A stretch of 64,000 nt of DNA from the NCBI GenBank assembly GCA_001464065.1, contig LNDN01000007.1:1-64000 (forward strand). The letters run 5' to 3'. The translations under genes were made by a program, and so were the position numbers. The notes under the pieces were generated by a model. That model saw only the letters and a list, made by a program, of their open reading frames with translations. It had not been told where the DNA came from and searched no databases. Source of the stretch: Acidobacteria bacterium Ga0077522. GTDB taxonomy: Bacteria > Acidobacteriota > Vicinamibacteria > Vicinamibacterales > Vicinamibacteraceae. This document shows, piece after piece, positions 1-64,000 of this stretch (within the stretch, counting starts at the first letter, position 1; the number at the start of each line of letters is the position of its first letter).

Positions 1-152
1 GGCGTCGACAGCGCGTGGTAGTTGATCGCGTAGACGATGCCGAACGCGATGGTGAAGTAGAAGCCGTAGAGCCACCACTTCGGCAACGCGTTGTCGAACT
101 CGCGGATGCCGTCGTACTCGTGGCTGAGCAGTTCGTCCTTCTTCTGGCTCAC
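1..152 (-). CDS. ccoP: cbb3 cytochrome c oxidase subunit III, N-terminal fragment (window edge)
   Basis: Only the first 50 codons are present; the gene runs off the left edge. The start is GTG at 152-150, overlapping the ccoQ stop (GTGA). The visible protein begins with a short polar stretch ([20 protein letters not shown]), then NALPKWW and a transmembrane helix. This is the usual N-terminus of CcoP, which carries two c-type haems in its missing periplasmic part and passes electrons to the oxidase core. Position at the end of ccoI-S-NO-Q supports the call. Confidence 0.9.
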
Positions 153-361
153 AGCTGCACTCCTCGCAGGGCGTCTGGACGCGCGTCGGGCGCGGACGCG
201 TGATCGTCGTCCAGGGGCAGGTTGGCGTACGTCGACAGCGTGCGGCGGTCGAGACGCATCACCCACACCAGCATGACGATGAACACGGTCAGGAAGATGA
301 TCAGCGAGAGGACCGGGAAGATCTCGATCCCCACAATCGTGCGGAGGACTTCCTTGTACAT
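149..361 (-). CDS. ccoQ: cbb3 oxidase small subunit IV (CcoQ/FixQ-like)
   Basis: A 70-residue single-pass membrane protein. It has a short N-terminus ([16 protein letters not shown]), one hydrophobic helix at about residues 16-36, then RLDRRT and a charged tail. CcoQ proteins stabilise CcoP association with the cbb3 complex. The ATG at 361 shares one base with the ccoNO stop (TGATG), and its stop overlaps the ccoP GTG, so it is translationally coupled on both sides. Sequence identity is limited, as for all CcoQ proteins, and the call rests on size, topology and position. Confidence 0.85.
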
Positions 362-2574
362 CAGCGGCCTCCCTCGTGCGTCGGCATCAGCGCCGCCTGC
401 GTCGCCGCCGGCTTCGCCCGGGCGTCGGTGCCGAGACGCTGCAGGTAGGCAATCATCGCGACGATCTCGCGGTCGGCCGGCGTGTCCATCCCGGCGCCCT
501 TGAGGCGCTCGGCGATCTGCGCAGCCTGCGCCTGCATGTCGGTGCGCGCCTGCTGCTCGTAGCCCTCGGGATACGGCACGCCGAGCTTGCGCAGGGTGAT
601 GATCTTGCCCTCGATGTGGGTGTCATCGAGCTTGTCGGTGTACATCCACGGGTAACCTGGCATGATCGACCCCGGCGAGGTCGAACGCGGGTTCTTCATG
701 TGGAGGAAGTGCCACGAGTCGGGGTACTTGCCGCCCACGCGGTGCAGGTCCGGCCCGGTGCGCTTGGATCCCCAGAGGAAGGGGTGGTCGTAGACGAACT
801 CGCCGGGCTTGCTGTAGTCGCCGTAGCGCTCCGTCTCGGCCCGCATCGGGCGAATCATCTGCGAGTGGCAGCCGAGGCAGCCTTCGCGGATGTACAGGTC
901 GCGCCCTTCGATCTCCAGCGGCGTGTACGGCTGCACGGTGGCAATCGTCGGGATGTTGGCGCGGATGAGCGCGGTGGGCACGTACTCGACGACACCGCCG
1001 ATGACCACCGCCACGAAGGTCAGCACCGCGAACTGGGTCGGCCGGCCCTCGAGCACCCGGTGCCAGGCCTTGGCGCCTGGCGTCGGCGGCAGCGCGCGCA
1101 GCGGCGCCGCCTGCGCCGCTTCACCCGGCTGGAAGACGCCGGACGCGGCCGTCTTGTACAGGTTGTAGAGGCAGAGCACGGCGCCGATCAGGAAGATCGT
1201 GCCGCCACCGATGCGCAGCCAGTACATCGGCAGGATGCGGACCACGGTCTCGAGGAAGTTGCCGTAGCGCAGCGCGCCATCGGCCGTGAACTCCTTCCAC
1301 ATCAGGGCCTGGGTGATGCCGGCGATGTAGAGCGGAATCGAGTAGAACAGCACGCCGAGCGTCAGCAGCCAGAAGTGCGTGTTGGCCAGGCGCACCGAGA
1401 ACAGCGTCGTGCCGTAGATGCGCGGCACGATGTAGTAGAGCATCGCGAACGTCAGACCGCCGTTCCAGCCGAGCGCGCCGACGTGGACGTGGGCGATGAC
1501 GTAGTCGGTGTAGTGCGTGATCGCGTTGACGTTCTTGAGCGACATCATCGGCCCCTCGAACGTCGACATGCCGTAGGCGGTCACACCGACCACCATGAAC
1601 TTCAGCACCGGATCCTCGCGCACGCGATCCCACGCGCCGCGCAGCGTCAGCAGGCCGTTGACCATGCCACCCCACGACGGGGCAATCAGCATGAACGAGA
1701 ACACCGTGCCGAGCGTCTGGGCCCAGTCGGGCAACGCCGTGTAGAGCAGGTGGTGGGGGCCGGCCCAGATGTAGATGAAGATCAGCGCCCAGAAGTGGAT
1801 GATCGACAGGCGGTACGAGAACACCGGCCGCCCCGACGCCTTCGGGATGAAGTAGTACATGATCCCGAGGAACGGCGTCGTCAGGAAGAAGGCGACGGCG
1901 TTGTGCCCGTACCACCACTGCACCAGCGCGTCCTGCACGCCGGCGTACAGCGAGTAGCTCTTGAGGAAGCTGACCGGCAGGCCGAACGAGTTGACCACGT
2001 GCAGCAGGGCCACCGTGATGAACGTCGACAGGTAGAACCACACCGCGACGTACATGTGCCGCTCGCGCCGCTTGTAGATGGTGCCGAGCATGTTGATGCC
2101 GAACACCACCCACACCAGCGTGATCGCGATGTCGATCGGCCACTCGAGCTCGGCGTACTCCTTGCTCGTGGTGAAGCCGAACGGCAGCGTCAGCGCCGCC
2201 GAGACGATGATCAGCTGCCAGCCCCAGAAATGGATCGTGCTGAGCAGGTCGCTGAACATCCGCGCCTTGCACAGGCGCTGCAGCGAGTAGTAGACGCCGA
2301 CGAAGATGGCGTTGCCCGCGAACGCGAAGATCACCGCGTTGGTGTGCAACGGCCGCAGTCGGCCGTACGAGAGCTGCGGGATGAAGTTGAGGAACTCCGG
2401 TCGTACGAGCTTGATCGCCACGATCAGCCCGACGAGGAAGCCGACGATGCCCCAGATCGAGGTCGCGACGATGAAGTTGCGGACGATCGCGTTGTCGTAC
2501 GCGAAGGTCTCGACGGCCCCAGCGTCTCGCTGGGCGTTGGGCCCGTCTCCGGGCGACTGCGTCACATCATGCAT
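361..2574 (-). CDS. ccoNO: fused cbb3 oxidase subunits I and II (CcoN-CcoO)
   Basis: A 737-residue fusion of the catalytic haem-copper subunit and the monohaem cytochrome c subunit of the high-affinity terminal oxidase. Residues 1-480 are CcoN: about 12 membrane helices, RPLHTNA (H77), WWYGHN (H224, copper-B ligand), GPHH (H274/H275) and AHVHVG (H362/H364, haem ligands). A linker with another helix (about 513-530) leads to CcoO, with haem-c motif CLGCH at 566-570 and [10 protein letters not shown] providing the methionine ligand. I start at ATG 2574 (MHDVTQ), 13 bp after ccoS; an upstream extension would be antisense-like sequence within ccoS. CcoN and CcoO are separate genes in proteobacteria; fusions are known in some other phyla. 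Confidence 0.95.
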
Positions 2575-2587
2575 GGAGTGAGACCCT

Positions 2588-2755
2588 TCACGGCTTCGGT
2601 TGAGGGGCGGACCGGCCGGGCTCGTCGAGGAGGACCCTGACAGCCGGCGTGGTGGTGTCGTCGAACTGCCCGGACCGCACTGCCCAGACGAAGGCGGCCA
2701 GGAACCCTCCGGCGACCACGGCGCCGGCGGCAATGAGGAAGAAGATCACGTTCAT
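2588..2755 (-). CDS. ccoS: cbb3 oxidase maturation protein CcoS
   Basis: A 55-residue protein, MNVIFFLIAAGAVVAGGFLA then AFVWAVRSGQFDD. One N-terminal helix followed by the invariant AxxWAxxxGQFDD-type motif is diagnostic of CcoS/FixS, which is needed for insertion of copper and haem cofactors into CcoN. ATG 2755 overlaps the ccoI stop (ATGA), so it is coupled to the copper pump. The tail after residue 32 is proline-rich and longer than strictly needed. Confidence 0.93.
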   Translation of the reverse strand: MNVIFFLIAAGAVVAGGFLAAFVWAVRSGQFDDTTTPAVRVLLDEPGRSAPQPKP

Positions 2756-5193
2756 CGCGGCGCCCCTCCGGGCGCGGCCACCCGCATCAACCCGACACTC
2801 AGGCCGACAACGGTGAGCGAGCTGACCGGCATCAGGATGGCCGTCGCCAGCGGCGTGAGCTGCCCGGTGAGGGCGAGCCCGAGGCCGATGACGTTGTAGG
2901 CCACGGAGACGAGGAAGCACAGGAGAATCACGTAGCGGGCCCGGCGGGCGTACCGCAGCACCGCCGGCAGCAGCGTCAAGCGGTCGCCACGGATGACGAC
3001 GTCGCACGCCGGCACGAGGCACGCCGTATCGTCCGAGACGGCGATGCCGACGTCCGCCGCAGCAAGGGCGCCGGCGTCGTTCAGGCCATCGCCGACCATC
3101 AGCACGTGCCGGCCAGCGTCCTGCCGCGTCCGGACGGCATCGAGCTTGTCCTCCGGGGTCTGGCGGAACCGCATGCGGTCGGCGAACGCGGCGCGCCAGC
3201 GCGGCGCCTCGCCGTCGTGGTCGCCCGAGAGCAGCCACGTTTCGTACGCCGACGAGAGCGTGTGCGCGACGGCGGTCATGCCGGCGCGCTCCGGAGTGGC
3301 GAGCGTCAGGAATCCAAGCCGGCCATCGACCGAGACCCACGTGCGCCCCGGCACGGCTGTCACGGGCTGCCCCGTCACGCGGCCGACCAGCGCCGACGAC
3401 CCGATGGCCACCGCCGCGCCATCGATGTCGCCCGTGATGCCCTGCCCGACGATCTCCCGGACGAATCGCGCCGCGCCATGCACGGCCTCGCGCCCCGCCA
3501 GCGCCCGGCTGACCGGGTGCACGGACTCGGCGGCGAGCCGACGCACGCGCGCCCAGTCGTCGCCGTCGAGGCCCTCGAGGTCGACGACCGCGGCAGCCTC
3601 CGCCGTCGTCAGCGTCCCGGTCTTGTCGAAGGCGACGGTGTCGACGCGACTGAGGTCGAGCGCCACGGCGCCCTGTTTCAGGTAGACGCCGGCCTCGCCG
3701 AGCTTCCCGAGTGCCGTGCCGAGCGTGATGGGGGCCGCCAGGGTCAGGGCGCACGGGCACGCGATGATGAGCACGGCGGTCGCGACCTGGGCCGCCATCC
3801 GGAGGTCGGGCCACCAGGCGTAGAAGCCGATCGCCGCCAGCGCCACCGCGCCGACCGTGAACCAGTGGCCGAAGCGCGCCGACACCGTGGTCAGCCAGTG
3901 CGAGGACTTCTGCGCGAACACGGGGTTGTTCCACAACTCGGCGAGCCGGCTGTGCGACACCCGCCGCAACACCCGGAGCTGCAACGCCTCCCCGACGACC
4001 CGTCCGCCCGCACTCACCGTCTCACCCGCCTGCAAGGAGACAGGGTCCTGCTCGCCGGTGACAAAGGCCAGATCGATGCGCCCGCTGCCCTCGGTGAGCA
4101 GCGCGTCCGCGGGCACCACTTCCTGCGGCCGGACGACGATGACGTCGCCGGGTTCGAGGGCCTCGATGGGCCGCATGGTCATCGTGTCGCCCGTCACGAC
4201 CCGCACCGACAGGGGCAGGAACGATCGGACGGTGCGATCGAAGGCGATGCGGTCGAAGGCCATCTGCTGGAACAGGCGGCCGATCAGGAGGAAGAACACG
4301 AGGCCGGCGAACGAGTCGAGGAAGCCTTCGCCGCTGCGCGTCAGGATGTCCCAGAGACTGCGCACGAACAGCACCGCCAGCCCCATCGCCACCGGGACAT
4401 CCAGCGTGATGGCCCGCATGCGGATCGAGTGCCAGGCGGCAGTGAAGAACTCCGAGGCGCTGTACAGCAGCACCGGGATGGCGAAGAGGATGTTCAGCGT
4501 GTCGAAGAGCCGCTGGAAGCCTGGCTCGAGGGGCGCGCCATTGGCATAGCGCGGGATGCTGAACAACATCATGTTGCCGACGGCGAAGCCGGCCAGACCG
4601 AGCTTGAGGTACAGGTCGCGCCGCGCGGCCGGCATCCGTCCGGCCCGTCGCTCACCGTCGATGACCGGCTCGTAGCCCAGGGCCGCCAGCCGTTCGGCCA
4701 CCGCGCGCAGCGTCGTGCGGTCGGGCCGGAACGAGACGCGCACCGTCCGGCGCATCAGGTCCGCTTCGGAGCGGCCGATGCCCTCGTCGAAGCGCCACAG
4801 CTGCTCCAGCAGCCAGAGGCACGAGGCGCAGTGCAGCGAGGGCACCGAGAAGGTGGCGTGGCTGAAGGTGCCGTCGTGGGCGTCGATGAACCGCTGCGCC
4901 ACCGCGGGGTCGTCGAGCGGCGCGAATCGTGCCGCGTCGCGCTGCGCGACCTGCCGCTGCGAGAGGCCGGCACCGGTGTCGCAGGCGTAGAACTGCGTCA
5001 GCCCGTGGGTCTGCAGCAGCGCGAACACGGAGGCGCAGCCGTTGCAGCAGAACGTGCCGGCATCGGTGCGAATGCCGTCGGACGCACACGTGTCGCCGCA
5101 GTGGCGGCAGAGCACGGGCGCCTCGGGCAGAGCCGCAGCGCAGTCGAGGGTGGAGGAGGACGCAGTGGTCACGCAGGAACCCCACGCGGACAC
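2752..5193 (-). CDS. ccoI: copper-translocating P1B-type ATPase (CcoI/FixI)
   Basis: An 813-residue heavy-metal P-type ATPase that supplies copper for assembly of the cbb3 oxidase. An N-terminal cysteine cluster (CRHCGDTC and CCNGC, about residues 29-53) precedes an HMA-like domain with HCASC at 121-125. The core has the actuator TGEQ loop (about 379), CPC in the metal-binding helix (479-481), the phosphorylation motif DKTGT (523-527), HP (about 559) and GDGLND. The start is GTG 5193; a second in-frame GTG lies seven codons later, so the exact N-terminus is uncertain. First gene of the ccoI-S-NO-Q-P operon. The N-terminal Cys-rich region before the HMA domain is typical of FixI/CcoI rather than CopA. 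Confidence 0.93.
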   Translation of the reverse strand: MSAWGSCVTTASSSTLDCAAALPEAPVLCRHCGDTCASDGIRTDAGTFCCNGCASVFALLQTHGLTQFYACDTGAGLSQRQVAQRDAARFAPLDDPAVAQRFIDAHDGTFSHATFSVPSLHCASCLWLLEQLWRFDEGIGRSEADLMRRTVRVSFRPDRTTLRAVAERLAALGYEPVIDGERRAGRMPAARRDLYLKLGLAGFAVGNMMLFSIPRYANGAPLEPGFQRLFDTLNILFAIPVLLYSASEFFTAAWHSIRMRAITLDVPVAMGLAVLFVRSLWDILTRSGEGFLDSFAGLVFFLLIGRLFQQMAFDRIAFDRTVRSFLPLSVRVVTGDTMTMRPIEALEPGDVIVVRPQEVVPADALLTEGSGRIDLAFVTGEQDPVSLQAGETVSAGGRVVGEALQLRVLRRVSHSRLAELWNNPVFAQKSSHWLTTVSARFGHWFTVGAVALAAIGFYAWWPDLRMAAQVATAVLIIACPCALTLAAPITLGTALGKLGEAGVYLKQGAVALDLSRVDTVAFDKTGTLTTAEAAAVVDLEGLDGDDWARVRRLAAESVHPVSRALAGREAVHGAARFVREIVGQGITGDIDGAAVAIGSSALVGRVTGQPVTAVPGRTWVSVDGRLGFLTLATPERAGMTAVAHTLSSAYETWLLSGDHDGEAPRWRAAFADRMRFRQTPEDKLDAVRTRQDAGRHVLMVGDGLNDAGALAAADVGIAVSDDTACLVPACDVVIRGDRLTLLPAVLRYARRARYVILLCFLVSVAYNVIGLGLALTGQLTPLATAILMPVSSLTVVGLSVGLMRVAAPGGAPR

Positions 5194-5311
5194 GCGCAGG
5201 CGTCACTCTTCAAACGCAACATCCGGGCCATCGTCGTGGACACGGAAACCCGAGCGTCGGCACGCGAGGCCACGGCGCCTCCTCCGGATTGGCGGCAATA
5301 TTCCCCACCCC

Positions 5312-5329
5312 CTGCCGAAAATTCGGCAG
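5312..5329. promoter_or_regulatory. perfect inverted repeat between divergent ccoI and thioredoxin genes
   Basis: CTGCCGAA-AA-TTCGGCAG, two perfect 8-bp arms with a 2-bp centre, lies in the 264-bp gap between the ccoI GTG (5193) and the thioredoxin ATG (5458). It sits beside an AT-richer stretch (GGCAATATTCCCC). The size and symmetry suit a dimeric repressor or activator site that could serve both directions. It does not match the FNR box TTGAT-N4-ATCAA. The rest of the gap holds no recognisable gene. A short hairpin function cannot be excluded. Confidence 0.45.
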
Positions 5330-5457
5330 CTGCGGTCTGTGGCGCACACGGCATCCCGGAACCCTATCCAAGGACAGTCCGCGTCGCGTGCGGCGCGCGG
5401 GCGCCGCGCACGCTGCCCACTCCGTGTCCGCGTTACAGTGCTGAGAGGAGGTGCCTC

Positions 5458-5928
5458 ATGGCATCCAGCAGACTCGATGCCCGCGGTCTGATCGTCCCGT
5501 GCCCGTCCTGCGGAGCCGCCAATCGCCTGACGTTCGGCACGCTCGGGCAGGCAACGCGGTGCGGCAAGTGCCACACCGATCTCGGGGCGCCCGACAGTCC
5601 CGTGGAACTCCCCACGTCGGCCCTGTTCGATGCGGTCGTGCGCCACTCGCGGCTTCCGGTCCTCGTGGACTTCTGGGCCGCCTGGTGTGGCCCGTGCCGC
5701 GTCGTGGCGCCACAGGTCGAGATCGTGGCGCGTCGCAACGCCGGGCGCCTGCTGGTGACCAAGGTCGACACGGATGCCGTGGCGGACCTGTCGGCCCGCC
5801 TGGGCATCCGGTCCATTCCGACCCTGGCCGTCTACGAGGGGGGCGAGCAGGTGGCCCGCACCGCCGGGGCCATGGCTGCCGACCAGATCGAGGCCTTCGT
5901 GCGCGGCGTCGTCGCCGACGGCGACTGA
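5458..5928 (+). CDS. trxC: thioredoxin with N-terminal zinc ribbon (thioredoxin 2 type)
   Basis: A 156-residue cytoplasmic thiol-disulphide oxidoreductase. The N-terminus carries two CxxC pairs (CPSC at 15-18, CGKC at 35-38), the zinc-binding module of TrxC/Trx2. A thioredoxin fold follows with DFWAAWCGPC (redox C77/C80) and the cis-proline in IRSIPTLAVY. ATG 5458 has a good ribosome-binding site (GAGAGGAGG). Length and domain order match the TrxC family. It is divergent from the cbb3 operon, whose assembly needs reduced cysteines, but a functional link is only suggested by position. Confidence 0.92.
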   Translation: MASSRLDARGLIVPCPSCGAANRLTFGTLGQATRCGKCHTDLGAPDSPVELPTSALFDAVVRHSRLPVLVDFWAAWCGPCRVVAPQVEIVARRNAGRLLVTKVDTDAVADLSARLGIRSIPTLAVYEGGEQVARTAGAMAADQIEAFVRGVVADGD

Positions 5929-5931
5929 AAT

Positions 5932-6011
5932 GGGCTCAGGGCTCTGGGCTCAGGGCTCAGAAACTGGGCTCTGGGCTCACGGCTCTGGGCTCGGGCTCGG
6001 GCTCGGGCTCA
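5932..6011. repeat. GGGCTC(A/T) heptamer array
   Basis: Eighty bases made almost entirely of GGGCTCA and GGGCTCT heptamers (5932-5959 and 5966-5986), passing into GGGCTC hexamers (5987-6011), with one 6-bp interruption GAAACT. It starts three bases after the thioredoxin stop codon. It contains no coding sequence and no T-tract typical of a terminator. Confidence 0.9.
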
Positions 6012-6032
6012 CGGCGCGGCCACACTCGATGC

Positions 6033-6545
6033 TCAGGGCACAGGGGTGGCCGCCGCGATGGCGCGGGCCAGGCCCAGCATCTTCTCGCGGTCGATCTTGT
6101 AGAGGACCATCCGCACGACGCCGTCAGGGCGCTGGACTTCGAGCAGCGCGGCGCCATCGCCCAGATTGACCGTGGCCGCGTTGACGGCGATGCCGGCCAG
6201 CGCTTCGCGCTTCTTTCCATCGCTCTCGACCGCCTGCAGGTCGATGTCGAACGCCTTCGCGAGCGTCGTCTCGTCGTCAGCGATGGCCTTGAGGTTGGCG
6301 AAGGTGAACCCGAAGTTGCTGTCGTCGCCCTGCCACTCGCAGCGGGTGAAGCCGGGGCGCGGTTCGTCCACCGACGGGCCCGTGTACGCGTCACCCACGA
6401 CCGCTGCCGCGGCCGCCTGACTGAGGACGGCGTCGCACCGAAGACCGGTGTCGGCCGCCGGTTGATCGGGGCGGGCGGCGACGGGCGCTGTGCCGAGCGC
6501 GCAGGCCATCGACAGCGCGAGCAGCCGGGTCCGGTCCATGCTCAT
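6033..6545 (-). CDS. small secreted protein of unknown function
   Basis: A 170-residue protein with a signal peptide (MSMDRTRLLALSMACALGTA, probable cleavage after PVAA). The mature part has two cysteines (LRCDAVL and FTRCEWQ) that could form one disulphide, and a mixed alpha/beta look with repeated short amphipathic strands. The overall pattern recalls small secreted mycobacterial DUF3558-like proteins, but I cannot assign a family. ATG 6545 overlaps the stop of the upstream gene (ATGA), so the two are co-translated; a second ATG two codons on is an alternative. Confidence 0.7.
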   Translation of the reverse strand: MSMDRTRLLALSMACALGTAPVAARPDQPAADTGLRCDAVLSQAAAAAVVGDAYTGPSVDEPRPGFTRCEWQGDDSNFGFTFANLKAIADDETTLAKAFDIDLQAVESDGKKREALAGIAVNAATVNLGDGAALLEVQRPDGVVRMVLYKIDREKMLGLARAIAAATPVP

Positions 6546-7054
6546 CGCGCGCCCGCGCTGGCCGACGGGGGCCCCAGCGGACTGGGGACGCATCCCTCGC
6601 GTTCGACCGTGTAGCTCCCGCCGGTGAGCACCCACCCGCGCGGCGTCTTCATCAGTTCGAAGCTGTCGATGCCGCAGTGGCTGAACGTTCCGTCGAGCCA
6701 GAAGTCGTAGGGCGTCCAGACGGTGGCGATGCCCTTGTGGACGCGTACCTGCGGCTGCCACATGCGCTCGAGCATCTTGCGGCCGCACTTGCCGAAGCTG
6801 GTGGCGAACTCGTCGAGCGTGACGCTGCGCGCGGGCACGTCGGCGCCGACGGTCTGGCGATAGAGCCGGCCTTCCGGCACGGTGATGGCGCGAATCGTCA
6901 CCTCGTCACAGGCGACCATCGCGTCGAACAGCTTCTGCGTCACGGCGAGCACCTCGCGCTCGTCGGAGGCCGCCGGTTGCGCGTGCATCGGTGGTGCGAC
7001 CGCCAGCACGCCGATCACGGCCACGGCAGTTCGGAAGACCCGCAGGATTGGCAT
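6542..7054 (-). CDS. secreted NTF2-like (SnoaL/lumazine-binding fold) protein
   Basis: A 170-residue protein with signal peptide MPILRVFRTAVAVIGVLAVA ending near MHAQP. The mature part starts with a helix (REVLAVTQKLFDAMVACDEV) and continues with strand-rich segments (VRVHKGIATVWTPYDFWLDG, HCGIDSFELMKTPRGWVLTG). This is the usual arrangement of NTF2-like domains of about 120 residues, often annotated as lumazine-binding or nuclear transport factor 2 family. The ligand is unknown. I start at ATG 7054 because it gives the signal peptide; frames further upstream lie in the palindromic repeat at 7074-7104. Coupled to the downstream secreted protein. Confidence 0.8.
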   Translation of the reverse strand: MPILRVFRTAVAVIGVLAVAPPMHAQPAASDEREVLAVTQKLFDAMVACDEVTIRAITVPEGRLYRQTVGADVPARSVTLDEFATSFGKCGRKMLERMWQPQVRVHKGIATVWTPYDFWLDGTFSHCGIDSFELMKTPRGWVLTGGSYTVEREGCVPSPLGPPSASAGAR

Positions 7055-7073
7055 CGTGGCGCGATTGTACGCC

Positions 7074-7104
7074 GGGAGGGACGCCTCGCCGAGGCGTCCC
7101 TCCC
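7074..7104. repeat. perfect palindrome GGGAGGGACGCCTCG / CGAGGCGTCCCTCCC
   Basis: Two perfect 15-bp arms separated by one base. It sits 11 bp downstream of the SBBP gene stop at 7116, reading on the minus strand, and upstream of the NTF2-like gene. It could act as a transcription terminator for the long gene, but there is no U-tract. Its inner part, GACGCCTCG-C-CGAGGCGTC, recurs at 19691-19709 and, degenerate, at 61431-61447, and half of it stands at 11611-11624. It therefore belongs to a dispersed repeat family. Confidence 0.85.
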
Positions 7105-7115
7105 AACGACATCGC

Positions 7116-10100
7116 CTACTGCAGCTTCGTCGCCAGGGCGTTGGTGCCCGCGGCCCAGTTGACGCCGCCGGCATCCGAGTACATCGCCCGCTCGACGACG
7201 ATCTGAATCGGCGCGCCGCCGATGCTCTCGACGATCATCCCGAACCGCTTGCCGCGCGTCTCCGGGAAGAACTCGTCGGCCGCCGGGGCGATGTTGAAGC
7301 GCGCGTTGGCGTTGACCGCGTACTCCCGCGCGATGGGCGCCGTGCCGTCCTCGAACAGGACCGTCGCGCGAATGGTGCCCGCCACCGGCGACGTGTTGGC
7401 CACGAGCACGTACGTCTCGGTCTCGCGCGCCCCCCCCACTTCACCTTCGGCGACGGCCCACCGCGTGCCCGTGGTCGTCTCGCCCGGGCTGTTGTGCGCC
7501 TCCTGCCACGTGTCGGACGTCGGTCCCGGCCACCACATCGACCGCTCGACGATGATCGGCACGCCGTTGGTCGAGGTGATGCGAGTGGACATGGCGGCGT
7601 CGGCGAGGGCCGCGTCAGCCTCGTCGACCCAGATGTTGAAGCGGCTGTTGCCGGCCACCTGGTAGGTCTTCGTGATCACCTGCCCGCTCGACAGCAGGAA
7701 GTCGGCCTGCACCGTGGCCTCGGCGGCCTGCGGATTGGCGATCAGGATGAACAGGTCGAAGTAGTTGCCCGTGGCGCCCTCGGCGAGGAACCACTGCGTC
7801 GACGGCGCGGTGACGCCCGCGCTCTCGTGTCCGGCCCCGAGCGCCTGCCCCTGACGGTTCAGGTACATCGCGCGCTCGGCGATGATCGGCACGCCATTGG
7901 TGGACTCGATGATGGCCGACAGTTCCGCCGTCGCCAGCGCCGCCAGGGCCGGATCGGTGCGACCTTCCTCGTCGACCCAGATGTTGAAGCGGCTCTGTCC
8001 GTTGACGACGTAGTGCTTGACCACTGGTGCGGCCGGTGCCGGCAGCAGGTACGTCACCTTGACCTGCGCCGCCTGGTCGTTGGGGTTCTGAATCAGATAG
8101 AAGAGATCGAAGTTGAAGAACGTCGCGCCCTCGGCGAAGTACCACTTCGTGGCCGTCCGCGTCAGGATGCCGCGCTCGGCGTGGCTGCCGTAGCCGCTCT
8201 GATCCCAGGTCATCGTCCGGTCGGCCACCACCTGGACGTCGGCCTCCACCAGCGTCGAGAACTCCGCGGCCTCGAGGCCGGGCAGGGTCTCGACGTCGAT
8301 CGTCGCACGGCTCATCGGCGCAATGGTCCGGTAGTCGCGGATGGTGGTGCCATCGGCGCGCTGGAAGCGCGTCAGCACGAGCGCGGTCTGGTGCGTCGGG
8401 TTGGCGATGGCGAGCCGGGTATCGAAGAACTGCCCCGTGGCGCCTTCGGCCAGGTAGGTGATGACGAAGCCGCGCGGGTGCGTCCCCTGCTGCAGCTCCT
8501 GCAGGTTGGTCTTGCCATCTCCGTCGGGGTCGTCATTCGCACCGGACCCCGGGCCACCGAACGGGTCGAGGCCGTACTTGCCCTCGAACTCGTTGCTCAG
8601 GCCGTCGCCATCGGCATCGCCCGTCGGTTCGAGCGTGGGCACACCCACCGTTGCCGATGCCGTGTTGTTGGCCGGCACGGGATCGAGCACACCGGCCGTG
8701 ACCGTCGCCGCATTGGTCACCTGCTGCCCCGGCGTCGTCGCCGTCAGCTTGGCGACGATCTGGATGGTCGCCACCGTCCCGGGCGCGAGCTGCCCGAAGG
8801 TCACGGTGCGGGCGTTGCCGGCGCCGCCGCAGATGCCGCCGAGGTCGGACGTGCAGGACACGTACTCGAGGCCGGCCGGGAGCGTGTCGGTCACGACCAC
8901 ACCGGAGGCCGGGTCGGTGCTCGGGTTGACGATCTGCAGCGTGAAGGTCACGTTCTGCCCGGGCAGGATGGTGCCGACGTTGGCCAGCTTGGTCAGTGAC
9001 AGATCGACGCTGTATCCAAGTTTCTGCAGCACCGCGTCGCCGTCGCCACCGCCGTAGCCCGCCTGGAACGGGTTGACCAGGCGGAAGCCACCGGGATTGC
9101 CGGCGCTGAACACGCTGGCGGCGTTGGTCGTGCCGCCCAGGTAGGTCTCACCGGATGCATTGACGGCGATCGTGAACAGCGCCTGACCGTTGGCGTTGGC
9201 GCCGAGATAGCTCGAGAAGACGAAAGCCGTGCCGTCGGGATTGAGGATCTGGACGTAAGGCGGCTGCTGCCACACGGTGTCCTGCACGGCGCCAATCATC
9301 GGCAGGTCGGTCGACCGCGTCGACCCGACGATGTGGACGCGCCCCATGTGGTCGACGGCGATGTCGTTCAGGTTGTCGAAGTTGTTGCCGCCGGTGAACG
9401 TCGCGTAGATGCGCGATGCGGCGCCGGTCTTGGTGAGATCCAGTTTGATGACGAAACCGTCCCATGGTTCCTGGCCGCCACCGACCGGGTTGTTGAACTG
9501 GCGGGCTGCCCCGGCGGTCACCGGGAAGTCGGAGTTGGACCGCGACTCGCCACCGACGTAGACGAAGCCGTTGGCGTCGATGTCGAGCGCGTACACGTGA
9601 TCGGTGCTGCCGCCCGAGATGTATGAGGAATAGAGCAAGCCAGCGGTGCCGGCGATGTCGGTGTCGATCTGGCTGACGAAGCCGTCGACGGTGTTGCCGA
9701 TCCGCGGCGCAAAGCCGTTGAGGACGGGCAGATCCCCGGTCGACGTGTCGCTGCCGAAGGTGACCTTGCCGTCGCCGTTGGCGACGATGTCGGCGCGGTT
9801 GGTCATCTCGTTCTGGCTGCCGCCGAAGTAGGTCGAGTAGACCACTGCGCCCGCCTCGGTGTAGCGCTGAACGAACAGGTCGTCGGTACCCCAGCGGGTG
9901 GTCCGATAGGCATTGACGGTGGTGACGAAGCCTTCCGTCGTGTTGTTGGACGCGGTCTTGCCCACGACGTAGGCATTGCCCTGGGCGTCCACAGCCACGC
10001 CGGTCGCCGCCTCTCGACGCGTCCCGCCGATGAACGTCGAGTACGACAACCCGCCTGCAGGCGTCAGTCGCGTGTAGAACGCATCGGCCGACTGCGCGGG

Positions 10101-11285
10101 CGCGCCCGCATCGAAGCCGAACGTGGTGTCAGCCGCGCCAGCGGTCACCGGGAAGTCGCTCGACAGCGTGTCGCCGACGATGTGGACGCGTCCCTGGGCG
10201 TCCACCGCGAGCCCGCCGGGGATGTACTCGCCGGGCCACGTTGCCTCGTCCTGCGAACCGCCGAAGAGCGTCGAGTACACCAGCGCGCTGCCGGCGGGAT
10301 TGAACTTGCTGACGAAGTAGTCGCGAGGATACAGGCCGCCAGGAGTCGGCGTGCCGGCGCGCTGCGGCTGCAGGGCACCCGCCGTCACCGGGAAGCCGGC
10401 TCGGTCTTCACTGGTGCCGAGCACGTAGATGAAGCCGTTGGCGTCCACCTTCACGGCGAGAACCGCTTCCTCGCTCGCTCCCCCAAACCAAGTCGAGTAG
10501 ACGAGCACGGGATCGATGACGAGCGTTCGGCTGCGGTCGTAGGGGCCGACCGTGAAGCCGACGTGCGAGGCGGCGGCGTCGAGGCGGAACGCGCTGCGGA
10601 CGGGCACGCGAGCGCCGTCGACGTCCTGGTAGGCAACCGGTGCCTGCTGCCGGAGCACCTGGCCGCCGACATGGACGAGCAGATCGCCGCTGGAAGGGTC
10701 GACCTCGAGGCGGTCGGCACCGTCGACGGTGACGCCGGCGTCGCGGACGTCGGCCCCGGGAGCGACCACGAAGTCGTATTCGAGTTGTTGCTGGTTGCCG
10801 TAGTAGACGACGTCGATGCCGGGCTGCACGCGCTCGGCGAGGACGCGGCCGAAGGTCTCGATGCCGGCCCGCCACGTCGCCCGGTCGCCGACGTAGCGGT
10901 TGACGACTCCGGGCAGCCGGTCGCTGCCCGTCAGCTGGCGGGCGCCCGTGCGGCCATCGACACGGAACACGACGCTCGCGTGCCGGTCGCCCGCCACCAG
11001 CGAGATCCGCGCGCCGGCGGGCGACACCGCCACGTGATAGCCCTGACCACGGGCGACGAAGGTGTCGACGCCCGCGTCGGTGCGGGCCTCGAAGTGCAGC
11101 GGCATGGTGGCGAGCGACGCCAGGGCGCGCGGCGCCGTCGCGCCGAGCGGATGGCTCGCACGCGGCGCGCTGGCGGCGGCCTGAAGGGTCGACGTGCGCG
11201 ACATGGGTGCGACGGCGACGAGGGTCAGCACGGACGCGATGAGCGCCGAGCCGGATCGGATGAACGAGGAATGAGAGCTGGACAC
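7116..11285 (-). CDS. giant secreted SBBP-repeat / DUF11 / TSP3 protein, copy 1
   Basis: A 1389-residue exported protein. After a signal region (VSSSHSSFIRSGSALIASVL) comes the N-terminal domain found in SBBP proteins (LHFEARTDAGVDTFVARGQG). About seven SBBP repeats follow, of the kind YSTxFGG...AVDxxGNxYVxGxT...FPVTxGA, forming a probable beta-propeller. Then come a DUF11 domain (VDLSLTKLANVGTILPGQNV), a thrombospondin-type-3 calcium-binding segment (DADGDGLSNEFEG, DPDGDGKTN), and four C-terminal copies of a beta domain with YxAEGATxxxFDxxxxIxNP. No LPxTG or autotransporter barrel is visible. GTG 11285 is chosen because GGAGGT stands 8 bp upstream. Role unknown; probably cell-surface or extracellular adhesion. 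Confidence 0.88.
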   Translation of the reverse strand: MSSSHSSFIRSGSALIASVLTLVAVAPMSRTSTLQAAASAPRASHPLGATAPRALASLATMPLHFEARTDAGVDTFVARGQGYHVAVSPAGARISLVAGDRHASVVFRVDGRTGARQLTGSDRLPGVVNRYVGDRATWRAGIETFGRVLAERVQPGIDVVYYGNQQQLEYDFVVAPGADVRDAGVTVDGADRLEVDPSSGDLLVHVGGQVLRQQAPVAYQDVDGARVPVRSAFRLDAAASHVGFTVGPYDRSRTLVIDPVLVYSTWFGGASEEAVLAVKVDANGFIYVLGTSEDRAGFPVTAGALQPQRAGTPTPGGLYPRDYFVSKFNPAGSALVYSTLFGGSQDEATWPGEYIPGGLAVDAQGRVHIVGDTLSSDFPVTAGAADTTFGFDAGAPAQSADAFYTRLTPAGGLSYSTFIGGTRREAATGVAVDAQGNAYVVGKTASNNTTEGFVTTVNAYRTTRWGTDDLFVQRYTEAGAVVYSTYFGGSQNEMTNRADIVANGDGKVTFGSDTSTGDLPVLNGFAPRIGNTVDGFVSQIDTDIAGTAGLLYSSYISGGSTDHVYALDIDANGFVYVGGESRSNSDFPVTAGAARQFNNPVGGGQEPWDGFVIKLDLTKTGAASRIYATFTGGNNFDNLNDIAVDHMGRVHIVGSTRSTDLPMIGAVQDTVWQQPPYVQILNPDGTAFVFSSYLGANANGQALFTIAVNASGETYLGGTTNAASVFSAGNPGGFRLVNPFQAGYGGGDGDAVLQKLGYSVDLSLTKLANVGTILPGQNVTFTLQIVNPSTDPASGVVVTDTLPAGLEYVSCTSDLGGICGGAGNARTVTFGQLAPGTVATIQIVAKLTATTPGQQVTNAATVTAGVLDPVPANNTASATVGVPTLEPTGDADGDGLSNEFEGKYGLDPFGGPGSGANDDPDGDGKTNLQELQQGTHPRGFVITYLAEGATGQFFDTRLAIANPTHQTALVLTRFQRADGTTIRDYRTIAPMSRATIDVETLPGLEAAEFSTLVEADVQVVADRTMTWDQSGYGSHAERGILTRTATKWYFAEGATFFNFDLFYLIQNPNDQAAQVKVTYLLPAPAAPVVKHYVVNGQSRFNIWVDEEGRTDPALAALATAELSAIIESTNGVPIIAERAMYLNRQGQALGAGHESAGVTAPSTQWFLAEGATGNYFDLFILIANPQAAEATVQADFLLSSGQVITKTYQVAGNSRFNIWVDEADAALADAAMSTRITSTNGVPIIVERSMWWPGPTSDTWQEAHNSPGETTTGTRWAVAEGEVGGARETETYVLVANTSPVAGTIRATVLFEDGTAPIAREYAVNANARFNIAPAADEFFPETRGKRFGMIVESIGGAPIQIVVERAMYSDAGGVNWAAGTNALATKLQ

Positions 11286-11555
11286 GATGAATGACCTCCG
11301 GGTTCTTCTTGCGAACCGGCCCGATAGACGGGCGGAGATCGAGCAAAGTTCCTGAGAAAATTTGCTGTTCTTCGTGTTCGCTCGACTCGCGATCGACGTT
11401 GTCCGGCGCAATCGCGCACCACTGTCCGGAAGCGGACACCGGTGACACCTCGAGTACAGCTTCGCTTACGTATCTACGGCCGGGCTGCACGACGCCACGA
11501 CGGCGGTCGCACGCGGTCGGGCGACGCACGGATCGCGCAGGGGGCCGAACGCACG
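11286..11555. other. intergenic region upstream of SBBP copy 1
   Basis: About 270 bases between the SBBP gene start and the hairpin behind SBBP copy 2. It contains the Shine-Dalgarno GGAGGT (11294-11299, minus strand) and a somewhat AT-richer stretch (around 11340-11375, minus strand TTTTCTCAGGAACTTTGCTC) where the promoter probably lies. I see no gene, RNA motif or clear -35/-10 pair. Confidence 0.5.
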
Positions 11556-11592
11556 ACGGGCGCGACGCCCCGTGAGGAGGCGTCGCGCCCGT
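11556..11592 (-). terminator. strong hairpin downstream of SBBP copy 2
   Basis: Perfect 14-bp arms ACGGGCGCGACGCC (11556-11569) and GGCGTCGCGCCCGT (11579-11592) with a 9-base loop, 32 bp past the stop codon at 11624. Position and stability suit a terminator for the minus-strand SBBP gene. No T-run follows on the minus strand, so this is hairpin-only evidence. Confidence 0.6.
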
Positions 11593-11623
11593 GAAAGGCT
11601 GCGGACGTGTGGGAGGGACGCCT

Positions 11624-14600
11624 CTACGGCAGTTTCGTCGCCAGGGCGTTGGTGCCCGCGGCCCAGTTCACGCCGCCGGCATCCGAGTACATCGCCCGCT
11701 CGACGACGATCTGGGCCGGTGTGGCCCCCACGCTCTCGACCAGCAGGCCGAACCGCTTGCCGATCGTCTCGGGGAAGTCCGATGCCGGCGCCACGTTGGA
11801 GCGACTGCTGGGGGCCAGCGCGAAGTCGCGTGTGATCGCCGGGGTGCCGTCCTCGAAGAGCACCGTCACGCGCGCGGTGCCCGCGAACGGCGACGTGTTG
11901 GCGATGAGCACGAAGGTGTCGGTGTCGCGCGGCCCGCCCACTTCGCCCTCGGCCATCGCCCACCGCGTGCCCGTCGTGGTCTCACCCGGGCTGTTGTGCG
12001 CCTCCTGCCACGTGTCGGACGTCGGCCCCGGCCACCACATCGCCCGCTCGACGATGATCGGCACGGCATTGGTCGACGTGATGCGTGTCGAGAGCGCCGC
12101 GTTCGCGAGGCCCGGTTCCTGATCCACCCAGATGTTGAACCGGCTGTTGCCCGGCACCGTGTAGGTCCGCGTGATGACCTGCCCCGTCGTCAGCAGGTAG
12201 TCGGCCTGGACCGTCGCCGGGGTCGCCTGCGGGTTGGCGATCAGGATGAACAGATCGAAGTAGTCGCCCGTGGCGCCTTCGGCGAGGAACCACTGCGTCG
12301 CCGGAGCGGTGACCCCCGCGCTCTCGTGGCCAGCGCCGAGCGGCCGCCCGGGCTGGTCGAGGTACATCGCGCGTTCGGCGATGATCGGGACGCCATTGGT
12401 GGACTCGATGATGGCCGACAGTTCGGCGTTGGCCAGGCGCGCCAGCGCCGGATCGGTCGCCCCCTCGTCGTCGACCCAGATGTTGAAGCGGCTCTGGGCC
12501 CTGACCACGTACGTCTTCGTGAGCGGAGCGCCGGACCCGAGCAGATACGTGACCGTCACCTGCGCGTCCTGCGCGTTGGGGTTCTGCACCAGGTAGAACA
12601 GGTTGAACGGGCCGAAGGTCGCGCCCTCGGCGAAGTACCACTTCGTCGCGGTGCGCGTGAGGATGCCGCGCTCGGCGTGGCTGCCGTAGCCGTTGCCGTC
12701 CCAACTCATGGTGCGGTCGGCGACGACCTGCACGTCGGCCTCGACCAGCGTCGAGAACTCGGCCGCCTCGAGGCCCGCCAGGGTCTCCACGTCGATCGTC
12801 GTCCGACTGAACGGCGGGAGGACGCGGTAGTCCCTGATCGTCGTGCCGTCACCCTTCTGGAAGCGCGTGAGCACGAGCGCCTGCGTGGCGGTCGGGTTGG
12901 CCAGCGCGAGACGCGTGTCGAAGAACGGTCCGGTCGCCCCCTCGGCCAGGTACGTGATGACGAACCCGCGGGGGTGCGTGCCCTCGGCCTGCTCCTGCGC
13001 GTTGGTCTTGCCATCGCCGTCGGGATCGCCGGTGGCGCCCTGCGCCGGGCTGTTGTTGAGCCCGTTGAGCCCGAACTGCTGCTCGAACCCGTTGCTCAGT
13101 CCGTCCCCATCGGCATCACCGGCCGGATTGGTCAGCGTGGGCGCGCCGTTGCCGATATTGCCGGTGTTGTTGCCGGGATTCGGGTCGGTGGCGCCATTGC
13201 TGGTCACCGTCGCCGTGTTGGTCCAGACCTGGCCGGGCATGACGCCAGCCGCCACGGTGGTGGCGATGGTGATCGTCGCGCTCGCGCCCTGGGCAAGCGA
13301 CGGGATGGTGATGAGACGGTTGTTGCCCGAGCCGCTGCACACACCGCCCGCCGTCGACACGCACGAGACGAACACGACCTCCGCTGGCAGATTGTCGGTG
13401 ATGACGACGTTGCTGACCGTGTCGCCTGTCGCATTGCTGGCCACGATGGTGTAGACCACCGACTCACCGGGGAGGACGTTGAACTGCGGGTGCGGCTTGT
13501 CCACCGTCTTGGTGATGGTCAGGTCGGCCTGCTGACCGATGCGCTGCAGCGTCGCATCGGCATCGCCGCCGCCATAGGTGGCCTGGAACGGCGTGACCAC
13601 GGCGAGGCGGTCGGTGCCCCCGGACGAGGACCCACCCACCCACACCTCGTCGTTGGCGGTGATGGCGACGCCCACGGGCCCGCCACGCCCGCCGCGTCCC
13701 CCGATGGGTGACGACACCAGCAGCGCACTGCCCGCGGCATTCAGCTGCACGATCATCTGGTGCGCGAAGTTGCCGGACCTGGTGTTCTGCACGGGATTGA
13801 CGACCGGGAAGTCTTCCGCAGGACGGGGTGTGGGCGCCAGCGAACCGCTGTTGACGCCAATCCACGGCTGGTTCTGTGAATCCAGCGCGATGTCGTAGCC
13901 GGTGTCCGTGTAGGCGCCGTTGATGCGCGCCCCGAAGACGAGGGCCGCGGCGCCAGAGACCGTTGGGTTGAACTTGGCGACGAGCACGTCGCTGCCGCTC
14001 GGCGCGATGGACCCGGGCAGCGTCACGGCCTGGGGGAACGTCGCCGCCGAGGAACTGGTCGAGCCGACCACGTAGATGCGGTCGGTCGCGTCGAGTGCCA
14101 TCGCGACGAGGTTCTCCTCGCCGGTCCCACCGAAATACGTGCCCCAGGTGGCCTGGTTGGCACCGGTCAATCCGAGGTCGAGCCGCAGGATGAACCCGTC
14201 GCGGCTGCCCGAGTTGCTCGACGGCAGCGCCGGCGTCACCCCGCCTGGAAACAGGTTCGTGCTCCGGGTGTCTCCTGCCACGTACACGACGTTGGCCGTG
14301 GTCCGCGAGACCCGGACGTCGGTCGCGTCCTGCGCCTCGCCACTGGACCCGCCGATGTACGTCGCGTAGGTCAGCTGGCCGGCGGCGCTGAAGCGCAGCA
14401 GGAACGCCTCCGTGTTCTGCAGGGTGGTGTCGTAGGCGCCCGCCGTCAGCGTGAAGCCTCCCACCAACGGATCGGTGGTGGTCGTCGACGTCGTCTCCCC
14501 GACGATGTAGGCGTTGCCGGCGGCATCGACATCGATGCCGTGCGGCTGCTCGAAGCCACGACCGCCGAAATAGGTCCCGTAGAGCAGGCCCCCCGACGGC

Positions 14601-15841
14601 GACAGCTTCACGTAGAAGCCGTCGGCCACGTTGCTCGGCCGTGGATTGCTGTTGTAAGTGGTGTCGAAGGCCCCGGCGGTCGTCGGAAAGTCGCCCGACT
14701 GGGTCGTGCCGGTCACATGGATGTTGCCAGCCGAGTCCAGGGCCATGCCGCCTTCGTGGTTGTAGGCGTCGAACAGCTCATAGTCGCTGCCGCCCAGCAT
14801 GGTCGAGAAGATCAGCGTAGTGGCCGAGGCGTTGAACTTCGTCACGAACACGTCGAAGTCGAAGGCCCCACTGCGGGTCGGCTTGAGGGCACCAGCAGTC
14901 GTCGGGAAATCGACGACTCCCGCCGCGTCCTGCACGAAGCCGAACAGCACGAGATTGCCCGCGCCATCGATCGCCATGTCGAGGATGCCCTCTTCGCTCT
15001 GGCCGCCGAGCCACGAGGAATAGGCGATGACCGGGTCGATCACCAGGTCACGCGAGCGGTCGTACGCGCCCACCGCGAAGCGCACCACGCCGTCGTCGAG
15101 CACGAACCGGCTGGGGATCTCGACCTGTCGGCCCTCGACCACCTGATACGTGAACGGGCGTTCGTGCGTCAGCACCCGCGTGCCGGCCTCGATGAGCAGG
15201 TCCCCGTTCGCGGCGAGAGACAGGCGGTCCGCCCCATCGATGCGCACCCCGATGGCCCGCGGGTCGTGGCCGGGCGCCACGATGAAGTCGTACTGCAGGC
15301 GGCGCTGGTTGCCGTAGTAGACGATGTCGATGCCGTCGTAGACCTCGGCGTAGCGGACCCGGGCGTGCGTGCTCACCTGCGGCTGCCACTGCTCGGCGCG
15401 GTTCCCCTTGTAGTACGAGACGACGCCGGGCTGGGTGTCGAGCGGCCGCGCCTGCGCGTCGGGTCGAGCGCCATCGAGCCGGAAGGCGAAGGCGTGGGGC
15501 TCGGCGGTGCCGTCGGCCAGCGCGACGTGGGCGCCGGCGGCGGTGAGGGCCACGCGATACCCGGCGCCGGTCCCGACGAAGTCGATCCCCGTGCCGGCCT
15601 GGCCGAGATTGCGCTCGAAATGCAGGGGCACGCCGGCCACGCGATCCAGCGCGCGGGCCCGATCGGCCGGCGCGAGGCGGCGCAGGGCGGCGGCATCGGA
15701 CGGCCGGGACGCGACTGGCGCCAGGCCGGAGGAGTCGCCGGCGCGGGGGGCCTCACGCCACGCAGGCACGGAAACGACGAGCGCGCCGACCAGCAGCGCA
15801 TGCACGACGGACGATCGACGGACGAGGGCGACTGACGCCAC
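11624..15841 (-). CDS. giant secreted SBBP-repeat / DUF11 / TSP3 protein, copy 2
   Basis: A 1405-residue paralogue of the neighbouring SBBP protein with the same order of parts: signal peptide (VRRSSVVHALLVGALVVSVP), N-terminal domain with LHFERNLGQAGTGIDFVG, SBBP beta-propeller repeats (YSSWLGGQSEEGILDMAIDG and so on), DUF11 (ADLTITKTVDKPHPQFNVLP), TSP3-like calcium segment (DADGDGLSNGFEQ, DPDGDGKTN) and four C-terminal AEGATGxxFD beta repeats. The last 450 residues are almost identical to copy 1, while the propellers differ more. GTG 15841 follows a textbook AGGAGGT. The tandem order indicates local duplication with later divergence or partial gene conversion. Confidence 0.88.
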   Translation of the reverse strand: MASVALVRRSSVVHALLVGALVVSVPAWREAPRAGDSSGLAPVASRPSDAAALRRLAPADRARALDRVAGVPLHFERNLGQAGTGIDFVGTGAGYRVALTAAGAHVALADGTAEPHAFAFRLDGARPDAQARPLDTQPGVVSYYKGNRAEQWQPQVSTHARVRYAEVYDGIDIVYYGNQRRLQYDFIVAPGHDPRAIGVRIDGADRLSLAANGDLLIEAGTRVLTHERPFTYQVVEGRQVEIPSRFVLDDGVVRFAVGAYDRSRDLVIDPVIAYSSWLGGQSEEGILDMAIDGAGNLVLFGFVQDAAGVVDFPTTAGALKPTRSGAFDFDVFVTKFNASATTLIFSTMLGGSDYELFDAYNHEGGMALDSAGNIHVTGTTQSGDFPTTAGAFDTTYNSNPRPSNVADGFYVKLSPSGGLLYGTYFGGRGFEQPHGIDVDAAGNAYIVGETTSTTTTDPLVGGFTLTAGAYDTTLQNTEAFLLRFSAAGQLTYATYIGGSSGEAQDATDVRVSRTTANVVYVAGDTRSTNLFPGGVTPALPSSNSGSRDGFILRLDLGLTGANQATWGTYFGGTGEENLVAMALDATDRIYVVGSTSSSAATFPQAVTLPGSIAPSGSDVLVAKFNPTVSGAAALVFGARINGAYTDTGYDIALDSQNQPWIGVNSGSLAPTPRPAEDFPVVNPVQNTRSGNFAHQMIVQLNAAGSALLVSSPIGGRGGRGGPVGVAITANDEVWVGGSSSGGTDRLAVVTPFQATYGGGDADATLQRIGQQADLTITKTVDKPHPQFNVLPGESVVYTIVASNATGDTVSNVVITDNLPAEVVFVSCVSTAGGVCSGSGNNRLITIPSLAQGASATITIATTVAAGVMPGQVWTNTATVTSNGATDPNPGNNTGNIGNGAPTLTNPAGDADGDGLSNGFEQQFGLNGLNNSPAQGATGDPDGDGKTNAQEQAEGTHPRGFVITYLAEGATGPFFDTRLALANPTATQALVLTRFQKGDGTTIRDYRVLPPFSRTTIDVETLAGLEAAEFSTLVEADVQVVADRTMSWDGNGYGSHAERGILTRTATKWYFAEGATFGPFNLFYLVQNPNAQDAQVTVTYLLGSGAPLTKTYVVRAQSRFNIWVDDEGATDPALARLANAELSAIIESTNGVPIIAERAMYLDQPGRPLGAGHESAGVTAPATQWFLAEGATGDYFDLFILIANPQATPATVQADYLLTTGQVITRTYTVPGNSRFNIWVDQEPGLANAALSTRITSTNAVPIIVERAMWWPGPTSDTWQEAHNSPGETTTGTRWAMAEGEVGGPRDTDTFVLIANTSPFAGTARVTVLFEDGTPAITRDFALAPSSRSNVAPASDFPETIGKRFGLLVESVGATPAQIVVERAMYSDAGGVNWAAGTNALATKLP

Positions 15842-15946
15842 GTAACCTCCTGGAGGGACCACGGTTGCCGGACTTGACCGTGGAGAGGTGGCTGGCGGCG
15901 CGGGAAACGTGACATCCCCCGGCGACGGATATACTGCGCGCCTCAG
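15842..15946. promoter_or_regulatory. divergent promoter region between SBBP copy 2 and APC permease
   Basis: A 105-bp gap serves both directions. AGGAGGT (minus strand, 15844-15850) is the SBBP ribosome-binding site. Towards the permease, GGATATACT (15925-15933) could be a -10 element about 14 bp before its ATG, but there is no convincing -35 and no Shine-Dalgarno for the permease, which may be near-leaderless. Confidence 0.35.
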
Positions 15947-17338
15947 ATGAGCGCCGCTCCCCCGCCCTCGCATCCCGGCCAGCCAGCCGGACTCGTGCGC
16001 CAGTTCGGCCTGCTTCAGGCGACGGCGCTCAACATGTCCAACATGATCGGCATCGGGCCGTTCATCACCATCCCGCTGCTGATGACGGCGCTGGGGGGAC
16101 CGCAGGCCCTGCTCGGCTGGCTGGTGGCGCTGGTGATCGTCATCGCCGACGGGCTCATCTGGAGCGAACTCGGGGCGGCGATGCCGGGCTCCGGGGGCAC
16201 CTACCAGTACCTGCGCGAGGGCTTCGGCCGCGAGAAATACGGACGCCTGATGGCGTTCCTCTTCATCTGGCAGTTCATCCTGTCGGGACCGCTCGAGATC
16301 GCCTCGGGCTACATCGGGTTCGCCCAGTACGCGCGCTACTTCTGGCCGGGGATGACGCGGGCGCACGTCATCGCCATCGCGATGACGGTCGGCGTGGTGA
16401 ACATCGCCCTGCTGTACCGTCGCATCGAGTCGGTGGGACGGCTGACGGTGACCCTGTGGACGGGCACGCTGCTGACCACACTGGCGGTGATCGTCAGCGG
16501 CGCCCTGTACTTCGATGCCGGCGTGGCGTTCGACTTCCCTCCCGGTGCCTTCAACTTCTCGCTCGGGTTCCTGATGGGCCTCGGTGCAGCGGCACGCGTC
16601 GGCATCTACGACTACCTGGGCTACTACAACATCTGCTACATCGGTGACGAGGTTCGCAACCCGGGTCGGGTGATCCCGCGCTCGATCATCATCAGCGTGT
16701 TCGCCGTCGCGCTGATCTACATCGCCATCAACCTCTCCATCATCGGTGTCGTCTCCTGGCGCGAGTTCGTGCCGGCCTCGGCCAATCCCCAGTCCGACTT
16801 CATCGTCTCGGTCTTCATGGAGCGGCTGTACGGCACGTCGGTGGCGAGCGTCTTCACGTTGCTCGTGCTCTGGACCGCCTTCGGCTCGGTGTTCGCCCTG
16901 CTGCTCGGGTACTCGCGCATCCCGTACGCCGCGGCGCTGGACGGCACGTTCTTCCGCGTCTTCGGCCAGCTGCACCCGACGCAGCACTTCCCCCACGTGG
17001 CCCTGCTCACGGTGGGCGTCCTGGCCATGCTCGGCAGCACGCTGAGCCTGGGCATCGTCATCGACGCGCTCGTGACGATGCGGATCCTCGTGCAGTTCAT
17101 CGGGCAGATGGCCGCGCTGGTGCTGCTGCGGCGGACGCAGCCGGACCTGCCGCGCCCGTTCCGCGTGTGGCTCTACCCGCTGCCGCTGATCCTCGCCCTG
17201 TTCGGCTGGCTGTTCCTCTTCGCCACGACCGATCCTTTCGTCATCGCCTTCGGCCTGGCGCTGCTGGCGGCCGGCGGGGTGGCGTTCCTGGTGTGGTCAC
17301 GCCAGACCCGGCGGTGGCCGTTCGAGGTAATCGGGTAG
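15947..17338 (+). CDS. APC-superfamily amino acid permease
   Basis: A 463-residue inner-membrane transporter with about 12 hydrophobic helices. The first helix carries NMSNMIGIGPFITIPLL, matching the glycine-rich unwound substrate-binding segment (GxGIF-type) of the amino acid-polyamine-organocation family. LGAAMPGSGGTYQYLREGFG follows helix 2, the conserved APC signature. Substrate cannot be told from sequence. The stop codon TAG (17336-17338) lies inside the first bases of a REP-like element. The next gene follows after 114 bp. Confidence 0.9.
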   Translation: MSAAPPPSHPGQPAGLVRQFGLLQATALNMSNMIGIGPFITIPLLMTALGGPQALLGWLVALVIVIADGLIWSELGAAMPGSGGTYQYLREGFGREKYGRLMAFLFIWQFILSGPLEIASGYIGFAQYARYFWPGMTRAHVIAIAMTVGVVNIALLYRRIESVGRLTVTLWTGTLLTTLAVIVSGALYFDAGVAFDFPPGAFNFSLGFLMGLGAAARVGIYDYLGYYNICYIGDEVRNPGRVIPRSIIISVFAVALIYIAINLSIIGVVSWREFVPASANPQSDFIVSVFMERLYGTSVASVFTLLVLWTAFGSVFALLLGYSRIPYAAALDGTFFRVFGQLHPTQHFPHVALLTVGVLAMLGSTLSLGIVIDALVTMRILVQFIGQMAALVLLRRTQPDLPRPFRVWLYPLPLILALFGWLFLFATTDPFVIAFGLALLAAGGVAFLVWSRQTRRWPFEVIG

Positions 17339-17401
17339 GGCCCGTTCTCCGAACGGGCCGAAGGTGTCGGCGACGGCCGGCTCGGAGAGCCGGCCCTACC
17401 C
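17333..17401. repeat. double-hairpin REP-like element with GGGTAGGGCC termini
   Basis: Two hairpins in inverted orientation: GGGCCCGTTC-TCC-GAACGGGCC, then GGCCGGCTC-GGA-GAGCCGGCC. They are bounded by GGGTAGGGCC (17333-17342) and its complement GGCCCTACCC (17392-17401). The left end supplies the TAG stop codon of the APC permease. The same double form recurs at 33464-33522, and single units at 19722-19751 and 36075-36104. It may also serve as a terminator. Confidence 0.88.
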
Positions 17402-17452
17402 AGGACCGTCGGTCAGCGTTCGGCAGTACACTGCCGCCACCCGGAGATCCGC

Positions 17453-18883
17453 ATGCCTTTCACCCCGCTGCCTCCCGCGCCCGTGCCCGGCCTGCCGGCC
17501 CTCGCGGGCCTCTGCACCCTGCACCAGGCCACCGCGCCCGGCCTGAGCGTCGACGCCACGGTGGCGCGGCTCAAGCGCCTGCACGCGGTGGCGCGCGCCC
17601 TTCACGGCGTGCTCATCGCCAGGGTGACCGACGAGCCGCAGTACGAGCTCAAGATGCTGTACAGCCACCATGCGTGGCTGCTGGCCGAGTTCGTCTCGGC
17701 CATCCGTGGCCGGGTGGGCGAGATGCGCGAGCCGCCGCTCGGGCTGGAGGATCCGCCGCCCGCCGCGCTGCAACTCGCGCTCGACGAGGTCGCCGCCGCC
17801 CCCGATGGCACGCACCTCTGCGCCGCGCTCTACACGGTGCTGCTGCCGACGCTGGACGAGGCGTGTGCCGCGCTCCATGCCGATGCGCATCCCCTGGCCG
17901 ATGCGCCGACGCGGCACCTGCTGCGGCATGCCCGGCTCGACCTGGCCGAGGCGCTGACCGCCGGGCGTCAGGCCGCGCAGGCGCTGGCCGCCGCGTCGGA
18001 GCCGTCGGCCTCGTGGCTCGAGGTGCTGCACCTGGCCATGGCCGCCGCCCACGGGCTCGACGGGACGGCGAGCGAGGCGCCGCCGTGTCCCGCGGCGCGG
18101 TTCTCGACCACCCCGCGGCCGTACGACCCGGTGCCGCGCCGTGATGCCCGCTTCTCCGATCCCTACAACATGGGCGTCAACGCAGAAGCGTTCATCTACG
18201 ACACGAGCTTCCCGCCCGAGCCGAAGCTGCTGATGCTCGCCTACAAGCGCCTGCGCGAGATCGACGTCCCCGAGATGATGGCCAGCATCATCGTCGAGAC
18301 GACCGGCAAGCCGTGGGGCTACACGCGGGACATGACGCGGCAGCTGTGGGACGAAGCCCGCCACGCGATGATGGGTGAGGTGCTGTTTGCCGACCTCGGC
18401 GTCGACTGGCCGGCGCTGGTGCGCGTCAACTTCACGTGGTCGCTCGGGCTGAACACGCAGATCACCGCGCTCGAGCGCCACGCCGTCCTGTATTTCATCG
18501 AGCAGGGCCTCATGCCGCGCCATGGCAAGCGCTACGAGTGGGAGATAGCCCAGGCGGCCGGCTCGCCGCTCGCCATCACGTTCCAGGACTACGACTGGGC
18601 CGACGAAGTGCTGCACGCCCGCATCGGCAAGCAGTGGTATGTCTCGGCGATGCCGAGCCAGACCGAGGCCCTGCGCGCCGGCGATCGCGCGTGGTCGCGT
18701 GTCCTCATGGACTGGACGGCCTGGCAGCGCGACGGCCTCACGACGCACGAGAACTGGTGGCCGGCGCTATATGCCGACGCCTGTCAGCGGCTCGGCTGGA
18801 CGCCCGACCCGCGCGTCGCCGCGTTCGACACCTCCTACGCCGACCAACGCGCCGACCTGAAGTCGGTCAGTCACTCGGGATAA
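17453..18883 (+). CDS. uncharacterised ferritin-like di-iron-type protein
   Basis: A 476-residue soluble, helix-rich protein that I cannot place in a named family. The C-terminal half has the spacing of a ferritin-like four-helix di-iron site: E274/E282 in PEMMASIIVETTG, then E301-ARH304 in WDEARHAMMGEV, E341-RH343, and E385-VLH388 in DWADEVLHARIG. Two ExxH pairs on separate helices suit metal binding. The N-terminal half is Ala/Leu-rich helical (residues 35-200), possibly a degenerate second bundle. ATG 17453 has GGAG 6 bp upstream. It ends 7 bp before the glycerol facilitator gene, so it is probably cotranscribed with glpF-glpK. Function unknown. Confidence 0.75.
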   Translation: MPFTPLPPAPVPGLPALAGLCTLHQATAPGLSVDATVARLKRLHAVARALHGVLIARVTDEPQYELKMLYSHHAWLLAEFVSAIRGRVGEMREPPLGLEDPPPAALQLALDEVAAAPDGTHLCAALYTVLLPTLDEACAALHADAHPLADAPTRHLLRHARLDLAEALTAGRQAAQALAAASEPSASWLEVLHLAMAAAHGLDGTASEAPPCPAARFSTTPRPYDPVPRRDARFSDPYNMGVNAEAFIYDTSFPPEPKLLMLAYKRLREIDVPEMMASIIVETTGKPWGYTRDMTRQLWDEARHAMMGEVLFADLGVDWPALVRVNFTWSLGLNTQITALERHAVLYFIEQGLMPRHGKRYEWEIAQAAGSPLAITFQDYDWADEVLHARIGKQWYVSAMPSQTEALRAGDRAWSRVLMDWTAWQRDGLTTHENWWPALYADACQRLGWTPDPRVAAFDTSYADQRADLKSVSHSG

Positions 18884-18890
18884 CCCCACG

Positions 18891-19685
18891 ATGCGTGAAG
18901 CCCTCGCGGAATTCTTCGGTACGGCCATCCTGATCACCTTCGGCGTGGGGGTCGTCGCGCAGACGGTCCTCAGCGGCAACACGGCGGGCAGCCCGCTCGG
19001 CATCCACCTCTGCTGGGGCATCGCGGTGATCCTCGGCGTGTATGCCTCGGCCGGCGTCAGCGGCGCCCACCTCAACCCGGCCGTCACGCTCGCCCTGGCG
19101 CTGCGCCGTGGGTTCCCGTGGCGCCGGGTCGGTCCCTACGTGATCGCCCAGGTCCTCGGCGCCTTCGTCGGTGCCGCGATCGTCTACCTCACGTACCGCG
19201 AGGCCTTCGCCCCGCTGGATGGCGGCGTGCGGCAGATCCTCGGGGCGCAGGGCACGGCCGGCATCTTCGCCACCTATCCGGCGGCGTACCTCTCGACCTT
19301 CGGGGCGTTCGTCGACCAGGTGATCGGCACGGCGCTGCTGGTGGCGATGGTGTTTGCCATCAGCGACGAGCGCAACGCGCCGCCGGCCGCGTCGCTGGCC
19401 CCGGTGTTCGTGGGCCTCACGGTGATGGCCATCGGGATGGGCTTCGGCGTCAACGCCGGATACGCCATCAATCCGGCGCGCGACTTCGGCCCGCGGCTGT
19501 TCACCGCCCTGGCGGGATGGGGTGGCGGTGTGTTCACGGCGGCCAACGGCTACTGGTGGGTGCCCATCGTCGCGCCCTGCGTCGGTGCGGTGGTCGGCGG
19601 TACGGCCTATGACCTGTTCATCCGCGCGCATCACCCGGCGCAGACCAATCGCCTCGCCGACCCGATTCAGCGCGTCGAGCGATAG
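18891..19685 (+). CDS. glpF: glycerol facilitator (aquaglyceroporin)
   Basis: A 264-residue inner-membrane channel of the MIP family. It has six helices plus two half-helices with NPA boxes: [14 protein letters not shown] (about residues 60-73) and [12 protein letters not shown]. The aspartate directly after the second NPA (NPARD) is the mark of glycerol-conducting GlpF rather than water-specific aquaporin. It begins 7 bp after the ferritin-like gene and is followed by glycerol kinase, which traps the imported glycerol as glycerol-3-phosphate. Confidence 0.94.
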
Positions 19686-19690
19686 AGGAC

Positions 19691-19751
19691 GACGCCTCGC
19701 CGAGGCGTCAGCGGCGGCCACGACGGCCGGTTCGGAGAACCGGCCCTACCC
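19691..19751. repeat. two palindromic repeats between glpF and glpK
   Basis: GACGCCTCG-C-CGAGGCGTC (19691-19709, the same core as at 7074-7104) is followed by one REP-like unit GACGGCCGGTTC-GGA-GAACCGGCC ending in CTACCC (19722-19751). The pair fills the 83-bp gap and starts 5 bp after the glpF stop. It could attenuate or process the glpF-glpK transcript. Confidence 0.85.
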
Positions 19752-19768
19752 AGCGATTCCGACTCCCG

Positions 19769-21259
19769 ATGACCTACGTCCTCGCTCTCGATCAAGGCAC
19801 CACGTCCAGCCGCGCCATTCTCTTCGGGCGGGACGGACGCGTGGTCGCCCAGGCCCAGCAGGAGTTCCCGCAGATCTTCCCGGGACCCGCGCTCGTCGAA
19901 CACGATCCGGAAGCCATCTGGTCCTCGCAGTTGGCCGTGGCCAGGGAGGTGATGGCCAAGGCAGGCGCCACCGCGGCCGACATCGCCGCCATCGGCATCG
20001 CCAACCAGCGTGAGACGACCGTGCTGTGGGAGCGCGCCACGGGCAAGGCCGTGGCGAATGCCATCGTGTGGCAGAGCCGCGTCAGCGCCGGCATCTGCGA
20101 TCGCCTGAAGCAACAGGGGCACGAGGGCCTGATTCGCCAGAAGACCGGTCTGGTCGTCGATGCGTACTTCTCGGGCACGAAGGTCAAGCACCTGCTCGAC
20201 GAGCACGAGGGGCTGCGGGCCAGGGCCGCGCGCGGCGAGGTGCTGTTCGGGACGATCGAGACCTTCCTCCTGTGGCGCCTCACCGGCGGCGCCATCCATG
20301 TGACCGACGTCAGCAACGCTTCGCGCACGCTGATGTTCAACATCCACACCCTCGAGTGGGACGACGACCTGCTGGCGCTGCTCGACGTGCCGCGGGCGAT
20401 GCTGCCCGAGATTCGCAGCAACAGCGAGGTCTACGGGCACACCACGCCGGACCTGTTCGGTGCCGCGATCCCGATCGCCGGCGCGGTCGGCGACCAGCAG
20501 GCGGCGCTCTTCGGCCAGGCCTGCTTCGAGCCGGGCAGCGCCAAGAACACCTACGGGACCGGCTGCTTCATGTTGATGAACACGGGCGACACGCCGGCTC
20601 CTTCGAAGCACGGGTTGCTGACGACGGTGGCGTGGCAGCGCGGCTCGGAGGTGACCTACGCCCTCGAGGGCGCCGTGTTCATCGCCGGTGCCGTGGTCCA
20701 GTGGCTGCGCGACGGGCTGAAGCTGATTCCCACGTCGGCGGACGTCGAACGCCTGATGCTCGAGTCCACCGACGCCGACGGCGTGCTCCTCGTGCCGGCG
20801 TTCGTCGGTCTCGGCGCTCCGTACTGGGATCAGTACGCCCGCGGCCTCGTGATTGGCCTGACGCGCAACACGACGGCGTCGCATCTGGCGCGCGCGGCGG
20901 TCGAGTCGATGGCCTACCAGACGCGCGACGTGCTCGAGGCCATGCAGCAGGACTCCGGCATCACGTTGTCGAGCCTCAAGGTCGACGGCGGCGCCACGGT
21001 CAACGCGCACCTCCTGCACTTCCAGGCCGACCTGCTCGGCGTGCCGGTGCGCCGCCCGGCCGTCGGCGAGACGACGGCCCTCGGCGCGGCATACCTCGCC
21101 GGCCTCGCCGTCGGCTACTGGAACGATCTCGAGGACGTGCGCCGGAACTGGGCGCTGGACCGCGAGTTCGCCCCGTCCATCGACCAGACCGAACGCGACC
21201 GCCGCTATCGCCGCTGGCAGCGCGCCGTCGAACGATCGCGGGACTGGGACAAGGAATAA
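19769..21259 (+). CDS. glpK: glycerol kinase
   Basis: A 496-residue FGGY-family carbohydrate kinase, the usual GlpK length. It phosphorylates glycerol with ATP to sn-glycerol-3-phosphate. The N-terminal ATPase motif [14 protein letters not shown] stands at residues 6-19, [13 protein letters not shown] is the canonical second motif, and [20 protein letters not shown] with the C-terminal phosphate loop completes the family pattern. The TAA stop (21257-21259) overlaps the first base pairs of the AATTCAG element downstream. Together with glpF it gives glycerol uptake and entry into metabolism. Confidence 0.96.
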
Positions 21260-21658
21260 TTCAGAATTCACAATGCAAAATGCAGCGCGGGGCCGGCAGG
21301 GTCAGCTCTTCCGTACCCGCGCAGCGCAGCGCTCTGCAAGGCCCCCCTTGCTGCGCTCCGAATTCTCAATTTGCGGCACTAGCCTCAATTGCCCGTCCCC
21401 CCAGGTGGCGGTGCAGGCGGCAGATGGCGGTGCTCGCCCCGCACTTCATTCTGAATCCTGAATGTCACGACACACGCCTCAATTACCCGTCCCCCAAGGT
21501 GGCGGTGCAGGCGTCGATGGCGGTGCTGGCCCCGCGCTTCATTCTGAACTTTGAATGTCGAGACACACGCCTCAATTGCCCGTCTGCCGAAGGTGGCGTG
21601 CAGGCGGCAGATGGCGGTGCTCGCCCCGCGCTTCATTCTGAATCCTGAATTCTGAATT
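21258..21658. repeat. 401-bp AATTCAG element with internal 94-bp tandem units
   Basis: Bounded by AATTCAGAATTC (21258-21269) and its exact complement GAATTCTGAATT (21647-21658). The left end runs as ATTCAGA/ATTCACA/ATGCAAA/ATGCAGC heptamers into GCGGGGCC. Inside are three tandem units of about 94 bp starting CCTCAATT at 21383, 21477 and 21570, each closing with inverted heptamers (GCTTCAT-TCTGAAT type). It starts within the glpK stop codon and ends 19 bp before the next gene. There is no credible coding frame. Related elements stand at 37388-37580 and 51351-51764. Confidence 0.85.
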
Positions 21659-21677
21659 GTTGATGTAGCCTGCCCTC

Positions 21678-22958
21678 GTGCCCCTCACCGGTCGGCGCAG
21701 GCGCAGGCGGGAGGTCTGGCGACGCCTTGGCGCCGGCGGCGTCCTGCTGCTCGCGGCCGGCGTCGGCCTCGGCGACGACCTGCGCAGCGCTCCCGACGTC
21801 CGGTTGGGCGCGCGGGCCGTCCGCCTCGACCTGCCACATCTGGGTACCACGCCCGTCCAGGTGCCGCGCGCCGCGCCCACCGGCGTGGTCCTGCTGCTGC
21901 ATCGCGCCGGCAGTCCAGCCGAGCGCACCGCCCTCGGCGAGGCGATCCCCGGTCATGTGCTCCTCGTGGACGTCGACACGACCCGTCTCGCGGTGCCAGC
22001 CGACATCGCGTGCGCGGCCGTCGCGCCGGTGCTCGAGGACATCTCCCGGCGCGCGCAGCGCGACGCCGGGCTGACCCGGTACCTGCGTCCGGTCGTGGTG
22101 GCGACGCCGGGGGCGCTCGCCCTCGCCGCATCGGCCCTGGCGGGCGCCGCACCAGGGGCCCTGCCCGGCGCGGTGTCCGTGGGCGCTCCCGTCGAGGACC
22201 TGCCGACCGACTGCGAACGCGCGCCGTCGTCAGAGCCACCGGCGGTGGACCGCTGGCGATTCGCCTCGTCCGCACGCACGCTCCGTGCGCCGCTGGACGA
22301 GGCCCTCGCGGTGGCCGCCAGCGAGGCCTCCCCCGACCGCACGCCCGTCCAGCGGTGGCTGAGGCACTTCGATCTGCCGCTGACCGCGGCGTGGTCCTCG
22401 CGGCCACGAGGCATGCTCGTCCTGCTGTCCCCGGCCCGCGGCTGGCGGCAGCCGGAAGAACGGCTGGCCCGCCAGCTGGCCGACGCGGGCATCCATGTCG
22501 TCGGGATCGATGCGTTGCAGTCGTTCTGGCAGCGGCGCTCACCGCGCGACGTCGCGCTGGAGTTGCAACGGCTGACCGACGCCCTGGCGAGCACCGGGCT
22601 GCCGGTGTTCATCGGCGGGCGCGAGTTCGGCGCCGAGACGATGGCGGTGGCGGCGGAGATGATGCCGCCCGATCGGAAGATCGCCGGCGTGGTGCTGGTG
22701 CACCCCGGCCCGACGGCGTTCTTCGAGGTCGAGCCGCCGGCGCTGGCGCTGCGACCGATCGGGCCGCACGACTGGTCGACCCGTGCGGCTGTCGAGAAAC
22801 TGCGACGGCCGACGCTCTGCATCGCCGACACGCCCTCGTCGAGCGCCACCCTGCTCTGCCGATCCCTGGCCCGACGCGGCCAGGCCACACTCGCTCAGAC
22901 GGGTGCCGATGAGGCGTCGCTCGGCACGACCATCGCCCGCTTCATCCTCGAGCGTTAG
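21678..22958 (+). CDS. VirJ/AcvB-like alpha/beta-hydrolase-fold protein lacking the nucleophile serine
   Basis: A 426-residue exported protein (basic RRRRRREVWRR then a hydrophobic helix). The C-terminal half, residues 243-350, matches the VirJ domain: GMLVLLSPARGW, LADAGIHVVGIDALQSFWQRRSP, and a strand leading to the nucleophile elbow. In the VirJ/AcvB family this elbow reads GYSFGAD; here it reads GREFGAE (314-320), so the catalytic Ser is Glu316. AcvB hydrolyses lysyl-phosphatidylglycerol in the periplasm. This protein is either inactive or does something else. No mprF/lpiA partner is in the window. GTG 21678 is the start; its stop overlaps the convergent Usp gene by 4 bp. Confidence 0.75.
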   Translation: MPLTGRRRRRREVWRRLGAGGVLLLAAGVGLGDDLRSAPDVRLGARAVRLDLPHLGTTPVQVPRAAPTGVVLLLHRAGSPAERTALGEAIPGHVLLVDVDTTRLAVPADIACAAVAPVLEDISRRAQRDAGLTRYLRPVVVATPGALALAASALAGAAPGALPGAVSVGAPVEDLPTDCERAPSSEPPAVDRWRFASSARTLRAPLDEALAVAASEASPDRTPVQRWLRHFDLPLTAAWSSRPRGMLVLLSPARGWRQPEERLARQLADAGIHVVGIDALQSFWQRRSPRDVALELQRLTDALASTGLPVFIGGREFGAETMAVAAEMMPPDRKIAGVVLVHPGPTAFFEVEPPALALRPIGPHDWSTRAAVEKLRRPTLCIADTPSSSATLLCRSLARRGQATLAQTGADEASLGTTIARFILER

Positions 22959-23893
22959 GCGGGGCCGAGAAAGGCGAGGGAACCGTTGGCGCGCGCTTCG
23001 TGCGGCACCGCGAGCACGGGCACCGGCGATGCACACAGCACGCGGTAGGCGACGGCGCCGACGCGGGTGCCGATCAGCCCGGGCACACCGCGGAGGCCGA
23101 GGACCACCAGGTCGACGTCGGCGCGGTCGGCGACCGCCGCAATCTGGTCGGCCACGGCGCCCTCGGCAACCTCGAGCATGGGGCCGGGCGCACCGCCGAC
23201 CTCGTCGGCCAGACGTTCGAGCGCCTGCTGGGCGGCGCTCATCTCCGACGTGCGGAAGCCGTTGATCTGCTCCGCCAGCTCTTCGCTCATCGTCGGGCGC
23301 AGCACGGTCCAGCGCGTGGCCGTGCCGCCGGTCACCACGTGCAACAGCCGCAGCCTGGCGTGACTGGCCCGCGCCACCCGCGCCGCGATCCGCGCATCGT
23401 CGAGCGCGTGGTCGTGGAAATCGACGGGCGCGAGGACCTCCTCCATGGAGCCCAGCGTCCGCATCGGTCCGCCGTCGACGGCCGGGGGCACGACCAGCAC
23501 CGGCCGTGTCGTCTTGCGGAGCACCCGCTCGGCCACCGAGCCGAAGACGAACTTGCTCACGCCGCTGGCCCCCTGCGTGCCGAGGACCACCAGCTGGGCC
23601 TCGACGGCGTCAGCCTGGCCGAGGATCTCCGTGGACGGGTCGCCCACCGGCACGACCAGCTGGTGCTGCGCAGACGCGCCGGCGCCGAGCGTCTCGTCGA
23701 CGAATTCGCCCAGCGCCTGCCTCAGCAACGCGAGGGGATCGGCGCCAGACCGCACGCCCTCGGCCGCCGCCAGCAGGGGGTCGGCGACGGTCACGATGGT
23801 GAGTCGTTGCGCGAACGTGGAGGCGATGCGACTCGCAGTGGTCAGGGCGAGCCCCGACGCGCGCGAGAGGTCGACGGCACAGAGGATCGACAT
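22955..23893 (-). CDS. tandem-domain universal stress protein
   Basis: A 312-residue protein with two UspA domains. Domain 1 (1-137) begins MSILCAVDLSRASG and carries the nucleotide-binding GTQGASGVSKFVFGS-type motif (G-2X-G-9X-G-S). Domain 2 (about 150-298) begins EVLAPVDFHDHAL and ends with GLRGVPGLIGTRVGAVAYRVL, where the motif is weaker: the final glycine-serine pair is replaced. One domain probably binds ATP. Such proteins act in the cytoplasm in stress survival, and targets are not predictable. Convergent with the VirJ-like gene, with 4-bp overlap. Confidence 0.92.
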   Translation of the reverse strand: MSILCAVDLSRASGLALTTASRIASTFAQRLTIVTVADPLLAAAEGVRSGADPLALLRQALGEFVDETLGAGASAQHQLVVPVGDPSTEILGQADAVEAQLVVLGTQGASGVSKFVFGSVAERVLRKTTRPVLVVPPAVDGGPMRTLGSMEEVLAPVDFHDHALDDARIAARVARASHARLRLLHVVTGGTATRWTVLRPTMSEELAEQINGFRTSEMSAAQQALERLADEVGGAPGPMLEVAEGAVADQIAAVADRADVDLVVLGLRGVPGLIGTRVGAVAYRVLCASPVPVLAVPHEARANGSLAFLGPA

Positions 23894-23902
23894 GCTGGCA
23901 GT

Positions 23903-26113
23903 TTACGCCGACAGCAGCGTGCGCAGCTGTGACCATCGGCGGCGGGTCTGAGCGCCCCGGACGGCGATGCCAAGCGCCCGTGCCTGCCCGACGAGCACCA
24001 CGAGCTGCTTGCCGCGGGTCACCCCGGTGTAGAGCAGGTGCCGCTGCAGCATCGGATAGTGCTGCGTGGTGACCGGAATCACGACCGCCGGGTACTCCGA
24101 CCCCTGCGCCTTGTGGACGGTGGTCGCGTAGGCCAGCACGAGCCGGTCGAGATCGCCGAAGTCGAAGACGACGAGGCGGCCGTCGAACTCGACGCTCATC
24201 GTCTCCTCCTCGACGGCGATGGCCCGGACGACGCCGAGGTCGCCGTTGTAGACCTCCTTGTCGTAGTCGTTCTCGATCTGCATGACCTTGTCGCCGACGG
24301 CGAAGCGCTGTCCGTAGCGCTCGATGGCCGGGGCGCCGTGCGGATTGAGCAGACGCTGCAGCGACTGGTTGAGGGCGTGCGCCCCGAGACCGCCGCGGTT
24401 CATCGGGCACAGCACCTGGACGTCCCGCACGGGGTTCAGGCCGAAGCGCTGCGGAATCCGCTCGGACACGACCTGCAGCAGCAGCTGAAGGGCGCGGTCG
24501 GCGTCCTCGGCCTCGACGAAGAAGCAGTCGCCCTGCCCGGCCTGACTGAAGGCGGGCATCTGGCCGGCATTGATCGCGTGCGCGGCGACGACGATGCGGC
24601 TCTCCGCGGACTGGCGATGAATCTCGGTGAGCCGGGCCACCGGCACGCGGCCCGACGCGATGACGTCGCCGAGCACCTGTCCGGGCCCGACCGACGGCAG
24701 TTGGTCGACGTCGCCGACGAGCAGCAGCCCCATCCCATCCGGGACGGCCTGCAGCAGGTGCGCCATCAGCACCACATCGACCATGGACGACTCGTCGATC
24801 ACGAGCAGGTCGCCCTCGAGCGGATGGCCGGCACGGCGGCGGAAGCGTCCGTCCTGCGGATTGATCTCGAGCAGGCGATGGATGGTCCTGGCCTCGAGCC
24901 CCGTCGCCTCGGTCATGCGCTTGGCCGCGCGCCCGGTGGGCGCCGCCAGCAGCGGACGCACGCCCTTGGCCATCAGAATGCCGAGAATCGCGCGCAGCAC
25001 GGTGGTCTTGCCCACACCGGGGCCGCCGGTCAGCACGAGCACGCGCGCGTCGAGTGCCAGGGCGACCGCCGTCCGCTGACTTGGCGACAGGGCCAGCGCG
25101 AGTTTCTCCTCGATCCACGGCAGGGCCCGTTCCGGGTCGATCGCCGGCCACGGGCGGGGACGGTGGACCAGATCGGACAGCCGCTGGGCGACCGAGCGCT
25201 CCGAGGCGTCGAGGGCGGCAAGAGCCAGCACCGGCGCGCCGTCGATCGACGTCGCGATCAGCGATCCCGCCTCGACCTCGAGGGCGATCGCCTCGTCGAT
25301 GAGGGGGGCCGCAAGGTCGACCAGCGTGGCCGTGCGCTCACGCAGATCCGAGGTCGGCAGCGCGCAATGGCCCTGGTCGACGGCCTCGGACAGCACATGC
25401 AGGAGCGCACCGCGACGACGGCCCATCGCGTCGAGCGGCACGCCAATCTGGCGGGCAATCTGGTCGGCGGTGAGGAACCCGATGCCACGAATGTCGCGGG
25501 CCAGACGGTACGGATCGTCGGTGAGGACCTTCACGGCGTCGGCGCCGTACGTCCGGTGGATGCGGACCGCGCGGCTGGTGCTGACCCCATGGGTGTGCAG
25601 GAACACCATGATCTCGCGGACCGCGCGCTGGCCCTGCCAGTTCTCGACGATGCGTCTGGCGCGCACGCGGCCGATGCCGGCGATGTCGAGGAGACGATCG
25701 GGTTCGCGATCGATGACGTCGAAGACGGCCGTGCCGAAGGCGCCGACCAGTTGTTTGGCGAGATGCGGCCCGATCCCCTTGATCAGCCCCGACCCGAGAT
25801 AGCGCTCGATCCCCTCGGGCGAGTCTGGTGGCGAGACGCGAATCCAGTCGGCCTTGAACTGCTGGCCGTGGGTGCGGTCCTGCACCCACGCCCCCGTCGC
25901 GTGGACGTGCTCGCCGACCGCGACCTGCGCCGCATGCCCGACGACCGTCGCCGGCTCGCGGCGGCCGCGCAAGCTGACGCGCAGCACGCAGAACCCGCTC
26001 TCGGCGTCGTGGTAGGTGATGCGCTCCACCTGCCCCGACACGTATTCGGCGGCCTCCCCACTCCCAGCTGGCAGCGGCGACCGGACCGGTCGGTTATCAT
26101 GACGCTGACTCAT
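23903..26113 (-). CDS. recD2: RecD2-type ATP-dependent 5'-3' DNA helicase
   Basis: A 736-residue superfamily 1B helicase. An N-terminal OB-like segment (VSGQVERITYHDAESGFCVL) and helix-hairpin-helix repeats (about 103-220, e.g. IKGIGPHLAKQL, IAGIGRVRARRI, IRGIGFLTADQI) mark RecD2 rather than the RecBCD subunit. Motor motifs: GGPGVGKT (363-370), Walker B VIDESSMVD, GDVDQLPSVGPGQ, and motif VI TVHKAQGSEYPAV. No recB or recC is near, as expected for RecD2. The start ATG 26113 overlaps head-to-head with the next gene's ATG; an internal start near residue 20 would also retain all domains. Confidence 0.93.
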   Translation of the reverse strand: MSQRHDNRPVRSPLPAGSGEAAEYVSGQVERITYHDAESGFCVLRVSLRGRREPATVVGHAAQVAVGEHVHATGAWVQDRTHGQQFKADWIRVSPPDSPEGIERYLGSGLIKGIGPHLAKQLVGAFGTAVFDVIDREPDRLLDIAGIGRVRARRIVENWQGQRAVREIMVFLHTHGVSTSRAVRIHRTYGADAVKVLTDDPYRLARDIRGIGFLTADQIARQIGVPLDAMGRRRGALLHVLSEAVDQGHCALPTSDLRERTATLVDLAAPLIDEAIALEVEAGSLIATSIDGAPVLALAALDASERSVAQRLSDLVHRPRPWPAIDPERALPWIEEKLALALSPSQRTAVALALDARVLVLTGGPGVGKTTVLRAILGILMAKGVRPLLAAPTGRAAKRMTEATGLEARTIHRLLEINPQDGRFRRRAGHPLEGDLLVIDESSMVDVVLMAHLLQAVPDGMGLLLVGDVDQLPSVGPGQVLGDVIASGRVPVARLTEIHRQSAESRIVVAAHAINAGQMPAFSQAGQGDCFFVEAEDADRALQLLLQVVSERIPQRFGLNPVRDVQVLCPMNRGGLGAHALNQSLQRLLNPHGAPAIERYGQRFAVGDKVMQIENDYDKEVYNGDLGVVRAIAVEEETMSVEFDGRLVVFDFGDLDRLVLAYATTVHKAQGSEYPAVVIPVTTQHYPMLQRHLLYTGVTRGKQLVVLVGQARALGIAVRGAQTRRRWSQLRTLLSA

Positions 26114-28430
26114 GCGTATTGCGCTATCACGCGCGGTGGGGGTAACCCCGATCGCCCTGTCGGCACTGTTCTTCCTGTCCGGTGTCAGCGGTCTGATGTA
26201 CCAGGTGCTCTGGCTTCGGATGCTGTCGGTCGTCTTCGGCGTGACGGCCTATGCCGCCAGCACCGTCCTCGGCAGCTTCATGGGAGGCCTGGCCCTGGGC
26301 AGCCTGCTCGCGGGTCGACTTGCCGACCGCGTGCGTAGCCCGCTGCGCTGGCTCGCGGCCGTGGAACTGGGCATCGCCGTGATCGCGCTGCTCACGCCCA
26401 CGCTGCTCAAGGCGGCGCAGACCGTGTACGGGCAGGTCGCCGAGGCCCTGCCCGAGAACCTCGTCGCCCTCACCGTCGCGCGGCTGGCCTGCTCGGCCGC
26501 CGTCCTCATCCTGCCGACGACGTTGATGGGCGCCACCACGCCTCTCGTCGTGCGCGCCGCCACCACGACGCGCGGCGTCCTGGGACCGCGTGTCGCGCTG
26601 CTCTATGCCGTCAACGCGGGCGGGGCCATCACGGGCGCCGTCCTGGCCGGATTCTATCTGATAGGCGGCGTCGGCTTGCGGCGGACCTTCCTCATCGCCG
26701 CCGGCCTCAACCTCGTCGTGGGCCTGGGCGCGCTGTACCTCGCCCGGCAGGCTGACGGGGCGGTCGCGCCCGAGGCGAGTGACGCGCCGACGTCGGTCGA
26801 GGGCCACGCCGCCTCGCTCGTGGTCCCGCCGGCGACCGGGTGGACGTCGCGCCTGGTGCTGACCTTCTTCGCGCTGTCCGGGCTCGCGTCGCTGGCGCTC
26901 GAGGTGGTCTGGTTCCGGATGCTCGTGCTGATCCTGCCAGCTACCACCTACGCCTTCACGACGATGCTCGCGACCGTGCTCGGGGGGATCTCGCTCGGCA
27001 GCGCCCTGGCGACACGGGTGCTGCGACGCGAACGTGACTGGGTCCGCTCATTGGCCCTGGTCAACCTCGGAACGGGCTTGGCCGTCCTGGCCTCGTTGCT
27101 GTTGCTGACCACCACGTATCAGTGGGGCTGGAAGACCTCGGCGCCGATCCAGGCGTCAGTCGTGGCGATCTTTCCGAGCGCGTTCCTGATGGGACTTGCC
27201 TTCCCCATCGCCCTGCGGGTCTGGGCCGGGAGCGGCGACCCCTCGTCGCCTGACCTGGCACGCCGCATCGGGCTGGCCTACGCCATCAACATGCTCGGCG
27301 CCATCGCCGGGGCCGTGCTCGGCGGCTTCGTGCTCCTGCCGTGGCTGGGAAGCCGGCTGAGCCTCGTGCTCGCGGCCTGGACCTATGTGCTCAGCGGACT
27401 GCTGCTGGCCACGCGCGCGGGGGCGCCGAGGCGGCTGATCGTGCCGGCCGCCGCGACGATGCTGGCCTGCGGCTGGCTCGCCGTGCAGCAGGAGGACCTG
27501 TTCAAGGTGACCATCGGCCGGCGCTACCCGCGCGGCGAGGTGGTGTTGTGGCGCGAGGAAGGCGTGCAGACAACGGTGGCCGTGAACCGCGCGCCTGGCG
27601 GCATGAAGGTGATGTATCTCGACGGGCTGCACCAGGCCAACGACTCGTTCCAGATGGTCCGCCTGCACGCGCAGATCGGCCTCTTCCCGCTCGCCCTGCA
27701 CCCGAACCCGCACGACATCCTCGTGATCGGGCTCGGCGGCGGCGCGACGGCCGGGGCCGTCAGCCGTCATGCCGGGGTGGAGATCGACGTGGTCGAACTC
27801 TCCGACAGTGTCGTGCGGGGTGCCGCGCAGTTCGCGCACGTCAACAACGACGTCCTGCGCCAGCCCAACGTGCACCTGCGGGTCTCGGACGGACGGAACT
27901 ACCTCGCCCTGACCGACAAGCGCTACGACGTCATCACCGCCGACATCATCCAGCCCCAGCACGCCGGCGCCGGGCTCGTCTACTCGCGCGAGTACTTCGA
28001 GCTGGCACGCGCGGTGTTGAAGGACGACGGGATCATGCTGCAGTGGATCGGCCATCGTCCGAAGGTCGAATACGACCTCATCATGCGGACCTTCCTCGAG
28101 GTGTTTCCCGACGCCACACTGTGGAACGGGGGGACCCTGATGGCCGGCACGAAGCGTCCCCTGCGCGTGAGTCGCCAGGCCTTCAACCACAAGTTGCAGG
28201 ACCAGCACACCGCCGCAGCGCTGGCCAGCGTGGGGCTCGGCTCGTTTGGCGCGCTGATGGGCGCCTACAGTGGCGATGCCAACGCGATGAGAGCCTTCGT
28301 CGGCCCGGGGCCCCTGCTCACCGACGACCAGCCCCGCATCGAGTACCACCGATCGCTCGACCAGCGGGACGTGCAGGTCGAGCTCGAGGGGTTCCGCGGC
28401 AGGGGACGCGAGCGCGTCGAGCTGCCGTAG
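26112..28430 (+). CDS. membrane-fused spermidine-synthase-like protein
   Basis: A 772-residue protein. An N-terminal membrane region of about 13 helices resembles an MFS-type transporter (LFFLSGVSGLMYQVLWLRML, FMGGLALGSLLAGRLADR). A cytosolic SpeE-like Rossmann domain follows, with the SAM/dcSAM-binding motif DILVIGLGGGATAGAVSRHA, acidic loop VVELSDSV, DGRNYLALTDKRYDVI and YSREYFELA. Such fusions are common, but their reaction is not established; they may not make spermidine. The start overlaps the recD2 start codon on the other strand. The last codons (VELP-stop) form half of a palindrome shared with the convergent gene. Confidence 0.88.
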   Translation: MRIALSRAVGVTPIALSALFFLSGVSGLMYQVLWLRMLSVVFGVTAYAASTVLGSFMGGLALGSLLAGRLADRVRSPLRWLAAVELGIAVIALLTPTLLKAAQTVYGQVAEALPENLVALTVARLACSAAVLILPTTLMGATTPLVVRAATTTRGVLGPRVALLYAVNAGGAITGAVLAGFYLIGGVGLRRTFLIAAGLNLVVGLGALYLARQADGAVAPEASDAPTSVEGHAASLVVPPATGWTSRLVLTFFALSGLASLALEVVWFRMLVLILPATTYAFTTMLATVLGGISLGSALATRVLRRERDWVRSLALVNLGTGLAVLASLLLLTTTYQWGWKTSAPIQASVVAIFPSAFLMGLAFPIALRVWAGSGDPSSPDLARRIGLAYAINMLGAIAGAVLGGFVLLPWLGSRLSLVLAAWTYVLSGLLLATRAGAPRRLIVPAAATMLACGWLAVQQEDLFKVTIGRRYPRGEVVLWREEGVQTTVAVNRAPGGMKVMYLDGLHQANDSFQMVRLHAQIGLFPLALHPNPHDILVIGLGGGATAGAVSRHAGVEIDVVELSDSVVRGAAQFAHVNNDVLRQPNVHLRVSDGRNYLALTDKRYDVITADIIQPQHAGAGLVYSREYFELARAVLKDDGIMLQWIGHRPKVEYDLIMRTFLEVFPDATLWNGGTLMAGTKRPLRVSRQAFNHKLQDQHTAAALASVGLGSFGALMGAYSGDANAMRAFVGPGPLLTDDQPRIEYHRSLDQRDVQVELEGFRGRGRERVELP

Positions 28431-28446
28431 CTACGGCAGCTCGACG
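28415..28446. terminator. 32-bp perfect palindrome across two convergent stop codons
   Basis: CGTCGAGCTGCCGTAG joined directly to CTACGGCAGCTCGACG, centred between 28430 and 28431. Each half encodes Val-Glu-Leu-Pro-stop, so both convergent genes end in identical codons. It would form a strong hairpin in either transcript and is a likely bidirectional terminator built from coding sequence. There is no flanking T-tract. Confidence 0.8.
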
Positions 28447-29420
28447 GTGTTGCCGGTCCGGGCGCCCTTCAGCAGCGCCGTCAGCGTGTCCACGTTGTCG
28501 AGGCTGTCGTCGAGGGTCACGAGGGGCGCGCGCCCGCTCCGGGCACTCTCGCGCACGTCGTCCACTTCGCCCTGGTAGAGGGCGGGCCCTTCGACCGTCA
28601 CGAGGTACGTCTCGGTCGGCGTCATGACCTCGATGGTCTCGACCGTCTCCGGCTTGAACGGCCGCTTGATCAGCAGGCGGCCCTCGCTGCCGATGACTTC
28701 CATCTCGGTCTTGAACGGCGACTCGAAACTGCTGTGCACGTGGGCGACGATGTCGTCCGGAAACTGGATCTGCCCGAAGAAGCTGAGGTCGATCGTGCCC
28801 GGCGACCAGTTGGCCGCGGCCTGCACGGCCACGGGCCGCTGGCCGACGACGGTGCGGGCGAACGAGACCGGATAGCATCCGACGTCCCAGAGGCTGCCGC
28901 CGCCGAACTCGGGGTCCAGCCGCGTGTCCGCGGGACGGTCGAGCACGAACGAGAACGTGCCGCGCACGCCCTGCAGGCGGCCGATGGTGCCGTCGTGGGC
29001 GAGTTCCCGGACCTTGGCCACCAGGGGGTGGTGGCGGTACATGAACGCCTCGGTGATGACCACGTCATGGGTGCGCGCGGCCGATTGCAGGGTGCGCACG
29101 CCGGCGCCGTCGAGCGAAATCGGCTTCTCGACGAGGACGTGCTTCTTGGCTTCGGCCGCCTTCTCCGCCCACTCGACATGCATCGAGTGCGGCAGCGGAA
29201 TGTAGACGGCATCGATGTCGGGGTCGGCGAGCAGTTCTTCGTAGCTGCCGTAGGCGCGGGGAATGCCCTGCGCGTCCGCGTAGGTGCGCGCCCGCGCGAG
29301 GCTGCGCGAGGCGATGGCCAGCAACTGGTGTCCGTTGGACGCCAGCGGGCCGACGAGGGCTCGATTGATGCGGGCGACCCCGAGGATCCCCCAACGGAAC
29401 GGCGCAGGCGTATCGGTCAC
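28431..29420 (-). CDS. Gfo/Idh/MocA-family NAD(P)-dependent oxidoreductase
   Basis: A 329-residue cytosolic dehydrogenase. The Rossmann fold starts at FRWGILGVARINRALVG, followed by DIDAVYIPLPHSMHVEW and the family signature EKPISLDGAG, whose lysine is the usual catalytic residue. The C-terminal alpha/beta domain begins near EAFMYRHHP and includes GGGSLWDVGCYPV with conserved histidine-bearing loops. Substrates in this family are sugars, inositols and similar polyols and cannot be told here. Start GTG 29420 (VTDTPAPF) is chosen; upstream sequence belongs to the divergent lutA. The stop lies within the shared palindrome. Confidence 0.93.
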   Translation of the reverse strand: MTDTPAPFRWGILGVARINRALVGPLASNGHQLLAIASRSLARARTYADAQGIPRAYGSYEELLADPDIDAVYIPLPHSMHVEWAEKAAEAKKHVLVEKPISLDGAGVRTLQSAARTHDVVITEAFMYRHHPLVAKVRELAHDGTIGRLQGVRGTFSFVLDRPADTRLDPEFGGGSLWDVGCYPVSFARTVVGQRPVAVQAAANWSPGTIDLSFFGQIQFPDDIVAHVHSSFESPFKTEMEVIGSEGRLLIKRPFKPETVETIEVMTPTETYLVTVEGPALYQGEVDDVRESARSGRAPLVTLDDSLDNVDTLTALLKGARTGNTVELP

Positions 29421-29465
29421 GCGAGGATAGTAATGCCGGACGCCACCGCGATCCATAATCCTGGC

Positions 29466-30227
29466 ATGTCCTCGCCTGCCGCCCCCGCGACGCGGCCGAC
29501 CCGGGTCCAGTTGCTGGTCACCTGCCTGGTCGATCACTTCTCGCCGTCGACGGCCGACGCCGTGGTCCGCGTGCTCGAACAGCACGGTGTCGAGGTCGTG
29601 GTCCCCGAGGACCAGACCTGCTGCGGGCAGCCCGCCTGCAACGCCGGCGCGCGACCCGACGCCATCGCGATGGCCCAGCACACCATCGCCGTCCTCGAGC
29701 GGGACCCGGCCCCGGTGGTGATTCCTTCGGGCTCCTGCACCGACATGCTCGTGCATCAGGCCCCGGCGCTGCTCGCCGGTGATCCGGCCTGGGCGGCGCG
29801 CGCCGCTGCGGTGGCGGCCCGGACCTGGGAGTTCAGCCAGTTCCTCGTCGACGTGCTCGGCGTGACGGCGGTGCCGTCGTCGACGACCGGCACGCTGGCG
29901 TATCACGCGTGCTGCCACGGCTTGCGCGGCATCGGCATCGACGCGCAGCCGCGCGCGCTGCTGGAGCACGTGGGCGCGGCCACGATGGTCGCGCTGCCCG
30001 AGCACGACACGTGTTGCGGCTTCGGCGGCCTGTTCGCGGTCAAGCTGCCGGACATCTCCGGGGCGATGCTCGATCGCAAGTGCCGGCAGATCGCCACCTC
30101 GGGCGCCGACACGATCGTGGTCACCGACATCAGTTGCGCGATGCACATGCAGGGCGGCCTCGATCGCAAGGGCCAGGCGGTGCGGGTGCGCCACATTGCC
30201 GATGTGCTGGCCGGGGAGGGTGCATGA
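29466..30227 (+). CDS. lutA: lactate utilisation protein A (Fe-S cluster CCG-domain protein)
   Basis: A 253-residue protein with two cysteine-rich CCG domains that bind iron-sulphur clusters: TCCGQPACNAG (about 50-60) with SGSC, and YHACCHGLRG plus DTCCGFGGLFAVK. This matches LutA/YkgE, a subunit of the LutABC complex that oxidises L-lactate to pyruvate. ATG 29466 is 45 bp from the divergent oxidoreductase start. Its stop overlaps the lutB ATG (ATGA). Confidence 0.92.
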   Translation: MSSPAAPATRPTRVQLLVTCLVDHFSPSTADAVVRVLEQHGVEVVVPEDQTCCGQPACNAGARPDAIAMAQHTIAVLERDPAPVVIPSGSCTDMLVHQAPALLAGDPAWAARAAAVAARTWEFSQFLVDVLGVTAVPSSTTGTLAYHACCHGLRGIGIDAQPRALLEHVGAATMVALPEHDTCCGFGGLFAVKLPDISGAMLDRKCRQIATSGADTIVVTDISCAMHMQGGLDRKGQAVRVRHIADVLAGEGA

Positions 30228-31623
30228 GCCAGGTCGCGCCACTGCCGTTCTACACGCGGGCCCGCCAGGCGATGGCGGACCAGAACCTCCAGACCGCCCT
30301 GGACCGCGCCACGGGCCGGATGGTCGTGGCGCGCAAACAGGCCATCGGACTGATCGCCGATGGCGAGGCGGCCCGTGACCATGCGCGACAGATTCGCGCC
30401 CACACCATCGCCAATCTGGACCGCTACCTCGACGAGTTCGTCGCCAACGCCACGGCCCTCGGCGTCCACGTGCACTTCGCGGCCGATGCCGAGGCGGCCA
30501 CCCGACTGGTCGTCGACATCGCGCGGGCCAACGACGTCACGCGGGTGGTCAAGGGCAAGTCGATGGTCTCCGAGGAAATCGAGCTGAATCACGCGCTCGA
30601 GGCCGCCGGCATGCGGGTGGTGGAGACCGACCTCGGCGAGTACGTGATCCAGCTCGATCACGACGTGCCGTCGCACATCATCGCGCCCATCATCCACAAG
30701 ACGAAGGAGCAGGTCGCCGAGACGTTCCGTCGAGAACTGCACGCCACCGAGGCCGAGGTCGCCGGCATCCCGGAGATGACGGCGTTCGCGCGCCGGATGC
30801 TGCGCGCCGAGTTCCTCGCCGCGGACATGGGCATCAGTGGCGTCAACTTCGCCGTCGCCGACAGCGGCAGCCTCTGCCTCGTCGAGAACGAAGGCAACGG
30901 CCGGCTTTCCACCACCGTGCCTCGACTGCACGTGGCCCTGATGGGCATCGAGCGCGTCGTCCCCACCGCGGCCGACCTCGCCGTCTCCCTGCGGGTGCTG
31001 GCGCGCAGCGGCACGGGCCAGGCACCGGGCCACGCCGCGCCGATGATCCCGACGGCCCGTCCGCCCTGCACGTCGTGCTCGTCGACAACGGTCGCTCCAA
31101 CATGCTCCGGACCGAGCTCGAGGAGATCCTCTACTGCATCCGGTGCGGCGCCTGCCTCAACGTGTGCCCGGTCTACCAGGAGATCGGCGGACACGCCTAC
31201 GGCAGCGTCTATCCGGGCCCGGTCGGTGCGGTCTACACGCCTGGCGCCTTCGGCATGGGCCCGTGGGCCGATCTGCCGCAGGCGAGCAGTCTGTGCGGCG
31301 CGTGCAAGGACGCGTGTCCGGTACGCATCGACATCCCGCGCATGCTGCTCGCGCTGCGCGCCCGCGCCGAGGAGGGCGGGCACACGCCGCGGTGGGTCGG
31401 CGACGGCTTGCACGTGTTCCGGCTGCTGGCGACGCGGCCGCGCCTGTTCCGATGGGCATCGGCCGTCGCGCGGCGAGTGTCGCGCTGGTTCGGACCGAAC
31501 GGATTCGACCGGCTGCCGGGGCCGCTCGCCGGCTGGACACGTCACCGGCACTTTCCCGCCATGGCCGCCGAGACGTTCACGGCGCGGCGCCGGCGGCAGG
31601 CGGAGACGCGAGGCCAGTCGTGA
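30224..31623 (+). pseudogene. lutB: lactate utilisation protein B, disrupted by a frameshift
   Basis: ATG 30224 opens a LutB frame (PFYTRARQAMADQNLQTALD, then KSMVSEEIELNHALE and ADSGSLCLVENEGNGRLSTT) that is correct to ARSGTGQ near 31020. The rest lies in another frame: TGPRRADDPDGPSALHVVLV, then EILYCIRCGACLNVCPVYQ and LCGACKDACPV with two 4Fe-4S clusters, to TGA 31623. At the switch, GGCACGGGCCA (31010-31020) is followed at once by GGCACCGGGCCA (31021-31032). The roughly nine residues normally between these are missing. This suggests deletion between short direct repeats, or a sequencing collapse. If real, the fused electron-transfer half is lost unless recoded. Confidence 0.85.
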
Positions 31624-32315
31624 CGCGCGACCTGTTCCCGGCGAGCCTGCGCGCGAAGCTGGCCCCGTCGGGCACGGTGGTGCCGCATCCCGGCGCGTTC
31701 GCGACCGCGCCGATGCCACCCACCGTGGACGAGGCCCTCGCGCAGTTCACAGAGGCCTGTGAGGCCGTCGGTGGGCGCGTCTCGCGCGTCTCGACCGCCG
31801 CCGAGGCCGCCGACATCGCGCTGGGCTATCTCGAGGCTGCCGAGTGGCAACGCGAGGGCACCACGGGGCCGGCACCGTTCGTCTGCTGGGACGCACCGCA
31901 TCTCGTGCTGCCGGACGTGACGGCACTGGTGCAGAGTCGTGGCGCGGCGCGTCTCGACGCGCACGTGCACGCCGACCAGGCCGCACGCGACCTCGATTCG
32001 CGACGGCTCGACGCCGCCATCGTCGGCATCACCGGCGCGCATGCCGCGCTCGTCGACACCGGCACGGTGGTGCTCGTGCACGGGGACGGCCGCGGTCGCC
32101 TCGTCTCGCTGCTGCCGCCGGTGCACGTGGCCCTCGTGCCGATCGGCCGCGTGCATGCCACGCTCGGCGAGTTGTTCGTCGCCGAGCCGGCCCTGCTGCG
32201 CGCGTCCGCCAACGTCGTGTTCGTCACGGGCCCGAGCCGGACCGCCGACATCGAGATGACCCTGACCCGCGGCGTGCATGGTCCGCGGATCGTCCACGTG
32301 GTGTTCGTCGGATGA
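31620..32315 (+). CDS. lutC: lactate utilisation protein C
   Basis: A 231-residue LutC/YkgG-domain protein, third component of the lactate-oxidising LutABC system. It shows the family features VGITGAHAALVDTGTVVLV in the middle and GPSRTADIEMTLTRGVHGP near the C-terminus. GTG 31620 overlaps the lutB stop (GTGA), so it is coupled to the lutB C-terminal frame even though lutB is shifted. Its own stop overlaps the next ATG. Confidence 0.92.
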   Translation: MTRDLFPASLRAKLAPSGTVVPHPGAFATAPMPPTVDEALAQFTEACEAVGGRVSRVSTAAEAADIALGYLEAAEWQREGTTGPAPFVCWDAPHLVLPDVTALVQSRGAARLDAHVHADQAARDLDSRRLDAAIVGITGAHAALVDTGTVVLVHGDGRGRLVSLLPPVHVALVPIGRVHATLGELFVAEPALLRASANVVFVTGPSRTADIEMTLTRGVHGPRIVHVVFVG

Positions 32316-32833
32316 CGACACTGTCGGCGACCACGCGGGAGGTCGCCGTGCGGGCGACAGGGCTCGCGCTGTCGCTCGCGGGCTGCGGAGCACTGCTCTG
32401 GCTGTTCGTGCACCAGCCCACCAACCTCGACGAGCTGACGGGCGGGGTCGCGGCCTCGGTCGGGGCCTACCAGATCAACCAGGCCGACTTCGAGCAGGGC
32501 CGGCAGTTCTTCGAGACCGACCGGTTCGTCGAGGCGCGCTCGGCCTTCGCGCGAGCCGACCCGGCGTCGAGGCACGCCGTGACGCAGTTCTACGTCGCCT
32601 ACAGCTTCTACCGCCAGGGGTGGGGACGCGTGTACAGCGACGACACGCTGTTCACGCAAGGGCTCGAGGCCGTCAACCGCGCCATCGCGCTCGCTCCCGG
32701 TAGGCGCCTGACCGTCGAGGACCCGGGCCTCGACATGAAGACCGCCGACGAACTGAAGGTCGAATTCGAGCAGGGGCTGACGCGCGACGCCTCCGACTTC
32801 AATCCCCTGCGCGTGCTGCGGAAGCGACGATGA
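32312..32833 (+). CDS. membrane-anchored tetratricopeptide-like protein
   Basis: A 173-residue protein with an N-terminal membrane helix (VRATGLALSLAGCGALLWLF) and a periplasmic part. That part holds TPR-like helix pairs: INQADFEQGRQFFETDRFVEARSAFARADPAS, then AVTQFYVAYSFYRQGWGRVY with EAVNRAIALAP. No enzyme motif is present. It overlaps lutC (ATGA) and the next gene (ATGA), so it belongs to the same transcript. Its role in that operon is unknown; TPR parts usually bind proteins. Confidence 0.75.
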   Translation: MTTLSATTREVAVRATGLALSLAGCGALLWLFVHQPTNLDELTGGVAASVGAYQINQADFEQGRQFFETDRFVEARSAFARADPASRHAVTQFYVAYSFYRQGWGRVYSDDTLFTQGLEAVNRAIALAPGRRLTVEDPGLDMKTADELKVEFEQGLTRDASDFNPLRVLRKRR

Positions 32834-33645
32834 CGATGCCGTGGGCGCAGCTCGCCGTCCGTGAAGCGCTCGTGCTGCCGCTGTTGCTGATCGGCGTGGC
32901 GGCCGGCGGCGGCTTCCGCAGCGGGGTGACTGATGGCGCCTGGCGCTTCCTGCCGCCGACGCCGATGGCGCTGGTGCTCGGCGTGCTGCTGGTGGGCGTG
33001 CTCGTGCGCACCGGCGTGCTGGCACCGTGGACGCTCGTCGGCCCGCATCGACACGGCCTCGCCAACGCCAACGGCGCCATGCTGCTCGCCACGCTCCTGC
33101 TTGCGTCCTCGCAGGTCTTCACCGCGCTGTCGCCGGAGTCCGGACTGCTGCAGGTGCTGGCCTCGGTCTTCTTCCTGCTGTTGCTCGTCAACACGCTGGC
33201 GGCCCAGCCCACCCGCGCACGCGCGATGCAGAGCCTCGGCGTGGTCCTGCTCTCGGCATTCGTGCTGAAGTACGTGATCCTCGACGCGCTCTACGCCCCG
33301 GAAGGCAGCCTCGCGCGCAAGGTGGTGACGACGCTGCTCGAAGGCGTGTCGCTCGGCGCCCTCGGCTACACGTCGCACGGCGCCGCCACGGCCTACGTCG
33401 CCTTCCTCGTGGTGCTGCTCTACCTGTTCGCGCTGGTGCTGCTGCCGGGGGATGACGACGATCGGGTAGGGCCCGTTCTCCGAACGGGCCGTGACGGCCG
33501 GCTCGGAGAGCCGGCCCTACCCAGAGCAGAGCCGGCCCGACCCAGAGGCGAGCCGTCCCTCCCAGGCGAGACGTCGCTGCCGGCCCTCACTGGCGCGCGC
33601 GCCAGCGGTGCACCAGCGGCACGGCCAGATCCGGCCGATCACTGA
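32830..33645 (+). CDS. multi-pass membrane protein with repeat-derived tail
   Basis: A 271-residue protein of which residues 1-212 form about six transmembrane helices (EALVLPLLLIGVAAGGG, MALVLGVLLVGVLVRTGVL, LLQVLASVFFLLLLVNTLA, TAYVAFLVVLLYLFALVLL). No family is recognised. After GDDDD the frame continues through a double-hairpin REP-like element (33464-33522) and further repeat-like sequence, giving an Arg/Pro/Gly-rich tail of about 58 residues that overlaps the convergent GDPD gene by 59 bp. The native end was probably near residue 213. Overlaps the preceding gene by ATGA. Confidence 0.7.
   Translation: MTMPWAQLAVREALVLPLLLIGVAAGGGFRSGVTDGAWRFLPPTPMALVLGVLLVGVLVRTGVLAPWTLVGPHRHGLANANGAMLLATLLLASSQVFTALSPESGLLQVLASVFFLLLLVNTLAAQPTRARAMQSLGVVLLSAFVLKYVILDALYAPEGSLARKVVTTLLEGVSLGALGYTSHGAATAYVAFLVVLLYLFALVLLPGDDDDRVGPVLRTGRDGRLGEPALPRAEPARPRGEPSLPGETSLPALTGARASGAPAARPDPADH
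33464..33522. repeat. double-hairpin REP-like element inside a gene's 3' end
   Basis: GGGTAGGGCC (33464-33473) to GGCCCTACCC (33513-33522) with the same two hairpins as 17333-17401 but a shorter centre. The bases before it (ATC) match those before the 17333 copy. There the element's TAG ends the gene; here the upstream gene meets it in a different frame, reads through, and gains an unnatural tail. Further short GAGCCG/CCCTCCC pieces follow to about 33570. Confidence 0.88.
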
Positions 33646-34408
33646 TCAGCCCGCGGACGCCCCAGCCGAGCAGGCGCTCCATCGCCGCGGGCTCATCCAC
33701 CGTCCACACCGCCACCGGCACACCTGCGCGCGCCGCCGCGCGCACGAAACGACGCGACACCACGCGCATCACGCCGGCTTTCTCGGGGACCTGGAACGCC
33801 TGGTAGGCCGTCCGCCTCGGCGCGGCCGCGACCCACGACCGGTAGAGGAACCACCGGATCTCCTCTCGCGCCGCGCTCGACACGACATCGGCGCCCTGGG
33901 CCCTCGCCGTCCGCACGACGCCATCGTCGAAGCCCGCGAAGCACACGCGGCGCAGGGCTCCGGCGGCGCGGACCAGCGCGACGGCACCGCGCGCCAGCTC
34001 GGGGTCATCGCCCTTGAGCTCCAGGATGATCGGCACGTCGGGATAGCGCGACAGCACCGTCGCGAGTCGGGGAATCCGACAGCCCTCGTCGCGCCACGCC
34101 TTTCCGGAGAGGTCGCGGAAGTGGTACCCGGCATCGAGACGCTCGAGGGCCTCTGCCGTGCAGGCGGAGAGCGGGCCGGTGCCACTCGTCGTCCGGTCGA
34201 GCGTGGCGTCGTGATGCACCATCGGCACGCCGTCACTCGAGAGGCGGATGTCGAACTCCAGCCCGTCGGCGCCGAGCGACAGCCCGTGATCGAAGGCCGT
34301 CAGCGTGTTCTCGGGACGCAACGCCGAGCCGCCCCGATGCGCAAAGACCAGGGGCGCGCCGAGCGACGCAACGGGATGGGGTGGCGAAACGACAGCGGGA
34401 GCAACCAT
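33587..34408 (-). CDS. glycerophosphodiester phosphodiesterase
   Basis: A 273-residue GDPD-family TIM-barrel enzyme that hydrolyses glycerophosphodiesters to glycerol-3-phosphate and an alcohol. The motifs are clear: FAHRGGSALRPENTLTAF (catalytic His and the metal-binding Glu), EFDIRLSSDGVPMVHHDATLDRTT (ExD and the second catalytic His), ILELKGDDPE, and VWTVDEPAAMERLLGWGVRGLISDRPD at the end. No signal peptide, so probably cytosolic, as for UgpQ. Its product would join the glycerol kinase product elsewhere in the window. Overlaps the convergent membrane protein tail by 59 bp. Confidence 0.93.
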   Translation of the reverse strand: MVAPAVVSPPHPVASLGAPLVFAHRGGSALRPENTLTAFDHGLSLGADGLEFDIRLSSDGVPMVHHDATLDRTTSGTGPLSACTAEALERLDAGYHFRDLSGKAWRDEGCRIPRLATVLSRYPDVPIILELKGDDPELARGAVALVRAAGALRRVCFAGFDDGVVRTARAQGADVVSSAAREEIRWFLYRSWVAAAPRRTAYQAFQVPEKAGVMRVVSRRFVRAAARAGVPVAVWTVDEPAAMERLLGWGVRGLISDRPDLAVPLVHRWRARQ

Positions 34409-34507
34409 GCGGCGAGTGTGGGAGTCCTATGGCGAAGCCGTGTCGTGACGATGCGAGCTCGCCAGAGCCATGCCGGCTCGACAAAATCGACCTGATACTA
34501 TCGCCCC

Positions 34508-36040
34508 ATGTCCCGACCGACAACGCTTGGCGCGCTGAAGCGGGAGATCGCGGCCGGACGCGTCGCGCGACGCCCCGTGCGATCCGAACTCCGCGACAAC
34601 CTGCTGGCTCGCCTCAAGGCGGGTGGCCCGATCTTCCCCGGTGTGCTCGGCTACGACGACACGGTCGTGCCGCAGGTGGTCAACGCCCTCCTGGCGCGGC
34701 ACCACTTCATCCTCCTCGGGTTGCGTGGCCAGGCCAAGAGCCGCATGCTCCGCGCCCTCACCACGTTGCTGGACGACGAGATCCCCGTCGTGCCCGGCTC
34801 GGAGATCAACGACGACCCCGTCGCGCCGCTGAGCGCGTTCGGGCGTCATCGCGTGGCCGAAGCCGGCGACGACCTGGCGATCGACTGGCTGCCGCGCGAT
34901 CGGCGCTACGTCGAAAAGCTCGCCACGCCGGACGTCACCATCGCCGACATGATCGGGGACATCGACCCGATCAAGGCCGCCCGGGCCGGGCTCGCGCTCG
35001 GCGACGAGCTGACGATGCACTACGGGCTCGTGCCGCGAGCGAACCGGGGCATCTTCGCGATCAACGAGCTGCCCGACCTCGCCGGACGCATCCAGGTGGG
35101 CCTGTTCAACATCCTCCAGGAGGGGGATGTGCAGATCAAGGGCTTCCCGGTGCGGTTGCCGCTCGACATCCTGCTCGTGTTCAGCGCCAACCCCGAGGAC
35201 TACACGGCGCGCGGCAAGATCATCACGCCGCTCAAGGACCGCATCGGCTCGGAGATCCGCACCCACTATCCCTCGACGCTCGAGGAGGGGGTGGCGATCA
35301 CCGAACAGGAGGCATGGACGGCCCGCACGACCGACGGCGGACACTCGATCGAGGTGCCGCGCTACATCCGCGAGATCGTCGAGGAGGTCGCCTTCCAGGC
35401 CCGCAAGGAGCCCAAGGTCGACAAGCGGTCCGGCGTCAGCCAGCGCCTGCCCATCTCGGTGCTCGAGAACGTCGTCTCCAACGCCGAGCGGCGCGCCGTG
35501 CTGCACGATGAAGCCCTCGCGGTGCCGCGCGTCTCCGACATCTACGCGGCCCTGCCTGCCATCACCGGCAAGCTCGAGCTCGAGTACGAGGGCGAACTGA
35601 AGGGGGCCGACAAGGTCGCCGCCGACATCATCCGCGCCGCCATCGGCCAGATCTTCGATGCCCACCTCGGGTCGGTCAACTTCCGCCAGGCTATCGAGTG
35701 GTTCGACATGGGCGGGTCGCTGCAGCTCGACGACACCGCGTCGGCCGCCGTCCTGCTCGATCAGACGCGCAAGGTGCAGGGCCTGACCGACGCGCCCGAA
35801 GCACTCGGCCTGCCCGAGGATGCCCCGGCGCCCCTCATCGCCTCGGCCCTCGATTTCGTGCTCGAAGGGCTGCACGCCCACAAGCGCATCAGTCGCACCG
35901 AGGCGGGCACGTACACCGCCGGCGACGAACCCGTGCGCCGCGGCGGCAAGGCCGACAAGCGACGTGAACGCAAGCTCGCCGACGACGACGATGACGGGTT
36001 CGGCGGCGCCGGGGGCGGCGGGGGGCGGTATTACAACTGA
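34508..36040 (+). CDS. MoxR/ChlI-type AAA+ ATPase paired with a VWA protein
   Basis: A 510-residue AAA+ protein. The P-loop reads GLRGQAKS (71-78), with alanine where most Walker A motifs have glycine. [24 protein letters not shown] with the following FSANPEDYT is the magnesium-chelatase/MoxR Walker B-sensor pattern. A helical region follows, then a Lys/Arg/Asp-rich end and a Gly-rich tail ([12 protein letters not shown]). MoxR-type ATPases with VWA partners act as chaperones or metal-insertion motors. The partner follows at 36142. Substrate unknown. The stop directly abuts an ATGCCGA heptamer array. Confidence 0.85.
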
Positions 36041-36135
36041 ATGCCGCGATGCCGAATGCCGAAGGCCGCGAGATGGGTAGGGCCGGCTCTCCGAGCCGGC
36101 CGTCGCCTGCAACCCCGAAGGCCGCATGACGAAGG
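36041..36135. repeat. ATGCCGA heptamers flanking one REP-like hairpin
   Basis: Starts at the base after the ATPase stop: ATGCCGCG, ATGCCGA, ATGCCGA, AGGCCGC (36041-36069). Then comes the 30-bp hairpin unit GGGTAGGGCCGGCTC-TCC-GAGCCGGCCGTC type (36075-36104, written here with its loop), then AAGGCCG-CATGACG-AAGGCCG up to about 36140. It fills the gap before the VWA gene; the GTG start lies just past it. Confidence 0.8.
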
Positions 36136-36141
36136 CCGACA

Positions 36142-37386
36142 GTGAAATACAAGTACACCAAGTTCATCCCGGACGACCTCGAGGGCATCGACCTCGAGCA
36201 GCTGCTCTCGAAGCTGTCCGACCTGCTGCTCGCCAGCGGGTTCGACAACCCGTACGAGCCGGACCCGAACGCGCACGGGCACACGCGGCAGGAACTGCAG
36301 GACGCCATCATCGAGGCCCTGCTGTCCAACGGCCTGCTGTCGCCCGAGCAGATGGAGCGCCTGCTCGGCGAGCCGGCCGACGGCGACAGCACGTCCGGGC
36401 TCGAGCAGTTGCTCGACAAGCTGATCGATCGGATGGGCCAGCAGGGCTACCTGACGCCGCAGCCCGAGCAGGGCACGCTGAGCGGCGGCCAGGACGGCAC
36501 GGACCTGCCGCCGGTGAAGTTCGAGGTCACCGACAAGGGGATCGACTTCCTCGGGTATCGCGCGCTACGTGATCTACTGGGGTCGCTCGGCCGCAGCAGC
36601 GCGGGTCGGCACGACACCCGCGACATGGCCACCGGCATCGACGCCGGCGGTGCCGTCAAGCCGTACGAGTTCGGCGACACGATGAATCTGGATCCCGTCG
36701 CGACGCTGCTCAGCTCGGTCGGACGCAACGGGTTGCCCGAACCCGGGCAGGGCTTCGAGCTCGACTACCCCGACCTGCACGTGACGCAGGGCGAGTACCA
36801 GAGTTCGTGCGCCACGGTGGTGATGCTGGACTGCAGCCACAGCATGATCCTGTACGGCGAGGACCGTTTCACACCCGCCAAGCGTGTCGCGCTGGCGCTG
36901 GCGAATCTGATTCGCCACCAGTATCCCGGCGATGCCCTCAACGCCGTGCTGTTCCACGACTCGGCCGAAGAGGTGCCGGTCGAGCAGCTCGCCCGGGTGC
37001 GCGTGGGGCCGTACTACACCAACACCCGCGAAGGTCTGCGGCTGGCGCGCCGTGTGCTCGAGCGCCAGAAGAAGGACATGAAGCAGATCGTGATGATCAC
37101 CGACGGCAAACCGTCGGCCATCACGCGCCCGGACGGGCAGATCTATCGCAACGCCTTCGGCCTCGATCCCTACATCGTGTCGGAGACGTTTGCCGAGGTC
37201 GCCGCCTGTCGCAAGGCCGGCATCATGATCAACACGTTCATGCTCGCGCGCGACTACGAGCTGATGGCGTTCGTACGCCGCGTCGCCCAGATCTGCCACG
37301 GCAAGGCGTACTTCACCACACCGATGACGCTCGGACAGTACGTGCTGACCGACTACATGAACAACAAGACGCGCACGGTGCACTAG
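36142..37386 (+). CDS. VWA-domain protein, partner of the MoxR-type ATPase
   Basis: A 414-residue soluble protein. The C-terminal half is a von Willebrand factor A domain with a complete metal-ion-dependent adhesion site: DCSHS (230-234), a downstream threonine region, and MITDGKPSA. The N-terminal 200 residues are acidic and helical ([31 protein letters not shown]), with no known domain. Together with the ATPase it resembles the ChlI/ChlD and MoxR/CoxE pairings, in which the VWA partner links the ATPase ring to its substrate. Start is GTG 36142. The stop TAG lies 1 bp before an AATTCAG element. Confidence 0.87.
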
Positions 37387-37387
37387 T

Positions 37388-37580
37388 AATTCAGGGCCCG
37401 TGCCGCGATATTCAAGGTTCAGAATGAAGCGCGGGGCCCACAGGGTCGGCTCTGCCGCACGTTCATGACGACAGAGTGGCGTCGCGTGCTGGAGACCAGA
37501 CGGGATCCGCGCGGAGCCTGGCAGATGGTCGACCTGCACTGCATTCTGAATGTTGAATGCCGGCCAGGAGAGCCTGAATT
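37388..37580. repeat. 193-bp AATTCAG element
   Basis: Begins AATTCAGG (37388-37395), one base after the VWA stop, and ends CCTGAATT (37573-37580) at the start codon of the LON-domain gene. Inside, ATTCAAG-GTTCAGA-ATGAAGC runs into GCGGGGCCCACAGGGTCGG, very like the left part of the element at 21258 (GGGGCCGGCAGGGTCAG). The inverted partner ATTCTGAATGTTGAATG stands at 37543-37559. No coding sequence is credible; frames that extend the LON gene upstream through it are repeat-derived. Confidence 0.78.
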
Positions 37581-38208
37581 GTCCTTGACGCTTCCCTCGC
37601 AGATTCCGCTCTTCCCCCTCTCCAACGTCGTCCTCTTCCCGGACGTGTATCTGCCGCTCCACGTCTTCGAGGATCGGTACCGGGCGATGACGCGTGACGC
37701 GCTGGCCGGGTCGACGCTGATCGGCATGGCGGTGCTGCGCGAGGGGTGGCAGGAGGTGCAGGCCGGCGCACCGCCCATCTACGCCACGGGATGTGCCGGC
37801 GCCATCGTGCATCACGAACCGCTCGACGATGGCCGGTTCAACATCGTGCTGCAGGGTGTCTCGCGCTTCGAGGTGGTGAGCGAGCCGCCGACCACCACAC
37901 CGTACCGGATCGCACAGGTGCGGTGGCACGAGGAGGCCGACGCGACCGGCGATCGCATGCCGCTGACCCGGCTGCGCCGACAGGTGGAGGCGCTCCTCCT
38001 GCCGGCGGTGGCCCGCGGCGAAGTGCGCATGCCGCAGGGCATGAGCGATCAGGCCCTGATCAACGCCGTGTGCCAGGCACTCGACGTGCCCGTCGTCGAG
38101 AAGCTGGCCCTGCTCGAGAAGTCGGATGTACTGACCCGCGGCACGGCGCTGCTGCCCATCCTCGAGCGCCTGCTGATCTCGCGCCCGGGGTCGGGCCGGA
38201 TCCACTGA
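37579..38208 (+). CDS. LON substrate-binding (N-terminal) domain protein
   Basis: A 209-residue stand-alone LON/PUA-like domain: QIPLFPLSNVVLFPDVYLPL HVFEDRYRAM in two pieces of one motif, then LVGM-type strand GSTLIGMAVLREG, and GRFNIVLQGVSRFEV. A helical C-terminal part follows (LTRLRRQVEALLLP). It has no ATPase or protease domain. Such proteins are widespread and of unknown function. I choose TTG 37579 because AGGAG stands 8 bp before it and the homologous part begins there; a second TTG lies two codons on. Longer forms would include repeat sequence. Confidence 0.82.
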   Translation: MSLTLPSQIPLFPLSNVVLFPDVYLPLHVFEDRYRAMTRDALAGSTLIGMAVLREGWQEVQAGAPPIYATGCAGAIVHHEPLDDGRFNIVLQGVSRFEVVSEPPTTTPYRIAQVRWHEEADATGDRMPLTRLRRQVEALLLPAVARGEVRMPQGMSDQALINAVCQALDVPVVEKLALLEKSDVLTRGTALLPILERLLISRPGSGRIH

Positions 38209-38213
38209 CGCGC

Positions 38214-38999
38214 GTGTACCCGTCCCGCATCGTCTGCCTCACGGAAGAGACGACCGAGATCCTCTATCTGCTCGGCGAGAGCGCGCGCATCGTCGGCGTC
38301 TCGGGCTATACCGTGCGCCCGCCCGAGGCGCGCAGCAAGCCGCGCGTGTCGTCCTTCCTGCACGCGCGCGTCGACAAGATCGAGGCGCTCGAGCCGGACC
38401 TCATCCTGGCCTTCTCCGACCTGCAGGCCGACATCGTCAGCGGACTGATTCGCCAGGGGTATCCGGTGATGACGTTCAACCAGCGGAGCATCGCCGGAAT
38501 TCTGCAGGCGGTGCGACTGGTGGGCAGCCTCGTGGGGGTGCAGGCGAAGGCGGAGGCGCTGGCGCACACGCTGCAGCAGGGCCTCGACGCAGTGGCCGCC
38601 CAGGCGGCGACACTGCCGAGACGGCCTCGGGTGTTCTTCGAGGAGTGGGACGACCCGCTCATCTCGGGCATCCAGTGGGTCGAGGAACTGGTCGAGCTGG
38701 CTGGCGGCGAGCCGATCTTCCCGGAGTGTCGGAGGGCAGGACTGGCGAAGGACCGGATCGTGGCCCCGGCCGACGTCGTCGCCCGTGACCCGGAGGTCAT
38801 CCTGGCCTCGTGGTGCGGCAAGCGCGTGCAGCCGGCGCGGATCGCGGCGCGTCCGGGATGGGCCGAGATCACGGCCGTTCGACACGGCCGCATCCACGAG
38901 ATCAGGTCGTCGCTGATCCTGCAGCCCGGACCGGCGGCGCTGACCGATGGCGTGTCGGCCATCGCTGCGTCTCTGCGCGCCGCGGTTGCGCCCGCGTGA
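38214..38999 (+). CDS. BtuF-like cobalamin/metal-complex-binding protein without signal peptide
   Basis: A 261-residue helical-backbone metal-receptor fold: RIVCLTEETTEILYLLGESA, VGVSGYTVRPPEAR, then IEALEPDLILAFSDLQADIV, and EEWDDPLISGIQWVEELVEL. This is the periplasmic B12/siderophore-binding family of ABC importers. No signal peptide or lipobox is visible from GTG 38214, and no permease or ATPase follows. It may be a cytoplasmic or stand-alone relative, or the start may be wrong; a frame upstream overlaps the LON gene and gives no signal either. It starts 5 bp after the LON stop. Confidence 0.78.
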   Translation: MYPSRIVCLTEETTEILYLLGESARIVGVSGYTVRPPEARSKPRVSSFLHARVDKIEALEPDLILAFSDLQADIVSGLIRQGYPVMTFNQRSIAGILQAVRLVGSLVGVQAKAEALAHTLQQGLDAVAAQAATLPRRPRVFFEEWDDPLISGIQWVEELVELAGGEPIFPECRRAGLAKDRIVAPADVVARDPEVILASWCGKRVQPARIAARPGWAEITAVRHGRIHEIRSSLILQPGPAALTDGVSAIAASLRAAVAPA

Positions 39000-39005
39000 C
39001 CGCCG

Positions 39006-39545
39006 CTACTTGACGAGCTGGAGGAACTCGGCGCGGGTGCGGGCGTCGCTGCGGAACGTCCCGAGCATGGCACTGGTGACCGTGGCCGAGTTCTGCTTCT
39101 CGACACCGCGCATGGCCATGCACAGGTGGGTGCCCTGCATGATGACGCCGACGCCCAGCGGGTCGATCGTCTCGCGGATGCACTCCGCAATCTCGTTGGT
39201 CAGCCGCTCCTGCACCTGGAGCCGGCGGCTGAAGACATCCACGAGCCGGGGAATCTTGCTGAGCCCGATGACCTGCGTGCGCGGCACATAGGCCACGTGG
39301 CACTTGCCGAAGAACGGCAGCAGGTGGTGCTCGCAGAGGCTGTAGAAGTCGATGTCGCGGACGATGACCATCTCGCTGTAGTCCACCGTGAACAGGGCCC
39401 CGTTGAGGATGTCGGGGATGTCGGCGGTGTATCCGCTCGTGAGGAACTTCATCGATTTCTCGACGCGTTCCGGGGTCTTCAGCAGTCCCTCCCTGCTAGG
39501 ATCTTCTCCAAGCTGCTCCAGCAGGGAACGGATGAGAATCTGCAT
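39006..39545 (-). CDS. folE: GTP cyclohydrolase I
   Basis: A 179-residue FolE that converts GTP to 7,8-dihydroneopterin triphosphate, the first step to tetrahydrofolate. Zinc ligands are C71 and H74 in [12 protein letters not shown] and C142 in [13 protein letters not shown]. The substrate loops [20 protein letters not shown] and the C-terminal [11 protein letters not shown] are canonical. Length is usual for bacterial enzymes. ATG 39545 lies 14 bp inside the divergent TPR gene if that gene starts at 39532. Confidence 0.97.
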
Positions 39546-40275
39546 CAGGTCAGTCTACCTCACGGCCTCCATGGCCCTCTGTGTGGACGCGCACGCCATG
39601 GCTCAGGTTCCGGCGAGTGCGGACGCCCTCTACGCGCGCCGTGAGGATCCGGTCGCCGCGCGGCAGGCGGCCGACCAGTATCTGGCCCATCATCGCGCCG
39701 CGCCGCAGGACTTCGTGGGGTGCTGGAAGCTGGCCCGCGCCAGCTATTTTCTCGGGACGCAGGGGCCGGAGCGGGAACGCCGCATGTGGCTCGAAACCGG
39801 CCTGGCGGCGGCCACGGACGCGGTCGTGCTCAACGAGGCCCGGCCGGAGGGGCACTTCTGGCTGGCGGCGACCATGGGCGCGCTTGCCGAGTCGTACGGC
39901 CTTCGGCAGGGACTCAAGTACCGGACCCGCATCAAGCAGGCCCTGGAGCGCGTGCTGCGGATCGACCCCTCGTTCATGGAGGGGTCCGCGGACCGCGCCC
40001 TGGGACGCTGGTATCACAAGGTCCCCGGCCTGTTCGGCGGCAGCGCGGCCAAGGCCGAGCAGCATCTGCGGAAGTCGCTGACCTACAACCCGCAGTCGTC
40101 GGTGAGCCTGTTCTTCCTCGGCGAGCTGTTCGCCGAGCAGGGGCGCCCGGCCGAGGCGCAACGGCTGTTCCAGCAGGTACTCGAAGCGCCGGTGCACAAG
40201 GACTACGCCGCCGAAGACCGCTTCTTCAAGGCGCAGGCGCGGGTGCGTCTGCAGGCGCGCCCCCTACGACGCTGA
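39532..40275 (+). CDS. exported tetratricopeptide protein (TatT-like)
   Basis: A 247-residue protein with a possible signal peptide ([20 protein letters not shown], cleavage near HAMAQ). TPR-type helix pairs follow: [60 protein letters not shown] and [12 protein letters not shown]. The segment [20 protein letters not shown] resembles TatT, the trimeric TPR lipoprotein tied to TRAP transporters, but no TRAP genes are here. Start ATG 39532 has AGGGA upstream and overlaps folE; ATG 39571 is the alternative. The 3' end overlaps arsR by 12 bp. Confidence 0.75.
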
Positions 40276-40635
40276 GCCGTCCGGTTCGGGCCGCCACAGC
40301 TGGCGGACCTCCTGGATGGCCGTGCGGCGGCGTTCGGCCTGCGCGGGATCCTCTTCGATGAAGCGGAGGCCTTCGAGGACCCATCGTGCGATGTCGGGGT
40401 TGACCAGCCGATAGAAGACGTGACGCCCCTCCCGCCGCTCGGCGACGAGCCGGTTGGCGCGGAGGATGGCGAGATTCTGCGATGTCCGCGAGTGGGTCAC
40501 GTCCAGGGCCGTCTGCAGCGCGTTCACATCGCGCTCTCCGTCACGCAACTCCTCGATGATCCGGATGCGATCCGGATGGCTGAAGACGCTGAAGAGATGG
40601 CCAAGTTCCTTGGCGACCAGATGACGTTGGGGCAT
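40264..40635 (-). CDS. ArsR-family winged-helix transcriptional regulator
   Basis: A 123-residue repressor-type protein. ELGHLFSVFSHPDRIRIIEEL leads into the DNA-reading helix (NALQTALDVTHSRTSQNLAI) and the wing REGRHVFYRLVNP. There is no cysteine at all, so it does not sense metals through thiols as ArsR and SmtB do; HlyU-type regulators of export genes are a comparable cysteine-independent group. I choose ATG 40635 because the palindrome TGCAGATATATGCA (40660-40673) overlaps the other candidate ATG 40674 and looks like its own operator. Divergent from the ABC-HlyD-TolC operon, which it probably controls. Confidence 0.85.
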   Translation of the reverse strand: MPQRHLVAKELGHLFSVFSHPDRIRIIEELRDGERDVNALQTALDVTHSRTSQNLAILRANRLVAERREGRHVFYRLVNPDIARWVLEGLRFIEEDPAQAERRRTAIQEVRQLWRPEPDGSAS

Positions 40636-40659
40636 GGCGTCTATCAAGGCAGAGTCAGA

Positions 40660-40673
40660 TGCAGATATATGCA
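40660..40673. promoter_or_regulatory. probable ArsR operator, autoregulatory copy
   Basis: TGCA-GATATA-TGCA, the same 4-6-4 layout as the site in front of the export operon (TGCA-AATATT-TGCA). It lies 15 bp downstream of the putative arsR -10 element and 24 bp before ATG 40635, so bound protein would block arsR transcription. Confidence 0.65.
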
Positions 40674-40688
40674 TGTGAGAACACGACG

Positions 40689-40718
40689 AGAGTACGTCGG
40701 AGCACCGACGGCCGTCAA
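40689..40718 (-). promoter_or_regulatory. putative arsR promoter
   Basis: On the minus strand TTGACG (40718-40713) and TACTCT (40694-40689) are separated by 18 bp, a fair sigma-70-like pair. It reads towards the operator at 40660-40673 and the arsR start. Confidence 0.45.
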
Positions 40719-40750
40719 ACCGCCTCACGCCCACGCGTACCCGGAATCGT

Positions 40751-40831
40751 CCTTCCTCCTTGCTCCTTCTGCCTTCTGCCTTCTGCCCTCGGCATTCCGG
40801 CATTCCGGCATTTCGGCATTCCGCATGTCGG
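40751..40831. repeat. CCTTCTG heptamers passing into GGCATTCC octamers
   Basis: CCTTCCT, CCTTGCT, CCTTCTG x3 and CCCTCGG (40751-40792) run directly into CATTCCGG-type octamers (40793-40831). The array lies upstream of the arsR promoter within the 300-bp arsR/export-operon gap. A change of unit and length within one array is seen here most clearly. Confidence 0.88.
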
Positions 40832-40868
40832 CCCGTCCCCCCTTCCTCTCCCGAGCGACCGTTCTCGG

Positions 40869-40898
40869 TTGACAGGCGTCTTATTCATCGCGTATGTC
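40869..40898 (+). promoter_or_regulatory. putative promoter of the export operon
   Basis: TTGACA (40869-40874), 18 bp, TATGTC (40893-40898). The perfect palindrome at 40902-40921 starts 3 bp after it, over the expected transcription start. This is the classical layout for a repressor-controlled promoter. Confidence 0.6.
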
Positions 40899-40901
40899 TT
40901 T

Positions 40902-40921
40902 ATGTGCAAATATTTGCACAT
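40902..40921. promoter_or_regulatory. perfect 20-bp palindrome, probable ArsR operator of the export operon
   Basis: ATGTGCAAATATTTGCACAT is a perfect 20-bp palindrome 15 bp before the ABC-transporter ATG and just behind a TTGACA/TATGTC promoter. Its core TGCAAATATTTGCA has the same spacing as TGCAGATATATGCA at 40660. AT-rich dyads of this size are typical of ArsR-family sites. Confidence 0.75.
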
Positions 40922-40936
40922 TAACACCAGTCAACA

Positions 40937-43096
40937 ATGATCACGCCACACGCCGCCGCCCCCTTCGACGCCTCCGCCTGGCGCGCCCTCATCCGCTGGA
41001 TGCTCGCCACGCACCATGTCGAGGTCTCGGCCGAGACGCTCGACAGCGCCATCCGACGCCTCGAACAGCGGGCCGCCGAACGCCCTGTCGACCAGCTGAT
41101 CTGGGTGCTGCAGCAGGTCGGCCTCGACGGCATCGCCGTCGACCGCCCGTTCGATGAGGTCATCCGCGACGCCGAGCCGTCCCATCCGTGGCTGACCTTC
41201 GGCACGCGGGACGACCGCCTGGCGCCGGTGGCCATCCTCAGCGCCCGCGGCTCCAAAGTGACCGTGGTGGATCCGATGCAGTCGCCGCGCCCGCGCACGG
41301 TGCCGGCGCGCGATCTCGCGATGCAGCTCGGGTTGCCCGACACGAGCGCGCACGTGCGCTGGATGCTCGCCGAATCGGTCGCGCCCCTGTCGGCCATGCG
41401 CTCGCGTGGCGACCAGCCCATGGCGCCCGTCGCCAGGTTGCGAGCCCTGCTGCAGGGCGAGCGCCAGACGCTCTGGGTCGCCGTCGTCTACTCGGTGGTC
41501 ATCGGCCTGCTGTCGCTGGTCGTGCCGATTGCCGTCCAGTCGCTCGTCAACACCATCGCCTTCGGTTCGGCGATGCAGCCGCTCGTGGTGCTGACGCTGC
41601 TGGTGGCCGTCGGTCTCGGCTTCTCGGCGGCCATCAACGCGCTGCGCGCCGGCGTGGTCGAAATCATCCAGCGCAGCCTGTTTGCCCGCACCGCCATCGA
41701 CGTCACGCATCGTCTGCTGCGCGTGCGCGCCGAGGCCTTCGACCGCTACCACGGCCCGGAGCTGGTCAATCGCTTCTTCGACGTCGTCACCGTGCAGAAG
41801 TCGGCGGCGCTGCTGCTCATCGACGGTCTCAGCATCGTCATGCAGACGACGATCGGCATGGTGCTGCTGGCGCTGTATCACCCGTGGCTGCTGGCCTTCG
41901 ACGTGCTCATCGTCGCGTCGATGCTGTTCATCGTCTTCGTGCTCGGCCGCGGCGCCATCGCCACGAGCATCGGGGAGTCGAAGGCCAAGTACGCGCTCGA
42001 GGCGTGGCTGGAGCAGATTGCGGCGCATCTGGTGACCTTCAAGTCCAAGGGCGGCCCGGAGTTCGCCACCCGGCGGTCCCAGGCGCTGCTCGAGGACTAT
42101 CTGGCCTACCGGTCCAAGCACTTCAAGATCCTGCTCCGGCAGATCATCGGGTCGTTCGCCCTGCAGGCGGTGGCCAGTTCGCTGCTGCTCGGCATCGGCG
42201 GGTGGCTGGTCATCGAGCGTCAGCTCACGCTCGGCCAGCTGGTGGCCAGCGAGCTGATCGTGGCGCTGATGGTCAGCTCGTTCACGAAGTTCGGCAAGCA
42301 GCTCGAGGTGTTCTACGACATGGTCGCGGCCATCGACAAGCTCGGCGCGCTGGTCGATCTGCCGCTGGAGCACGCGGGCGGCGAAGCGACACTGGCGCCC
42401 TCCGGCCCGGCCAGCCTGTCGTTGACCTCGGTCGAAGTGTCGTATCCCGACAGCGACACGTCGGCGCTGGACATCGCCAGCCTGCAGATTGCCGCAGGTG
42501 AGCGCATCGGTGTGACGGGCCCCGTGGGGTCGGGCAAGAGCACTCTGTCGGACGTCCTCTTCGGGCTGCGGGCGCCGAATCGGGGCGCGATGCTCATCGA
42601 CGGGTTCGACACGCGCGACATCCCGCTGGCCGACCTGCGCCACTGTGTCTCCCTGGTTCGCAACATCGAGGTCTTCCCCGGCACGGTGATCGACAACGTC
42701 CGCCTGGGCCGCGACGACCTGAGCCTTGCCGACATCAACGACGCGCTGCGCCGCGTCGGCCTGCACGACGAATTGCTGGCCCTGCCCGAGGGACTGTCGA
42801 CGAAACTGCATCCCAATGGACGGCCGCTGTCCTCGCGGCAGGCGTGGCGCCTGATGGTGGCGCGCGCCATCGCCGGGCAGCCGCGCCTGCTGGTCATCGA
42901 CGGCGCGCTGGACCACATCGACTACTCTGGCGAGCGACTGCATCTCATGCAGTTGCTGTTCAGCCCCGATGCGCCGTGGACGCTCGTCTGTATCACCGAC
43001 GAGCCCGACCTGCTGGCGCGGTGCTCGCGTGTGATCACGCTCCAGGGCGGCCACCTCGGTGAGGGCCGCCGCGAGGGTGGGGAGGTGAAGGCATGA
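40937..43096 (+). CDS. type I secretion-like ABC exporter with degenerate ATPase site
   Basis: A 719-residue half-transporter. Residues 1-130 look like a catalytically dead C39-like domain (PVAILSARGSKVTVVDP, no catalytic Cys). Six membrane helices occupy about 175-460, and the nucleotide-binding domain 490-710. Walker A is intact (GPVGSGKST, 528-536). The signature is LSSRQ instead of LSGGQ (631-635), the catalytic Glu after Walker B is Gly656 (LLVIDG), the Q-loop has VRN, and the switch His is Asp688 (ITDEPD). ATP binding is plausible, ordinary hydrolysis doubtful. First gene of an overlapping ABC-HlyD-TolC operon with no substrate gene beside it. Confidence 0.85.
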   Translation: MITPHAAAPFDASAWRALIRWMLATHHVEVSAETLDSAIRRLEQRAAERPVDQLIWVLQQVGLDGIAVDRPFDEVIRDAEPSHPWLTFGTRDDRLAPVAILSARGSKVTVVDPMQSPRPRTVPARDLAMQLGLPDTSAHVRWMLAESVAPLSAMRSRGDQPMAPVARLRALLQGERQTLWVAVVYSVVIGLLSLVVPIAVQSLVNTIAFGSAMQPLVVLTLLVAVGLGFSAAINALRAGVVEIIQRSLFARTAIDVTHRLLRVRAEAFDRYHGPELVNRFFDVVTVQKSAALLLIDGLSIVMQTTIGMVLLALYHPWLLAFDVLIVASMLFIVFVLGRGAIATSIGESKAKYALEAWLEQIAAHLVTFKSKGGPEFATRRSQALLEDYLAYRSKHFKILLRQIIGSFALQAVASSLLLGIGGWLVIERQLTLGQLVASELIVALMVSSFTKFGKQLEVFYDMVAAIDKLGALVDLPLEHAGGEATLAPSGPASLSLTSVEVSYPDSDTSALDIASLQIAAGERIGVTGPVGSGKSTLSDVLFGLRAPNRGAMLIDGFDTRDIPLADLRHCVSLVRNIEVFPGTVIDNVRLGRDDLSLADINDALRRVGLHDELLALPEGLSTKLHPNGRPLSSRQAWRLMVARAIAGQPRLLVIDGALDHIDYSGERLHLMQLLFSPDAPWTLVCITDEPDLLARCSRVITLQGGHLGEGRREGGEVKA

Positions 43097-44445
43097 AGCC
43101 CGTGAAGACATCCAATCAGTGGCGCACCGAGGGACGGGTCGCGCTGCAGGCCCTGCACGCCCCGCGGGCGTCCCGGATCCTCGCGCGTCTCCTGATCATC
43201 CTGATCGGCCTGGCGGCGATTCTGCTCGTGGTCACCCCGTGGCAGCAGAACATCCCGGGCACGGGCCGCGTCATCGCCTACAACCCCGAGGACCGGCCGC
43301 AGAACGTGCAGGCGCCGATTGACGGCCGGATCGTGCAGTGGCACGTGGTCGAAGGCACGATGGTCAAGAAGGGTGACCCGCTGGTCGACCTGACCGACAA
43401 CGACCCGTCGATCATGCAGCGCCTGAACGAGGAGCGCGACTCCCTCGTCCGGACCATCACGGAGACGGAACGTCGCATGCGCGCGATCGAGGACCGTGTC
43501 GGCGGGCTGCGCAGCACGCAGTCCACGGGCGTCTCGGCCGCGGACCTGCGTGTGCGCATGGCCCGCGAGCGCGTCGCCGCCGCCGACCAGGCGCTGTCGG
43601 CGGCCAAGGCGGCCAAGGTCACGGCCGACCTCAATCTCGAACGCCAGCAGGCCCTCGAGAAGAAGGGCTTGACCTCCACGCGCTTCGTCGAACTGGCGCA
43701 ACTCGAAGCCGCGCAGCGTGTCGCCGAAGTGGATCGCGCCGTCGCAGCACTCAATGCGGCGCGGCACGAGCAGAGCTCGCTCGATCAGGAGCGCCTGCGC
43801 ACCGATGCCGACGGCGATACCCGCATCGACGAGGCGTGGGCCTCGCACGCCTCGGCCGCGAGCGACCTGGCCAAGGCCCGCGCCGACCTCACGCGCCTGG
43901 ACGGGCGTGTCGCACGCCAGTCCACCCAGAAGGTGGCCGCCCCCGTCGACGGCACCGTGTGGCGCGTCGTCGCCCGCCAGAACGGCGAGTTCCTCAAGGC
44001 CGGCGCCACGCTCGTGGTGATCGTGCCGACGACGACACGGACGGTGGTGGAGCTGTTCCTGAATGGCAACGACGTCCCGATGGTGAGCGCCGGCCGGACC
44101 GTCCGGCTGCAGTTCGAAGGCTGGCCGGCGCTGCAGTTCAGCGGCTGGCCGTCGGTGGCCGTCGGCACGTTCGGCGGGCGCGTGATGCTCGTGGACGCCA
44201 CCGATGACGGGATGGGCAAGTTCCGCGTCCTGGTGGAACCGGATCCGAACGACGAGCCGTGGCCGTCGGCGCAGTACCTGCGCCAGGGCGTGCGCGCCAA
44301 CGGCTGGGTGCTGCTCGACATCGTGTCGCTCGGCTACGAGCTGTGGCGGCAGTTCAACGGCTTCCCGCCGGTGGTCGCCCTCGAAGACCCGGGGGCCGAC
44401 AAGTCCTCCGACGGCAACGTGATCAAGGTCAAGGGGGCCAAGTGA
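43093..44445 (+). CDS. HlyD-family membrane fusion protein
   Basis: A 450-residue periplasmic adaptor. One N-terminal membrane anchor (about 29-47, ILARLLIILIGLAAILLVVT), a biotinyl-lipoyl-like domain (VQAPIDGRIVQWHVVEGTMV, second half VAAPVDGTVWRVVARQNGEF), a long coiled-coil hairpin between them (about 110-275, LNEERDSLVRTITETERRMR) and a C-terminal beta-barrel. It would bridge the ABC exporter and the TolC channel. Overlaps both neighbours by 4 bp (ATGA, GTGA), so strictly coupled expression. Confidence 0.92.
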   Translation: MKPVKTSNQWRTEGRVALQALHAPRASRILARLLIILIGLAAILLVVTPWQQNIPGTGRVIAYNPEDRPQNVQAPIDGRIVQWHVVEGTMVKKGDPLVDLTDNDPSIMQRLNEERDSLVRTITETERRMRAIEDRVGGLRSTQSTGVSAADLRVRMARERVAAADQALSAAKAAKVTADLNLERQQALEKKGLTSTRFVELAQLEAAQRVAEVDRAVAALNAARHEQSSLDQERLRTDADGDTRIDEAWASHASAASDLAKARADLTRLDGRVARQSTQKVAAPVDGTVWRVVARQNGEFLKAGATLVVIVPTTTRTVVELFLNGNDVPMVSAGRTVRLQFEGWPALQFSGWPSVAVGTFGGRVMLVDATDDGMGKFRVLVEPDPNDEPWPSAQYLRQGVRANGWVLLDIVSLGYELWRQFNGFPPVVALEDPGADKSSDGNVIKVKGAK

Positions 44446-45860
44446 CGCGTCGCGCCCTCGTGGCGGCGGCTGCGGCGTGGGTCGCCGTGGCCGGCACGCC
44501 GGTGGCCGCGCAGACCCCGCTGACGGTGGAACAGGTGCTCGCCACGGTCGATCGCGCGTTCCCGCTGCTGGATGCGGCGCGGCAGGAGCAGGAGGCGGCG
44601 GCCGGCGATGCGCTGTCGGCGCGTGGCGCATTCGACCTGCGGCTGCAGGCCAACGGCGACGTCCAGCGCGGCGAGGTGTATGACAACGAGTCCGCGGCGG
44701 TCAGCCTCTACCAGCCCCTCACCTTTGCCGGGGCCAACGTCTTCGGCGGCTACCGGCTCGGGCGTGGCACCTTTGCTCCCTACGACGGCAAGGCCCAGAC
44801 CCTCACCGACGGCGAGTGGAAGGGCGGCGTCGCGCTCCCCCTCCTGCGCAACCGGGCCATCGACAGTCGACGGGGGGCGCTGGCTCGCACGGATCTCGGT
44901 CTCCAGCTGGCGGACCAGCGCGTGGCGGCCTCGCGCCTGCGGTTCCTCGGCGAGGCGGCGCTGCGCTACTGGGACTGGGTGTCGGCGGGTCGTCAGCAGG
45001 ACGTGGCCAGTCGGCTGCTCCAGATCGCCGAGGTGCGCGACCGCGACCTGGCCGACGCCATCGCGCTCGGCTCGGTCGCCCCGGTCGAGCGCGTGGACAA
45101 CCGGCGGGCCATCCTGCAACGCCAGAGCGGCGTGATCAGCGCGCGGCGGAGCACGGAACGGCAGTCGATCAACGTGTCGCTCTACCTGCGGGCGGTGGAC
45201 GGGTCGATGCTGAGGCCAGGTGACAGCCAGGTCCCGGGCAGCATGCCGCCCCCGCCGCCGCGGATCACCCGCGAGCAGATCGAGGCCGACCTGCGACTCG
45301 CCCTGGCCAACCGGCCGGACGTCCGCGCCATCGAGCTCACCCGGGAACAGCAGACCATCACGCTCGAGCTGGCACGGAACGAACTCCTGCCCACGTTCGA
45401 CCTGTTCGCCGAGGTCTCGAAGGACGCCGGCGATGGGTCCCGGACCCTCCGGGGTGCCGAACTCGATGCGGGGGCGACGTTCGTCCTGCCCGTGCAGCGG
45501 CGCCAGGGGAAAGGCCTCCAGCGTACGGCCCTGGCCAACCTGGCCCGACTCGATGCCGAGCTGCGGTTCGCGAGGGACCGCGTCCGGGCCGAGATCGAGG
45601 ATGCGGCCAGCGCCCTCGCCGCCGCCCTCGACGTCGTGGAGGTGGTGGCGGCGGAGGTGCTCGTGGCCCGGGAACTGGAGCAGGCCGAACGCGACCGCTT
45701 CGCCCTCGGTGACTCCACCCAGTTCCTGGTCAACCTCCGGGAGCTGGCCACGGCCGACGCAGCGTTCCGGGAGATCAGCGCGACCGCCGAGGCCCACAAG
45801 GCCCGGGTCGCCTACGACGTGGCGACGGCCCGACTGGCCGTGATGACAGGTAATCCCTGA
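44442..45860 (+). CDS. TolC-family outer-membrane efflux protein
   Basis: A 472-residue outer-membrane channel. Signal peptide VTRRALVAAAAAWVAVAGTP ending VAAQ, then two homologous halves rich in long amphipathic helices (e.g. LTVEQVLATVDRAFPLLDAA; ITREQIEADLRLALANRPDV) with strand segments between, the TolC/OEP pattern. GTG 44442 overlaps the HlyD stop. It completes a tripartite export system with the two preceding genes. Confidence 0.9.
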   Translation: MTRRALVAAAAAWVAVAGTPVAAQTPLTVEQVLATVDRAFPLLDAARQEQEAAAGDALSARGAFDLRLQANGDVQRGEVYDNESAAVSLYQPLTFAGANVFGGYRLGRGTFAPYDGKAQTLTDGEWKGGVALPLLRNRAIDSRRGALARTDLGLQLADQRVAASRLRFLGEAALRYWDWVSAGRQQDVASRLLQIAEVRDRDLADAIALGSVAPVERVDNRRAILQRQSGVISARRSTERQSINVSLYLRAVDGSMLRPGDSQVPGSMPPPPPRITREQIEADLRLALANRPDVRAIELTREQQTITLELARNELLPTFDLFAEVSKDAGDGSRTLRGAELDAGATFVLPVQRRQGKGLQRTALANLARLDAELRFARDRVRAEIEDAASALAAALDVVEVVAAEVLVARELEQAERDRFALGDSTQFLVNLRELATADAAFREISATAEAHKARVAYDVATARLAVMTGNP

Positions 45861-46117
45861 TGATCACCGTTCCATCATGCGCAGGCACCACCTCAGCCCC
45901 CTAAATGTCCAATTTATTGAAGATTCATCATACGGAATGATGGATCTTTCGCGCTCTGGCAGCTGAGCGGCGCGAATAGTCACGTTTCCGTCACTCAGGA
46001 AATCCGGTACACACCGTGCAGGTACCCTCTCGTCCCAGGGAGGGACGTACGCCTCCCTTGGTCAACCCGACCCCGCATCCAGTGGGGTCCTGGTGAATTT
46101 TTCAGGGAGGGTAGGAC
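45861..46117. promoter_or_regulatory. regulatory gap before the TonB receptor, with an inverted repeat
   Basis: A 257-bp gap, unusually AT-rich for this genome around 45903-45950 (AATTTATTGAAGATTCATCA). GATTCATCAT-ACGGA-ATGATGGATC (45922-45946, 9 of 10 pairs) could be an operator or the terminator of the export operon. The receptor has a fair ribosome-binding site (CAGGGAGGGTAGGAC before ATG). No gene is seen. Confidence 0.5.
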
Positions 46118-49267
<3,150 letters not shown>

Positions 49268-49312
49268 TCCGCCTCCGGTCGCAACGCGACCTGGGCTGAC
49301 GGAACACACGAA

Positions 49313-49342
49313 GGGCCCGGCGGGGACGTCCCCATCGGGCCC
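49313..49342 (+). terminator. hairpin terminator of the TonB receptor gene
   Basis: GGGCCCG (49313-49319) pairs with CGGGCCC (49336-49342), with an inner palindrome GGGGACGTCCCC (49322-49333). The stem lies 45 bp after the stop, and GTTCTGCGTTCTG follows, a weak T-rich tail. Probably a factor-independent terminator. Confidence 0.65.
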
Positions 49343-49356
49343 GTTCTGCGTTCTGA

Positions 49357-49421
49357 CGGCCTTCTTCATTCGGCCGTCGGCCTTCGTACTTCAGCCTTCC
49401 GCCGTTCGGCGTTCGGCGTCC
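49357..49421. repeat. CGGCCTT/CGGCGTT heptamer array
   Basis: Degenerate heptamers, clearest from 49371: CGGCCGT, CGGCCTT, CGTACTT, CAGCCTT, CCGCCGT, TCGGCGT, TCGGCGT. It ends 2 bp before the aldehyde dehydrogenase stop codon (49424-49422). Confidence 0.8.
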
Positions 49422-50915
49422 TTACAGCTGTTCCGTGTCCATCTGGGCCCGCTGCAGCTTGCCGCTGAAGTCGACGTAGATCGACTTCCACTCGCTGAAG
49501 ACGTCGAGCGCGGCGATGCCCGCCTCGCGGTGGCCGTTGCCGGTGGCCTTGACGCCGCCGAACGGCAGGTGGACCTCGGCCCCGATCGTCGGCGCGTTGA
49601 CGTAGAACAGCCCGGTGTAGACGTCACGCATCGCGGTGAAGGCGGTGTTGATGTCCTGCGTGTAGATCGCGGCCGACAGCCCGTAGGCGACGTCGTTGGC
49701 CACGGCAATCGCCTCGTCGAGCGATCCCACCTTCAGCACCGAGACGACGGGGCCGAAGATCTCTTCCTTCGCGATGCGCATCGTCGGTGTCACGTCGGCG
49801 AAGATCGTCGGCTCGTGGAAGCAGCCTCTGGCGTAGTCGCCTGTCGTGAGCCGCGATCCACCGAGCACGAGCCTGGCGCCCTCAGCCTGGCCGATGCCGA
49901 CGTACTCGATCACCTTCGCCAGTTGCGCCTCGTGGATCGACGGGCCCATCTGAATCCCGGGCCGGCGGCCATCCCCCACCACCAGGTGCGCCGCGCGTGC
50001 AGCGAAGCGCTCGAGGAACTCGTCGTAGACCTGCTCGTGCACGACAACCCGACTGGCCGCCGTGCAGCGCTGCCCCGTCGTCCCGAAGCCGCCCCAGACC
50101 GCGCCATCCACCGCGAGTTCGAGCTTCGCGTCGTCCATCACGATGATGACGTTCTTGCCGCCCATCTCGAGGTGGACCTTCTTGAAGGTGCGGGCGCAGG
50201 TCTCGTTGATGCGGCGGCCGGTCTCGGTGGAGCCGGTGAACGAGACCACAGCCACGTCCGGGTGCTCGACGATCGGCGCGGCGGCCCCGGGGCCATCACC
50301 GATGACCAGGTTGACCACGCCCGGGGGCAGCCCGGCGTCGATCAGGGTCTGCACGAAGTTGATGGCGGTGAGCGGCGCCTCCTCGGCCGGCTTGAAGACG
50401 ACCGTGTTGCCGCAGATGAGGGCCGGCAGGATCTTCCACGACGGCACGGCCATCGGGAAGTTCCAGGCGGTGATCATGCCGCAGACCCCGATCGGCTGGC
50501 GCACCGACATCGCGAACTTGTTGCGCAGCTCGGACGGCGTGGTCTGGCCGAAGAGCCGCCGCCCCTCCCCCGCCATCAGGTAACTCATGTCGATGGCTTC
50601 CTGGACGTCGCCCGCGGTCTCGGCCAGGACCTTGCCCATCTCGCGGGTCATGTCGTCGGCGAAGCGGTCCTTGCGCTCCTTGAACAGTTGCGCGGCGCGG
50701 TAGAGGATCTCCGCCCGCCCGGGCGCCGGGACGAGCCGCCAGCTCGCGAAGGCCTTCTTCGCGGCGGCCACCGCCGCGTCGACGTCGGCCTGCCCCGACT
50801 GCGGGAAGAGGCCGATCAGGTCGTCGCGATCGGCCGGATTCCGGTTCTCGTAGGTCGCGCCAGACCGGGCCGGGACCCACACCCCATCGATGTGATTGTG
50901 GAAGGTCTGGGACAC
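49422..50915 (-). CDS. NAD(P)-dependent aldehyde dehydrogenase
   Basis: A 497-residue ALDH-superfamily enzyme, usual length. [16 protein letters not shown] and [11 protein letters not shown] form the cofactor site, [11 protein letters not shown] the Rossmann loop, E250 (LEMGGKN) the general base and C284 (GQRCTAASR) the nucleophile. It oxidises an aldehyde to an acid. Substrate is uncertain; the sequence pattern is close to thermostable broad-range ALDHs and to aminoadipate-semialdehyde types. Monocistronic by position, with a heptamer array at its 3' end. Confidence 0.94.
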
Positions 50916-50991
50916 CGGGCTATTCTAGGCTGGAGCCGGGACGGTCTCTTGCCGATTCCGGACAGGAGCGCCCCCGGCTCCGACGCGACCC

Positions 50992-51348
50992 ATGGATCAA
51001 CGCCAGCGCCCCCGTATTCCGATCCCGAACGGCCTCAGCGGCGAGGTCACCGTCTACCGACCGCTGTCGGTGAGCGACCTGTCGCCGCTCGGCGCCCGGG
51101 TGGAAACACCCGAGCCCCTGCGGGTGAACTCGGTGCGGGCGTTTCGCCTGAACCTCGGCGAGCAGACCGTCGTGCTCAAGGGCCGCGTCTGCCACGCGAG
51201 CGTCCGGGCCCTCGACGACCACCTCGTCGTGTACACCTCGGGCGTCGAGTTCCTCGACGTGCCGCCCCTGGCGCGCATGGCCATCGAGCGGTTCCTCGAG
51301 CGCGTCGGCTCGGCCGTGATCACCGCCGAGCACGGCGATATCCACTGA
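50992..51348 (+). CDS. PilZ-domain cyclic-di-GMP-binding protein
   Basis: A 118-residue protein consisting of one PilZ domain. The c-di-GMP motifs are visible: RQRPR near the N-terminus (RxxxR) and VSDLSPLGARVET (D/N-x-S-x-x-G). Beta strands follow and a C-terminal helix (ARMAIERFLERVG). Such single-domain proteins pass the c-di-GMP signal to partners in motility or exopolysaccharide control; no partner is apparent here. The stop is 2 bp before an AATTCAG element. Confidence 0.85.
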   Translation: MDQRQRPRIPIPNGLSGEVTVYRPLSVSDLSPLGARVETPEPLRVNSVRAFRLNLGEQTVVLKGRVCHASVRALDDHLVVYTSGVEFLDVPPLARMAIERFLERVGSAVITAEHGDIH

Positions 51349-51350
51349 AC

Positions 51351-51764
51351 AATTCAGAATTCAAAATTCAAAATGAAGCGCGGGGCCGGCACCGCCAGGC
51401 TCCCGCAGTGCGGGCCGCGGGGTCCGCGGGGTCCGCACCGCTCCGCAATTCAGAATTCAAGATTCAGAATGGAGCGCCGGGCGGGCACCGCCAGGCTCCC
51501 TCAGCGGGCCGCAGGCCGCGGAATCCGCACCGCTTCGCCATTCAGAATTCAAGATTCAGAATGGAGCGCGGGGCGGGCACCGCCAGGCTCCCGCAGCGGG
51601 TCCGTAGGTCGCGGGGTCCGGACTGGCCTCGCCATTCAGAATCCAAGGTTCAGAAGGAACCGGGGGCGCGCGTTCGTGGCCTCACGTCACTCCGCGGCAG
51701 CCTGGCGGAGCCCCGCCCCGCGCTTCATTCTGCATTCTGAATGTCAGTGAAACGCGCCTGAATT
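51351..51764. repeat. 414-bp AATTCAG element with four tandem units of about 94 bp
   Basis: Units start with ATTCAGA-ATTCAAA/G-ATTCARA-ATGRAGC heptamers at 51351, 51447, 51540 and 51634 (spacing 96, 93, 94), followed by GCGGGGC-GGGCACCGCCAGGCTCC-like sequence. The right end has inverted heptamers (GCTTCAT-TCTGCAT-TCTGAAT, 51722-51742) and closes with CCTGAATT (51757-51764). It lies between the PilZ stop and the convergent M28-peptidase stop, within 2-7 bp of each. Same family as 21258-21658. Confidence 0.87.
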
Positions 51765-51770
51765 CTCGAG

Positions 51771-53153
51771 CTACTTGACCTTGATGTCGACCGCCGTCCG
51801 CGGCGGGTTGACGTAGGCCGAGACCAGGCTCTCGTGGCCGCCCGGCCCGATGGCCGCGACGCCGAACACGTAGTCGTCCACTGACACGTCCGGCAGCACG
51901 ATCTCGGTGACGTTGCCCACGTGCCGGTCGAACTGCCAGTCGGGTGTCCACGCCTCCCGCCAGAAGATTCGATACCCCACCGCGCCGTCTGCGGCGCGCC
52001 AGCGCAGCCGCGCATCGTAGCCGGACGGACTGCGATCCAGCAGCGGAACGCCCCGCTCGGTGGTCACAGCCGGCGCAGCCGGCGCGAGTGCCAGTGACGC
52101 GACACTCGCGACGTTGACCTTGGTGTTGCGCGAGAGGTACACCGCGTCGACACCGTCGGGGGTGTCCGCCACGAGATGCTGCCGGCCGAAGTGCTCGTTG
52201 GCCTCGCTGAAGCGCACGCCGGCGTAGCCTCGCTGGTTGAATGCCGTGTGGTCGCCGCCGCGCCCGAAGCGGTCGTGCCGCGCGATCAGCCGCACGCGAT
52301 GCGACGGCACATAGCGCGCCGCGGTCCGCTGGATGTACCGCGCCAGCTGCCGCGACAGCGAATCCTCCGGCCCCTCGGAGAACACCCGGACCGTCTCGGC
52401 ATCGACGATGCCGTTGCCGCCCCGCGAGTTGCCGACGATGTCGTTGTTGAAGACGGCGTCGATCACGACCTTCTCCGCGCGCGCCCTCTGCGCGTGCAGG
52501 TGCGCGCCGACCAGGCCCTGCTCTTCACCGGCGAAGGCGATGAACACGAGCGTCGCGTCGAACTCGAGGCCGCTCTGCGCCAGCACGCGCGCCGCCTCCA
52601 TCGTCAGCGCCGTGCCGCTGCCATCGTCGTTGGCGCCCGGTGCGGGGATGTCCCCGGCGCTCCAGTCGAAACCGCCGCTGGCCGACGCCGGGCGAGGTGC
52701 CGCCCCGCCCGACGCGCTGGGCAGTGACGCGGCAGTCGCCGGGGGCGGCACGGGGCGTGCGACGGTGTCGTAGTGGCCGCTGACGACGATGCGGCGCGCC
52801 GTCCGCCCGGGCAGGACGGCGACCACGTTGCGCAGGCGCACGTCCCGCACGATGCGGTCGCCCTGCGCCGGAATCTCGTAGTCGTCGAAGGCCACCTGCA
52901 GCCGCGGGCTGGCCGTGCGCCACTGGTCGTGAATCCACTGCGCGGCGGCGCCGATGCCACGGCGCGGGTCGGTCTGGCTCGACAGCGTGTGTCTGGTCTC
53001 GAACGCCGCGAGGGCGTCGACGGTCGCCTTCAGACGCTCGGCCGACACCTGCGCCAGGACGGTCTCGACGCGCGGGTCGACGTCCTGCGCCGACACGGGC
53101 AGGGCGAGGGTCGCGACGACGAGCGTCGCCATCCAGAGGGAGCGAAGAAGCAT
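51771..53153 (-). CDS. secreted M28-family zinc peptidase with C-terminal fibronectin-like domain
   Basis: A 460-residue exported metallopeptidase. Signal peptide MLLRSLWMATLVVATLALPV. The zinc-ligand set of M28 peptidases is complete: SGHYDTVA (His), PGANDDGSG (bridging Asp), FAGEEQGLVG (base Glu and ligand Glu), NNDIVGN (Asp) and RGGDHTAFNQRG (His). The last 90 residues look like a fibronectin type III domain (RLRWRAADGAVGYRIFWREA, VFGVAAIGPGGHESL). It probably removes amino acids from peptides in the periplasm or outside. Start ATG 53153 gives the signal peptide; the frame upstream belongs to another gene. Confidence 0.92.
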   Translation of the reverse strand: MLLRSLWMATLVVATLALPVSAQDVDPRVETVLAQVSAERLKATVDALAAFETRHTLSSQTDPRRGIGAAAQWIHDQWRTASPRLQVAFDDYEIPAQGDRIVRDVRLRNVVAVLPGRTARRIVVSGHYDTVARPVPPPATAASLPSASGGAAPRPASASGGFDWSAGDIPAPGANDDGSGTALTMEAARVLAQSGLEFDATLVFIAFAGEEQGLVGAHLHAQRARAEKVVIDAVFNNDIVGNSRGGNGIVDAETVRVFSEGPEDSLSRQLARYIQRTAARYVPSHRVRLIARHDRFGRGGDHTAFNQRGYAGVRFSEANEHFGRQHLVADTPDGVDAVYLSRNTKVNVASVASLALAPAAPAVTTERGVPLLDRSPSGYDARLRWRAADGAVGYRIFWREAWTPDWQFDRHVGNVTEIVLPDVSVDDYVFGVAAIGPGGHESLVSAYVNPPRTAVDIKVK

Positions 53154-53184
53154 GCCGCCCAGCTTATCAGCGGCGCGCGCCGCG

Positions 53185-53586
53185 CTACCTGACGCGGACG
53201 TGCTGCAGGTAGTCGCCGGACGCGATGCGCTGCGCGCCGCCGAGCGGGGCGTTGTAGAAGTAGACCCAGGCGTCGAGCGTCTCGCCTGTGTCGAGTTGCA
53301 CGGGATAGAGGTGACGCGTGTAGAGGCTCTGATCGATGTGCCCCTCGCGGTAGCCCTCGATCTCGTCGAGCGCGGCCAGGACGCCGGCCGGGTCATCCAT
53401 CTCGTAGACCTCGCCCCACACGCAGCCCTCCGGGTCCGGAATCGCGGCCGGATAGATGCCGAGATCGAACAGCGAGGCCCGGATGGAGCCGCGCCGGCGA
53501 TGGCGCAGCTTGCCCTCGATGCCCGCACGTCGACGACGGTCGAAACCCGTCATCAGCGTGCCGTAGAAGAACGCAGCAGTGTTCAC
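53185..53586 (-). CDS. AIG2/gamma-glutamylcyclotransferase-like protein
   Basis: A 133-residue cytosolic protein of the GGCT fold. It opens with the substrate-loop motif AFFYGTLMTGF, and the catalytic acid is expected in LAALDEIEGYREG. Strands WGEVYEM and DAWVYFYN complete the small barrel. Family members cyclise or cleave gamma-glutamyl-amines, but many have unknown substrates. GTG 53586 (VNTAAFFYG) is chosen since the conserved motif starts right after it. It lies 31 bp before the M28 peptidase gene. Confidence 0.85.
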   Translation of the reverse strand: MNTAAFFYGTLMTGFDRRRRAGIEGKLRHRRRGSIRASLFDLGIYPAAIPDPEGCVWGEVYEMDDPAGVLAALDEIEGYREGHIDQSLYTRHLYPVQLDTGETLDAWVYFYNAPLGGAQRIASGDYLQHVRVR

Positions 53587-53805
53587 GGATGCCTGTGACC
53601 GGATCGGGGGCTCGCGAGCTCGACCGCCGACGCGGGAGCGACGGAACCACACCCGACCGCGGCTGAAGTGCCGTCTCCTTGTCGGAGATGACCGAGTGCC
53701 GCATGCGAGGCATGCGGATGAGTCGCGGCCGTAAGGCGGCAGCGGGTGCGCCCCGGCTGACGTCTGCGGCGTGTTCGGAATTCGGAGTCTAGCAGAAAAG
53801 ACGAA
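53587..53805. other. intergenic region without recognised gene
   Basis: About 220 bp upstream of the AIG2-like gene. It contains several small GC-rich dyads, e.g. TCTCCTTGTCGGAGA and CCGCATGCGAGGCATGCGG, which could fold into an RNA leader. I recognise no riboswitch family and no protein. Confidence 0.4.
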
Positions 53806-53833
53806 GGCCGGACGAGGTTGCCCTCGCCCGGCC
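53796..53833 (-). terminator. factor-independent terminator
   Basis: Read on the minus strand: GGCCGGGCGAGGG-CAA-CCTCGTCCGGCC type stem (53833-53806), then TTCGTCTTTT (53805-53796). It lies 29 bp after the stop of the secreted protein gene at 53862. A strong stem plus T-rich tail makes this the clearest terminator in the window. Confidence 0.85.
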
Positions 53834-53861
53834 CGTGTCATGTCCCGCCGTGCACGGCGCG

Positions 53862-54908
53862 CTAGTCTTCGGCGCGCTGGTGCAGCTGCTTGAGGTGATC
53901 GAGGTGACCGTCGCGGGCGGCGCTCGCCTGCTTGACGATGACGTCGAGCATCTCGGCCGGAAGCGTCATGTGGAGCGCCACACCGTTGCCGGTGCCTTCG
54001 ATCTGGATGGAGCTCAGCAGCGGCTTGAGCTCGGGCTTGGCGTCCATCTGGAGCCGAGCCAGGGCCAGGATGCCCTGCAGCACCTCGCGCATGTTCTTGC
54101 CGGCGTCGGAGTCCTTGCCTTCGGCGCGGAGCGTGGCGGTGAGCCCGCCGTTGAGGTGGCCGGAGGCCGCGACCCACTTGACCTCGGGCAGCTGTGCCAT
54201 GACCTGCGAGGGCATCTCGTTGCCGTCGGTGTTGACCCCGAAGGCCGTCGGGCGGCCAATCGCCCACACGGTGGAGTTCTGGTCGACGCTTTCCAGCATG
54301 CGGACGAACTCGCCGTCGCTGGTGATGCTGGCCGAGCCGTCGCCCTGGCTGCGGTCGATGGCGCCCTTCACCGCGGCGTTGCTGCCGACGATGACGAGGT
54401 CGCCACTGACGAGGGCGATGACCGGCGCCTCGCCCTTCTCTTCATGCGCCACGAGCAGGCGCGCGCCCTTGTATTCGGAGAGCTGTCCGCCCTTGCTGGT
54501 GACCAGGGCCTCGATCTTGGCGAGGTCGAAGCGGCCGCGCAGGGCGACGAAGCCATTGCCGGGGTGGTCAGTGCCGGCGGCGGTGCCGGGCGAGAGCGAG
54601 GCGATGACCGAGTCGATGTCGCGCTCGACGTCGATGCCGGTCTGCTCCTGGAACTCCTGGCGTCCCTTGCCTTCGTTGTCCATCAGCACGTTGAGGCGCT
54701 GGCGGAACTCGGAGGCCATCACGCCCTGGACGTTGGCGTAGGCGACGGCCGTGGCGCCGGCCGGCACCAGGGAGAGTTCATCGGGGCCGGCATTGCTCGC
54801 AAAGGCTCGCGGCATGCCGCCCATGTAGGCAACGGTGCCGGCAGCAAGGCCGGCGGTGAGGATGGCGGCCGAACCAACGAGGAAGTAACGGGTCTTTGCA
54901 GTGCTCAT
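53862..54908 (-). CDS. secreted or membrane-anchored protein of unknown function (DUF3352-like features)
   Basis: A 348-residue protein with an N-terminal signal/anchor (RYFLVGSAAILTAGLAAGTV) and a large extracytoplasmic part. The pattern PAGATAVAYANVQGVMAS, ALRGRFDLAKIEALVTSKGG, LVAHEEKGEAPVIALVSGDL and VVGSNAAVKGAIDR resembles proteins annotated DUF3352, which have two related beta-sheet halves; this is a resemblance only. No catalytic motif. It stands alone with its own terminator. ATG 54908 is the only start that gives the hydrophobic N-terminus. Confidence 0.75.
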   Translation of the reverse strand: MSTAKTRYFLVGSAAILTAGLAAGTVAYMGGMPRAFASNAGPDELSLVPAGATAVAYANVQGVMASEFRQRLNVLMDNEGKGRQEFQEQTGIDVERDIDSVIASLSPGTAAGTDHPGNGFVALRGRFDLAKIEALVTSKGGQLSEYKGARLLVAHEEKGEAPVIALVSGDLVIVGSNAAVKGAIDRSQGDGSASITSDGEFVRMLESVDQNSTVWAIGRPTAFGVNTDGNEMPSQVMAQLPEVKWVAASGHLNGGLTATLRAEGKDSDAGKNMREVLQGILALARLQMDAKPELKPLLSSIQIEGTGNGVALHMTLPAEMLDVIVKQASAARDGHLDHLKQLHQRAED

Positions 54909-55007
54909 CGGAGTATCACCCCTGTATAGCCACTGTAACGTACGGGGCCAGCCGAAGGTTCCAAGCCGGACCGTTCAGGGTTGGGACGAACAATCCAAAT
55001 TTCTGAA

Positions 55008-55952
55008 TTACTGCTCCAGCACGTACTCGCGCCGCGTCACGGTGCGCATCGCCAGCCACAAGGTGGCCAGGGTGATGACCGCCAGCCACAGCAGGCTCGT
55101 GCTCACCGGTGGGAACTCCCGGAACAGCGACGTCAGCAGGCTGGCCGTGCTGTCGTCGCTCGGCATCGCCTGCGGCACCAGGCCCTGCAGGTAGTAGGCC
55201 ACCGAGAAGCGGCGCAGGTAGCCCGGGATGAGCAGGATGGCGGGCTCCCAGGCGAAGACGAAGGCCAGGCCGGTCAGCAGGGGCCGCTTGAACTGCGCCC
55301 CCACCCAGGCGAAGACCGCGCCGTACGTGGCGAGTCCCAGCACGATGACCACGAGGTCCTTGACCAGGTCCATGAACCCGCCGGCCAGCGACCCACCGGG
55401 CCGCGACATGATCAACAGGTAGACCAGCACCACCGACGGCAGCACCACCGCCACCGTGCACACCAGGTACGCCAGGTACTTGCCGAGCAGCACCGCGCCG
55501 CGCGGGATGGGCCGCGAGAACAGGTACGTGAGCGTCTTGTCCTCGACCTCGTCGGCCATCAGCGACGTGCCGTAGAACACGGCCAGCACTGGCACGGCGA
55601 AGCGCAGGAAGAACACCCACACCATCAGCCCGAAGATGGCCGCACTGCCCACCTGCACACCTTCGATCTCGACACTGCCCCTGGTGGCGAAGAGATCGAT
55701 GATGCGCACGAGCACCGCAATCAGCAGCGGCCCGCCCACCACCAGCGCCATGAACACCGTGCGCCGCGACCACAGCATCTGGTCGAGCGACAGGTCGAAG
55801 ATGCGGGCGGCCGCACGCCAGAGGGAGAGGCTCGGGGCCTCGTGGGGCGTCCGCTCCCCTCGGGCACCGGGCACCGGCACGCCGGGAGTCGGGAGTCGGG
55901 AGTCGGGAGTCGCCGACGTGGAGGGCATCCCCGTCTCAGCAGGCATGGCCAT
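55008..55952 (-). CDS. ABC-2-type permease, second of the operon
   Basis: A 314-residue membrane protein with six helices (VFMALVVGGPLLIAVLVRII, VFFLRFAVPVLAVFYGTSLM, LAYLVCTVAVVLPSVVLVYL, among others). FYGTSLMADEVEDKTLTYLFSRPIPR is the ABC-2 permease signature between helices 2 and 3. The first 35 residues are low-complexity and include DSRLPTP, encoded by the GGGAGTC array at 55884-55911. That stretch is probably not native, and the true start may be a later GTG near GARGERTPHEA. It would work with the ATPase gene at 56406, from which a four-helix-bundle gene now separates it. Confidence 0.83.
   Translation of the reverse strand: MAMPAETGMPSTSATPDSRLPTPGVPVPGARGERTPHEAPSLSLWRAAARIFDLSLDQMLWSRRTVFMALVVGGPLLIAVLVRIIDLFATRGSVEIEGVQVGSAAIFGLMVWVFFLRFAVPVLAVFYGTSLMADEVEDKTLTYLFSRPIPRGAVLLGKYLAYLVCTVAVVLPSVVLVYLLIMSRPGGSLAGGFMDLVKDLVVIVLGLATYGAVFAWVGAQFKRPLLTGLAFVFAWEPAILLIPGYLRRFSVAYYLQGLVPQAMPSDDSTASLLTSLFREFPPVSTSLLWLAVITLATLWLAMRTVTRREYVLEQ
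55884..55911. repeat. (GGGAGTC)4 array, left flank of S23 gene
   Basis: Exactly four perfect copies of GGGAGTC on the plus strand. It lies inside the 5' part of the permease reading frame. Its exact complement, (GACTCCC)4, stands at 56376-56403 on the other side of the S23-type gene, giving a perfect 28-bp inverted repeat about 465 bp apart. A third copy is at 61381. Confidence 0.95.
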
Positions 55953-55969
55953 TGCTCCGTGCGAAGTGG

Positions 55970-56335
55970 ATGGGCATCGTACGCACCTATCAGGACCTCG
56001 AGGTATGGCAGGTGGCGATCGAGTTGGCCGTCGAGGTCACTCGGCTCGCCAATCGCTTTCCTGGCAACGAGTTGTACGCACTCGGGCTGCAGTTGCGACG
56101 CGCGGCGGTCTCGGTGTCGAGCAACATCGCCGAGGGATACGGACGCTCGACCCGACCGGAGTACGTGCGATTCCTGCGAATCGCCCGTGGGTCGAACGCT
56201 GAAGTTTCTTCACTCCTCGTCGTCGCCGAGCGGCTCGGGTACCTCAACGGCGAGACTGCGGCTCGGCCTCGCGAGACGAGTGAGCGCGTCGCCGCGATGC
56301 TGACGCGTCTGCTGCAGACACTCGAGGGGAGGTAA
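55970..56335 (+). CDS. four-helix-bundle protein, S23/IVP family (23S rRNA intervening-sequence type)
   Basis: A 121-residue protein: RTYQDLEVWQVAIELAVEVT, FPGNELYALGLQLRRAAVSV-SSNIAEGYGR, YVRFLRIARGSNAEVSSLLV, LGYLNGE. This is the clear pattern of the S23 four-helix bundle, pentameric in solved relatives, found in rRNA intervening sequences and, as Avd, in diversity-generating retroelements. No rRNA or reverse transcriptase is here. It lies antisense within an ABC operon and is flanked by (GGGAGTC)4 and its complement. ATG 55970 is chosen; a TTG 18 bp upstream is possible. Function unknown; a basic RNA- or DNA-binding role is usual for the family. Confidence 0.9.
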   Translation: MGIVRTYQDLEVWQVAIELAVEVTRLANRFPGNELYALGLQLRRAAVSVSSNIAEGYGRSTRPEYVRFLRIARGSNAEVSSLLVVAERLGYLNGETAARPRETSERVAAMLTRLLQTLEGR

Positions 56336-56375
56336 CCGGCGACGCCGCGGCCCCCCGGCGTTCGGTTGGCAGCCC

Positions 56376-56403
56376 GACTCCCGACTCCCGACTCCCGACT
56401 CCC
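56376..56403. repeat. (GACTCCC)4 array, right flank of S23 gene
   Basis: Four perfect GACTCCC copies, the complement of the left array. It ends 2 bp before the stop codon of the ABC ATPase (56408-56406). In a minus-strand operon transcript the two arrays would pair in a 28-bp stem with the S23 region as loop. Confidence 0.95.
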
Positions 56404-56405
56404 GC

Positions 56406-57329
56406 TCACTTGACCAGATACCCGAACACCGCGGCGAGGTTGTCGTCGGGTGAGGTGACCTCGTCGATCTGGCCGAAGTGCTCGGTGGCGGCCAGGGTGG
56501 TCAGCTGGGTGTAGAACGTGTCGGGAGCGTCGGTCTCGACCACGAGGGCGTCGCCCTCGAAGCGCAGGCTGCGGACGTAGGGATACGACAGACACTCGCG
56601 GGCGAGCTCGCGCGGGTGACGGGCGCGGATGTGCACCGTGTGCGGGTGGTGGTCGATGAGCGCGCGGATGTCGTGCACGTCGCCCTCGGCCAGGATGCGC
56701 CCGTTGTTGATGAGGAGCACGTTGCTCGTCATCGCCTCCACCTCGTGGAGGATGTGGCTCGACACCAGCACGCTGCGGCCGTCGCGGGCCCATTCGCGGA
56801 TGATGCGGATGGTGCGCCGCCGCATGAGCGGGTCCATGCCCGTCAGCGGTTCGTCCAGGATGAGGAGGTCGGGGTCGTGCACGAGCGCCTGCGCGAGCTT
56901 GACGCGCTGGCGCATGCCCTTGCTGTAGGCGCCGATCTTCTTGTCGGCCGCCGGCACGAGGTCCACCGCCTCGAGCGCCCGCAACGCGGCGTCCTTCGCC
57001 TCGGTGCTCGAGTAGCCGTTCAGGCGCACCAGCGCCGAGACCCACTCGAGCCCCGTCATCCGCTCGTAGAAGCTGTCCTGCTCGGGGCAGAAGCCGATGC
57101 GGTTGTAGGCGCCGGGGTTGTTCCAGATCGACTGGCCCAGCACCGTCACGGTGCCCTTGCTCGGCTTGAGCTGCCCGGTGATCAGCTTCATGAACGTCGA
57201 CTTGCCGGCACCGTTGGGGCCCAGCAGGCCGGTGATGCCGGTCGGGATCGTGACGTTGACGTCGTTGAGGCCGATGACCTGCCCGTACCACTTCGAGACG
57301 TGCTCGGCGATGACGATGGGCGTGCTCAT
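56406..57329 (-). CDS. ABC transporter ATP-binding protein, second of the operon
   Basis: A 307-residue cytosolic ATPase of the ABC-2/NatA-like group. Walker A GPNGAGKST (37-45), Q-loop GFCPEQDSF, signature YSKGMRQRVKLAQ, Walker B LLILDEPLTGMD and H-loop SSHILHEVE are all intact. A C-terminal extension of about 80 residues is typical of these ATPases. ATG 57329 overlaps the upstream permease stop (ATGA). Its permease partner is probably the gene at 55008, now separated by the S23 cassette. Confidence 0.93.
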   Translation of the reverse strand: MSTPIVIAEHVSKWYGQVIGLNDVNVTIPTGITGLLGPNGAGKSTFMKLITGQLKPSKGTVTVLGQSIWNNPGAYNRIGFCPEQDSFYERMTGLEWVSALVRLNGYSSTEAKDAALRALEAVDLVPAADKKIGAYSKGMRQRVKLAQALVHDPDLLILDEPLTGMDPLMRRRTIRIIREWARDGRSVLVSSHILHEVEAMTSNVLLINNGRILAEGDVHDIRALIDHHPHTVHIRARHPRELARECLSYPYVRSLRFEGDALVVETDAPDTFYTQLTTLAATEHFGQIDEVTSPDDNLAAVFGYLVK

Positions 57330-58168
57330 GCCACCACCTCCACGCCGCGGACACGCCGTTCGAGCACCGAGGCCGACAGCACCACGACGGCCAGCAGCAC
57401 GAGGAAGGACACCGCCACCGGCGTCTGGTGCCGGGGCGCCTGACGGAAGATCACGTCTCCGACCTGGTCGAGACTGGCCTGGACGGACACCCACGAGATG
57501 GCCGTGCTGCCGGTGATGAAGCGCAGCGCGTTGAACATCGCATCCGAGAAGATCAGCACACCGGCGAACATGATGCCGACGAAGCGACTGCTGCGCGACA
57601 GCGACGACAACGCCGTCATGCCGAAGGTGATGACGATGACGGTCAGCAGGCAGTACAGCGTGACCGAGGCGATGAGCGACGTGTTGTCCTTGAGGAACGT
57701 GAAGCTGCCCGAGAAGGCGATCTGCAGGATGAGCAGCAGGATCGCCGGCAGCCAGGTGATGGCCAGCAGGAACACCGCCAGCACGCTCATCTTGCCGAGG
57801 ATGTACTCGGCGCGCGTCACGGGCTTCGAGAGGTAGAGCTGCAGGGCGTTGGCGCGGCGGTCGTTGGCGATGAGGCCGGCGCCGACGTAGATGGTGACCA
57901 GGAAGACGAAGATGCCCTGCTGCCCGAGGAAGTCGCGGAACGTCTGCGCGCTCGGCGCCAGGAACGTCGCCGCCTGCGAGAAGTTGGAGGCGAGGAACAA
58001 CTGGCTGGCGCGGACGACGAACGGGATCCACGCCACGATCAGCAAGCCGAGGAAGGCCTTGCGCGACAGGAACGACATCAGGCCGGCACGGGCGATCACC
58101 ATCCACGCGCTGCGGACCGGGCGTCGCTCGCCGGCATAGCGCCGGTACGACTGGTCATGAATGGGCAC
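57326..58168 (-). CDS. ABC-2-type permease, first of the operon
   Basis: A 280-residue inner-membrane protein with about six helices. It starts PIHDQSYRRYAGERRPVRSA, a cytoplasmic lead common in this group, then FLGLLIVAWIPFVVRASQLF, FLVTIYVGAGLIANDRRANA (ABC-2 signature LIANDRR-ALQLYLSKPVTR), VFLLAITWLPAILLLILQIA and others. GTG 58168 is preceded by GGAGGAGG, so I reject longer forms. Overlaps the upstream ATPase by 14 bp and the downstream one by 4 bp. Confidence 0.9.
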   Translation of the reverse strand: MPIHDQSYRRYAGERRPVRSAWMVIARAGLMSFLSRKAFLGLLIVAWIPFVVRASQLFLASNFSQAATFLAPSAQTFRDFLGQQGIFVFLVTIYVGAGLIANDRRANALQLYLSKPVTRAEYILGKMSVLAVFLLAITWLPAILLLILQIAFSGSFTFLKDNTSLIASVTLYCLLTVIVITFGMTALSSLSRSSRFVGIMFAGVLIFSDAMFNALRFITGSTAISWVSVQASLDQVGDVIFRQAPRHQTPVAVSFLVLLAVVVLSASVLERRVRGVEVVA

Positions 58169-59102
58169 GGCTGCCTCCTCCTTCGATGGCGTCGACGAAG
58201 ACGTCTTCGAGTGTCGGCACACTCGGCCGCAGGTGCCGGACCTGCACGCCGTGCGTGGATGCCAGCGAGAACACGTCGCGCGCGGTGCGGCCCGCCGGCA
58301 CCAGCACGCGCATCACGTCGTCGTCGGTGCCGTGCGCCTCGAGGCCCTCGGTGCGCAGCACGTCGACGAAGCGCGGCAGGTCGCCCTTGATGCGCAGTTC
58401 GAAGACGCTGCCGCCGGTGCCCTTGAGCGCGGCGATGGGCCCCTGCGTGGCGATGCGCCCCTTGTCCATCACGATGACGTGGTCGCAGGTGTGCTCGACG
58501 TCCGGCAGGAGGTGCGACGACAGGATCAGGTTGACCTGCTTGTTGTGCCCGAGGTCGTGGATGAGCGCGAGCATCTCGTCGCGGCCCTTGGGGTCCATGC
58601 CGTTGGTCGGCTCGTCGAGGAACAGCAGGTCGGGGTCGTGGACGAGCGCCTGGGCCAGCTTGATCCGCTGCTTCATGCCGGTCGAGTAGGTCTCGACGTT
58701 GCGGTACCGCGCCTCGCCGAGGCCGACGTAGTAGAGCACCTCGTGCGCGCGCTGCATCGCGTCGACGGGGGGCAGGCCGGAGAGTTGCCCGCAGTAGGCG
58801 ACGAAGGTGACCGCATTCATGCCGGGGATGTGGGAGTCGTTCTCGGGCATGTAGCCGATGCGGGCCCGGATCTCCGGCGCCTTGTACCGGACGTCGAGAC
58901 CGAGCACGTGCATCTGGCCGGTCGTCGGGACGACGAACCCGAGCAGGGCCTTGATCATCGTGCTCTTGCCGGCGCCGTTGGGGCCGAGGAGGCCGACGGC
59001 CCCGGCCGGAAACTGCACGGCCACGCCGGCCAGCGCCTGATTCTTCCCGTAGACGACGGTCACATCGTCCAGGGTCACCACGGAAGTAGGGTCAGGGCTC
59101 AC
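58155..59102 (-). CDS. ABC transporter ATP-binding protein, first of the operon
   Basis: A protein of about 315 residues with all motifs: Walker A GPNGAGKST (about 40-48), Q-loop GYMPENDS (Glu where most have Gln), signature YSTGMKQRIKLAQ, Walker B LLFLDEPTNGMD and H-loop SSHLLPDVE. The C-terminal domain covers the last 80 residues. The start is ambiguous: GTG 59102, or GTG 59081/59078 next to the conserved TLDDVTVVYG; none has a strong Shine-Dalgarno. It heads the ATPase-permease-ATPase-permease operon. Confidence 0.9.
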   Translation of the reverse strand: MSPDPTSVVTLDDVTVVYGKNQALAGVAVQFPAGAVGLLGPNGAGKSTMIKALLGFVVPTTGQMHVLGLDVRYKAPEIRARIGYMPENDSHIPGMNAVTFVAYCGQLSGLPPVDAMQRAHEVLYYVGLGEARYRNVETYSTGMKQRIKLAQALVHDPDLLFLDEPTNGMDPKGRDEMLALIHDLGHNKQVNLILSSHLLPDVEHTCDHVIVMDKGRIATQGPIAALKGTGGSVFELRIKGDLPRFVDVLRTEGLEAHGTDDDVMRVLVPAGRTARDVFSLASTHGVQVRHLRPSVPTLEDVFVDAIEGGGSRAHS

Positions 59103-59124
59103 GGGGTCTCGGGCATCGAAATTC

Positions 59125-59152
59125 GGGAACAGCGAACCGGAAACCGGGAACC
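59125..59152. repeat. GGGAACC-type heptamers
   Basis: GGGAACA, GCGAACC, GGAAACC, GGGAACC: four degenerate heptamers 22 bp before the first ABC ATPase start. AGGCTAC-AGGCTAC (59191-59204) is a second, two-unit run nearby. Confidence 0.65.
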
Positions 59153-59230
59153 GGCCCCCGGCGCCACAGGTCAACAGGTCTGCGCTTGGCAGGCTACAGG
59201 CTACATACGGACCCTGACGAGGTGTGGTTC

Positions 59231-59258
59231 GCCCGCCTTCGCCAAGGCTTCGGCGGGC
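59231..59258. repeat. GCCCGCC...GGCGGGC palindromic element (AFAKASAG type)
   Basis: GCCCGCC-TTCGCCAAGGCTTC-GGCGGGC. In one frame it reads AFAKASAG, a sequence that turns up in many unrelated bacterial annotations because this palindrome is dispersed. Here it lies 21 bp downstream of the HD-domain gene stop and may terminate that operon. It is not coding. Confidence 0.7.
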
Positions 59259-59278
59259 CAGGCCCCTCGTCGCCAGGG

Positions 59279-59860
59279 CTACGTCGTCGGCGTCCCCACC
59301 AGTCCGAGGAGGGCCGCGTCCTCCCGGAGTGACTCGATGACATGGGCGATGTGGTCCTCGAGTGGCAACCCGAGCGCCTCGGCGCCGCGGATCAGGTCCT
59401 CGCGCGGGACCGCGCGCGCAAACGCCTTGTCCTTCATCCGCTTCTTCACCGACGAGGCCTCGAGGTCCAGGATGCTGCGCGAGGGGCGCACCAGCGCCGC
59501 GGCGGTCACGAACCCGGACATCTCGTCGCAGGCATAGAGCACCTTCTCCAGCTGGCTGTCGCGACTCACGCCGCTGTAGTCGGCGTGCGACAGGATGGCG
59601 CGGGTCACGACCTCCGGGTACCCGAGCTGCCGCAGGATCTCGACGCCCTTCCAGGGGTGCTCCTCCTGCGAGGGGAACTGCTCGTAGTCGAAGTCGTGCA
59701 ACAGCGCCGTCACGCTCCACAGGGCCTCGTCTTCCCCGAGGCGCCGGGCATAGCCGCGGACGGCCGCGTCCACCGCGTAGGCATGGCGGCGCAGGCTCTC
59801 ACCCTGGGTGTACTCGTGCAGCAGGGCGAGGGCGGCATCGCGATCCGGTGTCCAGTTCAT
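59279..59860 (-). CDS. HD-domain phosphohydrolase
   Basis: A 193-residue cytosolic metal-dependent HD protein: RRHAYAVDAAVRGYAR provides the first His, VTALLHDFDYEQFP the HD pair, and ILSHADYSGV plus VLYACDEMSGFVTA further ligands. Similar proteins are annotated as HDIG-domain hydrolases, and the substrate is usually a nucleotide or small phosphoester. ATG 59860 overlaps the APC transporter stop, so it is coupled to that transporter. No regulatory domain is attached. Confidence 0.87.
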   Translation of the reverse strand: MNWTPDRDAALALLHEYTQGESLRRHAYAVDAAVRGYARRLGEDEALWSVTALLHDFDYEQFPSQEEHPWKGVEILRQLGYPEVVTRAILSHADYSGVSRDSQLEKVLYACDEMSGFVTAAALVRPSRSILDLEASSVKKRMKDKAFARAVPREDLIRGAEALGLPLEDHIAHVIESLREDAALLGLVGTPTT

Positions 59861-61350
59861 GCCCGTCCGCTCCCGCGTGCCAGGAGGTACACCGGCACCC
59901 CGGCCAGCACGATCACCAGTCCGGGCCAGGTGGTGGCCGGGCGATAGGCGAACAGCACGAAGAGGATGGCCAGCGCACCGGCGATGTAGAGCGCCGGCAC
60001 CACCGGGTAGCCGAACGCCTTGTAGGGCCGCGGCGCGTCAGGGCGGGTCACGCGCAGACGGAAGAGCCCGGCGACGGTCAGGGCGTAGAACAGCAGGGCC
60101 GCCGAGATCACGTAGTCGAGCAGGTTCGAGTAGAGATTGCCGTAGCGTCCCGTCCCCACGTCGTAGGTGCGCGGCAGCACCAGCAGCACGGCCCAGAGGC
60201 CCTGCAGCACCAGCCCGTAGGCAGGGACGCGGGCCGCGTTGAGTTCGCCGGCCCGGCGGAAGAACAGCCCGTCCCTGGCCATCGCGTAGTAGGCGCGGGC
60301 ACCGGCCAGCACCAGCCCGTTCACGCAGCCGAACGTCGACACCATGATGGCCGCCGCCATGACGCCGGCACCCAGCCCCGGGAACACCGTGTTGATCAAC
60401 AGCGTCGCCACGCGGTCGGACGGCGCCGACTGGATGGCCTCGAGCGGCAGCGCCACCAGGTACGCGATGTTCGACAACACATAGAGCCCGGTGACGATCA
60501 CCGTGCCGAGCACCATCGAGAGGGGCAACGTCCGCCGGGGATCCTTGACTTCACCGGCCGTGAAACAGATGTTGTGCCAGGCGTCGGACGAGAACAGCGA
60601 TCCGGTCTGGGCGATGCCGATGGCGACGAACAGCCCGAACGCACTGACGGCGGTCAGCCCCGGCGCCAGTTCGACCACGCCACGGGGCGACCACAGGTCG
60701 CCGAAGTTGGCGCTCACGGCCTCGGCATTCCAGCCGAGGAGCAACCCTGCGCCGATGAGCGCCACCAACGCGCCGGTCTTGGCGGTGGTGAAGATGTTCT
60801 GCACCACCTTGCCGTACTCGAGCCCCCGGGTGTTGCTCCAGGTCAGCACGGCGATGAGCACCACCCCGAGCAACTGCGCCGTCGACAGCGACAGCGCGTA
60901 CCCGGACGTGAGGTGGATGGGCGCGATGAGGTACTGGTCCTCCGCGATCACCGGGAACAACACACCGGTGAACCGCGCGAAGGCCACCGCCACGGCGGCG
61001 ATGGTGCCGGTCTGGATGACCGTGAACAGCGTCCAGCCGTAGAGGAAGCCCCACAGGGGCGAGAAGGCCTCGCGCAGGAAGATGTACTGCCCACCGGCCC
61101 GCGGGATCATCGCGGCCAGTTCGCCGTAGGCCAGTGCGGCTCCGACGGTCAGCAACCCGGTGATCACCCACGCGAGCAGCAGCCATCCCGGGCTGCCGAT
61201 CAGCCGGGCCATGTCGGCCGAGACGATGAAGATGCCGGAGCCGATCATCGATCCGACGACGACCATGGTGGCGTCGTAGAGGCCGAGTCCGCGCGTGAAT
61301 TCGCTGTCGAGCCCGGCGTCGCGCGCCTCGGCGGCCGATGGGATCTGCAT
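59857..61350 (-). CDS. APC-superfamily amino acid transporter (LAT-like)
   Basis: A 497-residue inner-membrane transporter with 12 helices. VVGSMIGSGIFIVSADMARL is the GSGIF substrate-binding motif of helix 1; ALAYGELAAMIPRAGGQYIFLREAF follows in pieces typical of L-type amino acid transporters and exchangers. FTAGEVKDPRRTLP marks the mid-region. The substrate is probably an amino acid but not identifiable. Unlike the APC gene at 15947, this copy has the full-length C-terminal helix pair. The operon continues into the HD-domain gene. Confidence 0.92.
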   Translation of the reverse strand: MQIPSAAEARDAGLDSEFTRGLGLYDATMVVVGSMIGSGIFIVSADMARLIGSPGWLLLAWVITGLLTVGAALAYGELAAMIPRAGGQYIFLREAFSPLWGFLYGWTLFTVIQTGTIAAVAVAFARFTGVLFPVIAEDQYLIAPIHLTSGYALSLSTAQLLGVVLIAVLTWSNTRGLEYGKVVQNIFTTAKTGALVALIGAGLLLGWNAEAVSANFGDLWSPRGVVELAPGLTAVSAFGLFVAIGIAQTGSLFSSDAWHNICFTAGEVKDPRRTLPLSMVLGTVIVTGLYVLSNIAYLVALPLEAIQSAPSDRVATLLINTVFPGLGAGVMAAAIMVSTFGCVNGLVLAGARAYYAMARDGLFFRRAGELNAARVPAYGLVLQGLWAVLLVLPRTYDVGTGRYGNLYSNLLDYVISAALLFYALTVAGLFRLRVTRPDAPRPYKAFGYPVVPALYIAGALAILFVLFAYRPATTWPGLVIVLAGVPVYLLARGSGRA

Positions 61351-61380
61351 GAGTCCGGCAATATATCAGGACGGGAACCC

Positions 61381-61408
61381 GGGAGTCGGGAGTCGGGAGT
61401 CGGGAGTC
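61381..61408. repeat. (GGGAGTC)4 array, solo copy
   Basis: Four perfect GGGAGTC copies, identical to those that flank the S23 gene, without any S23 gene beside it. It lies 30 bp upstream of the APC transporter start, in the gap before the Nudix gene. Confidence 0.95.
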
Positions 61409-61430
61409 GCAAAGATGCGAAGGAGGCAGA

Positions 61431-61447
61431 GACGCCTCGCTGAGGCG
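61431..61447. repeat. degenerate GACGCCTCG/CGAGGCG palindrome
   Basis: GACGCCTCGCTGAGGCG, one substitution away from the palindrome at 19691-19709. It lies 8 bp from the Nudix stop, so it may also end that transcript. Confidence 0.7.
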
Positions 61448-61455
61448 CGGGATCC

Positions 61456-61893
61456 CTACCAGCCCCGCGGCATCTCCCTGGCGCGGCGCAGCACCTCGTT
61501 CGCCTTGTCGGTCAGCTCATACGGTGCCAGGCCGTCGAAGTGCGCCCACTCCGCGTGCGACACGTCGTCACCCGCCTGGAGCGCCCCGCCCACCGGCACG
61601 CAGAGGTAGTCCACCAGCACGAAGTGGTACTTCACGCGGCCGTCCTCATCGTGGAGGATGCGGTCGAACACCTCGATGACGGGGCCCACCCGCACGATCA
61701 GGCCGGTCTCCTCCGCCAGTTCACGCGCCACACCGGTTTCGAGCGACTCGCCGACCTCGAGCGTGCCGCCCGGGATGCTCCAGCGCAGCGCCAGCGGCTC
61801 GTACTTGCGCTTGATCAGCACGACATGGTCGCCGTCGACGATGACGCCGCCGACGCCGACGATGGGACGGGAGGGGTAGGTGCGCTGCGACAC
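61456..61893 (-). CDS. Nudix hydrolase
   Basis: A 145-residue pyrophosphohydrolase. The Nudix box is complete: GGTLEVGESLETGVARELAE followed by ETGL, matching G-x5-E-x7-R-E-U-x-E-E-x-G-U, on the usual beta-alpha-beta fold (VGVGGVIVDGDHVVLIKRKY). The loop after the box (VFDRILHDEDGRVKYHFVLVDYL) resembles ADP-ribose/8-oxo-dGTP types, but the substrate is open. The start is GTG 61893. Confidence 0.93.
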   Translation of the reverse strand: MSQRTYPSRPIVGVGGVIVDGDHVVLIKRKYEPLALRWSIPGGTLEVGESLETGVARELAEETGLIVRVGPVIEVFDRILHDEDGRVKYHFVLVDYLCVPVGGALQAGDDVSHAEWAHFDGLAPYELTDKANEVLRRAREMPRGW

Positions 61894-61958
61894 GGATCGG
61901 CTGGTACAGCTTAGCCGATGGCACTTCCGCGTATGCTTGCCGCCGAGGTGAGCAGACG

Positions 61959-62321
61959 ATGACGCGCGTGCTGGTGGTGGACGACAACGCCGACTCGGCC
62001 GAGAGCCTGTCGCTGCTGGTCGAGTTGATGGGGCATGCGGTGCGGACCGCCCACGACGGCGAGCAGGCCCTCGTGGAAGCCGAGGCGTTCCGCCCGGAAA
62101 TCGTGCTGATGGACATCGGCATGCCGCGGATGGACGGCTACGAGGCGGCGCGCCGCCTCCGCACGATGCCCTGGGCTGCCACCATCGTCCTGGTCGCGCT
62201 GACCGGCTGGGGGCAGGACGAGGACCGCCGGCGCAGCGAAGAGGCGGGGTTCGATCATCATCTGATCAAGCCGGTGGACCCGGCAGCGCTCGAGGCGCTG
62301 CTCGGCCCGCCGAGGCCGTAG
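61959..62321 (+). CDS. single-domain response regulator (CheY-like receiver)
   Basis: A 120-residue receiver domain without output module. Acidic pair in VLVVDDNADSAES, phosphoacceptor Asp in IVLMDIGMPRMDGYE, Thr in LVALTGWGQ and Lys in HLIKPVDPAAL are all present, so it should be phosphorylated. Such domains often follow hybrid histidine kinases; none is nearby. GAGGTGA 7 bp upstream of ATG 61959 is a good ribosome-binding site. Confidence 0.93.
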   Translation: MTRVLVVDDNADSAESLSLLVELMGHAVRTAHDGEQALVEAEAFRPEIVLMDIGMPRMDGYEAARRLRTMPWAATIVLVALTGWGQDEDRRRSEEAGFDHHLIKPVDPAALEALLGPPRP

Positions 62322-62336
62322 TCCTCCGAGGCCATC

Positions 62337-63326
62337 ATGCTCGAACTCCTCCTGACCGCGCTGATGTCTCCCGCTCTCCAGGACGTGCCTCCCGTGTACC
62401 CCCAGGCCGAACTCGCCAGTCCCCGCGTGCAGTTGACCGTCTACCTGCCCGATGCGCGGGCCGGCTACTACCGCGGGACGCGGTTCGACTGGTCGGGAGC
62501 CATCGCCAGCCTGCGGTGGCAGGGGCACGAGTACTTCGGGCCGTGGTTCGACCGGCACGACCCGCTCCTGCACGACGGCATCACGGGCCCGGTCGAGGAG
62601 TTCCAGGCCGGGGACTCGTCGGTCGGCTACGCGGAGGCCCCGGTTGGCGGCACGTTCGTCCGCATCGGGGTCGGGCACGTGCGCAAGCCCGACGAGCCGG
62701 CCTACCGCCGCTTCAGCACCTACGAGATCGTCGATGGCGGGACGTGGACGGTCGAACGGGGTCCGCAGTCGCTGACGTTCGTCCATACGCTCGCGGAGGG
62801 CGGCGGCTACGCCTACGTCTATCGCAAGACCCTGCGGCTGGACGGCGACACGCTGGTCCTGGACCACGCCCTCACCAACACCGGCCGCAAGCGCATCGAC
62901 ACCAGCGTCTACAACCACAACTTCTTCACGCTCGATCGCCAGCCGACGGCGTCACCGATCGTCGTGCGCTTCCCGTTCGAGCCGAAGGCGACCCGCGCCA
63001 TCGCCCCCCTCGCCGGGATCACCGGCCGCGACCTCCGCTTCAGCCGCGCACTCGCCCCGCGCGAGACGGTGTTCACGGAGATCGACGGCTTCGGCACCAC
63101 CGCCACGGACTACGACTTCACGCTGCTCCACCAGGACACGAAGGCGGCCGTACGGATTCGGGGCGATCGCCCCCTCACCGCACTGGTCTTCTGGTCGGCC
63201 GCGCGCACGGTCTGTCCCGAGCCGTACGTGGACGCCAGCGTGGACCCGGGCAAGACGACCACCTGGCGCATCAAGGGACGAGGGGAAAAGTCACAAGGGC
63301 GGCAAGGGACGAGGGACAAGGCGTAG
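62337..63326 (+). CDS. uncharacterised protein with galactose-mutarotase-like features
   Basis: A 329-residue protein with a short hydrophobic N-terminus (MLELLLTALMSPALQ), possibly exported. The body is beta-rich (VQLTVYLPDARAGYYRGTRF, DWSGAIASLRWQGHEYFGPW, YVYRKTLRLDGDTLVLDHAL, TSVYNHNFFTLD). The pattern of strands with NTG and YNHNFF resembles aldose-epimerase-like supersandwich proteins; catalytic residues cannot be confirmed. The last 16 residues (RGEKSQGRQGTRDKA) are encoded by the AAGGGAC repeat, so the native C-terminus was near TWRIKG. Confidence 0.72.
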   Translation: MLELLLTALMSPALQDVPPVYPQAELASPRVQLTVYLPDARAGYYRGTRFDWSGAIASLRWQGHEYFGPWFDRHDPLLHDGITGPVEEFQAGDSSVGYAEAPVGGTFVRIGVGHVRKPDEPAYRRFSTYEIVDGGTWTVERGPQSLTFVHTLAEGGGYAYVYRKTLRLDGDTLVLDHALTNTGRKRIDTSVYNHNFFTLDRQPTASPIVVRFPFEPKATRAIAPLAGITGRDLRFSRALAPRETVFTEIDGFGTTATDYDFTLLHQDTKAAVRIRGDRPLTALVFWSAARTVCPEPYVDASVDPGKTTTWRIKGRGEKSQGRQGTRDKA

Positions 63327-63453
63327 AGGGACAAGGGACAACGGGCACGATGTCGGCGAGCGTCAGGCCGGCGCGCGTGTCTTGTCCCGTGTCCCTTTGC
63401 GTGCCTTGTCCTTGTCCCTCGACTCCCTTGTGACTTGCTCGACGTGTCCCTTG
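63273..63453. repeat. inverted pair of AAGGGAC / GTCCCTT arrays
   Basis: Left arm 63273-63349 of AAGGGAC-like 6-8-mers (AAGGGACG, GAGGGACAAGG, AGAGGGACAAGGGACAA). After about 31 bp the right arm 63381-63453 shows the complement (CTTGTCCCGTGTCCC, CTTGTCCTTGTCCC). It could fold into a long imperfect hairpin. The left arm has invaded the 3' end of the preceding gene, and the right arm reaches the tsaD stop at 63454. Confidence 0.85.
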
Positions 63454-64000
63454 TCACTCGACAAGCATCACCAACCCTGGTTCGGCGTTGAAGTCGAGCG
63501 AGCCGCCGCGGTCGCCCGCGTCCCAGCGGCGCAATCCGGCGGCGGCGATCATCGCGGCGTTGTCGGTCGCCAGCGCGACGCTCGGCACGAAGACCGGCAC
63601 CCCCACGGCGGCACCACGGGCCTCGGCTGCCGCCCGCAGGCCCGCATTGGCGGCCACACCGCCGGCGATGCCGATCGCTCGCGCATCGAACCACTCCGCT
63701 GCCCGGAAGGTGCGGTCCAGCAGCGTCTGGATGACGACCCGCTGAAAACTTGCGCAGATGTCGTCGATCTCGGTCTCCGTCAGTGCGCGCGTGCCGCCGC
63801 CGGTCGCCAGTTCGACGTGCCGGCGCACCGCCGTCTTCAAGCCGCTGAAACTGAAGTCGGCGCGTCGCTTGAGCGCATCGCCGAAGCCCTCGGGCAGGTG
63901 CGTCTGCGGCCCGACGTTACGGTCGTCGTGCGTCAGCTTCGGGATCGGGAAGTTGATGGCGTGCGGATTGCCGCGCGCCGCACGGCGATCGACGATCGGC
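63454..64000 (-). CDS. tsaD: tRNA N6-threonylcarbamoyladenosine synthase subunit TsaD, C-terminal part (window edge)
   Basis: The last 181 codons; the start lies beyond 64000. It shows the Kae1/TsaD motifs: NFPIPKLTHD-like substrate loop, DFSFSGLKTAVRRHVE, GIAGGVAANAGLRAAAEARG (metal/ATP site region) and ATDNAAMIAAAGLRRW near the end. TsaD transfers threonylcarbamoyl to A37 of ANN-reading tRNAs and is essential in most bacteria. The stop codon touches the AAGGGAC repeat element. The reading frame is open to the edge. Confidence 0.95.
   Translation of the reverse strand, partial: PIVDRRAARGNPHAINFPIPKLTHDDRNVGPQTHLPEGFGDALKRRADFSFSGLKTAVRRHVELATGGGTRALTETEIDDICASFQRVVIQTLLDRTFRAAEWFDARAIGIAGGVAANAGLRAAAEARGAAVGVPVFVPSVALATDNAAMIAAAGLRRWDAGDRGGSLDFNAEPGLVMLVE

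Follow-up and report, generated by a model that had tools for sequence, protein, structure and literature searches.

The 476-residue protein P0001, encoded at 17453-18883 (+) of the stretch of DNA analysed here (the window, 64,000 nucleotides), is best explained, with a probability of roughly 0.6, as a stand-alone non-haem diiron oxidase or oxygenase that consists of one catalytic and one degenerate scaffold bundle and arose by tandem duplication. According to this model, a four-helix domain related to DUF455 would have been duplicated in tandem to give P0001. The C-terminal copy would bind two irons through E269 in helix A, E301 and H304 in helix B, E350 in helix C, and E385 and H388 in helix D, and the diiron centre in this half would activate O2 and oxidise a substrate. 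The ligand-free N-terminal copy would be its partner bundle, lending shape and stability to the half with the active site. The identity of the metal, the O2 chemistry and the scaffold role of the N-terminal half are what we infer from the fold and residue patterns described below.

P0001 is a real conserved protein with an ATG start, relatives in other genomes and a well-defined AlphaFold2 model, and the reading frame of 476 residues lying 7 bp from glpF, as given in the first-pass annotation, was confirmed. Long open frames also run antisense to this region, at 11624-16996 (-) over the upstream permease gene and at 17396-18748 (-) over P0001 itself, which is typical of high-GC coding DNA, and the true start of a 1790-aa minus-strand frame is probably far downstream of its first GTG.

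The AlphaFold2 model of the whole protein (pLDDT 91.9, pTM 0.91) contains two four-helix ferritin-like bundles. The N-terminal bundle comprises residues ~33-198 (17549-18046, +) and is delimited by the model helices, VIA-align matches, profile-profile homology and residue counts; the C-terminal bundle comprises residues ~255-417 (18215-18703, +) and is delimited by the model helices, VIA-align matches and six invariant ligands. The four-helix core, on which the earlier reading as a ferritin-like protein depended, is therefore present in both halves of the predicted structure. In VIA-align the N-terminal domain matched bacterioferritin, Dps-like proteins, aldehyde-deformylating oxygenase (ADO), the beta subunit of toluene-4-monooxygenase (T4MO) and VlmB with Z-scores of 15-17 and rmsd values of 2.2-3.4. 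The C-terminal domain, modelled alone with a pLDDT of 86.5, matched ferritins, Dps and multicomponent monooxygenases with Z-scores of 8.5-9.8, where values in the range of 9-10 can reflect just a common helical arrangement. Neither the whole-protein nor the C-domain model had a Foldseek match at E <= 0.001; the top rank for the C-terminal domain was the alpha subunit of soluble methane monooxygenase (E 0.028, probability 1.00). The weak Foldseek matches of this domain also included AetD and TenA, from the haem-oxygenase-like diiron oxidases and the TenA fold, whose ligand arrangement differs from the E, ExxH, E, ExxH set.

This set is found in P0001 in the C-terminal domain only. The two ExxH pairs reported previously are present at E301/H304 and E385/H388, together with a third at E190/H193 that had not been listed. 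As at least two ExxH motifs occur in 24% of 5000 shuffles of P0001 (mean 0.97), their number alone proves nothing; the observation counts as real because E301, H304, E385 and H388 are invariant in 107/107 aligned relatives. The same holds for E269 and E350, so that all six residues are retained throughout, distant paralogues included, and the neighbouring D300 and D384 are likewise invariant in 107/107. These rows (89 from the family, 4 from its sister subfamily and 14 from tandem paralogues) were chosen for alignment, with weak hits elsewhere left out. Further glutamates at helix spacing had also been proposed, which was correct for E269 and E350 (107/107); E274 and E341 were rejected as ligands by helix spacing and by their loss in paralogues. 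In the AlphaFold2 model the ligands fall on helices 255-282, 288-315, 339-352 and 372-395, and residues 41-191 of the C-domain model align on residues 3-145 of E. coli bacterioferritin (4cvr). Measured against the ligands of that protein, which we take to be E18, E51, H54, E94, E127 and H130, the six P0001 residues are in register with offsets of 37, 36, 36, 42, 44 and 44, compared with 38 and 46 at the ends of the alignment. From these helix positions and the collinearity with bacterioferritin, the six residues would be expected to cluster in space. The proposal of a ferritin-like diiron core is thus supported by the predicted fold and the conservation of its ligands, and the four-helix core of the model together with the six-ligand set would place P0001 in the ferritin-like superfamily.

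Ferritin-like folds also serve iron storage and peroxide removal, and the main rival explanation is accordingly an iron-handling or peroxide-scavenging protein, that is, a ferroxidase or a Dps- or rubrerythrin-like protein. In type, the six ligands correspond to those of bacterioferritin, bacterioferritins and Dps proteins are numerous among the structural matches, and bacterioferritin shares both the four-helix fold and the order E, ExxH, E, ExxH with P0001. Because the site of E. coli bacterioferritin uses the same six ligand types, the ligand set cannot tell an oxygenase from a ferroxidase. However, the bacterioferritin subunit is a single bundle, whereas P0001 has two, one of them without ligands, and a chain of 476 residues in which a metal-free half is fused to the other is generally unlike the one-bundle subunits of ferritin cages. 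In addition, invariance in the family extends to many residues other than the ligands (e.g. H343, E362, D379, D381 and H432, and E65 and E90 in the N-terminal domain), and this suggests a specific pocket. A role in iron handling is therefore regarded as unlikely.

The nearest named family is DUF455 (PF04305), in agreement with the earlier description of P0001 as unassigned, as there is no close named family and the DUF455 match (20.5 bits, E 4e-4) does not reach the gathering cut-off of 34.3. It is the C-terminal bundle that aligns to the DUF455 profile, at positions 80-205 of 247. In an alignment of 45 members, made up of P0001 and 44 of the best 80 of 426 relatives, a weak DUF455 match was obtained for 44/45, and DUF455 was the best Pfam match over all members (E 1.2e-5). 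More distant sequences pass the cut-off, namely the separate C-type subunits at locus L109 (5308-6114 and 6114-6851; 95.5 and 92.4 bits) and the tandem paralogues at L121 and L122 (48.0 and 53.4 bits), and the six ligand columns are common to P0001 and these DUF455-passing sequences in the alignments. As P0001 is below the cut-off while split subunits and tandem paralogues exceed it, P0001 is, judged by sequence profiles, a distant relative of DUF455 through these intermediates and not a member. DUF455 itself is a single-domain ferritin-like family with one bundle, whereas P0001 has two bundles, many extra invariant residues and a long C-terminal tail.

Other searches did not connect P0001 to a named family or a studied protein. 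NCBIfam gave nothing above chance for P0001 and the 44 relatives, PADLOC gave nothing for P0001, and plasmid and phage sequences contained no match. Single and profile searches of PDB sequences returned nothing convincing, the best profile match having an E-value of 0.02 over 48 residues. Literature searches on DUF455, COG2833 or PF04305 and on tandem ferritin-like or diiron proteins found no functional study of the family, and no characterised relative of P0001 was found. One paper (PMC4520260) lists DUF455 with the families that designed sequences connect to SCOP, in a passage that does not mention ferritin.

The N-terminal half had been described as fitting no family, which has to be corrected: it is a degenerate ferritin-like duplicate, as indicated by its VIA-align matches and by comparison of N-terminal and C-terminal profiles. 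With paralogues and split subunits added, the two profiles aligned over 156 columns with a probability of 96.7 and a score of 71.0, compared with 10.6 for a reversed control and at most 12.9 in 20 column shuffles. When the halves were compared within the narrow family alone (hhalign), the duplication was undetectable (probability 0.1), and it emerged only with the broader profile. A47, L77 and F80 of P0001 align with E269, E301 and H304. The N-terminal column matching E269 holds E in 13/14 tandem paralogues and A, L, F, W, C or G in 89/89 family members, and the column matching E301 holds L, A or C across the family. Because the profiles align and the ligand columns are substituted in the family, the N-terminal half is, by these profiles, a duplicate of the C-terminal domain that has lost its metal ligands.

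A diiron bundle paired with a homologous bundle that lacks metal is also found in PaaA/PaaC and in the alpha and beta subunits of bacterial multicomponent monooxygenases, where metal-free PaaC supports PaaA and the beta subunit supports alpha, and fold matches of P0001 include both kinds of bundle. In these systems, however, the bundles are separate subunits, whereas P0001 carries both in one chain with no reductase or effector genes identified alongside. The fold matches of the C-terminal domain are weak, and P0001 and its 44 relatives gave no Pfam match to the catalytic families of multicomponent monooxygenases or PaaAC.

At least 426 relatives were found when one genome per GTDB species was searched. 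The best 80 of the 426 are 54-61% identical to P0001 in the best segment and, with groups counted on the rows of the tree, belong mostly to Verrucomicrobiota, besides a few from Planctomycetota and one from Abditibacteriota. When the alignment served as query, at least 16/240 genomes of Verrucomicrobiota had any match (9 at E < 1e-170, seed genome included), as did at least 7/199 of Planctomycetota (one strong, which is the seed genome, and one intermediate) and at least 10/193 of the host class (6 strong, 3 from the subfamily and 1 weak). P0001 alone as query matched at least 10/297 genomes of the host phylum, 4 of them strongly. In a quick tree of 93 rows, acidobacterial sequences stood at separate places within or beside the part dominated by Verrucomicrobiota. 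The host genus and its sister genus were apart, the former grouping with two planctomycetes (support 83) and the sister-genus genome G545 with G491 (support 98). These separate positions would suit repeated transfer, or alternatively shared ancestry followed by losses, and several of the supports are modest. One member (L060), on a contig from a metagenome bin titled Klebsiella pneumoniae, groups with a Verrucomicrobiota row (support 99), and the title is probably a mislabel. Chthoniobacter flavus, which can be grown in culture, also has a member (L038).

In the window, P0001 lies next to genes of glycerol uptake. Its stop codon is followed after 7 bp by a glpF-type MIP channel (18891-19685, +; PF00230, 169.7 bits) and then by an FGGY kinase (19769-21259, +; PF00370, 246.6 bits; PF02782, 160.3 bits) that is probably, by context, the glycerol kinase glpK. 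Upstream lies an amino-acid permease (PF13520, 148.6 bits), and a scan of 17200-18950 for promoters and terminators found none. In the gap between permease and P0001 (17339-17452, +), a dispersed palindromic REP-like element occurs twice, with motif matches at 17334 and 17383, and the predicted RNA fold shows two hairpins there (z -2.39). This element, with the core CGGAGARCCGGCCCTACC and often in inverted pairs, was matched 6 times in the window, where 0 matches were expected, and the motif scan located it at 17334-17400, 19733-19750, 33465-33521 and 36076-36093; the genome contains 88 exact copies and 0 of a reversed control. The copy at 19733 separates glpF from the FGGY kinase.

A function connected with glycerol or with products of its oxidation, which had been suggested from this arrangement, could at least apply in the host genus, where the gene stands directly before glpF at short spacing in 5/5 genomes. 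Outside this genus the link is not kept. In the sister genus, G545 has the gene and glpF on different contigs (C17 and C33) and G544 has glpF without the gene; in G780, the subfamily member and glpF are likewise on different contigs (C12 and C7). The distributions also differ, as glpF occurs in 37/80 genomes of the order, many of these without the gene, compared with the gene or a relative in at least 10/193 of the class. The examined flanks of 80 loci from other organisms contained neither glpF nor glpK, and among all 108 loci searched, many of them shortened by contig ends, glpF/glpK matches were obtained at host-genus loci only. The adjacency is host-genus-specific and, within one genus, can be accounted for by common descent. 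The conserved link with glpFK thus holds for glpF inside the host genus and fails in the sister genus and beyond, leaving glycerol unsupported as a general role and, even for the host genus, distinctly improbable.

No other partner gene takes its place. Among 78 loci of the P0001 family no conserved partner was found, the commonest neighbour cluster occurring in 8/78, and eight cluster representatives that were scanned are unrelated genes (SLBB, RecJ, Wzz/ParA-like, FHA, CrcB, NusB, PHP and SRP54). A reductase, ferredoxin or effector gene was not identified beside the family in the recurrent clusters of these 78 loci or among the single-occurrence neighbours, which were scanned in part. Neighbours were taken from a simple codon-based gene caller, as antisense ORFs in high-GC genes had distorted a first clustering. 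Among the 86 loci and the window, there were nine in which the caller did not recover the focal gene, and these were left out of the neighbour counts (L003, L006, L022, L023, L028, L049, L066, L081 and L115). As the protein is highly conserved across several phyla and yet has no operon partners, its substrate may well be a compound common in cells and not glycerol.

Distant relatives occur in more structured surroundings. In three loci from other genomes of the host phylum, the parts of P0001 are separate genes, one N-type (179-185 aa) and two C-type; these ORFs are adjacent in L109 and L111, and in L110 a 350-aa ORF sets one C-type gene apart. The small operons in question (L109 3783-8411, L110 4647-8253, L111 4291-7855) comprise an HPr-kinase-like protein, the N-type subunit, two DUF455-type subunits and an S24/S26-type peptidase, assigned by Pfam for L109 (HPr_kinase_C-like, 25.3 bits, under the cut-off of 33.3; Peptidase_S24, 33.0 bits, cut-off 23.3) and by eye for L110 and L111, and they look like a peptide-modification cluster. 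In Verrucomicrobiota, a tandem paralogue whose first bundle retains ExxH in the last helix adjoins a PhyH-family dioxygenase (L121 4925-7259, Pfam 48.7 bits; L127 3554-5993, by eye). When ten proteins, neighbours or relatives of the distant members, were scanned against Pfam, 8/10 had no match at E 0.001; the remaining two were a beta-lactamase-like protein beside the member at L135 and one that weakly matched DUF5060. Perhaps, by analogy with the split relatives of L109 and the tandem paralogue of L121, P0001 could be an oxygenase that modifies peptides or natural products. These relatives are distant, however, and no such neighbours recur at the 78 loci of the P0001 family, so that this too seems improbable. 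A non-catalytic structural or sensory metalloprotein, for which the already degenerate half of P0001 might speak, is very improbable given that the full ligand set with D300 and D384 is retained in all 107 relatives.

Based on these comparisons, the diiron oxidase or oxygenase remains the preferred reading of P0001. Its family, with at least 426 relatives, is highly conserved in several phyla and lacks a convincing named family. A natural series is formed by the separate subunits, the tandem paralogues, whose first site is partly retained, and the fused form with a dead first half; it offers a way to follow the evolution of a metal-free bundle that accompanies a diiron oxygenase, and the six ligand residues are named as targets for mutation. 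More tentatively, P0001 may be a pseudo-heterodimeric diiron oxygenase, with one catalytic and one dead bundle fused in a single chain, that catalyses a so far unrecognised O2-dependent reaction of some metabolite or macromolecule of wide occurrence. It would do so in Verrucomicrobiota and, with a patchy distribution, in Planctomycetota, Abditibacteriota and Acidobacteriota, which it may have reached more than once by horizontal transfer.

Follow-up and report, generated by a model that had tools for sequence, protein, structure and literature searches.

REPIN/RAYT systems, the intervening sequences (IVS) of 23S rRNA, the Avd proteins of DGRs and the heptameric repeats of several bacteria are the closest described counterparts of the locus reported here. 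In a REPIN/RAYT system, a Y1/HUH transposase gene lies between inverted copies of a short palindromic repeat, REP; further copies of REP are scattered over the genome, singly or in inverted pairs, and the type of repeat follows the protein lineage. The IVS of 23S rRNA are insertions in rRNA that hold a PF05635 (S23) protein gene between inverted repeats, in a transcribed region that can loop out. PF05635 has been treated as Avd-like (PMC10053308), and Avd is the partner of the DGR reverse transcriptase. Heptameric repeats are known as GGGAATC in Xanthomonas, as GGGGA[C/T]T in Nostoc and as STRRs in cyanobacteria; convergent pairs of such repeats were reported in a study that names neither an S23 gene nor a mobile element for them (PMC4692102).

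Here we describe an S23/IVP gene framed by inverted heptamer arrays within an ABC operon of Acidobacteria bacterium Ga0077522 (contig LNDN01000007.1); the whole stretch of DNA analysed, 64,000 nucleotides long, is referred to as the window. We consider it rather likely that this cassette is one copy of a small (~0.5 kb) mobile element, with S23 as its only gene and, at its ends, inverted arrays whose short unit is usually 7 nt long. In S23 elements as in REPIN/RAYT systems, the gene has on both sides, in inverted copies, a repeat that is dispersed through the genome, also singly and in inverted pairs, and repeat type follows protein lineage; however, instead of a Y1/HUH transposase the S23 gene encodes a four-helix bundle that lacks an HUH nuclease, and the ends are 7-nt tandem arrays where REP is palindromic. 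With the 23S rRNA IVS they share the protein, the inverted repeats and the potential to loop out of a transcribed region, but their hosts are protein-coding operons, the window copy lying between ABC genes, and the heptamer arrays at their ends recur genome-wide. With Avd they share the fold, whereas they need no reverse transcriptase as far as could be detected and S23 has no sequence match in the phage collection. Compared with the known heptameric repeats, one of which, that of Xanthomonas, frames an S23 gene, what is gained here is a partner gene. To our knowledge this class of element is undescribed: S23 in connection with tandem repeats, heptamer arrays or mobility found no description in the open-access literature, with subscription papers and preprints outside that scope. 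An earlier description is therefore possible, and the dispersal of the class is read from comparison.

The S23 cassette of the window

The S23 gene encodes 120 aa on the plus strand (55973..56335) and scores above the family cut-offs of both PF05635 (114.8 versus 33.8 bits, E=2.7e-33) and TIGR02436 (107.4 versus 24 bits, E=4e-31), which bears out the family assignment made in an earlier note on this DNA. It is framed by exactly four copies of GGGAGTC at 55884..55911 (plus strand, the G-rich strand reading inward) and by the inverted partner of this array, four copies of GACTCCC at 56376..56403 (minus strand); the perfect inverted repeat around the gene measures 30 nt. As a doubled word, GGGAGTC occurs nine times in the window against an expectation of 0.01. 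The host operon runs on the minus strand in the order ATPase (58155-59720), permease (57326-58222), ATPase (56406..57329; PF00005, E=4e-29), S23 cassette and ABC-2 permease (55008..55952; PF12679, E=9e-10), and S23 is antisense to it. The four-plus-four framing, the gene order and the opposite direction of S23 are thus all as first described.

The window copy departs from a clean, textbook-style insertion. The right array lies 2 nt past the stop codon of the ATPase immediately upstream, and the left array is not strictly intergenic, falling inside the 5' part of the coding sequence predicted for the permease immediately downstream (ATG at 55952); in the genus it sits in a gene. The N-terminal extension of the permease that holds the array is absent from most relatives outside the genus. 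Between 55884 and 55952 the left array is translated in frame as a repeated DSRLPTP within this extension, suggesting that such repeats can add coding sequence.

An AF2 model of the window S23 (pLDDT 96.9) has a 2GSC-like four-helix-bundle fold, 2GSC being the best PDB match (TM 0.90, rmsd 1.3 Å). Avd-type structures match the model as well (4DWL, TM 0.80; 8UB7, TM 0.77), and structure comparison recognised no nuclease or polymerase fold in it. S23 is under purifying selection, with a dN/dS of 0.11 between the window gene and the same-site gene of a congener and of 0.04-0.26 for S23 genes. Sequence searches gave no match to S23 among 50,697 phage records, and a phage origin was therefore rejected, as was a defence system, for which PADLOC returned no match.

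Inverted flanks at other S23 loci

The genome from which the window comes (5.44 Mb, 429 contigs) has nine matches to PF05635. GGGAGTC does not frame the other S23 genes of this genome and was rejected as a universal S23 flank, since these genes have other units, several of them in inverted arrays of their own: arrays of GGGCTCA (L004), of an AGGACGG-like unit (L007) and of AAGGGAC (L009), and at L006 a perfect 26-nt inverted repeat with ATTCAGAATG. The earlier note had let its idea of a cassette depend on S23 genes elsewhere also having flanking arrays. Indeed they do, with other units.

S23 loci were picked by protein similarity alone from the same genome, the phylum, the same genus and a set of 80 named loci including archaea. 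The similarity of their inverted flanks was scored against dinucleotide shuffles, with controls displaced by 1.3-2 kb within the same loci. Significant inverted flanks (p<1e-3) were present at 160 of 204 S23 loci compared to 1 of 417 displaced controls, and at p<1e-5 at 100 S23 loci compared to no control. The named loci alone, drawn from many phyla and including Methanophagales archaea, gave 48/75 against 4/265 controls under slightly different settings. Loci with no significant flanks made up 22% of those tested and 35% of the named set. Of six plasmid-borne S23 genes from Cyanobacteria and Gemmatimonadota, five also had inverted flanks. The best period among the 160 flanked loci was 7 in 122 cases, 8 in 24 and 9 in 10, and the inward-reading strand was richer in G than in C at 140 of them.

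The arms matched in 83% of pairs taken from the same S23, compared to 1.3% when arms were mispaired between different S23 loci of one genome and 6% in direct orientation. Arm identity was 0.89 in register and 0.80 when shifted, a difference due in part to choosing the best register, and this hints that the arms of an element are copies of each other. Simple-sequence repeats might by coincidence fall on both sides of a gene, and an excess of heptamer repeats has been described for some bacteria (PMC4692102), but the count of doubled words in the window, the contrast between S23 loci and displaced controls and the rarity of matches between mispaired arms leave this explanation with a vanishingly small probability, and chance was rejected.

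The unit follows the S23 lineage

Units were compared with S23 identity across 114 period-7 loci from 79 genomes. Among S23 pairs below 50% identity, ~2% have units within one mismatch of each other, a share that reaches 43% at 60-65% identity (different genomes) and 75% at 75-90%. None of 2000 permutations in a Mantel test gave an association as strong, and neither did any of 2000 within-genome shuffles, so that the link between unit and S23 is not a matter of host background. A single genome (G239) has eight S23 genes and eight units. On these comparisons, the unit tracks the S23 lineage and not the host.

Dispersed arrays

The units of S23 elements also occur as dispersed arrays. Within the window, a solo (GGGAGTC)4 array, a dispersed copy of the cassette's unit, lies at 61381..61408 (plus strand), and at 5932..6015 (plus strand) there is a dispersed array whose unit, GGGCTCA, also frames the S23 gene L004 of the same genome. 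The genome of the window contains 120 GGGAGTC dimers and none of the reversed word. GGGAATC dimers number 91 in Xanthomonas vasicola, 140 and 88 in two Luteimonas and 36 in one Rhodanobacter, and the S23 arms of these four Xanthomonadales genomes are GGGAATC or related; Rhodanobacter DHB23 has 0 GGGAATC and 84 GGGATTC, and its S23 arms consist of GGGATTC. CCGGCAA is found 388 times in congener G003 as against 0-7 times in the other congeners. Random pieces yielded 36 period-7 arrays in 637 kb from 20 S23-rich genomes and 1 in 577 kb from 20 S23-negative genomes (p=3.6e-5), a comparison within one phylum in which phylogeny is only partly controlled and acts as a confounder. For periods 10, 11 and 13, no difference in density between S23-rich and S23-negative genomes was observed in the same pieces.

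The listed GGGAGTC arrays in the window's own genome are mostly single. In Rhodanobacter DHB23, by comparison, all 15 pairs of neighbouring arrays are convergent, with spacers of 24-98 bp and no S23 inside; these short inverted pairs, of the kind known from REPINs, look like short, non-autonomous copies. Other repeats are present in the window as well. Tandem arrays of 92-94 bp units with ATTCAGAATTC-type motifs occupy 21382-21650 and 51352-51655, and such motifs at 21444, 21537 and 51723 (the last next to the second array) are similar to the inverted 26-nt flank of L006. At 37407-37561, a convergent pair of L006-type motifs, ~110 bp apart and without S23, likewise resembles a short non-autonomous copy.

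Since the S23 fold is that of Avd, S23 and its arrays could be imagined as passengers mobilised in trans by a RAYT/Y1 transposase, a DGR-type reverse transcriptase or some other transposase. We consider this highly improbable. Y1_Tnp had no match (E<=1e-5) in congeners G002, G003 and G004 or in the X. vasicola genome, and RVT_1 had none at this threshold in G000, G001, G002 and G004, the genome of the window included, or in four of the five Xanthomonadales genomes tested, yet several of the genomes negative for one or the other hold tens to hundreds of arrays. Passenger status would also leave the specificity between S23 and unit unexplained. A RAYT or a reverse transcriptase as obligatory partner was rejected, as neither was detected in several array-rich genomes.

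Position of the elements in operons

The earlier note had taken a protein-coding transcript to be the host of the cassette, and this turns out to be the usual situation for S23 elements: of 111 flanked loci callable by simple ORF calling, 85 lie between genes of the same direction, 24 between convergent and 2 between divergent genes. In these 85 tandem cases S23 is co-directional with the operon 73 times, suggesting that it is probably expressed by read-through, and antisense 12 times, the minority orientation to which the window copy belongs. The elements fit closely between their neighbours, with medians of 4 bp from the upstream stop codon to the arm and of 6 bp from the arm to the next gene.

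In Xanthomonas, GGGAATC arrays frame an S23 gene between two genes that we take from their translations to be accB and accC; the same order is recognisable on this basis in Luteimonas and indicated in Rhodanobacter. Judged again by translation, the genes around S23 are dnaK and dnaJ in Hydrogenophilus, secD and secF in another host operon, and ahcY and metF (ahcY-like and metF-like genes) at L120 and L121, where a SAH riboswitch lies 1.5 kb upstream of the S23 element. On plasmid pANA02 of Anabaena sp. 90 (L280), the genes on either side of S23 are cas6 and cas4, in a CRISPR operon of type I-D. In Thiohalocapsa halophila (L173), an S23 element with (TTAGTGG)n arms directly precedes a brxL-like gene, which, from its N-terminus only, we take to be brxL of a BREX system. 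An rRNA context was not found among the 20 named S23 loci searched.

That the arms abut the stop and start codons of co-transcribed genes would suit RNA processing as the main function, in which RNase III would cut the arm stem in the operon mRNA and excise S23 as in the IVS of 23S rRNA. A stem of 28-30 bp does form in silico, and S23 belongs to the protein family of these rRNA insertions (PMC10053308). However, where the two arms differ, G-U pairs are not favoured on the S23-sense strand (171 versus 172), a wobble pattern that gives no sign of selection on an RNA stem; moreover, most arrays genome-wide are solo and unable to form such a stem, and the window S23 is antisense. RNA processing as the main function is therefore improbable in our judgement, although an RNA role of the predicted stem is possible. 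What holds of the earlier note's RNA-processing claim is that the stem can form in silico; the wobble pattern of the arms does not support it.

Turnover at shared sites

At the junction that the cassette occupies in the window, most relatives of the same order have only a short distance between the end of the ATPase gene and the beginning of the permease gene. Among the congeners, this site holds the same S23 with GGGAGTC/GGGAATC arrays (G002), a different S23 with CGGGTAC/CGGGTCA-like arrays (G001), an S23 remnant between CCGGCAA arrays (G003), or neither S23 nor arrays (G004). Relatives do not, then, all keep S23 at this place with unrelated flanks, the other outcome on which the cassette idea had been staked; instead they have an empty operon, or another S23 between matching inverted arrays of its own. 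The idea of a mobile cassette has come through both comparisons, with its dispersal read from genomes and no copying seen directly.

Two other members of the order carry arrays at the same ATPase/permease junction, L051 a pair of short inverted GCGCGAAGG arrays with no S23 and L057 a solo GGCACGA array, suggesting a recurrent landing spot. The solo array at 61381 adjoins a Nudix gene, and at the same spot congeners hold other units, GGGCACC and GGGTACC. Array positions are thus retained and the units at them change in step, the pattern expected of concerted evolution.

Such persistence would also suit concerted evolution of binding sites. S23 could be a repeat-binding protein with a regulatory or chromosome-organising role, and the arrays could be its binding sites, arisen from replication slippage and kept by selection, with nothing mobile involved. 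The pairing of S23 with its unit and a dispersal confined to genomes with S23 would also be expected from binding. Nevertheless, at one operon site S23 is present, absent or swapped together with other arrays; S23 elements occur in unrelated operons of different lineages; and a pairwise inspection of close arrays, made in one genome, found 15/15 in convergent orientation across short spacers. On balance we regard an immobile binding protein as unlikely.

Discussion

Comparison across genomes has shown flanked S23 genes in many phyla, a unit proper to each S23 lineage, dispersed units, placement in operons and turnover at sites. The reach of the pattern through much of the family in different phyla, the match between unit and S23 lineage and the dispersed solo arrays go beyond what the earlier note had seen. 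From these results we conclude that S23 and its heptamer arrays make up a REPIN/RAYT-like class of element, whose dispersal we infer from the comparisons. S23 would then be the trans-acting partner of its own unit, as RAYT is of REP. It might recognise the array as DNA or RNA and, together with host replication or repair enzymes, promote copying, both of the framed stretch and of arrays by themselves, with new copies landing just behind stop codons; it would also keep the arrays of one genome alike. The arms may pair in RNA or in single-stranded DNA and loop S23 out, which would bring the flanking stop and start codons to within ~10 nt of each other. Through such looping-out, essential operons (accBC, dnaKJ) would be able to tolerate an insertion.

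A bolder version of this proposal is held more tentatively. It is possible, though we would not yet wager on it, that a 120-aa four-helix protein without a catalytic domain, from one of the most widely distributed of the puzzling bacterial protein families, drives the spread and genome-wide homogenisation of its cognate heptamer through host enzymes alone. S23 elements would then be DNA elements of a new, self-dispersing class, with the rRNA intervening sequences and Avd as its specialised offshoots.

If the mobile-element reading is true, it supplies both a partner and an explanation for two old puzzles, namely the role of S23/IVP outside rRNA and the origin of the heptameric repeats in Xanthomonas, cyanobacteria and many other bacteria. 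The pairing of S23 with its unit predicts which repeat each S23 would handle, and sites at which this is testable can be named, accB/accC in Xanthomonadales and dnaK/dnaJ in Hydrogenophilus. The finding also bears on how operons tolerate insertions.
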